Shown: piece by piece, positions 1 to 46,263 of the stretch
How positions within the stretch are numbered: the first letter of the stretch is position 1
How the letters are laid out: the number at the start of each line of letters is the position of its first letter
Assembly: GCA_011109175.1 (NCBI GenBank)
Contig: RDEW01000044.1
Span: 261,661-307,923, forward strand
DNA length: 46,263 nucleotides
From: Dicyema japonicum
Taxonomy: Eukaryota > Dicyemida > Rhombozoa > Dicyemidae
Reading direction: 5' to 3'
The notes under the pieces: generated by a model
Databases searched by the model: none
The model's input: the letters and a program-made list of their open reading frames with translations, nothing else
Told to the model about the DNA's origin: nothing
Program-made: the position numbers and the translations under genes

Positions 1-21
1 TCAAGATGCTTCAAGAATCAT

Positions 22-345
22 ATGGATAAATTATCTATTGAAGAATCAACGAGGACTTACATCCAATCGGTTGTACTGAAGAGAACCCTCGAAAGTATGC
101 TCATTGAACATAAGCATGGGATGAAGGTATACGATGAAGAGTACGCCTCTGCTACCTCCCAACTTGTGGAACTAGCATGCCGTGAAGACAGCCCACTGGA
201 CTCAAACGGAGATATTTTGACTGAATCTGATGTGGAGATGCGGAGTAACAGGGAGGTTATGGCACACTCTTCTTCTAAGAGAAGAAGAGGGATTACCAAC
301 AATCTGGATCAAAATACGCTTAATTAATTAATTAGTTAATTTATT
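22..345 (+). mobile_element. 3' end of an R2-like LINE ORF (endonuclease tail)
   Basis: An open frame of about 100 codons, continuing from outside the window, carries the block YIQSVVLKRTLES followed by IEHKHGMKV. The same block recurs in the degenerate element at 7860-9690 (YIQSMTIKITLERLIIEHRHG), where it follows reverse-transcriptase and endonuclease-like segments. From memory, YIQS-type blocks of this kind end the C-terminal restriction-like endonuclease region of R2/NeSL-type non-LTR retrotransposons. A basic SKRRRG stretch lies near the stop at 325-327. The AT-rich sequence that follows is probably 3' UTR. The element is cut by the window edge, so its integrity cannot be judged. Confidence 0.6.
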
Positions 346-516
346 CGTCGTGAAGACAGCCCACTGGACTCAAACGGAGATATTTTGACTGAATCTGATG
401 TGGAGATGCGGAGTAACAGGGAGGTTATGGCACACTCTTCTTCTAAGAGAAGAAGAGGGATTACCAACAATCTGGATCAAAATACGCTTAATTAATTAAT
501 TAGTTAATTTATTCGT
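181..516. repeat. Exact 168-bp tandem duplication
   Basis: Bases 181-348 and 349-516 appear identical. The unit starts cgtgaagacagc and ends ttatttattcgt-like, and covers the last part of the LINE ORF plus its stop. It is one of about ten direct duplications in the window. A perfect copy beside diverged surroundings fits an unmerged contig overlap better than an old duplication. Confidence 0.85.
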
Positions 517-834
517 TATTATTTGATTAAATTAATATATTAATATTAAAAATTAATAAGAGAATTTTAGAAAAAAATTAGAAGTCAATCTAATTAGAGT
601 TCGAATTCGTATTTTGTGAATAAAATAAACTTTATGAATGTATAGAAACAACTGATGCTCTATTTCACCCTAAACCATTATTTAATTAACCCTAACACAT
701 TTTCTAATTCAAACTAACTGCTAATTAGTCTAGTCCAATCTCTAATACAACATAATTAATTCTCTAATTTTCCCTAACGCATCTTCTCATTTCCATAATC
801 CATTCTCTAATTCAACTTAATTAATCCAAAAATA
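517..834. other. AT-rich non-coding stretch
   Basis: No open frame or recognisable element is visible. The sequence is rich in taatta/ctaatt motifs, with three scattered ccctaa words between about 668 and 780 that are too few and irregular to be a telomeric array. Confidence 0.4.
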
Positions 835-1077
835 GGGGACCGATGCCAAAATCTCCATTTTGGTCCCATACTACGTTTAACATGTTTTTGGACGAAATTA
901 AATAAATTCGTTTTTTCTTTAAAATCGGGGACAGATGTCAAGGTCTCCCATTTTTGTCCCATACTATGTCGAACGTTTTTGGAAAAAATTAAAAAGTTAG
1001 TTATTCTTTTAACAATCGGGACCGATGTCAAGGTCTCTCATCATTGTCCCACACTACGTCGAACATTCCTCCGAAAA
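835..1077. repeat. Degenerate minisatellite, three units of about 91 bp
   Basis: The words gggac(c/a)gatgtcaaggtctc, ttttgtcccatactacgt and cgaacgtttttgga recur with unit starts near 836, 928 and 1018, giving periods of 92 and 90 bp. The units differ by substitutions and small indels. On the minus strand the array is open for 74 codons (807-1031), which I read as a consequence of the near-91-bp period and not as a gene. Confidence 0.75.
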
Positions 1078-1216
1078 GAAGCCGGTTAACATTTGTGTTA
1101 GAATGAAAAGTAAGACTAATCAGCCCGGACGTGATACTATACGACATTTAATAATAATTAAATGAAAAAAATTAATATTTTACATAAAAAAATTGACCTA
1201 ATAAAATTTAGATTAA

Positions 1217-2387
1217 ATGAAAAGAACTATTCATTTTATCATTTTTATTTTGTTAAACAAAATCGTCAAAATAGCTTGCGGTAGAAGATATATCTTAATT
1301 GATTCATATATAATTTATAAGAATCCTTCTAAAGTATATTTTATGATAACTTTTGGAATATCATTTATTGCAGTTAAGTAAGGATCTAAATATCGATGGC
1401 ACTACTGGTGAGTACATTTTATCTGATAAAAATATAGATTTTGAACTCATTCCAGACTTTTACAATGACTTTTATAACATTGACTTAATAACAGAAATTG
1501 TATATGGTATGTTTTTCGTTGTTCTTAAGATGGTAAGCGTTATGTTAATGTCACAACGATTCCTAAAACCAAATTTGGGGATTACTACCTAGTAGTTATA
1601 CTCATATTATTTTTTCGAATCAATTATTTATCATAATTTATTCAAACAAGTTGCAATATCACGATGATGGCATTTTGTATTGCTTTACTGGAAAAGGTTT
1701 TAATTAAAATTTATTTAGCTAATGACTGTAACCCAAATAACGACCCAAATACGGCGATTTGGTTTTTATTTAACAAAAAGAGAATCAGAGGAGTAATAAG
1801 TGGAAATATCAAAATATCATATATTGACAATAACAAAATTGTACACATGAGCATTGATTCCTAGATAACGTTTGAGCAATTAAATGATCATCACAATAAT
1901 ATTTTAACAAGTGTTTATGGAAACCACATATATATATTGGATGTTGTAAAATCTAAATTGTTTATTACGGAAGATAAACTAGATGATGGTGTTGAGCATA
2001 AAAAAGTTAAATGCGTTTTACTTGAAAAGCAATTTAAATAAAATTAAAATGAGAGGATATTATCAATCTGGATTCATTTCAAAAAAGTATAAAAATGTGA
2101 CTATCGAAATTTCATCTCTTAAATTAAAATTTTTCCGCAATGATCTGAGTTTTGAATTTATTGGAGATGCTAAATAAATCCGGTTGAAATTTAGATTAAG
2201 GATGCTTTAAAGAACTAATTTTGTCTGAAAGTAAAGCCGTAAAAAATATACGTAACATCGAATAATTGGAATCTTGTTTGGAGTTGTTGCAATAATATTC
2301 ACGTGTGTTATTCTCCCTATTTTTATCAAACCAAAATCAAATGTTGAAATACAGGAAAGCATTCCATTAAGCTTTGTAAATAACTAA
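1217..2387 (+). pseudogene. Membrane-protein family, copy A (decaying)
   Basis: This is a paralogue of the gene at 16235-17700; I do not recognise the family. The start encodes a hydrophobic signal peptide (MKRTIHFIIFILLNK... then AC). Introns of 23 nt (1507-1529), 22 nt (1697-1718) and 24 nt (1841-1864) match copy B in position, and removing them joins conserved blocks such as ANDCNPNNDP. The C-terminal end has a transmembrane stretch around 2262-2335 (RIIGILFGVVAIIF) and a short tail ending VNN. Damage includes a one-base deletion near 1591 relative to copy B, a GT-to-GC change at the splice site after FIGD (about 2170), loss of the exon that follows it in copy B, and a frameshift just before the membrane segment. 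A single-base assembly error could explain some of these, but not all. Confidence 0.6.
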
Positions 2388-5300
2388 TAATTATTTGTCA
2401 ATTTGTTTCAAGTTATTGGAATTTATATATTTATTGATTATTTGAATTACAGTCTATTTTCTTAAATTAAACAAAAATTTAATTTTGTCAATTTTAACGA
2501 AAGTATACCAAAAATCCCAGATGTTTTCATAATTATGACAAAGATGCGCCTAAAAAGGCTCCCTCAAGTGGATTCGGAGTAGCCTTGGATACTATGCCGC
2601 TGTGCATTAAATTCGAATGTTTCAAATGGAGTAAGTATGGGAATATGTAGCTCTATTCGCCTGACTGGAGCATTTCAGGTAAAAGATAACCTCTTTTTTT
2701 CATTGCTTTTTCAAGAATGTAGGTGCAAGTATTTCATTGGTAGAATTTATGTGGAGTCATAGCCACTTTTTTTGTCCTGTTGCTGATAGTGAGTTTTAAT
2801 TATTAATAAATAGTTAATTGGCAAGTTGAGACTGGCTGCCATATACAATTTAGTTGCTGGTTTAATAGGTCTCCTAAGACTGTGTGTAAAAGGATAATGT
2901 TCGCAACTACTGAATCCTCTGATGAGGTTAAAATTTCATTGAAGATAAAATTCATCGTAGACCTCAAACGACTGATCATTGTTTTTAAATGGAATTTAAT
3001 ATATAAAAAGTTTATTCCCACAATATTATCTATATACTTGTTTACGTAGTCACTTTGTATACCAATTAATTATGAGGACTTTTACTTCACAAAATCCCGA
3101 TATACGCCTCAAAATGTGCTCATTCGTTATTTTTAAAATTTCAGCCATATGGGATTCAAGCTAGTTTGCCATAAGAATTTGTAAAGTTATCTCCTAATCA
3201 ACGAATAAGTAAATTCATACTTAGGATGACTTATTCATAGATACTAATTTTTTTCTATTTTTCACTTAATAGAAATACTAAATGAATTATTATAAAAAAC
3301 ATAAAAATCAACATTTCGGAAAATTTCTATATGAAATTAGAAAATATTGGTTTTTATCAATCTTCTACAAATCGAAAATTAATATGATTGTGGTAGCTAA
3401 TTTTTTAGATTTCTAATTATTTTAATAACTCAAATACCTAAAAGCGTTGACACCAACCCAACTTTTTGAATGTCTTGAATTGCTACAATGTTCGTCTAAA
3501 ATGTCAAGAATGACCAATCTATGAATGGGACAGGTATTTGATACGTCCGCTTGCATCCCTTTAATGAATCACGTCTTTTTCAAGAATCCACTATCCTGGG
3601 AACTTTACACATGAGTAGGGATACACTTTAAATGACGATTAGGAATTGGGGGTATCATAACCGAGCAAAAAACTTCGACATGATAAGTGACGGTTTGGAA
3701 TTCAAATTCACAGAAAATCTTGACACGAACGATAGCATTAACCACTACACTGGTTGTTTATGAGGATAATGGTTTGCCTGCCAAAAAAAAATTAACATTC
3801 TCAAAGACTAACTGAGGTCTTTTAGCCGTGATACGTTGGTTTTTCTGATCTCTCAAAAGTAGTTACCTGTCGACCAAACCACTGCAAGGGTTCATAGCAG
3901 ATCGGGAAGAAACAATTTTCAAAACTAAGTATTTTTAATTTTCCGACAAAATCTATAATCTAATGAAACTGGATTATTATATAAATTCATTCTATTAAAA
4001 ACTTCTGCAGAAACCGATTCCAAAATTATAAAAATTTTAAAAATCGTCTCATAAGTATCTTCGCTTAAATATGACCGGAGCACATGAGTTTAGACCGGTG
4101 ATGATTGCGAAAACAAATTTTACTGTTATTGATCACTGCCAGGTTCATTGTTTTCCGGCAAACTTGGAGTGTATAAAATAAATATTTCTTCCTAAAAATT
4201 ATTAAATTAGTTTAACACATGGATATTGGCATTATTAAATATGACTCATTTTACCATTGCAAGCTACTTTATTTGACAGACTTTTTTTAAAGTGAAAAAT
4301 TTATTAACTACAAAATATTATTTATTAACTATGGAAGAAAGCGGCTGCTGACATCACGGAGTAATTGTTTCCGCGGTCAACTGCGAGTGAACTATAATCA
4401 GAAAACATTAGAGCTGTAGATGAAAAGATGTTACAGTCAGGTTAACTGCAATAGATAAGGGATTCTTATTTAGTGTTGAGATTGAGCATAGTATTGCTTA
4501 TATCTTCAGTAAGAAAGTACAAAGAAAATGTTATCTTAGCAAAGACAGCTATATAAGATTTTATTTAAATATGTTTTTTTGTTCATTTAAACATTTTTCT
4601 GAAAATTTTTTGTTAATAATTATTGTTTTATTTTTTAAAATTGGCACGAAATTCTAATGACCAAAAAATTGACAATTTGCAAAGATTCACTACGTTTTCC
4701 GTTGAGCATCTTGTTTTTTGAAAGTATAACAACTTTAAATAATTGACTATTCAACTGCTGAACGTCTCAAAATGTAAATAATGCTGATCACGGATGAGAC
4801 TAAGTAACTTTGCCCAAGCGTTTCGGTGGTCTCTGAATACATTCTCCTTAACGGATTTAGCCCACCCTGTATACCATTCTTCCTTGAACTCCATTCGAGG
4901 ACTGGTCAAGATGATTCTCAAATACAGAATCATCATTGACCATCGATCCAGAGTATCGGGCAGTTAAGTCGTTGGAGCAGAAAGACTTTTATGAAATCAC
5001 GTGAAAATATTTCGAGAGGCTGTTGAGGGTCTAAATCAGGGTTACTTAAAGTTGGTGATATCAAAGATGGCGTTTATTAGTAAAGCATACATTAGGGGTG
5101 TTTTTAATTTCAAGAGAATAATAATAAATTATTCGTAAAATTTACATTATACATTTTATTAATATAATTTTTTTTGACACAACGAAACCAATTTTTTTAA
5201 AACACTTTTTGGTTTTGTCTTAGCAATAACGCTTCTAGTAAATCTTTTTTTTCTGGTAAACATTTCTCCCAGTTCGCGCAAAAATAATATAATAGAATTT

Positions 5301-5409
5301 CAGTATGGTGAACCTGTAATAAAAAATTGGTACTAGCGTACTTGCGGTGTTTTTGTATAATTCAACCATTATTTTTTGCGCTAAAGCGTGAAACTATAGA
5401 TAGGGGAAA
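2388..5409. other. Intergenic, no supported gene
   Basis: I see no convincing coding region. Around 3488-3530 the words tgttcgtctaaaatg and tctatgaa resemble 23057-23100, which follows a LINE C-terminal fragment, so this is probably another LINE remnant. A 61-codon minus-strand frame at 4751-4936 (EFKEEWYTGWAKSVKEN) is charged and helix-like, but I cannot assign it. Confidence 0.4.
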
Positions 5410-6615
5410 TCAATGTTCGCTAAAGTTCATGAAATTCTCTGTCTTACAGATGTGCCATTAACAAATATAGTTGATGTGCAACTGATGGGGCACCTTGAAT
5501 AATTGGTCACTATCGCGGTTTTATGGCATATTTGGTCGTCTACATGACTATCTCAATACAGTTATTTCTGTTATTAACAAAATTAAATCTAACTGTTTAA
5601 ATTCACGTCTTTGTCGGATTTTCCCTTTTTTCAGCACTGTTGTAGAATTTCTCAAATCTTTAAAAAATGGCCCGGAACTAGAATCCGTTAAACATGATGT
5701 GGCTTACTTAGGATATTTTTGATAAATTTAATGAACTTAATGTTAAATTACAATTTTCTAATATTAATCAAATGGCTAGTGGAATGAACGGGAAGAAGCA
5801 ATTTGATGAAGAAGTGCGCAATACTCTATGTTCATATGGATTTAAGAAATCGAAGAGGGGAGAATTTGAGAGAATTGCTTCCTATGTCCGTGATCAAATC
5901 AAGATAAGTGAGAAGAAATTGAGAATTTATNACGAAAACACACCTATACTGACAATTGCGTTGGCCCCAAGAAGGGGAGATTAGCTAATTAATTAATTAC
6001 CTGTGACTCGTTGTTTGATTAAGATAAAAACATAATTCTGTTTTTGCATGTCACTTATTTTTGCTTTCATTTCGAAACTACCTTTATTTTGTAAAAATAT
6101 TGGTAGGAAAGAATTAGTCCAAGTTTCACGTTTCAACGGTATTAAAAACTTCCATTCTGCAGATGAATTCGAATTTTATATTGAACGTTTGATCGCTTTT
6201 GAACAAGATATTAAGAAACGTTTAAAAGATATATGTGAACTCAATATTCCAGATTTGGTGATAGACCTTCAGAATGTAGATGACGTTGAATCTAGTTGTC
6301 AAAAGGAACTAATTATGTTAAAAAACGATTTTAAAATTAAACCCACTTTTAAACACTTGTTGTATCAAGATTTTTGGTTAAAAAAATATTCCTAAAAAAT
6401 ATCCTATTTTATGGATAAAATTCAAAATTGTTTTTTATTGCTATCCCCACTTCTTAATTTATTGAGAGAGGTTTCAGTATTGTATCACAGCTAATTACCA
6501 AAAATAGAAACCGTTCGGACGTTGTTAAAACAGGAGATCTACGAATTAGGCACACAAACATGAACCCAAATATTGAGAAACTTGTGTTCAACTTTTTGAA
6601 ACATCATTGTTCACA
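5410..6615 (+). mobile_element. hAT transposase relic, ZBED5-like
   Basis: Conserved hAT blocks appear in the right order but in shifting frames. They are TDVPLTNIV then CATDGAP*IIGHYRGFMAYL (about 5448-5533), INKIKSNCLNSRL (5570-5610), DVAYLGYFDKFNELNVKL (5697-5755), ISKLPLFCKN (about 6065), then the C-terminal part with YQDFWLKK (6364-6387), ERGFSIVSQLITKNRNRSDV and NMNPNIEKL (about 6464-6580). The last blocks correspond to the hATC dimerisation region. At least four frameshifts and an in-frame TGA show that it is dead. The BED finger and N-terminal part are missing, and I did not find terminal inverted repeats. Confidence 0.8.
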
Positions 6616-7859
6616 TTAATAATTCCAACTCGTGATAATATAGGTTTTCAATATTTTTTAAAGGTTTGTTAAATGGGGCAATGACCTTTATAATCATATA
6701 TAAGAAGATTAATTTAATCATTTATATCGTAATTACTGTCAGTCGCTTTTTTATTGTTTATTTTTTAAACCAATCCCACTGCTTCAGCTGATTACCACTA
6801 GAAATCCACCTGACTGAACTTTGACAGAAGCATCTCATAGAATTAATTTGAATAACTACTCAAAGAATACAACTACGTCTAACCCATTTGAATAATCACG
6901 TAACGTTGCGTGTATGGCAGCATAAAAAAATACATTTTACAAAGTGTTGCAATGAAGTATACTTTTATAAGCTTTAGTTCTATTTTTTGAAATGTCTGTT
7001 AGAATGCATCGGGATCACGTGATAATTAGTTTGGTTTTAGCGTGATCTTGGGTTAATAAAAAAATAAATGATAACTCTGTTAGGTCCAATGGTATGGCAG
7101 GTCACAAAGCAGCGATTTTTTTCCTTACAAATCTCGTTTCATTATGCGCCTCAGAAACGGCAAATGGATCAAGCACATAAGGTTTTTGAACGGTTCAAAT
7201 TCTGTGCTATTGTTGCTAGCAAATGAATGAATAAGTAGGAATAACCGTCATTTTTCGAAAAACTAAGACTTCTGGCTAACAGACTGTGAAACCCATTGAT
7301 TCCTTAAACATATTCGGGGGTTGACAAACTCCCGAGAGTAGGTCAACCATTGTCGGATGACTAAAGTTAGCCAACATTTCCTCCCCAAAAATATCCAGTT
7401 ATTGTGAACAGTTTGGTGTAAAAATGAAAAATATTATGACAGAGCATCCATTTGTACTGCATCACATTCAATTGGTTTTCTAACATCATTTCAAAATATC
7501 TCTTATTCTCTCGACATCTTCTGGCAGCCTAACATTTCAACTCATACCTAATTTTTTATTATTCGATTTACAAAATATTCATTATTTTTCTCAGATTCCC
7601 GACAAATTTTCGAAAACGACATTTAATCTGAGAATACAATGAAAAATCATCAACAAATTATTTTATAAATAACGTAACATTAACAACTTTGGTGAAAATT
7701 AAATTATGAAATATATTGTATTGAAAACTAAAATGGCTAAACGTTAGGACATTTTATGTTCAAATTGAGAGAGTTAAATCATTTCTCGAGATGGAAGGAA
7801 ACCTACACAGAAACCTGCGCTTAATATATTTAATGCAGTTATATCAAAATACGTGTATC
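6616..7859. other. Intergenic with one LINE-type 3' hairpin
   Basis: No coding region is supported. At 7011-7070 there is a hairpin of the type found at LINE 3' ends in this window: gatcacg pairs with cgtgatc across a loop containing aattagtttggtttta, followed by gggttaataaaaaaataaatg. It probably marks the end of a very short LINE or SINE insertion. Confidence 0.5.
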
Positions 7860-9690
7860 ATCTCCGCCAACGTACTTGAATGAGAATACTGACATTATTT
7901 ATGCAACACAATTCGCATTTGAGAATTTGACAAAGAAGCAACCAAAAAGTAATTTGGAAGAAAAACGTGGAGAAGAGAATTGCCAAATTCAAAGAAAATT
8001 GTGGCTTTATGAGTTGAATGAGAAGCAGTAAAAGAGAAAACTTTTGATTTTTATGCTCGTTTCGATACATGAAATCACGACGGAGAAACTGAAAAGTATC
8101 TCTACCATATTTGAAGACAAAATCAAGATCATGGAAAAAAATTGCAATTCATGAATCAAGAAAATCATTTAGACGATATAATTTTTGTTTTGAGTTGAAC
8201 AAGAGTAGAATATTTCGGACGCTTAACGATGACGTCGATATTGGTGATTGTAAAGTTACAGGAGATGAGTGCGCGTTATTTTGGAAAGATGTATGGGAAA
8301 AAGATCAGAATTATTTTCACATAATATTGTTGGGAGGTGGATAACAGGAGTAATGGAGTACAAATTGTCACAACATGTCTAAAACAAAATTTACGGATTA
8401 TATTGAAGGGTTCAAGCTCATCTCAGATAATTAGCAGGGAGCAAGATATCAGTGCCAAGATACAAATGAGCAGGCTTTAATAAATCAATATGTTAATGTT
8501 GATCATGGAAATAGAATATTCACAACATTGATTGATGTGAAGAAGGTCTTCGATTTTGTCAATCATGAATTTTTGCGTCGGGTTCTTGTAGCTCTGGAGT
8601 TCCGGAATGGAATGTGAAGTTTATCAAAAAACTAATGAGCAAATGGAATGTTATTTTGAACCTTAGAAAGATCAATCTCGGAAGAGGAATCTTGCAAGGA
8701 GAATCACTCTTTCCCAAGCTGTTTACTCTGGTAATGGACAGACTAAGCAGAATATTAATTAGAGAAGTCCCAAAGATATGTATTGATCAGAGTGATCCGA
8801 CGACCTGAAAATGATTGCCAAATATGAAGGAAAAGGATTGACCACAATATCTGAGAAGAATGAATTCATGTTATTTCAATTTTTGACTGACCATGAGTGG
8901 AAATTTTCCATGTGTCTTTGAAAGGCAGGAATCTTGCGAGTCCAATAACAAAGGAAAACACATATGGCCACTATCGCAAGATTAATTTCACTCAAATACA
9001 ATGTGGATGATCCATCTAAATTGAATACTGACATTATAATAGGAATATCAAAAGAAGAATTTTTTGGAGAGATCACCTGGCTATACGATGTATCAGGAGG
9101 CTTAGCGGTGCTTTTATGCGGCGACATAACGAAGTTGTAAGATGTATATACCAACAACTATGTCGTCAATTTGGAATAAATTAACCAAGAAGATAAAGAC
9201 GCATTTAGTCCAATCGATTGTGGCAACATTAAAGTTAAAATACAAGTCGATACCAGACTACAAATGGATATACAAGTTAAAAATAACAACTCTGATATTT
9301 TATCGTACACGAAAAATCCAAGAACGAAATAATACTAAAAGAAGTAGGGATCACATACCAAGATTTGCTAAATCGTGTTGAAGTAGAAAACACCACAAAT
9401 ACGACCTTCTGGCAGGAGATCTAGTACAAATTCACAATAATAATGACAATAATTCCGTTCGTTTTGAATGGGGTGAAGTAGTAACAAAGTTCTACAATTC
9501 CAACATGGAAAGACACAACTTGAATGTCTCTATAAGGGCGTACATCCAATCAATGACGATAAAAATCACTTTAGAGAGATTGATAATTGAGCATAGACAT
9601 GGGTTGAAAGTTGATAACTATGATGATAAGGTTACAAATGTGACTAATCATCTTATCTCAACTCGGAGGTGACGTTGAAGAGGAACCAGG
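7860..9690 (+). mobile_element. R2-like LINE, degenerate copy
   Basis: The parts read in order across several frames. First is a charged N-terminal stretch with ...ECALFWKDVWEKDQNYFH (8270-8322). Next comes the reverse transcriptase with NQYVNVDHG, motif A TLIDVKKVFDFVNHEFL (about 8525-8577), and GVPEW.VKFIKKL then GRGILQGESLFPKLFTLVMD (8680-8740). The final part is an endonuclease region: RHNEVVRCIYQQL (about 9122-9160), TKEIILKEVGITYQDLLNRVEVE (about 9325-9390), KYDLLAGDL and VVTKFYNSNM, ending with YIQSMTIKITLE. The ILQGDSLSP-type RT and the EVGIT..D.L..VE.E motif are, from memory, typical of R2/NeSL-type elements with a restriction-like endonuclease. Frameshifts and stops (for example near 9330 and 9424) show it is inactive, and the RT catalytic YADD segment is lost. 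Confidence 0.75.
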
Positions 9691-10125
9691 AGTGACAGAT
9701 GTATTGTATGTGATTCTCTTTCTCAAATTGTATATGAGGGGAACAGTGAGTGTGATACAAACGGCCAATGCCCAAATAGAAAACTAATTCTGTTTGCATA
9801 TTTGTGTTATTATCTCGCAAGCGTTGAGAGTGATGCATCAATGTCAAAAATAAAAATAATCTATTACATCAAATTTAACAATATTACAAAAGTGCTAACT
9901 AACTATTATTTTCGATGATTTGTTGTCGTGAAATAACCACTCTCATCTTCCTATTCATTTTTTTATAATACTAAGACTGCAATTTTACCTTCTTCAAGTT
10001 AAACTGGAGCTCATAATTTTTACTAATAAATAACAATAAATAACCTTTTTCTATAAGTGTGGAGATTTCTACAACTTCCAATTCTTCTAAATTAAAAATT
10101 TCTGGATTATCTTGAACATGATTCT
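9691..10125. other. AT-rich spacer
   Basis: No gene or repeat is supported. It separates the plus-strand R2-like LINE from the 3' end of the minus-strand LINE beginning at 10126. Confidence 0.4.
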
Positions 10126-10146
10126 TATTTATTTATTATTAACCCC

Positions 10147-10194
10147 GGATACACCGAGAAAGAAGTTAAAGTAAACAACTAATTAAGTGTATCC
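10147..10194 (-). repeat. 3'-terminal hairpin of LINE family B
   Basis: On the minus strand GGATACAC and GTGTATCC form a perfect 8-bp stem enclosing about 32 nt that include aacttctttctcg. The sequence after the stem is GGGGTTAATAATAAATAAATAAG. The same structure with compensating base changes occurs at 23255-23301 and elsewhere. Terminal stem-loops are known as RT recognition elements in some LINEs; that role here is inferred. Confidence 0.65.
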
Positions 10195-10633
10195 AGTTTC
10201 CACTTCTACAGAAACAGAGTCCATCCGGAATCAGCATAAAGGGTAAGACGTCCATTACATGCAGTTGTGGAAACCCCTCCAGTGAACATGATTCTGCTTT
10301 GGTTTCTGTGGCTTTCGGAATGATCTCTCTGAACTTCGCAAGAATCGAGTCCCATTCAGGATGCGGAAATCTAAAATTGGTAATTTCACACATCGAGGTG
10401 TGTAGAGTTAGGCACAGACATTCCATTTGAACTATCAGACTTTTCAAAACAATCCAGTACATCCTTTGGATGGCCGCCCATAGTGAAATCATCCAGATAC
10501 CATACTCTTAGAGGAGTGGAACAATATCTTGTGATATTGGCAATTACCAGGCTGAAATAGACAGGACCTAGTGGCTCTCCTTGTTAGACTCCAGAGGACG
10601 ATGGAATGGAGTATTGGCTTTGTACCAGACTGT

Positions 10634-10824
10634 AAGGTTTTCCGTAAGATATTAAATTAAAATTATTACAAAGATCTATGAACAAAACTCTACACTGATG
10701 GGTAGAATGTGAAGCAATCCTCAAGAATNAAGGTTTTCCGTAAGATATTAAATTAAAATTATTACAAAGATCTATGAACAAAACTCTACACTGATGGGTA
10801 GAATGTGAAGCAATCCTCAAGAAT
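10634..10824. repeat. 95-bp direct duplication joined by a single n
   Basis: Bases 10634-10728 and 10730-10824 appear identical, with one n at 10729. The n at an exact repeat junction is what a failed overlap merge between two contig ends would leave. A single copy gives a more continuous RT. Confidence 0.85.
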
Positions 10825-10950
10825 TGTGTCATGTCGTATCGAGTTAAGGCAGTTTTAATGTCAATTTTAACGATTATGAGCTGAATGTCTCATTTTTTCG
10901 TTCGAATAGCATGAACTGCCACTTCACAACCCCCGGGTGTGCCGATCCCT

Positions 10951-11300
10951 ATTTAGGTTGGTTATCTTTGTTATCAGCATAGGCAGGATTGCTCAGCATA
11001 CAAGCTTTGAGGCCAACCGACGAATAACCAAGCGAACAGCGATAGGGCGTATCCTCCCCTCTTGTCGAATGAGATTAACTTGGCGGAGAACATTACGTGT
11101 CGAATTGTTTCTGTGTCGTGATTGCATCCTATTCATTTGCTTGGTGAAGACCAACAAGACCCCTTGTTATGAGAAATAAACCAGTTCTCCATTGCTGTTC
11201 AAGACAAACAGGAGAATCCCATCTTTTACGTCTTTTTCTGAAACAAATAGATTAGGTAATTGTCCTGGGCAATGGGGAACCCGGTGGTGTCTGTAGGGAC
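10951..11300 (-). other. RT N-terminal portion within LINE B
   Basis: This part of the minus-strand LINE holds the RPIAVR/IRRLASK block, preceded by ...KTK.NQHPLF-like sequence heavily broken by stops. It is noted separately because it is the most diagnostic block for the family and because the plus-strand ORF over it (10937-11179) is only a shadow. Confidence 0.5.
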
Positions 11301-12099
11301 TTATCGTATGCGCAACAAGTGCTGCGAATGACTATTCAGACGGCTCAATTATACGGATCTGCAGGATCCTCACAGCAGAATAGATCCCACCTTCCGAAAG
11401 CTTTTTTTAAGGATCGCACCTCTTAATCTCTAAGTGTGCGAAATAGTGGATGTTGGTTACTCTTGGTTTTGGCATTTGAAGATGAGTTTTTCGGAGTCTG
11501 TCAATAGGTTCCTCTAGAAGAATGTGTGGACATTCTCCTTTACTAATGACTTTAATGATTTCTCTTCTTTTCCCTCTCTTATGGGGTATGCATAGTGTGA
11601 ATGGAGCGAAGAAAAATAATCGTACCCAATCCTAAGAGTCGTCTGAAGAGACTGCCCCTCCAATACACTCACATAGGCATTCCGATATAGATATACGGGC
11701 AGCTTTGGGGATCCTGATCAGGAGTCTTCAAGTTTGAGATCATTTTAAGTATTCCCTGATGATCCAGTGGAACATGTTCAGAAGGGTAGCGTAGAGTCGA
11801 GTATGTCGTATTATCCGGAAAGAGGCTTGAGTGACAATGCCTGTCGGAAAATACAGCCAGGGCACGTTTTGTCATTCTGTCACAGTACTTGTTGAAGCCA
11901 CGCGAACAGACCGTGCACTGGTTCATCCATTTCATTTTGTTCATTATGTTGCATTTTTTTATTAAACGTAAGGTTAACGTTATTAAATTTTGTTGTGATG
12001 AAAACGTTTGTTTCTACTAATCAGTCGGACATTACCAACCTTGAATAAACCGGATAGACAAAACAATGAGAGACAGACAAAGAAATCCAGGACTGTTTG

Positions 12100-13610
12100 G
12101 AGTGCAAGAAAACCTCGAAAGATAAGCGAATAAAGTCTATTTGGTTAAAAAGAATTCTCCATTGACACCAAAAAATGTTATAGTCCTTTTGAAAAGAACA
12201 CAATGCTTAAAAAACAAACTACATCGATGTTTTGATCCGCATGACCGTAGGCTCACGGAGCTAGAAATTATGATGATCACGCAAAAAATGCGCCGACTAG
12301 AAAAAGTTATGAATAATTTTTGGATAGCTCAGTGCAGCGAATTATATAGAAAAAAACCCAAACTTTTGGAAAGTCTATAATAAAGTAACCGGACGTATAT
12401 CCAGAAAAGAAATTCCACTGTTGCAATATCATGATGTGTCTCCTGTATCTTTAGAAAAAAATTCCTAACCTGTTAAGGGATGAACTCTCGAAATTACAAC
12501 AGGTTAACCCTGATGAGCGACTGTCTCGTTTGGCCATCAGTTCTCTAAAAAAAAGCTGGAAAAGTAAATAGTTCTTTACCTCTACGTCACAGCCCTATAA
12601 ATTCTGGAGAAGTTGATGATGTGGTAAAATGCACTAAAGATAATGCTAGTGGAAAGTACAAGATCGCTATTCGTTTATTCAAGGAAGCACCCAAGGTACT
12701 CTATGAATATCTGTGATGTCTCTATAGGTGGAGTATCAGGTTGGGTCATATACCTTCACATTGGAAATTGACGTAAGTCAGGATGATACGTAAATCTGGG
12801 AATCCTGAGTATTTAACAACCAGTTATAAGCCCATAAGCCTTATACTAACGATCTCAAAAATTATGGAAAGAATTGTATCAAAAGACTTTTTGAAAATAT
12901 AGATCGTAAAGAAGGCATTTTTAATGTCAATTGAATGTCAAGATATGCTAAAAAAGCATCTGTGGGGTTTTCGAAAAAATCGGTCTTGTGGAGATTTTTG
13001 TACAGTGATAACGCGTCCATTGTGAAGGCTTTGGAAAATAAAGGATGTTTGACCGCAGTCTGCCTTGATATATTTAATGTTTTAGACAGTGTGTGGCATT
13101 TTGGTTTTCTTATTTGTCTTGCGAAATGTGGTGTTGAAAAGGAACTTTATTTTTTATACAAGGTTTGTTCTCGGATAGAGGGGGAATTGTTAATTTTTTA
13201 AAACTTTGAATTGATAATTGGAAGCAGGAGGATGGCTAACCTAAAGAGCTTGTTACAAGACAAACCTCGGAAGAAGACTATGATATACCTTAGCCTCCTA
13301 ATTGACGAGAGAAGTAATTTTATGGAACATGCTAAAATAAGAAAGAAAAAAAAGCTACGAACTCTCTTTACTGCGTTTGAAAATTAAAGCTCCATTCGAA
13401 AACGTTTGTACATGTCTTCAACTCTGCAATACTTCCTGCAATGTTATACGGTTAAAAAAGATGGTACGATTAGAAAACGAGAGACTCTATTTTCAAGAAA
13501 TTTAAAAAAAAACGCGAAATTTTGCTCTAAAGCTTGCTTACGGGATAAGTCCGCGTATACCAATTCCCCTATGGTTAAAAGGAAAAATGTGGAAGGTTGA
13601 CGGAACAATC
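12100..13610 (+). mobile_element. Jockey-like LINE fragment, degenerate
   Basis: Blocks in order are a linker with FWIAQCSELYRKKPKL, RT segment IRLFKEAPKVLYEYL then LGHIPSHWKLT (about 12660-12775), TSYKPISLILTISKIMERIV (12818-12880), FRKNRSCGDF, motif A LENKGCLTAVCLDIFNVLDSVWHFGFL (13028-13110), and after a deletion the C-terminal SNFMEHAKIRKKKA...FVHVFNSAILPAMLYG (about 13310-13450). The NP..V.SY+PISL and TAV.LDI..A+DSVWH patterns are typical of Jockey-clade RTs. RT motifs B to E, including the catalytic F/YADD, are missing between about 13200 and 13290, and many stops and frameshifts are present. Confidence 0.7.
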
Positions 13611-13679
13611 GAAAATCTTATTCGAGGTTTCAAAAATCGCACAAATTATTGCTGACAATTTTTTAGTATAATAAAAGAT

Positions 13680-13772
13680 ATTTAATAATAAATCGTTATA
13701 AAATATCTATTATTATAGACATTAAATAATAATTAAATAAAAAAAATTATGTTGAGAATTTAAATAAAATAA
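13680..13772. repeat. Third copy of the upstream region of the membrane-protein genes
   Basis: The segment attattatagacattaaa... to ...aatttaaataaaata is nearly the same as 16145-16207, just upstream of membrane-protein copy B, and resembles 1140-1200 upstream of copy A. Here it is followed directly by a LINE ORF instead of the gene, so it may be a paralogue promoter interrupted by the insertion, or a separate dispersed repeat. Confidence 0.55.
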
Positions 13773-13793
13773 ATCATATTTTTTGTTGTCGAC

Positions 13794-14363
13794 GTGGTTG
13801 TTACGAAAAATACAGACACAAAAATGAAGACTAATGAAAAAAGGAAGGAAAACACCTATCCATGTGAAAAGTGCAACGTAACTAATATGAGAAAAAGGAT
13901 GATCGCTTCTGCAGCCTGTTCAAGATGGTATCACAGGTCTTGCGTACGATTGTCCAAGAAGGCTCTTATCAATATGACAAAATGGAACTGCCAACCATGC
14001 CTTTCATCTGGTACTGCTTGCACTGAACCATTTGACCCTACTCTCGTAGCAGATCCTGATGTAGCTCTGAAACTGATCTCTCGAACGCGCTCGGACGTGC
14101 CCATTCCGGTGAAGATTCCCAAAGGTGCGAGAACTGCCGTTGCCGAGGCTCTGATCTCCACCATCAAGGATGTTTTGAAGCCTGACGACGTTTCTTCGGA
14201 GTGGGTCAAACTTTTCCTTTTCCCGTCACTCACTCTTGGGATCAGAAGACCAACGGAAGCATCCACTTCTCTCGCAACGAATATCAAAAAGAAAGTTAGA
14301 CTGTTTCTAAATGAACATAAAATGTCACTTACTGCTTTAAAATCAACTCAAATTGCACCCCGG
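13794..14363 (+). CDS. PHD-finger N-terminus of a LINE ORF (partial, runs into gap)
   Basis: An open frame of 190 codons ends at the assembly gap. A GTG begins the longest frame; the first ATG in frame is about codon 10 and is the likelier start in a eukaryote. Residues 22-70 form a PHD-like zinc finger (C..C spacing, CSRW.HRSC, then WNCQPC). Residues about 100-180 match the IPKGAR.A.A.AL...I..VL domain that, from memory, sits N-terminal to the GG.RPIAVG-type RT. It probably belongs to the same family as the minus-strand LINE at 10126-11950. This part has no stops, unlike most elements nearby, so the copy may be young. The RT would lie in the gap. Confidence 0.6.
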
Positions 14364-15033
14364 NNNNNNNNNNNNNNNNNNNNNNNNNNNNNNNNNNNNN
14401 NNNNNNNNNNNNNNNNNNNNNNNNNNNNNNNNNNNNNNNNNNNNNNNNNNNNNNNNNNNNNNNNNNNNNNNNNNNNNNNNNNNNNNNNNNNNNNNNNNNN
14501 NNNNNNNNNNNNNNNNNNNNNNNNNNNNNNNNNNNNNNNNNNNNNNNNNNNNNNNNNNNNNNNNNNNNNNNNNNNNNNNNNNNNNNNNNNNNNNNNNNNN
14601 NNNNNNNNNNNNNNNNNNNNNNNNNNNNNNNNNNNNNNNNNNNNNNNNNNNNNNNNNNNNNNNNNNNNNNNNNNNNNNNNNNNNNNNNNNNNNNNNNNNN
14701 NNNNNNNNNNNNNNNNNNNNNNNNNNNNNNNNNNNNNNNNNNNNNNNNNNNNNNNNNNNNNNNNNNNNNNNNNNNNNNNNNNNNNNNNNNNNNNNNNNNN
14801 NNNNNNNNNNNNNNNNNNNNNNNNNNNNNNNNNNNNNNNNNNNNNNNNNNNNNNNNNNNNNNNNNNNNNNNNNNNNNNNNNNNNNNNNNNNNNNNNNNNN
14901 NNNNNNNNNNNNNNNNNNNNNNNNNNNNNNNNNNNNNNNNNNNNNNNNNNNNNNNNNNNNNNNNNNNNNNNNNNNNNNNNNNNNNNNNNNNNNNNNNNNN
15001 NNNNNNNNNNNNNNNNNNNNNNNNNNNNNNNNN
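14364..15033. other. Assembly gap (670 n)
   Basis: A run of n. The long frames reported through it are artefacts of translating n as an unknown residue. The 28 bases that follow the gap reappear exactly at 19222-19249, next to another n. Confidence 0.99.
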
Positions 15034-15186
15034 ATATCCCAGATTATCTACACAAGCACTGACAATTATTTTAAATTTTCAACAACATATTTTTGTGAAA
15101 CAGTTTTTCTGCATCTTATGAAATATAATATACTAGAAAATTTGAAAAATATTGATGCTGAAATTCGAGTTATAAAAAAATAAAAA
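15034..15186 (+). mobile_element. hAT transposase C-terminal fragment
   Basis: Across one frameshift the sequence reads YPRLSTQALTIILNF then STTYFCETVFLHLMK, followed by ENLKNIDAEIRVIKK and a stop at 15181-15183. This is the hATC end (typically Y-P-x-L...A...LL-F-x-T-x-Y-x-C-E-x-x-F). The first 28 bases equal 19222-19249, the truncated end of the hAT relic at 18800-19249, so the two pieces may be one element separated by a scaffold error. Confidence 0.7.
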
Positions 15187-15199
15187 ATCGTTATATAAA

Positions 15200-15496
15200 A
15201 AAGTTAATTTTGGCGTGGCGTCATGTGGCTCAATGGATACAACAATTCTGGAGGCGCTCATAATGATCCTAAAACATATCCAAAAAGAGCCATTAGCTCT
15301 CTTACATGTGGTCTGGCTACAGCTTCCCGGATTCCCGGATGGCTACAGCTTCACGGAATACTGGTCTGGCTTAGCTTCCCGGATTCGCAACCTAGTCAAG
15401 TCAAAGTACCGGATCTCCGTTATACAACTGAATGTGAACGGAATAAAAGACAAAATGGTAATGTTGTATCTGAGTGACCTTTATTTTTTTGACTGA
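15200..15496 (+). mobile_element. LINE endonuclease N-terminal fragment
   Basis: The frame contains RISVIQLNVNGIKDKM (about 15407-15455), the usual first motif of APE-type LINE endonucleases (x-x-Q-x-N-x-x-G). Upstream is an imperfect internal repeat of ggctacagcttcccgg-type words at 15309-15390. Little of the rest of the endonuclease is readable, although weak RDGFCGGR-like sequence follows near 15688. The clade is uncertain, with Jockey-type likely. Confidence 0.5.
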
Positions 15497-16140
15497 TATG
15501 CCAGCCATCCATGGTTATAATCCTCGTCACTCCAAGTATGTGTCTTGTAATCACATTTTTCATGGTTTCCGTCGATCTACAATGTTCAATATTTTTAAAT
15601 AAACTTATCTTGAACCTCTGCTAGAAAACAGCGCTCTGTTCCGCGCTTGATTCTTCGAAGGACCCAATACCTTCCAGCCATTGACCGCGATGGTTTTTGC
15701 GGTGGAAGAATTTAGACTCGTCGATTTCCACGACTTTTGGTTATTATTTCTTCTTGTGGAATTATGCTCTTGCTACCAGCTCGCACCATGTTATTCAAAT
15801 TTAGACAGTACATCGAACAATGAATTTCATATGCGTATACTTCATGGGAACCACAGGCTTCTTATACGAACATCCAGAAAATTTCCGCAACCCAGAAAAT
15901 AGCCTTAAAACTAACCTAGAGATGATATACATGGTAAAACATTAAATCACCGACGTCCATGGAGAAACTAATCGAAAAAAAACAAAAATAGATACCAATG
16001 CCAAAAAGAAAGTGCTCGCCCGCAACGAACTTGTGTAGTCTCAAGAGATCAACATCAAGCAAAGATGAGAGCTTTTATCCAATTCGTCGGGATCATTTAG
16101 TTTAGTTTTTTTTGGTTTAGCAGTAATCTTTGAAATTTAA
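15497..16140. other. Degenerate sequence, possibly LINE endonuclease remains
   Basis: A 73-codon frame at 15681-15902 has no recognisable domain. Near 16089-16132 the words gggatcatttagtttag and agtaatctt resemble a weak version of the LINE 3' hairpin. The promoter-proximal repeat of the downstream gene begins near 16141. Confidence 0.35.
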
Positions 16141-16234
16141 TTTAATTATTATAGATATTAAATAATAATTAATTAAAAAAATTATGTTGAAAATTTAAAT
16201 AAAATAAAATTTGACCTAATAAATTTGAGATTAC

Positions 16235-17700
16235 ATGAACAGAACTATTAATTTTATCATATTTATTCTGTTAAGCAAAATCGTCAAAATAAAATGCGGT
16301 CAGAGATATTTGTTAATTAATTCATATGTAATTTATAAGAAACCTTCTATAGTATATATTTCGTTAACTTTAGGAACATCAGTTATTGAGGTTAAATCAC
16401 GATCTACTAATAGATGACTGGAAAACTTATGGAACGTATAGTTTTTTTCTATCTGATATAAAATTTACACTTATTCCAAAATTTTACAGTGAGTTTTATA
16501 CTATTGACTTTATAACAGAAATTGATTATGGTACGATTTTTGTTATACTAAGGTGGTAAACGTTATACAAATATCACAGAGATTCCTAAAACTAGATATG
16601 GAGATTATTATCGATGTGGTTATACTCATATTAGTTTTTCGAATAATTTATCTGTCACAATTTATTCAAACAAGTTGCAATATCACGATAATGATAGTTT
16701 GTACTATTTTACTGGAAAAGGTTTTTATTAAAATTTATTTAGCTAATGACTGTAACCCAAATAACGACCCAAATACGGCGATTTGGTTTTTATTTAACAA
16801 AAAGAGAATCGGAGGAGTAATAAGTGGAAATATCAAAATATCATATATTGACAATAACAAAATTGTACACGTGAGCATTGATTCTTAGATAACAGATGAG
16901 CATTTCAGTGATTATGCATATAATAGGATAACAAATTATTATCATGACTATAGATACATATTGACTAGTAAACATACTACTATAACTATTACGGCGTTTA
17001 AACAATCTGAGAATAAATATCATATTCATAAATTTTCTGTTTGTGTTGGGTACAGAAGAATCAAATGTGTTTCACTTAAAAAGCGATTTAAACAAATTAA
17101 AATGGGAGGATATTGTCTATGTGGATTCATCTCACAGAGTTATAAAAGGTACAGAAGAATCAAATGTGTTTCACTTAAAAAGCGATTTAAACAAATTAAA
17201 ATGGGAGGATATTGTCAATGTGGATTCATCTCACAGAGTTATAAAAATGTGTCTATCGAAATTTCATCACTAAAATTACAATTTTTCCGTGATGATTTGA
17301 TTTTTGAATTTATTGGAGATGGTAAATAAATCCAACTGAATTTTAGATGAAGGATGCTTTGAAACACAATCATCTACTAAAATTAAAGGCAAAAAAACCA
17401 ATTTTACAGATGGTTAGTAAACTCGACTGAATTTTAGATATATTAAGTTTTGAAGAACTATTATCGTCTGAAAGCAAATCCGTAAAAAAACTGACGAAAC
17501 ATCAAATAACTAGAATCACGTGTGGAGTTGTCGGACTAGTGTTGTCATTGGTACTATTTATAATACTTACTGGCGTCATTGCTAATATTTATATCAAAAT
17601 GAAATCCCGTAAAGAATCACTCTTCACCAAACCATNGTTTCAAACCACAAAAGAATCATTTAACAAAAATCAGATACTCATGTTTATGAGGCTTTTTTGA
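16235..17700 (+). CDS. Type I membrane protein, family copy B (unrecognised, tiny introns)
   Basis: The ATG at 16235 starts a signal peptide (MNRTINFIIFILLSK, then CG), followed by an ectodomain, a membrane segment at about 17517-17590 (ITCGVVGLVLSLVLFIIL) and a basic tail (KMKSRK) ending at the TGA of 17698-17700. GT-AG introns of 22, 22, 24, 25 and 25 nt (16531-16552, 16721-16742, 16865-16888, 17322-17346, 17413-17437) join blocks such as YGGKRYTNI, FTGKANDCNPNN, NNKIITDEHF and IGDDEGCFE. The first exon boundary near 16345-16390 is unclear, and one base seems missing near 17095 relative to copy A, where a 99-bp duplication also lies. One n occurs at 17637. No database family comes to mind; a secreted or surface receptor-like role is only inferred from topology. 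Confidence 0.6.
17049..17246. repeat. 99-bp tandem duplication inside membrane-protein copy B
   Basis: Bases 17049-17147 and 17148-17246 differ by one base (gtctatg versus gtcaatg). Copy A has only one unit here, so either copy B gained an in-frame (33-codon) duplication or two alleles were assembled in tandem. Confidence 0.8.
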
Positions 17701-18194
17701 AAGTAAGGGAATAATTCATGATTTATGCACGTGGTAGCTAACTTGATGGTCTGGAAGCATGATTTATCATTCAAGACTATCGGCGGCGAATAAAACTCTT
17801 CACGTTATTTTGTTACCAATTCGGATATGACATTTAACTGTGATGAATCCGTGTTGTTTTAAACGGACAGCTCGTATTCATGATCTTTGTAAGACAATCA
17901 CACTTCTATACTGTTGTTGACCTGGGAGATAGGGTGAAACCATTATCGAAAATACAAATCTTCTCGATGTATGAAAAATTCACTAGTAAGTTTGAATCTA
18001 AACAAGTGATTTATTTGGGTGAATCACTTGGAAAAATATTTTGTAAACTATCGTTGGAAGTAAATAGAGGAAATATATTACAGATAACTTAAAATCACGT
18101 GGGTGACGTTATTCTATCCTCGGTTTTCGGGGATCCTCACCTTTGGGGCGCTACTAGATGTGGATACCCCAAACCGGAGTCAAACTGTATACTC
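17701..18194. other. Intergenic, unassigned ORF at 17880-18092
   Basis: A 70-codon frame (MIFVRQSHFYTVVDLGD... ending NILQIT) has no recognisable domain. It lies just after the membrane-protein gene on the same strand. I cannot tell whether it is an exon of an unknown gene or chance. Confidence 0.25.
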
Positions 18195-18611
18195 TATGAA
18201 GTGTTTAGTAAGTTGGCTGCCCGACCTCACTGACATGTAGGAGACCGGTTAACACCAAGCGAAATGTTCGATGTAGGTCACCTCCTATTATTGTATGCTA
18301 TTTATATGTAAAAGATGACAATTTATATATAAAAAATTATTGTCTAGTGGTGTAATGATGGTTGGTTTTTCCCAGTCTGAAAAAGTCATTCCCATGGACG
18401 CGTCCACAGAATATTTAATAAATGGAGTTCGAGAAAGTGTGGATTTGCCTGTTCATGGCCATTTTAATGCCCAAGTCAATTNTATGAAGTGTTTAGTAAG
18501 TTGGCTGCCCGACCTCACTGACATGTAGGAGACCGGTTAACACCAAGCGAAATGTTCGATGTAGGTCACCTCCTATTGTTGTATGCTATTTATATGTAAA
18601 AGATGACAATT
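18195..18611. repeat. Direct repeat of about 130 bp, copies at 18195-18324 and 18483-18611
   Basis: The copies begin tatgaagtgtttagtaag and end gatgacaattt, and differ by at least one base (tattattg versus tattgttg). The second starts directly after an n at 18482. Between them (18325-18481) is an open stretch reading MDASTEYLINGVRES and LPVHGHFNAQVN that I cannot assign. Confidence 0.7.
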
Positions 18612-19249
18612 TTAAAAATTATCCCAAAAGGAGTAAAGTTGAATACCTCTCCACAACGCCAGTTTACCCGGCCAACTGTCATTTCCATAAAGGCTGCGTG
18701 GGATGGAATATAGGAAAAGGTCAAATACATAAGCCCAAAGTCATGTCAGAGATTGTCAAACGGTGTGAATGCACACTTATAGTTCCGTGCCACAAGACAA
18801 TTTCTAGTGTGCCCCAGCCAAATACAAATTTGAATATATGGTTCCTAGCAAACTAAATAGACATTTTACTTCTAAGCATCCGGACTATTCCAAAAAAATC
18901 TGTGGATTATTTTATGCATCTGAAAAAAACAAAACAAGTATCATTTAGTTTTTACTATTTATTTTAGATCGAGTCAAATTTTGTTTGTGATACTTTTGTG
19001 AGCTCAGCGGAATAATTGAAATTTCCTTGTCTGACATCTGAATTGATACCAAAAAAACTGAAACCTCATACCATTGGCGAAAACTTGATAATCCTTTTTT
19101 TTGTGTCACAGTCAGAACACTTATCTGTTAAAGAAAATGAAGAATTTGTTAACTATTTAACGATCCATCCTTAAAATTAATGATGGTGTTAAATATTGGA
19201 GAATTCATATTTTCGAAACATATATCCCAGATTATCTACACAAGCACTG
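18612..19249 (+). mobile_element. hAT relic with BED-finger region, internally deleted
   Basis: MVPSKLNRHFTSKHPDYSKK (18839-18900) is the C-terminal part of a ZBED5-like BED finger. LTSELIPKKLKPHTIGENLI (about 19034-19093) is the conserved block that follows it in such transposases. The sequence then jumps to YWRIHIFE..YPRLSTQAL, which belongs near the C-terminus, so most of the catalytic domain is deleted. The element stops at an n (19250); its last 28 bases are those that begin 15034. The upstream Cys/His-containing stretch at about 18640-18790 (HFHKGCVGWNIGKG) is unassigned. Confidence 0.65.
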
Positions 19250-19259
19250 NGTCGTCAAG

Positions 19260-19690
19260 ATTTTCATTTACGACTCCGTTGTTCTGTCAGTCAGACACAA
19301 TTAGAGTATTCCGGCCTACAATATCTTGGGATCTTTAATTTCTGATTTGGCAAAATGAACTTAAGCCTTAAAACAGTCGTTCTGGCAAACAAACTAATTT
19401 TGATAGTTTTTGCAGTCAGTAAGTCCAGTTAATAAAGCAAAAATTTGACCTCCAGTTGTGTTTCTGGGATCACTTGGAACATTTTTTCTCATTTTGGCAA
19501 GTAATCCTGGGGCAATAACAATTCTTAACTCGCAAGGATGGTACTGTCACTAATCTCCTACCTTCCAATATTTGAGACGGCACTCCTCGGATTATCAAGG
19601 TTTTCGTAGTTTTCTCAAAATATTCCTTCGTGACGATATTTTCTGGTGTTCTTGGATCTATTCTTAAAATGTTAGAATGAACATGCCTCT
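19260..19690 (-). other. Unrecognised coding-like fragment
   Basis: On the minus strand two blocks read well: TPENIVTKEYFEKTTKTLII then RGVPSQILEG (about 19565-19660), and IVIAPGLLAKMRKNVPSDPR then NTTGGQIFALLTGLTDCKN (about 19415-19535). They are separated by a frameshift or an unplaced short intron. Composition and length look coding, but I do not recognise a family. Confidence 0.3.
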
Positions 19691-19694
19691 GTGA

Positions 19695-19756
19695 CTATTT
19701 ATTTATTTAACACCCAAAACCACGGTAAAACCAATCTTACTATTACGTGATCCCGA
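19695..19756 (-). repeat. LINE-type 3' hairpin and tail
   Basis: On the minus strand the sequence reads CGGGATCACGTAATAAGATTG, then GTTTTACCGTGGTTTTGGGTG, then TTAAATAAATAAATAG. It closely follows 7011-7070 on the plus strand and shares the terminal (TAAA)n-like tail. Confidence 0.6.
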
Positions 19757-20059
19757 TGAGTTCCACCAAAATCCTCATCCTTTCCCGGTGCTCCTCCCTC
19801 GTGCCCTCACAAGCTCGTACTGGGCGGCTGACTGTATTTGCAGCGCCAAAAAAACATATGTTTTTTAAAATTGTTTAAAACTTATTAAAATTTTATTGAT
19901 TTTTATTTTTTAGTTCTTTAAATTTTTAAATAAAATAATAGGGTCGATCAATTATCCTTAGATCTACTGTGGTATGCTCTCTACTGTTAGCTACTGTGGA
20001 GGTTTAACTTGAATTTATTATAGAGCTGAAAAAGTTTTTGTTTTGTTAACGAAACCGAT
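19757..20059. other. No gene seen
   Basis: AT-rich sequence with no supported feature, ending where the LINE D fragment begins. Confidence 0.4.
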
Positions 20060-20690
20060 AGTTGGCGACACATTACAGTGTTAGAGTGCGTATTGGAAAA
20101 TGTATGTCGCGTGAAATCGTGACAACAGCGGCCACACTTCAAGGAGACTGCCTCTCTCCAGTATTGTTCGCTGTATACCCCGAATATGTTCTACGAGATC
20201 TCTGAAAGTATTACAACGACGATATTATGGCAATTGTGTACGCCGATGATGTTGACTTTGTCTCGAGTAAAAAAGATACACTTTACGTCTACTGGAGGAG
20301 TACTAGACCGTCTGGCTAAATGGTCTCTATTAATGAGCGCTTCGGGGATGGAACCAGCAGTACCGAAAACAGGAGGAAGGCCATAAATCTTGTCTCGTTT
20401 CTTGGGGACTCCGAAGTCATTGCCAGAAGGAATTTGTTATCTACGGTGACCATGCAAAGGCTTACGAAAGGATGCATCCAAAGGCGTCCTGTCTGCACAT
20501 CACTCTGAATCAGATTGGATGAGGCTATCGTGAAACTAACTCTGGATCATGGGGAATCTCGAAAACGTGGACAAAGGCTCGACTCCTTACATAGGTATCT
20601 ACTTCGGTCTCTCTTGGGATTGAAATTGCCAATGCGTGTAAGGGGTGAAGTATGGTATATAAGATGCTCCTCTAGACCTCTGAGTATTTT
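20060..20690 (+). mobile_element. LINE family D: RT palm and C-terminal fragment
   Basis: The reading, with a few frameshifts, is TLQGDCLSPVLFAVY (about 20137-20180), IVYADDVDFVSS (20236-20270, catalytic YADD), LAKWSLLMS, LVSFLGDSEVIARRNLLSTV (about 20389-20450) and LDSLHRYLLRSLLGLKLPMRVRGEVW (about 20579-20655). The YADDVDFVS block is shared with 33200-33390, so this is the same family. The last words (gtgtaaggggtgaagtatggta and the following gatgctcctcta) recur at 25677, where the next C-terminal segment of the family is found. Confidence 0.75.
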
Positions 20691-20989
20691 TTAATATTTT
20701 GTATTAATGACTAATTTTACGACAGTGTACAAACTGAGATAAATAACTTTAAAATTCGCACATATATGCAAACTATATTTCTAAACACTATTTCTTGCTC
20801 AGTCCCGTACTAATTGGTATACGGACAGACTCCTGTCTGTGGCCCACCGGCTTGGGACAACTGGAATGAAAAACCAGCTTTCTAGGGATCAGAACAAAGA
20901 GTTATTCCAACCAACACGGGCTACCATTAGCCATTGCCGTGATCGCAGCCACAACTATTAAAGGGTATTAAATCAGATTTAGAAATACA

Positions 20990-22620
20990 CCATACCTTAT
21001 GTCAGGATTTAAATGCAAGGAAGACTCCTCTATGGTTATCTTGAGTTCTTAAAACTCAGGGTTCGCTGGTACACATAATGAAATGTCCTCGAAATGGTTA
21101 CATTTTAGCGGCCTGTCAGCTTCTGTTCTTGGATAATCTAAAATCAATGACCATTATGCACATAACCTCCGCCAAAATTTTTGTTTCCGAGATTGGGGGA
21201 GTAACAAAGAATTTCAATTCCGTTTGGTTGTTCTAACCTAAATGTTAAGGTGATAATTTATTAAGTGTATTTAGAGTCTCCCTTGCTGCCAAAAGAGCTG
21301 GTTCCGCCTTCAAAAGATCTCGCTCGATGTCTTTTTTACTTCACAGATACGTCATTGGATATTTTGAAGACTTTTTCTTCCTTAACAGTAGCCATCACAT
21401 TCTCCTTAGATACTGTCACTCTCAGCGGCCACAACATGGATTAGTTTGTTAGCATTTTTGTTTTTGATGGCAAAACTACTTTGCCTCAGATCATTGACTA
21501 GTTTTGAGTACTCTTAAGTTTTTCAAGTCTGTTTCCTAATCTTTGCATGTCTACTTTGATTCCCTTGCAAATCAAAGTAGATATCCTTCTGTAAGGCCTG
21601 GTATAGCTTTATGCCTCAATCGTCTTCTTTAGCATAATATTGTTGGCTCATTTCATTAACAAATTTATGGACAAATGCCGTGAATTTGGAGACATTTTCA
21701 GCCGATTGATCTGGTAGAAGCGCATCCTCGCTAAGAAATTATATAACTGACAGAATTCAGAGCGTATTCCGCTTATTCGTGGAAACAGTTTATGCTCTTA
21801 AAGTTTACTATCGCAAGTACAGACTCTCAGCTTAATCCAACTAACGTATTTCATTAATTACACGTGCTCATTTATAACATTCTGCTAGTTTTCACAATGA
21901 TAAAGTTCCAGCAGTTTTCTCTAGTCTCCTTCATTCCTGTTGATTTGCATTCATTGCGGAATCCAGAGATGGCTCTTTCGTATTCATCGTCTATAAAGAC
22001 ATCGGGTATCTCTATCTAGTAGATAGCAAGTCGTTAATCAAAACCAGATCTCAGAGTTTAGTTTATATATCTACCCGCGCATCGATAAAAAAAATATTTT
22101 GAGGAGGTTTTTGAGACCACATCACGGTAGAGCTAACAAATTCCGTTTTATTGTCGTTGATAGAATATTCCTTACGGAGAGTGACTTGGTAGGTCTCAAG
22201 TCCATTGATAAAGACTGCAATGTGAACAAAATTTGTTTTCCTGATCACTCAACATCAACAAAAGACCATAGCCAGATTTAACATATTCAAGTTACCTCAA
22301 GGATTTTCCAGTATCCTGCTAATCCACAAACCTGGGACGTCGCATCTTCGAAGAGAACAAGATTCATTGCAGTATTCAACTCATTTAGTTTCGAGAGCCT
22401 TAATTAGCAGCTTTTTTAGCAGAATCCCAGCTCTCGAGACAATCCGAAGGTTGCGGTTTCGAGATGAGAAATTTCGAAAATCATTCGCATTGTGATGTTA
22501 AAGAAATTCTCCTGGGTAAAGTTAAAACCTAAAATTCCACGGCGACTCCCATTCATACATGTCCTCCAAAGCGTCATCCAAGTCATGCTTTTTCTAACCC
22601 AGCATTCCCAATGATATACA
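20990..22620 (-). pseudogene. Axonemal dynein heavy chain pseudogene (AAA4-stalk region)
   Basis: Reading 5' to 3' on the minus strand, dynein blocks occur in order: NTAMNLVLFEDATSQVC and ISRILENP*GN (about 22280-22375); the AAA4 beta strand region GLETYQVTLRKEYSINDNKT (about 22140-22200); LINDLL, then ECKSTGMKETRENCWNF (about 21905-22045); SINCFHE*AEYALNSVS (about 21765-21800); LLPDQSAENVSKFTAFVHKF then VNEMSQQYYA (about 21625-21725); stalk NRLEKLKSTQKLVNDLRQS and NKLIHVVAAES (about 21420-21545); and DLLKAEPALLAARETLNTLN then TELKFFVTPP (about 21200-21330). The ADKLI.VVG.E and AEPAL..A...L.TLNK motifs point to the axonemal outer-arm type. The AAA4 P-loop is unreadable, CGA-to-TGA and Trp-to-stop changes are present, and about ten frameshifts rule out function. 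Confidence 0.8.
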
Positions 22621-22800
22621 GTGACAGAGAATCAGAAGTTCCGCCACCTTTGGTATTTATTGAATTCATCCAATATACACTATTCAGCGTTATTTTTTAA
22701 ATTAAGAATAATTTTAACTTTTTGTCAGCTGAGTCTCACTAGATGCAGGATTTCACGTGCTCAATTTAAATTAATTCAATGACCCTTCAAGCTTCAATGA
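22621..22800. other. Spacer
   Basis: AT-rich sequence with no supported feature, between the dynein pseudogene and a LINE C-terminal fragment. Confidence 0.35.
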
Positions 22801-23120
22801 CCGGAGTCTTCTGAAACAGATACACAATCTCGTTTGTACGAGAAGCATCCGAAGACTCGAAGATAATAAAATACTTCATTGGCCACTCCTACAAAAGACC
22901 AATCAGAATTTTCTCTTCCCAGGGACGTCCGGGTGAACCTGGCTCTTCTACGATTTGGCACTACCCCTCTCTAATGACGTACGATATCCTCTGTCCCTTT
23001 TGCAACCTCTGCGTGTTGACAATAAATCACACATCTGATGTCATGTATTAGCACAACATTCGTCTAAAATGGCGGAACTGACAGATCTATGAAAGCGACT
23101 GACAATTGCTGCAGCCTATT
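22801..23120 (+). mobile_element. LINE C-terminal zinc-finger-like fragment
   Basis: With one frameshift the sequence reads VNLALLRFGTTPL (about 22931-22970) and DILCPFCNLCVLTINHTSDV (22984-23043). A length-plus-CPFC...H pattern of this type ends many non-LTR RT proteins (L.RLG...L....CP.C......T..H). The continuation near 23057-23100 matches 3488-3530. The family is undetermined. Confidence 0.4.
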
Positions 23121-23207
23121 TAATGGTGGCTCGGCCTCCTACAAGTTAGTGAGGCCGGGATTACTTAGCTTCTAATTTAATTTTATTAAATTCCACTGGA
23201 GGGGTTA

Positions 23208-23411
23208 CCACAACTGTAAGCTCCGGAAGGACTCTTTCTGTAGTAGTGGAATCTGGATGCACTTAACTAGTCGTTTACTTTTAACTTCTTTCTCGGTGCA
23301 TAGTTTGGGTTTCCACAACTGTAAGCTCCGGAAGGACTCTTTCTGTAGTAGTGGAATCTGGATGCACTTAACTAGTCGTTTACTTTTAACTTCTTTCTCG
23401 GTGCATAGTTT
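23208..23411 (+). repeat. LINE 3' end, 99-bp unit present twice
   Basis: 23208-23306 and 23313-23411 appear identical, separated by gggttt. Each unit matches the 3' end of the minus-strand LINE at 10147-10225 (ccggaaggactctttctgta then ggatgcacttaactag...aacttctttctcggtgcat). The stem is GGATGCAC/GTGCAT, against GGATACAC/GTGTATCC in the other copy, a compensatory change. The tail continues as ttttaataaattaaa. The doubling looks like the other assembly-type duplications. Confidence 0.7.
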
Positions 23412-25240
23412 TTAATAAATTAAAGTCGGATAGTGTCTATAATCTTAGGATGATTTTCAAAAAGTTGAACTTTCTACTTTTCTACATTTTGAAGTGCTAG
23501 GAGAAACACCCTGCATATCAAGTTTGATTACAAATATAGAAAAGCCAACATAAAAATAACAAAAAATATATAAATTGGTTAAACCAAATATTACAAAAGT
23601 AATCAAATCATCTTAGATTTCTTAGCAGAATCTCGAGTAAATACCTCCAATGCCCCCATCCCATTTCACACATCTCTTCGCTTGATCACCCCACGGAGAG
23701 TCCAAACAACAGTCGTATCCATTCAAACTCCTACAATCAAAACAAAGACAAACCAGTTACTATGAGTGATCCACCACACTGAAAGGAGACACAGTGGATA
23801 TGTCGCACGTGTTTTTCCTAATGAACCACCTCAACTCCCTCCGTTAGGATCAGTAATAAATTTGTAAATAATTAATCAAACCAGCAAATAGCAAAAAACA
23901 GTCCTGGAGGATGAAAACTCAGTCAAGCAACTCTAGAATGGGAATGTCCCTCAAGGTAGACTATTGAGGACTCACTTGTTGGTTTTCAAAGCTTTACATC
24001 CCATAGAAAGAACAAAGGGCCAACATCAGTTACCCCTGTTGATCCTCATCATATATAACCCAGAATCCTTGTAACCTTAATATTAGGATGATGACTACCT
24101 TTAAAAGTCCTAGAAAGATAAGTGTCTGAGAGACTTCAAAAATTAACGGTGCCAGTGCATGAACCTATGACCACATAACGATCATTCGGAATTAAATTAG
24201 AACGGGATAAGGCTGTGAATCCCCCATTTGATTAAGCAACTACCAATGCTCTAACAAGTGGTTTATTACTCAGTGATATTTTCTTATGGAATTTTTTAAT
24301 TGACAGGTTCTTCTGATCTCTGATAGTGAACTCAGTTCCTTAGTGATCCTCGGTCTGGTCACAGCACAATATAGTGACGGTAGTTAGTGATCCTCAGTCT
24401 GGTGACAGCACTAATATAGTGACGGTAGAAAAATACCATAGGATTGAGTACTCGGCAATCCAATAACGAGCTTTGGTAAGTTCATCTGGTTTCACGTTGT
24501 AGCAGGTCACGGAGTTCTTGCAACTCTCTGTTTGGAATCTCCAGGGATCTTGAAAATGTCATCACTGTGTTTCACGAGAAGGATTCTATCAAAGGCATCC
24601 TCTTAGAATAGGCCTTGAATGGTAAAAGTAACATACAGATTGGCTCTTTAAGCTTTCTTAGATGTTATTTTACTTCTTGTAGTCGGTAGATTTGTGAACT
24701 TGGTGAGCCTTGTATAATAGAGAATGAAACCTTTTTAAATTCAAAATCAGCTAATAATTCAGCCTGGCCAGCCGGATTCATTTCGTAGCTATATTGACAT
24801 CACAATAATTAGTTATAATTAACTAACTAACTTAAATTCAAAAAACCACATTTATTTAATGCAATATTTTTATTAAAATTAATATAAAATTTATTACTTA
24901 ATGAATTAACTAGTGGTTGAATCGCAAAAATTTTAGGTTATTATAAGCAACATGCATGGAATAACTTGGCCACGTGGCGCCAGTTTGTGCTATGCAGCTA
25001 GTGGGTCGAAATGTTATTTTTCCTTTTTCTGATGACGTCATTTGATACACCTTACTGAGGAGACGTCCAATCCCTGGCCGGGATCAAGAGACTCCAACTA
25101 TTTTTTCCCAGGGGTACAATGTCGCTACCTGGATACAAGTTCTGGAACGCTGGAACGAGTCAGGATCAAGGAGCTAGTTAGTTTGGTTACCCTGGGTCTT
25201 TTATTATTATTATTTTTTAAGAAACACCGTCTTAACCACT
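23412..25240. other. Intergenic with a 44-bp tandem repeat and an unassigned minus-strand fragment
   Basis: Bases 24341-24384 and 24385-24429 are two near-identical units (tagtgatcct...gacggtag). On the minus strand about 24440-24650 reads EDAFDRILLVKHSDDIFKI, then in a shifted frame SVTCYNVKPDELTKARYWIA. This looks coding-like but is unassigned and lacks a clear start. Near 25162-25210, ggatcaaggagctagttagt and ccctgggtcttttattatta resemble a LINE 3' end. No other gene is seen. Confidence 0.35.
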
Positions 25241-25244
25241 AACT

Positions 25245-25545
25245 AATATTCAGGTGATCTCAATAATCGGGCCATCTTTTCTCGATGCTCCGACCGTGAC
25301 CCCAAACATTTTCTATACGGACGGGGGTCTTTTTTCCCTCCTCTTCTGAAGTTGCCTCTATGATAGAGTCGAGTGTTCTGAGGGTAATTTCTTTATCCGT
25401 ATATTTTCCCAGTAATTTTATTGCTCTTGACTGGATCTCTTGAATTTTTATTAGGTTTGTTGCTGCCAGGTTAGATCCCCACACAGCACATGCATGGCCT
25501 AGGACTACAAGAATACCTTCATATGATTAAAATTTAATTAAATTT
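25245..25545 (-). mobile_element. LINE RT C-terminal fragment
   Basis: On the minus strand the frame reads GHACAVWGSNLAATNLIKIQ then EIQSRAIKLLGKYTDKEI. The pattern (V.G...ACAVWG....T.L..IQ..Q.RAIK) is the usual region after the RT thumb of Jockey/CR1-type LINEs. Further downstream the minus strand runs into an AATAATAATAA stretch (about 25205-25220). The upstream RT is absent, so this is a 5'-truncated insertion. Confidence 0.55.
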
Positions 25546-25668
25546 TAACCGGCTTGGTATATCTACTGAAAAAATCAGCTTCGTCTTTATTTACCTCAGA
25601 CAACTTGGACAAATGACCTTGGATATTTTTATCTGCCAAACAAAAATGGCTTTCACGAAGAAACTGAA

Positions 25669-26010
25669 ATTCGTGTAAGGGGTGAAGTATGGTACAAAAA
25701 ATGCTCCTCTAAACATCTGAGTACCCTAATGTTAAGATGCACTGGAGACTGTTTGGTCACATTCTAAAAATATATACGCCAGCTAACATGATCATGGAAG
25801 AATTTTTAGAAACATCTGGGAAAAGTTCAGAGGTTGTCCGCATATAACGCTTCCCAAACTCCTTTATGTAGATTTGAGACCGTAAACAGGGCACTAAAAG
25901 ACGGTGAAAACCTCAGCAGTTTGCGTAGTCTGGTATCGAATAGGAGAGAGTGGGAGAAGCTAATATTGAGGATCCTACGAACGTGACACGAGTTGAATTA
26001 TAGCTCCCAG
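25669..26010 (+). mobile_element. LINE family D C-terminal fragment
   Basis: After the shared block gtaaggggtgaagtatggta comes KMHWRLFGHILKIYTPANMI then MEEFLET, followed in shifted frames by KFRGCPHITLPKLLYVDL and NRALKDGENLSSLRSLVSNR then REWEKLILRIL (about 25895-25985). The same WRLFGHILRM...DDLDMLR..A.DRKRW layout ends the family D pieces at 36130-36425 and 36535-36860. The element has stops and frameshifts. Confidence 0.65.
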
Positions 26011-26899
26011 AGATATCCCCACCGTCGGCACAAATTCCTGACATAGGGCTTCTCCAATACAGACCTTCAACCTCGTTTTTGAAACAAGAGTATGAGCAAA
26101 GCTCTGGTAAGAATCCCAAAAATAGTTGCAAAGTGATGCTCCGTTATTAAAGTCACTTAGACTTTAAGACAGATATTCTCCAAGCTCTACTAAAACATGT
26201 TTCAGTAACTTCGGGGGAGTATGCTAGAGACAGTCCATCTTGCAGCTTCATGTTACTGTGGAACTATGTTAACTTAATTTCTTCCCACACGGAACAGATG
26301 TACTGATGTTCAGTGAGATATATTTTCCTAGTTGCCCAAAAAGTCATCCATTCATTTGTGGTGATGCGAATTATCTCGTGCCGAATCTAGTAGAGGTAAT
26401 TTATGATCACTACCAATCTACCAAAGGACTTCGATTCCCCCAAAGGAGATTAGTCTGTTAGAACCCAGTGTCTATAAAACAGGTAATAGGCGTGACAAAA
26501 GTGTGGTAATACTAGGCAAGGGAAATTCCTCAGGACTCTTCCTTGTATGCCAAAAGACGTTCTCCCCTTTGGTAAAAAATTTTTCCACTTCCACGTGGGG
26601 GTATATATTGAAGATAGGTATTAATCTTCTAACGAGGGTTGAAAGGTAATTGAATAGTCCTTGTCATTAACCCCTCAGACTGGTGAACCAAACGAGTAAG
26701 TCTTCGCGGACTGCAACCCCAGTCAATAGTGTTTGTATTGAGAAGGAATAAGGATTAATTTGTGACCTCCATAACATTCATTGAAGCCTTTTTATTGAGT
26801 TTCTATATAACCCGAAAAAATATGCACCAGGTCAATCAAAATTTAAATTATTTTTAAATTTTTTAACACTTTCTCTTACAGAGAAGTATCTATATTCAA
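26011..26899. other. No gene seen
   Basis: I could not support a coding region on either strand. A minus-strand frame reading RLKVCIGEALCQEFVPTVGI (about 26000-26070) is open but unassigned. Confidence 0.35.
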
Positions 26900-27300
26900 C
26901 TTACTTTAAACAGTCTCTTATGTTGCCTTTAACCTTGCACACACAGTCTTTTCAAAAAACCAGAAGCAGAGTCAATAAGTTCATCCACAACCAACGGAAA
27001 GGAAAGAAAATTTCCAATCCTTGCAGTTGGGAAACCCTCCAGTGGATTGGAGAGAACAATTCATGCTGACACTGAGCGCTACTTGAGTCAGGTGGACGCT
27101 ACTCTAATGGAACAAGGGAAGGACAGAAAAGGGAAGTGTAATTTTTAACCAAGTAGTCATATATCATTGCCTTAACGTTGTCCCATCATTGCCCTAGATA
27201 ATGAGTCTTTCTGGTACGATACAGTAGTTGAAAGGGATCTTCCTACCATCTTCCTGACCAAATCCTCTGGTGAAGATTACATTATGAAAACTATTCCGTC
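26900..27300 (-). mobile_element. Possible LINE family B C-terminal fragment
   Basis: On the minus strand SNPLEGFPTARIGNFLSFPL (about 26995-27060) parallels CSLEGFPQLHVMDVLPFMLI in the family B LINE at about 10215-10280, and the nucleotide words aaaccctccagtg also match. Upstream sequence is too broken to confirm the RT. Confidence 0.4.
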
Positions 27301-28137
27301 AAAGAATGAAGTGATGTTTCCGACGATAGGAAGTGTGATGAAAATGGGAGAGGGCGAACCTACCTCTCCACCTTTAATGACTTTTAACATCGTATTACTG
27401 TTTAGTGTTAGAAAGTCAACGAAAGATCTACTCACAGGATGTTACTGGAGTTTTTATAATTTTGGCTCCAACCTATGAGTCCCCTATGAACCTAGTAGGT
27501 GTCTGTTGTAGACTTTTCTTTTCGATTCACAACTCCCTCTAGTGTTCTAGTTTCCTGTACAAGGACGTAATTTCGACCTCTACATGAATGAGAGGTCGAA
27601 AACTATTCTCGGTCTTTATTTAAGCATCCTGACATAAACCATGCTGACTGTATCTCTGATATTCGATTACTCACGATAGAGAGCCTAGGGTCAGTGGATG
27701 CCCCTGTGCCTGGTAAAGTCAAGTCTATCGTAAAGAGCATAAAGGTGGTCTCCTATATTAATTGTGGATGACCATTAACCAACATGATTAACACGACTAC
27801 TTTGCTTATTTGACGATTATAGTTGTTAGCATGGGTCCGTCAGTTCATCGATGCGCACATGAAGAGGAGGGATAAGACCCTTATGAAAAGAAGACTGTCA
27901 AATAAACTAGACGTTGAGTAAAAATTAATATTAAAAATTCTTAAAACCACAAAAATCATTAAAATGTGGAATTTATGCGTTTTCTTAGAAATTGAACAAA
28001 TGATGATAAATCATACAATAAATATCTGAAAAATGATGAAAAAATAAAATCTCAAAAAATTGGAATTTCGATAAAAATTTAATAATTTAAAAGTTATTAT
28101 TAAAATAAATAAGTTTAATTTTGAATTATTGACCTAA
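27301..28137. other. Upstream region of the aminotransferase gene, no other gene seen
   Basis: A frame near 27690-27920 ends in basic MKRRDKTLMKRRLSNKLDVE, but stops interrupt it and I recognise nothing. From about 27915 to 28137 the sequence becomes strongly AT-rich, which fits a promoter and 5' UTR for the gene starting at 28138. No defined promoter motif is identified. Confidence 0.35.
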
Positions 28138-29500
28138 ATGTCTTTTCTCTCAACGAAATTGAAACTTTTACCTCCTGATCCGATTTTCAAAGCTAATGAG
28201 GAATTTCAGGCCTCCACAAACCCCCAAAAGCTAAACCTTTCCATTGGAGGTCTCTCATTGTGATATTTTAGCTTACACCGATGAGGATGGGACCGTGTAT
28301 GTGCTAAATACTGTGAAGGAGGCCAAAGCTATGATCCTGCAAGACTCCAAGGACACACATCAATACCTACCCATAACCGGATATCCTCAACTTAATGACA
28401 TCTGCGGAAAGCTCATTTTTGGGGATGATAACTCCTTCAAAAATAAGGCACTAAGTTGATTCATTTCCAGTTCGTAGCCTTCCAAGTGTTGGGCGGAACC
28501 GGAGGATTCTTTGTGGGGGCAGAATTGCTCAATAAGTACTGCAATTTAGAGAACGTCGTGATCCCTTCCAAAACCTGGGGTTAATAGTCTTTGGTAATCA
28601 TAGGTTCTCACAATTCCATCTTCCGTAACATGAATTACGTGATTACAAACTACAAGATAGAAGCCAACTCTGATGGATCCTTGGCAATTGATCAAATCGT
28701 TGAAGACTTGAAGGTCATTTGTGCTAGATTATTCTAGAAATGTCCAGAAAAGTCTGTTGTCATACTCCAAGCTTGTTGCCATAACCCATGTGGGTTGGAT
28801 CCTGAGCAAGAAGGTTGGAAGAGGATTGCGGATGTAATAATGGTTGATTTTCTGTTATTTTCAGGAACGGAATTTGGTCCCCTTCTTAGATTTGGCCTAC
28901 ATGGGATTTGGGTCATTAAATATGGCTGATGATGCATGGGCTGTCCGTTATTTTGCCTCTTTGGGGATCGATTTTCTCGTCAGTGTCTCCTTCTCTAAGA
29001 ACTTTGGCCTTTACGGTAATGGTAGGGTATTTTACTCCCAGGGGAGAGGATCGGCTGTTTGATGGTTTTCGCTAAGGACACTGAATGTTTGGAGGCTTTA
29101 GCTAGCAACGTGAAGGCCATAATTAGGTGTGCGTACTCGACTCCCCCCAGTTTCGGAGCGAAAATTGTGATGAAGATCTTTTCGGACGACATATTGTATA
29201 GGAAATGGCAGGAAGAATTGAAGACACTTACGAAAAGGGTTATCAAGGTCCGGGGGATGCTGTATGAAAACCTGAAATCTAAGGGAATTGACTGGCCGCA
29301 GATAACGAAGGCTAGGGGGTTCTTCTTTCAATCTCCACTTAGTGGTAAGTCACGTGGTTTGAAAGGCAGAAGAACAGGTTAATCGGTTGAAGGCAGATTG
29401 GGATTTGTTTATTCTTCCAAATGGGAGAATTAATATGGCTGGATTGTTGGCGGACAGGGTAGACGATCTGGCAGCTGCTATTAAGGATGTTTCGACTTAA
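28138..29500 (+). CDS. GOT1: Aspartate aminotransferase, cytosolic type, with seven ultrashort introns
   Basis: Catalyses the reversible PLP-dependent transfer between aspartate and 2-oxoglutarate. The ATG at 28138 (MSFLSTKLKLLPPDP) to the TAA at 29498-29500 reads as one protein after removing introns 28250-28271, 28448-28470, 28580-28603, 28714-28737, 28843-28864, 29016-29041 and 29345-29369 (22, 23, 24, 24, 22, 26 and 25 nt). Six are GT-AG; the second is GC-AG or imprecise. The spliced length is 1197 nt, exactly 399 codons, giving 398 residues against about 410 for the family. Junctions recreate family sequence: NLSIG/AYTDEDG, KTWG/SHNSIF, EDLK/KCPEKS, IADVIM/ERNLVPFLD, FGLYG/ERIG. Active-site residues are present: YLPITGY, TWG, HNPCG, FLDLAYMGF (PLP Asp), SFSKNFGLYG (Schiff-base Lys), RCAYSTPP and GRINMAG (substrate Arg). 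No mitochondrial presequence is evident. Residues after FGDD are two shorter than usual at the doubtful second intron. Confidence 0.9.
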
Positions 29501-30418
29501 TTGGTCGACTAGTTGACTAACATGATTTACTTTTTGGTTATTCTATAACAAGAAATAGTCTTTAAAGATGTGAGTACTAGGCAGGCTACTGTATGCTCAG
29601 AAATCTGATAAAGAAGGGATTAAGGTTGACTGTGTGGATCCGATGGCCTATTCTCCTAAAAGGTGAGCACTAGACGGATTGGAATTTTGAAACCTTCAAA
29701 GGTATTGAGTAGGGATGACTAGGTAGATCGAAGGGCCTCGTGATTATTAGATAAAATAGCTTAAAGCTAAATTGTACAATCTCATAAACATGGGCAACCC
29801 ATTTATTCAGGCATAATTATGATTTATGAGCTTAGCATTAATGAAGGTTATAATTATGATTTTGGTGTAATATTTAAATGCGGTTTTTTATTACTGGGGT
29901 GTGGTAGATTGCCATAATCATTCACTAATCTGTTTATCAATCTTTCAAAGATTTATTAGAATCTTAAAATATATTCTCAGCAATCTTCTCCACCCCCTGC
30001 TGTGCGGATTCTTACTCAGAGTTCAGGATCTTCCAAAATTAAAAACTCATCTGTCGAGGATAGACAGTAAAGTAATTTTTGGTCTGCATCGACATTCTCA
30101 TTACTGGTTGAAGTGATATTCCACCATGTCTTGCTCGGGGAAATGCCCAAAGACTTGTAGAAAGAATACGATCCATTGATTGAGACCTTTTTTGGCTATT
30201 GCTCTCCAATAACGATTTTTGGTTGCTTCGATGGAACGTGCCCTTAGGAAAACCCAATTCTCAGTACTTCCGGGTGGATTTTTCTTCATATTGACTTTGT
30301 GGTCCTCTAAAATTTTGTAATTTAGTCGTAGTTTTGATTGAAGTAAAATCCACAAATAAGACCAACTAAGCTCTCAACAGAGTCTAAAATTTGAGAAAGA
30401 TCTATTCCCAATTCTGAA
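29501..30418. other. Intergenic, no supported gene
   Basis: A minus-strand frame around 30110-30250 (ARSIEATKNRYWRAIAKKGL then NQWIVFFLQVFGHFPE) looks coding-like but is unassigned, and overlapping minus-strand frames compete. No transposon signature is recognised. Confidence 0.3.
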
Positions 30419-30628
30419 TTGATGTTGCTAAGTCCTTGGGGAGACTTACTGTTAATTAATCATATCTCCCTGTACATCCTCGCACTATTTTTGTATTTTG
30501 GTTCTTCTATATCACAGAACCAATCAAAAGCACTGGGATCGGTCGATGAAGAACGGGGAATTGAACATATTGATAAAAAAGTCCATTTACGAGAAGAAAG
30601 ATTACAAAAGACAATCAAAAAGAGGTAG
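30419..30628 (+). CDS. Short ORF with hydrophobic N-terminus, doubtful
   Basis: A 69-codon frame has a hydrophobic segment (LLLINHISLYILALFLYFG) followed by a charged tail rich in Lys, Arg and Glu (DEERGIEHIDKKVHLREE). It could be the first exon of a secreted or membrane protein, or a chance frame. The LINE that begins at about 30656 follows directly. No family is recognised. Confidence 0.2.
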   Translation: MMLLSPWGDLLLINHISLYILALFLYFGSSISQNQSKALGSVDEERGIEHIDKKVHLREERLQKTIKKR

Positions 30629-31994
30629 AGTCAGTTAACCAAAAATCATTCTTTTTTGAAAATAATAGGAATCGTTCTTTGGTGGGGTGGTGACGTGCCT
30701 CGTTTCTTCTCTGTAAAACGGTTAAGAAAAATGTCTGAAAAACACTCATTATACAATCGAGAACTCAGGCTAATGACGTTCAACGTACGTGGAATATCGA
30801 AAGATTGGACAAGGAAAATACTTTGTGACGATCTCGAGAAATACAAAATATCTATTGGCTACAAGAGACGAAAATCGAAAATGGACGCAATGAGACATGG
30901 AACAACTACCGACTGATTCTTTTCCCAACTGAATGCAAGCACTACGGCATGGGATTTGCCATACACGTGGATTACCTCAAAAAATTACATCGCTATTGGA
31001 GAGTCAACGACCGAATATGTGTTCTACAAGTCAAACTAAATGAACTATGCCCGTCCAAGAGTCTATTAACTGTCATAAATGTCTATGCACCACACTGTAG
31101 ACGAGTAATCAAGAACTCCGATGAGCTCGAGGAATTCTACTCAGAACTATCAAGCACATACTCTAACAATGCTTTTTCGTCCCTTGTCTTTGTTACGGAA
31201 GATATGAATGCAAAGGCCGGAATGCGAATAGAACCCTAAGAATCCTCTATTGGAAGACACGGGCGCGGAACGAGAAATGCATCTGGAGCCTCTCTGGTGA
31301 ACTTCTGCGAGGCAAATAGCCTATTCCTGTGCAACACGTCTTTCACGCACTCAGCTTGCCACAAGACGACGTGGCACGCACAAAGAAAAAACTCTGTCGG
31401 GGAGACTGTGAATGTACATACATTATCTGCCGAAAGTCTGATAAACACCTGATAAATGATGCACGCTCATACCAAGGGACAACAACTGACAGCTACCACA
31501 GGATCGTCATTGCAAAACTTTCTGTAAAAAAGCACCTGACTGAGAGCAAATACATTGAAAACTCGAAGAAGGCGAGACAAAGACCCAATATATACTTTTA
31601 GACAAAAAAATTGTGGTTAGAGCCCACTTGTAGAGCTAAATATCACGAACAAATCGAGACTCTTATGGTGAAAACCGCACCGGAATCATCAGTACGAACT
31701 CTGTGGGATCAAACAAAGCAGGTAATCTCCAATCAAACAAAGCAGGTAATCTCCCTATTAAAAGATGTGGAATGCCTAAAGGACAATTCAAGGATGTATG
31801 CGGCTGCTGCGCACAAAGAAAGGATAAAACACCCTTCACATCAAATAAAAAGATTGAAAATTCATGTGTAACCAAGAAAAAAAGCAGAATTGACACTTCG
31901 AAACACTGTTGAATAAAGAAAATAATGACCCCTTTCCAGGGAGAAGCAAATGCGCTAAAAATCCCAATCACAGTGGAAGAGGTGGAATTAGCGC

Positions 31995-32880
31995 TAAATA
32001 AACTGAAGAACAACAAGAGTGCTGGGCCGAACAACATAAGTCCTGAGCTCCTAAAATATGGGCCAAAAAACTTAGCGACACAATTGCAAAAACCCTAAAT
32101 GCCGTCTTTGTAACTAATACCGATCTAGGACTTGGAAATGGATTATTATTACCCATACAAAAACCAAACAAATCAAAAGGACCAGTAGAAAATTTCCGAT
32201 TCTGAATTCGATACGCAAGGTGCTGGCAAACATTGCACTAAATCAGATAAAGGGTGTGGCGGATCTATACATACCAGTATGTCAAAGTGGGTTCCGAAAT
32301 GGGAGGTCTACGGCAGACATTGTATGGAGCCACAGNNNNNNNNNNNNNNNNNNNNNNNNNNNNNNNNNNNNNNNNNNNNNNNNNNNNNNNNNNNNNNNNN
32401 NNNNNNNNNNNNNNNNNNNNNNNNNNNNNNNNNNNNNNNNNNNNNNNNNNNNNNNNNNNNNNNNNNNNNNNNNNNNNNNNNNNNNNNNNNNNNNNNNNNN
32501 NNNNNNNNNNNNNNNNNNNNNNNNNNNNNNNNNNNNNGATAAATAAACTGAAGAACAACAAGAGTGCTGGGCCGAACAACATAAGTCCTGAGCTCCTAAA
32601 ATATGGGCCAAAAAAACTTAGCGACACAATTGCAAAAACCCTAAATGCCGTCTTTGTAACTAATACCGATCTAGGACTTGGAAATGGATTATTATTACCC
32701 ATACAAAAACCGAATAAATCAAAAGGACCAGTAGAAAATTTCCGCTTCTGAATTCGATACGCAAGGTGCTGGCAAACATTGCACTAAATCAGATAAAGGG
32801 TGTGGCGGATCTATACATACCAGTATGTCAAAGTGGGTTCCGAAATGGGAGGTCTACGGCAGACATTGTATGGAGCCACA
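31995..32880. repeat. Duplicated RT segment (about 340 bp) flanking a gap
   Basis: 31995-32335 and 32540-32880 are nearly identical (period about 545) with a few differences, including six versus seven As in gggccaaaaaa, caaacaaatc versus gaataaatc, and ccgattctg versus ccgcttctg. The n run 32336-32537 lies between. This is two alleles or LINE copies joined, not simple error. Confidence 0.8.
32336..32537. other. Assembly gap (202 n)
   Basis: A run of n inside the LINE; open frames through it are artefacts. Confidence 0.99.
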
Positions 32881-33114
32881 GCGCAACGCACCAAAGATTC
32901 AAGAGCGCAACGACCGTGTTGGAAATAGATCTCTCCAGAGCTTTCGACTCAATAAACAGACAGAAACTGATGAATGTGCTTGAGCAATTATTTGATGAAT
33001 CGTCGGTTAGGATAATCAGATTACTATTTGCGAACACAAGGACAGAAGGAGCAACTTCCCGCAGTTTCAAAACAACGATTGGGACACCCCAGGGTGATTC
33101 CTTCTCCCCTTTAA

Positions 33115-33401
33115 TATTCACCATATACCTTGAATCTGCACTTCAACACCTACTAGAAAATGCACCTGCGTAATGTTATATAGGGGATATAGAAGAGACA
33201 TCTTATGCGGATGATGTGGATTTCGTATCACGGAACGTGACCGCACTCCAACACCTANTATTCACCATATACCTTGAATCTGCACTTCAACACCAACTAG
33301 AAAATGCACCTGCGTAATGTTATATAGGGGATATAGAAGAGACATCTTATGCGGATGATGTGGATTTCGTATCACGGAACGTGACCGCACTCCAACACCT
33401 A
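33115..33401. repeat. 143-bp direct duplication joined by an n
   Basis: 33115-33257 and 33259-33401 differ by one base (cacctact versus caccaact), with n at 33258. The unit includes the YADDVDFVS catalytic block, so the RT as written has the catalytic segment twice. Confidence 0.85.
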
Positions 33402-33599
33402 CTAGAAAATGCACCTGCGGAGCTTGAGAAATGGTTTCTCAGTGTAAATGTAAACAAAACTGAAATTACGGAAATCAAAAGAGAAGACGATTAACTCATG
33501 AAAGATGGAGACGTACTAATAAGCTCGGCTCTACTAGGAGACATTTGATTTTAATCAACAAAAAAATCAATGATTTAAATCATTAAAAAATCAAAAAAA

Positions 33600-34728
33600 T
33601 CATTTAAATTTTTTAATGTCTGGAAGAAAGCGTGATGCCTTGTGGGTTCACTTCGATAAACGTATTATTCCTGGAAAGACCGAAACTCGAGCCAGATGCC
33701 GTAATTGCGGGAAGGAGGTACAAGGTCTCGTATCTCGGATGAGGCAGCATCATTTGTCATGTCGAACTAATACGATATCCCTGGAAATCCGTCGAAACCT
33801 GAAAGTGATTTGATCAGCGAATTCCTCCCAAGGATGAGGGACCAGTCTTTAATCAATTTCGTTACTACGACGACGTCATCGAAGAAAAATTTGATATGCA
33901 ACTCGCTAGATACATATATTCCAGTAACACTCCTTTTGCTGCTGTAGAACATCCGGAATTCGTCAAATTCGTCCAAATGCTTCTTCCTGAGTATCGTTTA
34001 CCCTTTCGTCATGTAGTCCATTGCTCGATCGTGAGTACGAAAAAATACATGAAGATTGTCGGCAAAGGTTCCAGGACAGTATCTATGATGTTGGAAAGTG
34101 GCGTAACATTGATAATGAACTTGTTACTTGTGTGTCAGTTGTAACATCGGATGAAGAAAGCAATCAAATTGACACTGTGGACACCTCTGGATATAGCCAC
34201 ACCGCGGAGTATCTTCAATCTGTTGCTTTAGCTTCTCCAAAGTCCGCTGAGCAACGGATTGGATGTAAAATCGCGAGTTTTGTAACAGACAATGCTGCTA
34301 ACGTGACTAAAATGAGGCGGATTGATGCAAGATGACGATGAAATTATTACATATGGTTGNAAATTGACACTGTGGACACCTCTGGATATAGCCACACCGC
34401 GGAGTATCTTCAATCTGTTGTTTTAGCTTCTCCAAAGTCCGCTGAGCAACGGTTTAGATGTAAAATCGCGAGTTTTGTAACAGACAATGCTGCCAACGTG
34501 ACTAAAATGAGGCGGATAATGATGCAAGATGACGATGAAATTATTACATATGGTTGCTCGGCACATTATCTTAACCTTCTCTCAAAGGATGTCGAAGTAG
34601 CTGACGTTAAAGAAACCATCGTAAGAATAAATAAATACTTTAGAAACGTCCTCACATTCAAATATACGAAATAGGCTGGAAATTGAAAAGGCTGCCAAAC
34701 TTGTCTTTGTTTACAAGCTTTTCAAATA
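33600..34728 (+). mobile_element. hAT element with BED finger and partial transposase
   Basis: The ATG at 33616 begins a BED zinc finger (ALWVHFDK..., RCRNCGK, then RMRQHHLSC). Transposase blocks follow in shifting frames: LARYIYSSNTPFAAVEHPEF (33902-33961), LLDREYEKIHEDCRQRF (about 34020), DTSGYSHTAEYLQSV, CKIASFVTDNAANVTKMRR (34264-34320 and again 34459-34515), EIITYGCSAHYLNLLSKDVE (34539-34598) and VRINKYFRN. It then jumps to HSNIRNRLEIEKAAKLVFVY (34658-34717), near the C-terminus, so a central block is deleted. The 5' end abuts LINE D sequence. AT-rich flanks with aaaaaaatcat words may be terminal repeats, but I could not pair them convincingly. Confidence 0.8.
34166..34556. repeat. Diverged 194-bp direct duplication joined by an n
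   Basis: 34166-34359 and 34361-34556 match with several substitutions (gcttta/ttttta-like, cggattgg/cggtttag, gctaac/gccaac) and a two-base indel (gcggattgatg versus gcggataatgatg), with n at 34360. The differences suggest two alleles or element copies collapsed in tandem. Confidence 0.8.
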
Positions 34729-35590
34729 AATACGATTTCCATTGTTTTTATTTTACCTTGTTTCCGAATAAAAAACATTTAATTCAAAAAAATCATGATT
34801 TTTAACAACTTTGCCAAGAAGTAAATTTAGCTGAGTCTGGGGGTTGATAAATGGAAAGCAAACTCCACAGAAACCTAGGTAATGTTGTGTTTCCTGCATG
34901 ACAGTTGACTACCTTGTGACGAAATGTAGGAGAATACTGAACATTTCTTGCCTCAGTTTCTACAAGTGGCATCTGTACGCTCTCGTGGTAAAAAAAAGAG
35001 CAATAGCAAACATTCAATTCACCTTCGAACTGAATATCGTGAAAGTGTTAAGAAAACTGGACATCGATACAGTACGATGACATCAAGTGTGGAGATCGTG
35101 AATAACCATATCCTGGAAATCATAGTGGTTTGGATGTCTGTCACTAACATTTTTCAATGGGTTTGATTCCCCTGTTAGCTATTTGATCGAAATTTCTCTT
35201 TTATTCTGTTCCTTCTCTTTGAGTGGCTTCATGCGATTCACCTGTCTCAGATGACGCCTAATGACAGGACAGCACAAAAAGTTATTTACCCTCCCTCACT
35301 CCACTAAAGGGGTTCTCACTACCGACTGTACCTTCTCATTCATTTCAACTAGTTCTGGGTGGACTTAAAAAGACTCTCTGACACTACTCTCGTGAGACCT
35401 GGGTACGTTTAATTAGTTGATAACTTCTTTCTCGGTGTAGCCGGGTCAGCAAATTTAGCCTCAAAGTCTTTTCTTAGAAGGAAAGTCATCGACATGCCAC
35501 TTCTCTGTTTCCTCTCTACTCAAACCAATTACCACATCTTCACCTGTACTTCACCAGTCTCAGATCTTCATTAAACATTTCTGGAAGCGT
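34729..35590. other. Intergenic with a LINE-type 3' hairpin
   Basis: A 72-codon frame at 34948-35166 is unassigned. At 35401-35445 gggtacgtttaattagttga, then taacttctttctcggtgtag and ccggg, match the LINE B 3' end (aacttctttctcggtgta). The stem is weaker here. No gene is supported. Confidence 0.45.
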
Positions 35591-36135
35591 TATACAAGGA
35601 TGTCCATGAAAGAAAGTTTAATAATAACATTTTTAAATGATAAGATTCTATGTAGTCAAAAACTATACAAGATAATTGCCTGGATTCTAAACGAAACGTA
35701 CAGTAAAGGAGTCACCTTGCCACTTGGAGAAGGACTATTGATACCAGTACAGAAGTTAAACATAAAAGCGGGGAAAGTTGAGAACCTAAGACCAGTGGTA
35801 TTAACCAACACATTACGAAAGATACTAGTCAATATTACGCTTCAAAGAATGGAGGGACGCCTAGACTCGTACCTGTCGGCTTATCAAAGTGGCTTCCGCA
35901 AAGGAAGATCAACGTCAGATGTTATATGGAGAAGTGCGACTGTTCAAAAATTTAAAATAACGACAACCATTCTGGGAATTGATGTGTCAAAGGCCTTTAA
36001 TTCCGTCAACAGGAACAAGCTGCTGCAAATACTGGAGCACTTCTTGGAGGGCTCAACGATAAGGATGGGTAGGACACTCTTGACGGACACGAGTTTGATG
36101 GTCAGGACTGGCCGTCCAAATTCTTATACAAGAGA
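35591..36135 (+). mobile_element. LINE family D RT fragment, open frame
   Basis: One frame of 210 codons carries LPLGEGLLIPVQKLN, NLRPVVLTNTLRKILVNITL then QRMEGRLDSYLSAYQSGFRK and GRSTSDVIW, motif A ILGIDVSKAFNSVNRNKLLQ and LLTDTSLMVRTGR. These align block by block with 32110-33030. It lacks the catalytic YADD region: after about 36120 the frame leaves RT sequence. It is better preserved than most elements in the window. Confidence 0.75.
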
Positions 36136-36425
36136 ACATGAACTGATCCAATATCATGTGATATTACTGACTCAAGATGAAGGCTCTTTGGACACATACT
36201 CCGTTACGATATGGGGACCCCTGCATACATAACAATGGAGGAGTATTTTGTCTTAGTGGCTTCTCGTTTTAGAGCACAACACTGCCGGTAATCCTAGATG
36301 AAGATCTCAGGAGGATTGGAAAGTGCCTTAAAGATGGGGACGATCTAGATATGCTACGGAACATGGCAACAGATTGAAAAAGATGGGCGAATTTAATTAG
36401 ATTGTTAACTTTGTGTTGCACATGC
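36136..36425 (+). mobile_element. LINE family D C-terminal fragment
   Basis: RLFGHILRYD.GTPAYITMEEYF then VILDEDLRRIGKCLKDGDDL and DMLRNMATD*KRWANLIRLL (about 36275-36400) form the end of the family D protein. It is joined to the preceding RT fragment with loss of the palm. One stop replaces the expected Arg. Confidence 0.6.
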
Positions 36426-36534
36426 TTTGTCATGATCTTGGCATCATCGCATACTAATAATAATACCATGTGTTCTTGGATACTCTTGGCCAAAGAAAAT
36501 TTCAGACAATAAACTATTCTGACTGATTGTGGAC

Positions 36535-36860
36535 CAATAAGTCTAATCGTACTTGAATCAGGCTGGCGCCTTTTTGGACATATTCTACGGATGGATGAAC
36601 AGACATGGAAGAGTTTTTCAAAACATATTTCGGCCATATTGTATCTCCTGTATTCAGAGAACGTCCGAGAAATTGTCTTCCAAGGAAACTCGCGGAGGAT
36701 CACGCAGTGATCGGGGGCCGACTGATAGATGCGGACGAACTGGACGATATCTAGAAACGAGCACGACCACGTAAAGGACGGAACTAACGGAAAGGATGTC
36801 GAAAAACATGGCACAAGCGAAACCATAAACAGTGTTTACTGGTAACGCGGATGTGCTTTA
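36535..36860 (+). mobile_element. Second LINE family D C-terminal fragment
   Basis: SGWRLFGHILRMDEQTWKSF (about 36561-36620) restarts the same C-terminal region, followed by VIGGRLIDADELDDI. At 36848-36880 ggatgtgctttaactaacta resembles the arm and loop of the LINE 3' hairpin. A minus-strand frame of 185 codons across 36269-36826 is the antisense shadow of these two fragments. Confidence 0.6.
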
Positions 36861-38208
36861 ACTAACTATACCATGTAGTTGGGATGTTTATGACCAATTT
36901 ATATGACCAATGATGACTTATGCAAGTCCATCGTGGCCGATTTTGATTTCCCACTCCTCATCTCTAAAACTCTCAGGAAGCTGCAATAAAGATTATTTGA
37001 CCAGGCGACAATATCCAACCGATCTGAAAATAGAATTACAACGAAAACTCTTAATGGAGGCCGTTGCAGAGCCGGTTTTGGGTCAGAATATCTACAATCA
37101 TACAAAAAGGTTGAGCCGATGCCATTTCAGATAAGAAGAGCAGTACTGGAATCTCGACCCCTTCATACTCGTCCTCTCGTTGATCATTTAGGATCACTTA
37201 GTTGAGAACTTTCATTTCTTTCTCTTTGACCCAGTGAACTGAAATATCAGTACCCAAAAAAACTAAATAAATTTTGTCCACCAAAATTTCATATTTAGTT
37301 TTTTAGATATTAATAAGCGACTCTTCCTTGTTGGTCTACCTCAACACATGGATAGGGAAAGTGTAGCTCTTTTCTTTCAAATGCCACCACGTCGTCGGCT
37401 AATCATATATATTTTCAAACCATCCAGGATTTCGTCCACGTCGGATAGGACTTCCCCCATCGAGGTCTGGGTCACTTAGTTAGTTGGGTTTTTCCTTTTT
37501 ACCCGGTGATCCAAGAATAATACTAAACGACTTTACCAATTTATAGTAAATTAGTTTGCAGTCACACCGACGGCATAGGACGTGACATTATTTCCAAGTC
37601 TTAGAAAGGTCACATTTCCATAGTTATTTACACTCCACTTGTAAATATTGAAACGGCATTATTTCCATTAATTTCAATCAGGCTTATCTGTCCGATGAAA
37701 ACTCTTTCCAACAACTGTCACACAGAGTCTTCAAATCCTTTCATTCTTCACTTCAAATTAAGTAGTGGGTAAATATGTATTCTATGTGCTCATTGTACCT
37801 TGTTACTATTTTCCATGCAACATCTCCTCAAGAATCCTCATTCGAGTTTTAAGATAAAAAATTGTTGTAGCAGGTTCTGTGATTGAGATCTTATCATTCA
37901 GTTGTCTTTACTCCTTTTTTGTTATGAACGATCCGAAATCCCGTAGAAAGACAGTGATTTGGATCTCGAACCCCCGAAGTTTCGGCTTTGATGGGTTTGG
38001 AGACGAAATGCCCCAATAGCTCGATTAAATATATTTTTCAAACAAAAACAAATAAACAACATCGTCAGCAACAAATCAGGCTCAGCTCCCGAAAGAAGGT
38101 AGAAAATGGCACTTCTCAGAAACAAATATTTGTTAAAATTACCAATAGTCAAAAAATATATTTACCAAAGTAAAAAAAGCTTAATTCCGTATAATTAAAT
38201 GAAGAATC
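36861..38208. other. Intergenic with two LINE-type 3' hairpins
   Basis: 37469-37475 gggtcac pairs with 37506-37512 gtgatcc (one G-T wobble), with loop ttagttagttgggtttttcc. 37191-37197 ggatcac partly pairs with gtgaact at 37234-37240. A frame at 36910-37134 (MTYASPSWPILISH) may be a LINE C-terminal remnant. No other gene is supported. Confidence 0.45.
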
Positions 38209-38454
38209 TTAAACCGCACTGATCTTAGAATTCATCTCGAATATCCAATGGAGTTCACTAAGATCGTCCGAACGCGTGGAAATCTGATTCCCTAGTCGAT
38301 TTAAAAACCCCACTGTCAAGAATCCCATACCACAGACAGTCTCCACAGGAATAAAGTCAGGATACTTCCTTTTCGACATTTTGGCTGTCATAGAAGGCAC
38401 TTTGATGTAGGTTGCTAGAGAAAATTTCAATTTGTTTTGAAATGTGATTGACAT
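38209..38454 (-). CDS. Possible NDUFA1-like complex I subunit
   Basis: A minus-strand frame of 81 codons has internal starts at MTAKMSKRKYPDF. It has one hydrophobic segment (FIPVETVCGMGFLTVGFLNR) and ends LHWIFEMNSKISAV. The order of a single membrane segment, then HW...M....ISAV, resembles the small complex I subunit NDUFA1 (MWFE), whose C-terminal half has HW.LM.RD.RISGV. The similarity is short and from memory. A tiny intron near the 3' end (after ISAV) could extend it. Its start lies 113 bp from the divergent fibrocystin-L-like start, so the two may share a promoter region. Confidence 0.35.
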   Translation of the reverse strand: MSITFQNKLKFSLATYIKVPSMTAKMSKRKYPDFIPVETVCGMGFLTVGFLNRLGNQISTRSDDLSELHWIFEMNSKISAV

Positions 38455-38566
38455 GTCATTTAATCTGAGAAATTAATCCCAAATAAGGGTTGATATGGTT
38501 ATACATACAATCAATCAATCGACTAATGATTTAAAATCAACGATTCATATAAAAACAAATGACAAA

Positions 38567-41500
38567 ATGCAAGAATATATGAGCCCAAGGGATCTTTGTT
38601 TATTCACACTTTTGATATTATCCTGCGCTCAAAATTGTATTCGATTTGGTAAACAAAGTAACCCCCCACGTCGATCACATCTATCCTCGATGTGGGTCCA
38701 TTGCTGGAGAAACTTTGATAGAAATAACAGGGGACGGTTTGATCCATTACTTAGTTGAGGATTCTCTGATGAAGCGTTCACGTTGAATATTGGGGGTCAG
38801 AACACCAAAGGGAACGTAGTTTACCTGTACTCCTCGACCCAATCTTACAAATGCAACATCCGCACAGATTTAACGCACAGCAAGGCAATATTCTGCTTCA
38901 CTGAGTAACTCAAGTCACACAGTTTAGAACCATGCCTTATGGGAACTATAACATTTTGGTGCACGTGGACGGAGTAAGAATACCGAGTAATCAAATTTGC
39001 CGAGACAAATCAGCAAGTAGGTGCATGTTCTTTGTAATTTGAAATTTGATTTCAAGACTCGGTCGTACTGCACTCCCAAGATCACTCAAATAGATCCTCA
39101 AACGGGTCCCCCAGGTTGAGTCGTATAATGTTTTCAGACCAACTCATCACCGTCACTGGGATATTTTACTCTACGATTTATTTGAACAATAAAGTCGGAG
39201 TCTCTAATGAAGTCAAACCGAAATTTACGAGGTTGAAGTCTTTATTAATGCTAGAATATATTTTGGGGGTGAAACCTGCGAAGTTGTGAATCAGACGACC
39301 AATGAACCGTAGTTTTATCGGTAACATAGATATGACTTTAATTTGACTTCCCCAACCAATGGGAAGTTCAAATGTAAACTTTCGAATGTCAGGATTGGGG
39401 GAATCAACGGGAGTGTAATTATTGACAGAAACTATGGGAGGTTTGTTTAAGATTTCACAATCAGATCGATTTCTCAGTCAGTAATGCTATTCAATAATCT
39501 GAAATACGGACAGTATGAGGCATACGCGGGTTTACTGCATTCCTAATTGTAGAAATAACATCAATCACCCCCCATGTGGGCAGTCAACAGGGAGGTACTA
39601 TTTTGACGATATTTGGTCGTAACTTTTACAATGACAGCACTGTCGCTTTAGTTGGGGGTTGAATCGCTATGTATAACTTATGCAGGGAGAAGATGCACAA
39701 TAAGATCCATCAATAAGCATAAAATTGTTTGTAAGGCGGATAAGGACTTTAACGGAACCTTCTATTCCGGTTTTCTTGAACCTTGATATTTTAGGGAGTC
39801 GAGGATTCCTGTTAGAATATTGGAACTCCTCCTCGAATTTTTCCAGTTTAAGGGAGATAGAGAACTACACATCCGCGGATGCTGGCTATGGGAGGATTAG
39901 AGGATTGTCTGGAAACATAAAACTTCCTACGGGAGACATGAGTATCAGACTATCGGGAATATTCCGTCCACCAAAAAGTGGACACTATCAATTTGACATG
40001 AACGACAAGTCCTTGACTTTATTTTGCTTCAAATTTACTGATTCAGTACAAAATACTCACTCATAGGTCACAATCTGCGACCAATATACATTTACGAGAT
40101 TTTATTTGCTCAAAGACAGAGGGTTGTGATATCACTTACGTTAAGATATTACATAACTATACTCAAAAAATACAACGGGGAGTCCACTTGCCGCGTGGAT
40201 TTCAAACTTTTCGAATCCCCATATTCCTGGATCTCCCTCCCATTGGTTGTTCCAGAAAAGCAGATTATTAGCATGAATTATAACTACATTCCAGAGCAAC
40301 ACGTACTACCTAACTTAAAGGGTAGAGTTGCTTCTTTCCCAACCAATCAGTGTCCCCACTTGGGGATCTCATCGGAGTGCGGATTTATAAAAATAAGACC
40401 AATGCGGAATACCGAATAAGCTTCAATAGCGTTGAAACGGGTTGAGAGTGAGCTTACATTAGAAATTTTAAAAAGCAGCGACATAGCACAGCTTCTACAA
40501 GCCAAAGTTAACCAACACCCAATCTTGGGGGATTACCTTGTAAATGTAGAGAACTATACGAACACTGAAAACACTACAAACTTCGTTTTACATTTCACGA
40601 TACATCCGGGTTTGTTTTTAGATTATTATAGGTGATTCCATGTCACTCTCTATTTTGAGTGTAAACGAGTCTGTCTCACACTATTCTCTCAATAAAATAG
40701 CTAATGGAACTTCTGGGAGTTACTATTTGCTATTGAAAAGCGAAAATTACAATTTACCGCCAATTTCTTTAAATTTTAATACCAGCAAGGTATCGCTTGC
40801 TTAATGATTAGATTGAGAAACAACTCATGAAGGCCTATGAAATTCGGTGTCCTAAAGATTTCGATAAATTGTCAAATTCAGTATTTTTCGTGGAGGACTT
40901 TGAAACTTCCGATAACTACTTTGGTAACGCATTCTGTGGGGGACACTCTAATAAAAACCTAATTGAGATTTTAAATTTCGAAGCTTTGAGAAACAAACCC
41001 AACATAGTAACGTTCAAAATGGTAATTATAATCTCCTATAACAAGCTGTGTTTTGCCTACAACGGATATCCCCCAAATGCCTTGTATATCGTATATTCTA
41101 CGGACGGGAAGACCTATTCCTCGAATACATACAATTTATCCCTACCAGATTCAATATTGTTTGATATGGGACTTGTCACTTTAAAGGGAATGGAATTACG
41201 AGTGCGTTGACCTTGTACAGCTGATGAGTGACGTCCAGTCGTCGATCGTCCTTGTAAAGTTGGCGGAAGTGATTAACACGGGACTGGTCTATTATGATCT
41301 CGTTTCTCTAAGCACTACTCGCAGAAATACGGATAAAATATGTTTTTTGATTTAATTGATTCAGCAATTTTGACCAATCAGAGAGTGCTTCCCCCGAGTA
41401 AATATTCCGTAAGTCGTATAAGCGTTTCAAAATTTTTAAATCATCTCAACGTGACTTATCAGTTGAATTACTGCTTCGGAAATATTCCCCCTGCTATGGT

Positions 41501-44500
41501 TCTCAGCGATATAGAGTGATTCGTAGATATCAAATAATCAAAATTTTCCATACTGTCAAAAAATTTCAAATATGAGCTCCCCCTCTGAAGGAGATCTAGT
41601 ATTCACTTTCAACAGGAAGACTATCAAAGCCTCAGAAGGTTATTGGAATGTTATAAACGTGATTTAGTCGTCGACTGTAAGGTCACTGTAGCGGAGACAA
41701 ATTATGCTGGGACTACTTCAGTTACGAAAAACGGATTTAAATGCCAGAAATGGAATTCTTCAGGTTGAGCCTTTTAGTAAATGGCAAGAATATAATTTCT
41801 GCAGAAATCCCGACGGAAAACCCTTAGGTCCTTGGTGCTACATTGACTTGAACCATACTACATGGGAGTATTGCGACATTCCCTTATGCAGTAGCATTTC
41901 TGAGATATTAAAGCTCAACTGAATGCGACCAACATGAAAAGTGTCTTGGAATATTTCCCCGACATTGGGATACTGTACGTTTCTGGGTACTCCAACTGCG
42001 AAAATTCTCGGTATTACATAGCTCTCCTGTCGTACAAGGGGAATGCCGAATCAATTCAGGTCACATTCGTCAAATGAATTTTTAGGTGAACACATCAAAT
42101 GATCGAATTCAAATATCCCACTATTTAGTGGCTGACGGTCACCTTCGTACGTATATTCCACAATCAATGGTAAGACAAAAGTTTTCCGAGCCACAAGTTG
42201 AGGTTATAATAAACGAATCTCCTTCCCTTTGCTCTGGGAATTGTTCTTTTTCAGTAGCTAACATGTCTACACCAACAGTCACCTCAATTGAGCCTCTTTC
42301 GAGTTTACTAACTGATCATTTTTAGTACAAAATCCCGAAACTAACATAACACTACGAGGGACTCTATTCAGCGCAAATTTATCATCAAATACTATTCTGC
42401 TTGGTGGGAACGACTGTGTGCCATTTCAATCTTCTCCCAACGAAATAAACTGTTCGTTGAGAATTCGAAATGACATAAACTCCCTCTGCAACGTTTCCGT
42501 ATTGGTAGACCCTATCGGATACGCCAGATTGGCCCAAGAGTTTTGTCTAAATCCTCAAATATCTGTTACCAACATCTCCAGGAATGTTAGTTCCATCAAT
42601 GGTGGCTAAATCTGTTATACTTAGGGGGTGAATATTTGACTATCAATGGCTTCGGGTTCCAAGTTTTGTCTAAATCCTCAAATATCTGTTACCAACATCT
42701 CCAGGAATGTTAGTTCCATCAATGGTGGCTAAATCTGTTATACTTAGGGGGTGAATATTTGACTATCAATGGCTTCGGGTTCCAAGCAAACATGAAAATC
42801 CTTGTCGATTCAAAGTCCGCGGTGATTGTAAGGAGGTCAATGTACAGAGTGACGTTTGTGACCCCAATCCAAAACGTATTTAAATTTTAACGATTTAATA
42901 GTCCATTGGAATATACAGAATTTCGTTATTTAATTTAAACAGATTTTATCACGCTGGAGTTATTGTTTACGAAGATTCGACAACTCCCATGGTTTCGGGG
43001 GTGCATCCTACTCATCTTAGTGTCGCAGGTTGGCGTTTTTTATTCAGCCAAGGGAGTCAAACATTAACACTCAATATAAGTAATTTGCTATGTGGAAATG
43101 AAACTGTAGTCTTGAATATAAACAACGTTGAAATCAACCAGTCTTCCTGCTCTAATTACTCTTACTATTTCCTTACTCCGTCTTTGTCCCCCGGAAATTA
43201 TTCTTTTGAGGCAAAAACCCGAAACGGAGTAATCAACAAGTATTCGTTTTGAAAATTAAGAGAATATAAACAACGTTGAAATCAACCAGTCTTCCTGCTC
43301 TAATTACTCTTACTATTTCCTTACTCCGTCTTTGTCCCCCGGAAATTATTCTTTTGAGGCAAAAACCCGAAACGGAGTAATCAACAAGTATTCGTTTTGA
43401 AAATTAAGACTCAGCCAATACAACCTGATTTATGTGTAAATGATTACGTCAATGTTCCCAACAGGTGGGTCCATCTTTGGAGGAACTGAACTGAGCATTG
43501 GTGGAGAAGGTCTTGGAAATAGCTCCGAAATCTCAGTAAGATTGGGGAACCATCGGTGTGAAGTGAATTTCGTAAATTCGACATTTTTAAGCTGCAAAAC
43601 ATCCGAGAGTGCGAATGTACAAAAAGTAACAAACCTTGGGGTACATTCACGTACTGATATTACTAATATATAGAAAATGGAAAGGGGTACCGATGGCTGC
43701 CTGACGAAGTAACAATCCGAGTTGGCGACTATGTAATGTGGGAGTGGTTCTCTCCACTTAGAATTACCTCTATAAATTATAAGATTCATCAAACACACTC
43801 CCTCACAAATACGAAATTCCTTTCTCGGGGATTCGTTAGCGGAAATGCTTCAAATTCTGGTATTTCATGCTTTAAATTTACAAGGAACATATAAACATCA
43901 GTTTCTAAAGCCGGGGAAGTACTTTTACTGGTCTCTCCCGGTCGTTGCCGACCGTGATTTGTCCTTGAAGGGAATCGTGAATGTGGTCAATAACAAAGAT
44001 GAATCGTTCCCCCTAAATGTGACGATGGTGGGTATTCTTCCAGAATATGCATGTATGCGGTTATTATTATTTTATCAGTAAACAACAGTCTAACCCAGCC
44101 TCAACCCCCTAATTGCCCGAATATAGTAAATAATTGTACCCTGATTTCTGACTTTAACTTTACCTATTCAAATTGTGGGGGTCCGAAAATCCTCTCCGTC
44201 TCCCAGCCAAATAGGGGCTTCTTTGGGAGTATAATCATTACTGGTATAATATATTTGGAAAATACAGGGACTAATTTTGGTGGCAGAACATGCCAGAACT
44301 CCGTCAGCATTGATGGCCAACGATGCGTCGTCTTGGAATCCAATAAAACTCGAATTACCTGCAAAATAGACGAACTGCACAACTCTTCATTTGGCTACAA
44401 AAGGCTGATGAGAGTTTGGACTAAAAACGTTGGATACGGACTTTTCAAACTTTCAAAGGATTCAATAAACTCTGTTTATCTTATGCCCGAAATATCAACG

Positions 44501-46263
44501 GTTGTCCTTAACAAGAGATCAACTAAGGGGGATACTTTGATCAAAATAACCGGATGGGGATTCGACGTAAATTCAACACAAGTCAGGATTGGTCCCAATT
44601 CGTGCTTCATCGAATCTCTAAATGGGACTCAAATATTATGTCGAACTCAAAATCACTCGGTTGATGCCATCCTAAATATATCGGTCAAAGTAACGGGGGG
44701 TAGAAGTTATTACGCAGTGAACACTAACAATATCGGATTCCACTACTCCCAAAATTTTACGCCATTCGTATTACGAATTGAACCCACGAATATTACGGGA
44801 CCAAACACGACCATAAAACTGTCGGGGATAAATGTGACGTCAGTGAACGGGAGGAGTATATTGAGAATGCAAAACAGGGTGTACTACTCACTGAATAACT
44901 CCCAAAGTGGAGCTTACTTTCTGATTCCATATCTGGATGTTGGAGAACATCAGCTTTCATTGGACGTCGAAGGATACGGGAAAGCTGAATTTAGAGTGAA
45001 TAACACGATAAATAGCTATGGATATACCTCGACGGTAGAACCGGCTTCTGGTAGCACACATGGGGGAACGACGGTAAAAATAACGGGATTCGGATTCAAC
45101 TGTAACAACATAACGGCTACTATGGAAAACGTAACCTGTAGAATAACTCAGTGTCAAGTAAACGAGGTGGGTTTGTTGTATATAAAATAGTTATTTTGTC
45201 TGACACCCCCCTTATTAACGAGTGGGAGTAAAAACCTGTCTGTGATCAGTGCCTCATATTCCTTCAACCAACTAGCGTTTAGTTATGAACCCAGTAAAAG
45301 TCCGATGATAGGCTTCGTAAGGCCGATGAGTGGAAGTGCAAATACTCAAATTTTAATTGCTGGGAGTGGTAGTCAATAATCTATCAATTAACTAGGTTTC
45401 GTGGGTAATGAAAGCGACAACATCGTGCTTATAGGGAACGAGATATGCAATATTATATCATTTTCTCTGTTTATAATATCTTGTTCAGCACCCGACCAAG
45501 GGTATGGGAATTATTCTATAAAAATCAAACATCTTATTTACGGAGACTCAAACTCTGTGGAAAACTACACCAACGTGCTATCCATATCGGATATATACCC
45601 AGGGATAGGTAGACTTTGGTTGCATTGATTAGGGGGATATGGAGGCAAACAGGTGGTTCAGGTGCGTGGAAATGGATTCACTCGAGACATGAATATTTCG
45701 ATTTGTGGAATATATTCCAGAATTTTATCACTGTCGAATCACTCCGAAATGCTGGTTGAGACTCCCACGATGACTTGTGATCCTCACATACTTATTGTAG
45801 ATTCGCAAAATAACACGAACTGCTCAGTCACCATAAACACAAGCACAGCAATTATAAACTACTCCAATCAATTTACTTACAATTCGAGTGATACTTCCTT
45901 CATTTACTATGTTACCCCCAAAAGAGGAGGAACTGGGGGAGGAACTAATCTCTCAATTTATGGATTCGGCTTCAGGTCAATACGTTTTGTTAACAACCAG
46001 GAATGACCTGAATGCGACCAATGTCACAATTGACGGTTCTGTCTGCATCATAAGATTTATCAACAATTCTCTGATCCAATGTGAGTCATGTCTCCACCAC
46101 GAAAACGCTAGATCCCCCGTACAAGTTTATTCTTCGAGAAGTGGATTAGCAGTAGCTGTTAGTCAAACGATGTGATAAATTTAGAGAAATGTCTCAGATG
46201 TGATATTCGAGTATGTGAACGTCTGGTCTTCGCGATTTACCTGGGGAGGTTACGATATACCCA
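38567..46263 (+). CDS. Fibrocystin-L (PKHD1L1)-like giant protein, 5' part, over 30 ultrashort introns
   Basis: The likely start is the ATG at 38567 (or 38579), giving a signal peptide ([15 protein letters not shown]). After removal of GT-AG introns of 19-29 nt (for example 38737-38759, 38905-38927, 39034-39056, 39115-39137, 39441-39464, 39530-39552, 40046-40066, 40123-40145, 40441-40462, 40610-40631, 44053-44078, 45167-45190, 45369-45395, 45609-45632, 45976-46000, 46158-46184) the frame is nearly continuous. Domains in order: IPT/TIG ([12 protein letters not shown]), IPT ([18 protein letters not shown]), IPT ([20 protein letters not shown]), PA14 (about 39795-40300), a kringle, a run of IPT domains ([54 protein letters not shown]), a [21 protein letters not shown] segment, and the start of a G8 domain ([13 protein letters not shown]) at the window edge. 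This order is that of PKHD1L1. Unresolved points are near 41520-41560, 43410-43440 and 43880. Two exact duplications break the frame. A large secreted or type I surface protein is expected; the C-terminal half lies outside. Confidence 0.85.
39795..40640 (+). other. PA14 domain region of the fibrocystin-L-like gene
   Basis: After the intron at 39770-39794 the protein reads [11 protein letters not shown], then [20 protein letters not shown] then HYQFDMN, the tiny intron 40046-40066, [20 protein letters not shown] across intron 40123-40145, and continues into [20 protein letters not shown] and [24 protein letters not shown] and L.K...YYI.IL.K..GES are the core PA14 motifs. Without the introns the domain falls in three frames. 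Confidence 0.8.
41668..41889 (+). other. Kringle domain within the fibrocystin-L-like protein
   Basis: After removing the 29-nt intron 41639-41667 and the 25-nt intron 41764-41788 the segment reads [13 protein letters not shown]..., [39 protein letters not shown] and C. All six kringle cysteines are in their usual motifs (CQ.W, FCRNPD, PWCY, WEYCDIP, C). Kringles bind proteins, often through a lysine-binding site; its role here is unknown. I do not recall a kringle in vertebrate PKHD1L1. Confidence 0.85.
42540..42785. repeat. Exact 123-bp tandem duplication in a coding exon
   Basis: 42540-42662 and 42663-42785 appear identical. With one copy the protein reads [24 protein letters not shown], a normal IPT domain across a 23-nt intron; with both the exon is duplicated and the frame restarts. 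This is best explained as an assembly artefact. Confidence 0.85.
43114..43409. repeat. Exact 148-bp tandem duplication in the fibrocystin-L-like gene
   Basis: 43114-43261 and 43262-43409 appear identical ([12 protein letters not shown]... to ...VINKYSF plus intron sequence). The period is not a multiple of three and the second copy follows an intronic stop, so both copies cannot be translated together. Probably an assembly artefact. Confidence 0.85.

What the first reader, a model, noticed from the sequence alone, without database searches (positions are those of the whole stretch)
28138..29500. Seven introns of 22-26 nt in a complete aspartate aminotransferase gene
Removing seven segments (22, 23, 24, 24, 22, 26, 25 nt) turns a multiply interrupted sequence into exactly 399 codons with every catalytic residue in place, and each junction recreates family sequence. 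Random decay would not produce GT...AG at each break with correct phase. Introns this short are near the limit for spliceosomal splicing and, in animals, are to my knowledge reported only in dicyemids.
Basis: partly seen in the sequence, partly recalled or inferred. Interest (0 to 1): 0.92.

Follow-up and report, generated by a model that had tools for sequence, protein, structure and literature searches.

The report
Tiny introns in a dicyemid gene
The gene is a real aspartate aminotransferase cut by seven 22-26-letter introns, in a dicyemid (a tiny parasite of octopus and squid kidneys) whose genes are already known to have such very short introns; one of the seven was probably placed slightly wrong.

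Summary
The seven short introns are real by sequence evidence; the phenomenon is published. Removing them gives a 398-residue protein that matches a Dicyema japonicum aspartate aminotransferase in UniRef at 390 of 398 residues, or 393 once intron 2 is moved. The organism is therefore a dicyemid, in which introns of about 26 nt were reported in 2007 (PMC2222250; also PMC6543705).

One boundary is probably wrong. Intron 2 is best read as GC-AG at 28448-28470, not GT-AG at 28455-28477.

A survey of 246 protein-anchored introns in 14 conserved genes gives a median of 24 nt, 238 at 30 nt or less. Three features that I did not find in print for dicyemids appear: an adenine at the 7th or 8th base from the intron end in 184 of 235 short introns, GC donors in 13 of 238, and excess in-frame stops in introns of length 3n (65 of 79). 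All are post hoc sequence statistics; no transcript was examined.

The parts
28138..29500 (+). aspartate aminotransferase gene, 8 exons, 398 aa plus stop
28250..28271 (+). intron 1, GT-AG, 22 nt, phase 1; A at the 7th base from the end
28448..28470 (+). intron 2 (corrected), GC-AG, 23 nt, phase 0, AAG|GCA donor; A at the 8th base from the end
28580..28603 (+). intron 3, GT-AG, 24 nt, phase 1, in-frame stop if retained
28714..28737 (+). intron 4, GT-AG, 24 nt, phase 0, in-frame stop if retained; position shared by all five AAT genes compared
28843..28864 (+). intron 5, GT-AG, 22 nt, phase 0
29016..29041 (+). intron 6, GT-AG, 26 nt, phase 1
29345..29369 (+). intron 7, GT-AG, 25 nt, phase 1

Best explanation
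An ordinary working AAT gene of a dicyemid (Dicyema, D. japonicum or a close relative). Its seven introns belong to the class of very short U2-type introns known from this phylum; six are GT-AG and one is GC-AG. Inferred mechanism: the standard U1/U2 spliceosome recognises the whole intron as one unit, with weak 5' and 3' signals and a branch adenine at an almost fixed place, the 7th or 8th base from the intron end, with about 16 nt before it. Shown: the introns in DNA, their consensus, and canonical recognition sequences in U1 and U2 snRNA genes. Inferred: that they are spliced in vivo, and that this adenine is the branch point.
For: D. japonicum AAT at 390/398 identity, 393/398 with corrected intron 2. 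Introns of the same kind in Prp8 (34 of 37 calls pass the flank filter, all 20-26 nt; a second reference, Intoshia linei, places the same 34), in a dynein heavy chain of the DNAH3 type (59 of 63 pass; 58 of these are 22-32 nt, one 79) and in four AAT paralogues. From 325 calls in 17 alignments of 14 genes, 246 are non-redundant and pass: median 24 nt, 238 at 30 nt or less. A at the 7th or 8th base from the end in 184 of 235 short introns against 126 expected, and in 7 of 7 window introns. Branch-binding GTGTAGTA in 8 of 8 U2 copies read; ACTTACCT in 7 of 8 U1 copies read.
Against: No RNA evidence. Whether UniRef B9ZYV4 was translated from cDNA or genomic DNA is not known to me. None of 11 U1 matches reaches Rfam's gathering score (best 69.0 against 69.5). 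Only 2 of 7 window introns have the YTNAY motif at the proposed branch place. The intron 2 correction is disputed by two references and, marginally, by the family HMM. Some surveyed introns are longer (8 of 246 above 30 nt), and alignments that I dropped for poor quality contain many long calls.
Confidence: 0.86

Rival explanations
1. As the best explanation, but intron 2 is the reader's GT-AG intron at 28455-28477, so all seven are GT-AG.
For: References P0002 and P0017 choose it; family HMM 444.0 against 443.1 bits; GT is by far the commoner donor (226 of 246).
Against: D. japonicum protein reads Phe-Val-Ala. Paralogues C170 and C111 on the P0003 scale, and C170, C111 and C83 on the P0002 scale, have an intron at the phase-0 position that matches the GC placement (C83 shows none there on the P0003 scale). 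AAG|GCA fits the other short GC introns. This placement has no A at the 7th or 8th base from its end (direct reading of the sequence).
Confidence: 0.12
2. The gene is a decayed pseudogene and the interruptions are chance insertions.
For: Stops and frameshifts in the unspliced reading.
Against: One splice-like placement at each of seven gaps, about 7e-15 by chance under independence; near-identity to a full-length D. japonicum protein; the same architecture in Prp8.
Confidence: 0.01
3. Minor-spliceosome (U12-type) or self-removing introns.
For: A U12 snRNA gene is present, 85.4 bits.
Against: 0 of 246 introns begin GTATCCT or ATATCCT; too short for a self-splicing fold (general knowledge).
Confidence: 0.01

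Closest known systems
Short spliceosomal introns of dicyemids (D. acuticephalum PMC2222250; Dicyema sp. PMC6543705; D. japonicum PMC6736024; passages read; Ogino et al. 2010 seen only as cited)
   Same: Length (mean 26.2 nt, 16 introns, PMC2222250; median 27 bp, PMC6543705; mean 38.2 bp, PMC6736024), several per gene, weak 5' consensus (PMC2483917).
   Different: PMC2483917 reports no branch-point signature (its table lists 41 D. acuticephalum introns); here 235 short introns show an adenine enriched at the 7th and 8th base from the end. I found no mention of GC-AG introns or a 3n-stop bias for dicyemids in searches.
Stentor 15-16 nt introns (PMC9505925, passages read)
   Same: Branch adenine at a fixed place near the 3' end (position 10 of 15), canonical U1 and U2 recognition sequences.
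   Different: Ciliate; 15-16 nt; GUA nearly fixed at the 5' end.
Paramecium and other ciliate short introns (PMC5014332, abstract read)
   Same: About 25 nt in Paramecium; high frequency of in-frame stops in introns of length 3n.
   Different: There 3n introns are also under-represented in most length ranges; here they are not (79, 76 and 80 for length mod 3 = 0, 1, 2).
Orthonectid Intoshia linei introns (as described in PMC6543705)
   Same: Short introns, similar density.
   Different: Median 57 bp.

Membership tests
Dicyemid short U2-type introns | organism is a dicyemid | tested here: met
   390/398 identity to D. japonicum AAT, 393/398 with corrected intron 2; the other 119 listed hits are at most 41% identical
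Dicyemid short U2-type introns | intron length about 20-30 nt | tested here: met
   7 of 7 here; 238 of 246 in the survey
Dicyemid short U2-type introns | GT-AG (or GC-AG) ends with exact junctions | tested here: met
   the donor of intron 2 is disputed between GC and GT
Dicyemid short U2-type introns | removal from mRNA | not testable with these tools
   no transcript data
GC-AG U2-type introns (intron 2) | AG before the junction and A at +3 | tested here: met
   AAG|GCA; 12 of 13 short GC introns (this one included) have AG and 13 of 13 have +3 A, against 84 and 102 of 222 for GT
U12-type introns | RTATCCT donor (consensus recalled) | tested here: not met
   0 of 246
Aspartate aminotransferase, class I | PLP lysine and substrate arginines | tested here: met
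   Lys249, Arg283, Arg375 and seven others, found by motif with recalled roles; over cut-off of NF006719, aromatic amino acid transaminase subfamily, 392.3 against 377 bits
Paramecium-like translational control of introns | in-frame stop excess in 3n introns only | tested here: met
   65 of 79 against 55.7 +/- 2.8 by shuffling; the two other length classes show no significant excess; post hoc
Paramecium-like translational control of introns | deficit of 3n introns | tested here: not met
   79, 76, 80
Paramecium-like translational control of introns | nonsense-mediated decay machinery | tested here: inconclusive
   PF04050 (Upf2) search: no match here and none in the control genomes, so it shows nothing

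The most novel reading that the evidence does not exclude
Dicyemid introns, said in print to lack a branch-point signature, follow a fixed-distance rule: branch adenine at the 7th or 8th base from the intron end with about 16 nt before it. They tolerate GC donors about five times more often than the animal average. Those of length 3n are kept loaded with in-frame stops, which would be translation-dependent surveillance of tiny introns in an animal, as in Paramecium.
Probability: 0.5. Interest if true: 0.55.

Novelty: already known. Interest (0 to 1): 0.3.

Why it matters
Tiny introns test how little sequence a metazoan spliceosome needs. This gene adds no new principle, but the survey suggests a testable one for animals: a fixed branch-to-end distance instead of a strong sequence, with translation as a backstop when splicing fails. 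Gene finders and RNA aligners with minimum intron sizes above 20 nt, or that allow GT donors only, will misread such genomes.

Tried and rejected
Family HMM to decide intron 2: does not discriminate. A 15-nt intron call in paralogue C83: nested in a 24-nt intron that the other references or a higher minimum length choose, with nearly equal score. Left out of the survey by my judgement of alignment quality, before the statistics were run: dynein C118 (912 of 3065 identities; 22 flank-passing calls, 12 of them 21-27 nt and 10 of 69-1068 nt), dynein locus L035 (372 of 1002, 11 frameshifts; 7 calls of 21-25 nt), dynein C83 (score 483; 19 calls, 3 of 24-25 nt and 16 of 44-952 nt), and three other PLP-enzyme loci with poor alignments (L031, L006, L008). 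I take the long calls there for misalignments, but real long introns cannot be excluded, and the published D. japonicum mean of 38.2 bp points to some. Identity was not a uniform cut-off: the kept alignments run from 33% (AAT C83) upward. Five AT-donor calls in the survey look like misplacements. Donor control: replacing GC by seven other dinucleotides at the same penalty gave 1, 3, 1, 2, 3, 4 and 1 calls in five alignments of three genes, against 4 for GC; the three GG calls look like GC introns shifted by one base. So the number alone does not prove GC donors; the AG|GCA consensus carries the argument. Aligner bias against 3n introns without stops: none seen; 40 of 40 3n introns were recovered after 31 of them had stops changed in silico. 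First branch distances for the five-letter motif were off by one; one search is correct. Intron positions in other animals' AAT genes could not be tested. Ogino et al. 2010 is not held.

Full report
What is there. The window lies on contig C131 of a 64.67 Mb assembly in 191 contigs. The gene at 28138-29500 becomes 398 codons plus stop when seven segments are removed. The taxonomy entry puts D. japonicum in the phylum Dicyemida. The organism is therefore a dicyemid, D. japonicum or close to it. The published D. japonicum genome is 67.5 Mb (PMC6736024, passages read).

Correction of intron 2. An intron of the same length 7 nt upstream, 28448-28470, with donor GC and phase 0, restores Phe-Val-Ala and reduces the differences from 8 to 5. 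In AAT paralogues an intron sits at the same place and phase: C170 and C111 on the P0003 scale (179, phase 0), and C170, C111 and C83 on the P0002 scale (99, phase 0); C83 shows none there on the P0003 scale, and C1 shows none there on either. A family HMM built without the Dicyema protein does not decide: 444.0 bits reader, 443.1 mine.

Survey. In 17 alignments covering 14 genes (five AAT genes, Prp8, and whole or partial dynein heavy chains from eight loci) it called 325 introns; 246 are non-redundant with good protein match on both sides. Median 24 nt, range 20-171; 238 of 246 at 30 nt or less; donors GT 226, GC 15, AT 5. Prp8, a core part of the spliceosome, carries 34 accepted introns of 20-26 nt (37 called; the three others are at the N-terminus), and the Intoshia linei reference places the same 34. 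The sample is biased to conserved genes, and alignments that I judged poor were left out; several of them contain long calls (listed under Tried and rejected). The distribution for the whole genome may therefore have a longer tail.

Five AAT genes. Besides the window, C170, C1, C111 and C83 carry AAT genes with short introns. On the P0003 scale the position 253, phase 0 is shared by all five, and the window shares 119.1, 179.0, 217.1, 253.0, 288.0 and 340.1 with C111. The shared positions suggest introns older than the duplications, with lengths that drift by a few bases; one C170 intron at a shared position is 45 nt.

Splicing signals. 8 of 8 U2 copies read carry GTGTAGTA, and 7 of 8 U1 copies read carry ACTTACCT near the 5' end; 22 of 25 U2 matches pass Rfam's cut-off, while none of 11 U1 matches does, the best by half a bit. 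In 235 introns of 30 nt or less, an A stands at the 7th or 8th base from the intron end in 184 against 126 expected, p = 5e-15, and the motif YTNAY is in excess at just these two places, 30 and 29 against 11.6 and 11.1. All seven window introns have such an A, but only introns 2 and 6 have the full motif there. A 2008 study reported no branch-point signature in dicyemid introns; its table lists 41 from D. acuticephalum (PMC2483917, passages read). Stentor introns show a comparable fixed place (PMC9505925, passages read).

GC donors. 13 of 238 introns of 30 nt or less have GC donors, against 0.983% of splice site combinations in animals (PMC7072748, passages with its table read; p = 9e-7). 12 of 13 have AG before the junction and 13 of 13 have A at +3, against 84 and 102 of 222 GT introns. 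Caution: seven other dinucleotides at the same penalty also gave 1-4 calls in five alignments of three genes, against 4 for GC.

Stops in 3n introns. [quoted passage not shown] shuffling expects 55.7 +/- 2.8 (p = 0.001). The other two classes show 44 of 76 (40.3 expected) and 33 of 80 (34.7). Stop density inside 3n introns is 60 of 474 codons in frame against 59 of 914 out of frame (p = 1.6e-4), and 74 of 855 in frame in non-3n introns (p = 0.02). Changing stops in silico in 31 of 40 such introns did not stop the aligner from finding all 40. Introns of length 3n are not rarer than others, unlike in ciliates (PMC5014332, abstract read). The test was thought of after seeing the data and rests on three gene families. 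Both 3n introns of the window gene (3 and 4) carry a stop. Whether this genome has nonsense-mediated decay is untested: the one search made shows nothing either way.

What is known. Very short uniform dicyemid introns are in PMC2222250 (mean 26.2 nt, 16 introns) and PMC6543705 (median 27 bp), passages read; PMC6736024 gives a mean of 38.2 bp for D. japonicum. PMC6543705 cites Ogino et al. 2010 for 40 D. japonicum genes, which I could not read. Searches showed me nothing on GC-AG introns, branch distance, nonsense-mediated decay or the minor spliceosome in dicyemids beyond the 2008 statement; I saw their listings and read passages of a few papers only, and the library lacks most subscription journals.

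Verdict. What may be new is the set of splicing rules suggested by the survey.

Noticed in passing
181-516, 10633-10824, 17049-17246, 23202-23411, 33114-33401, 34166-34556, 42539-42786, 43114-43409: Eight arrays of two near-identical copies (units 96-195 nt, 96-100% match), 1.7 per 10 kb; twelve other fetched stretches (111 kb) hold six, 0.5 per 10 kb. Recent micro-duplications or assembly artefacts.
   Followed up: partly
L050 1501-1629 (C68:163471-163599, minus): A U12 snRNA gene, 85.4 bits, the only match listed, with a 5' end that looks typical from memory: the minor spliceosome may persist in this reduced genome.
   Followed up: no
L004, L007, L029, L030 and the window: Five aspartate aminotransferase-like genes, which seems many for a small gene set.
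   Followed up: partly
13794-15059: Long open frame (422 aa) with a PHD finger.
   Followed up: no
32766-33170 and 35600-36229: Reverse transcriptase pieces (RVT_1), element-like stretches beside the gene.
   Followed up: no
44051-45187: Open frame of 379 aa with three IPT/TIG matches.
   Followed up: no
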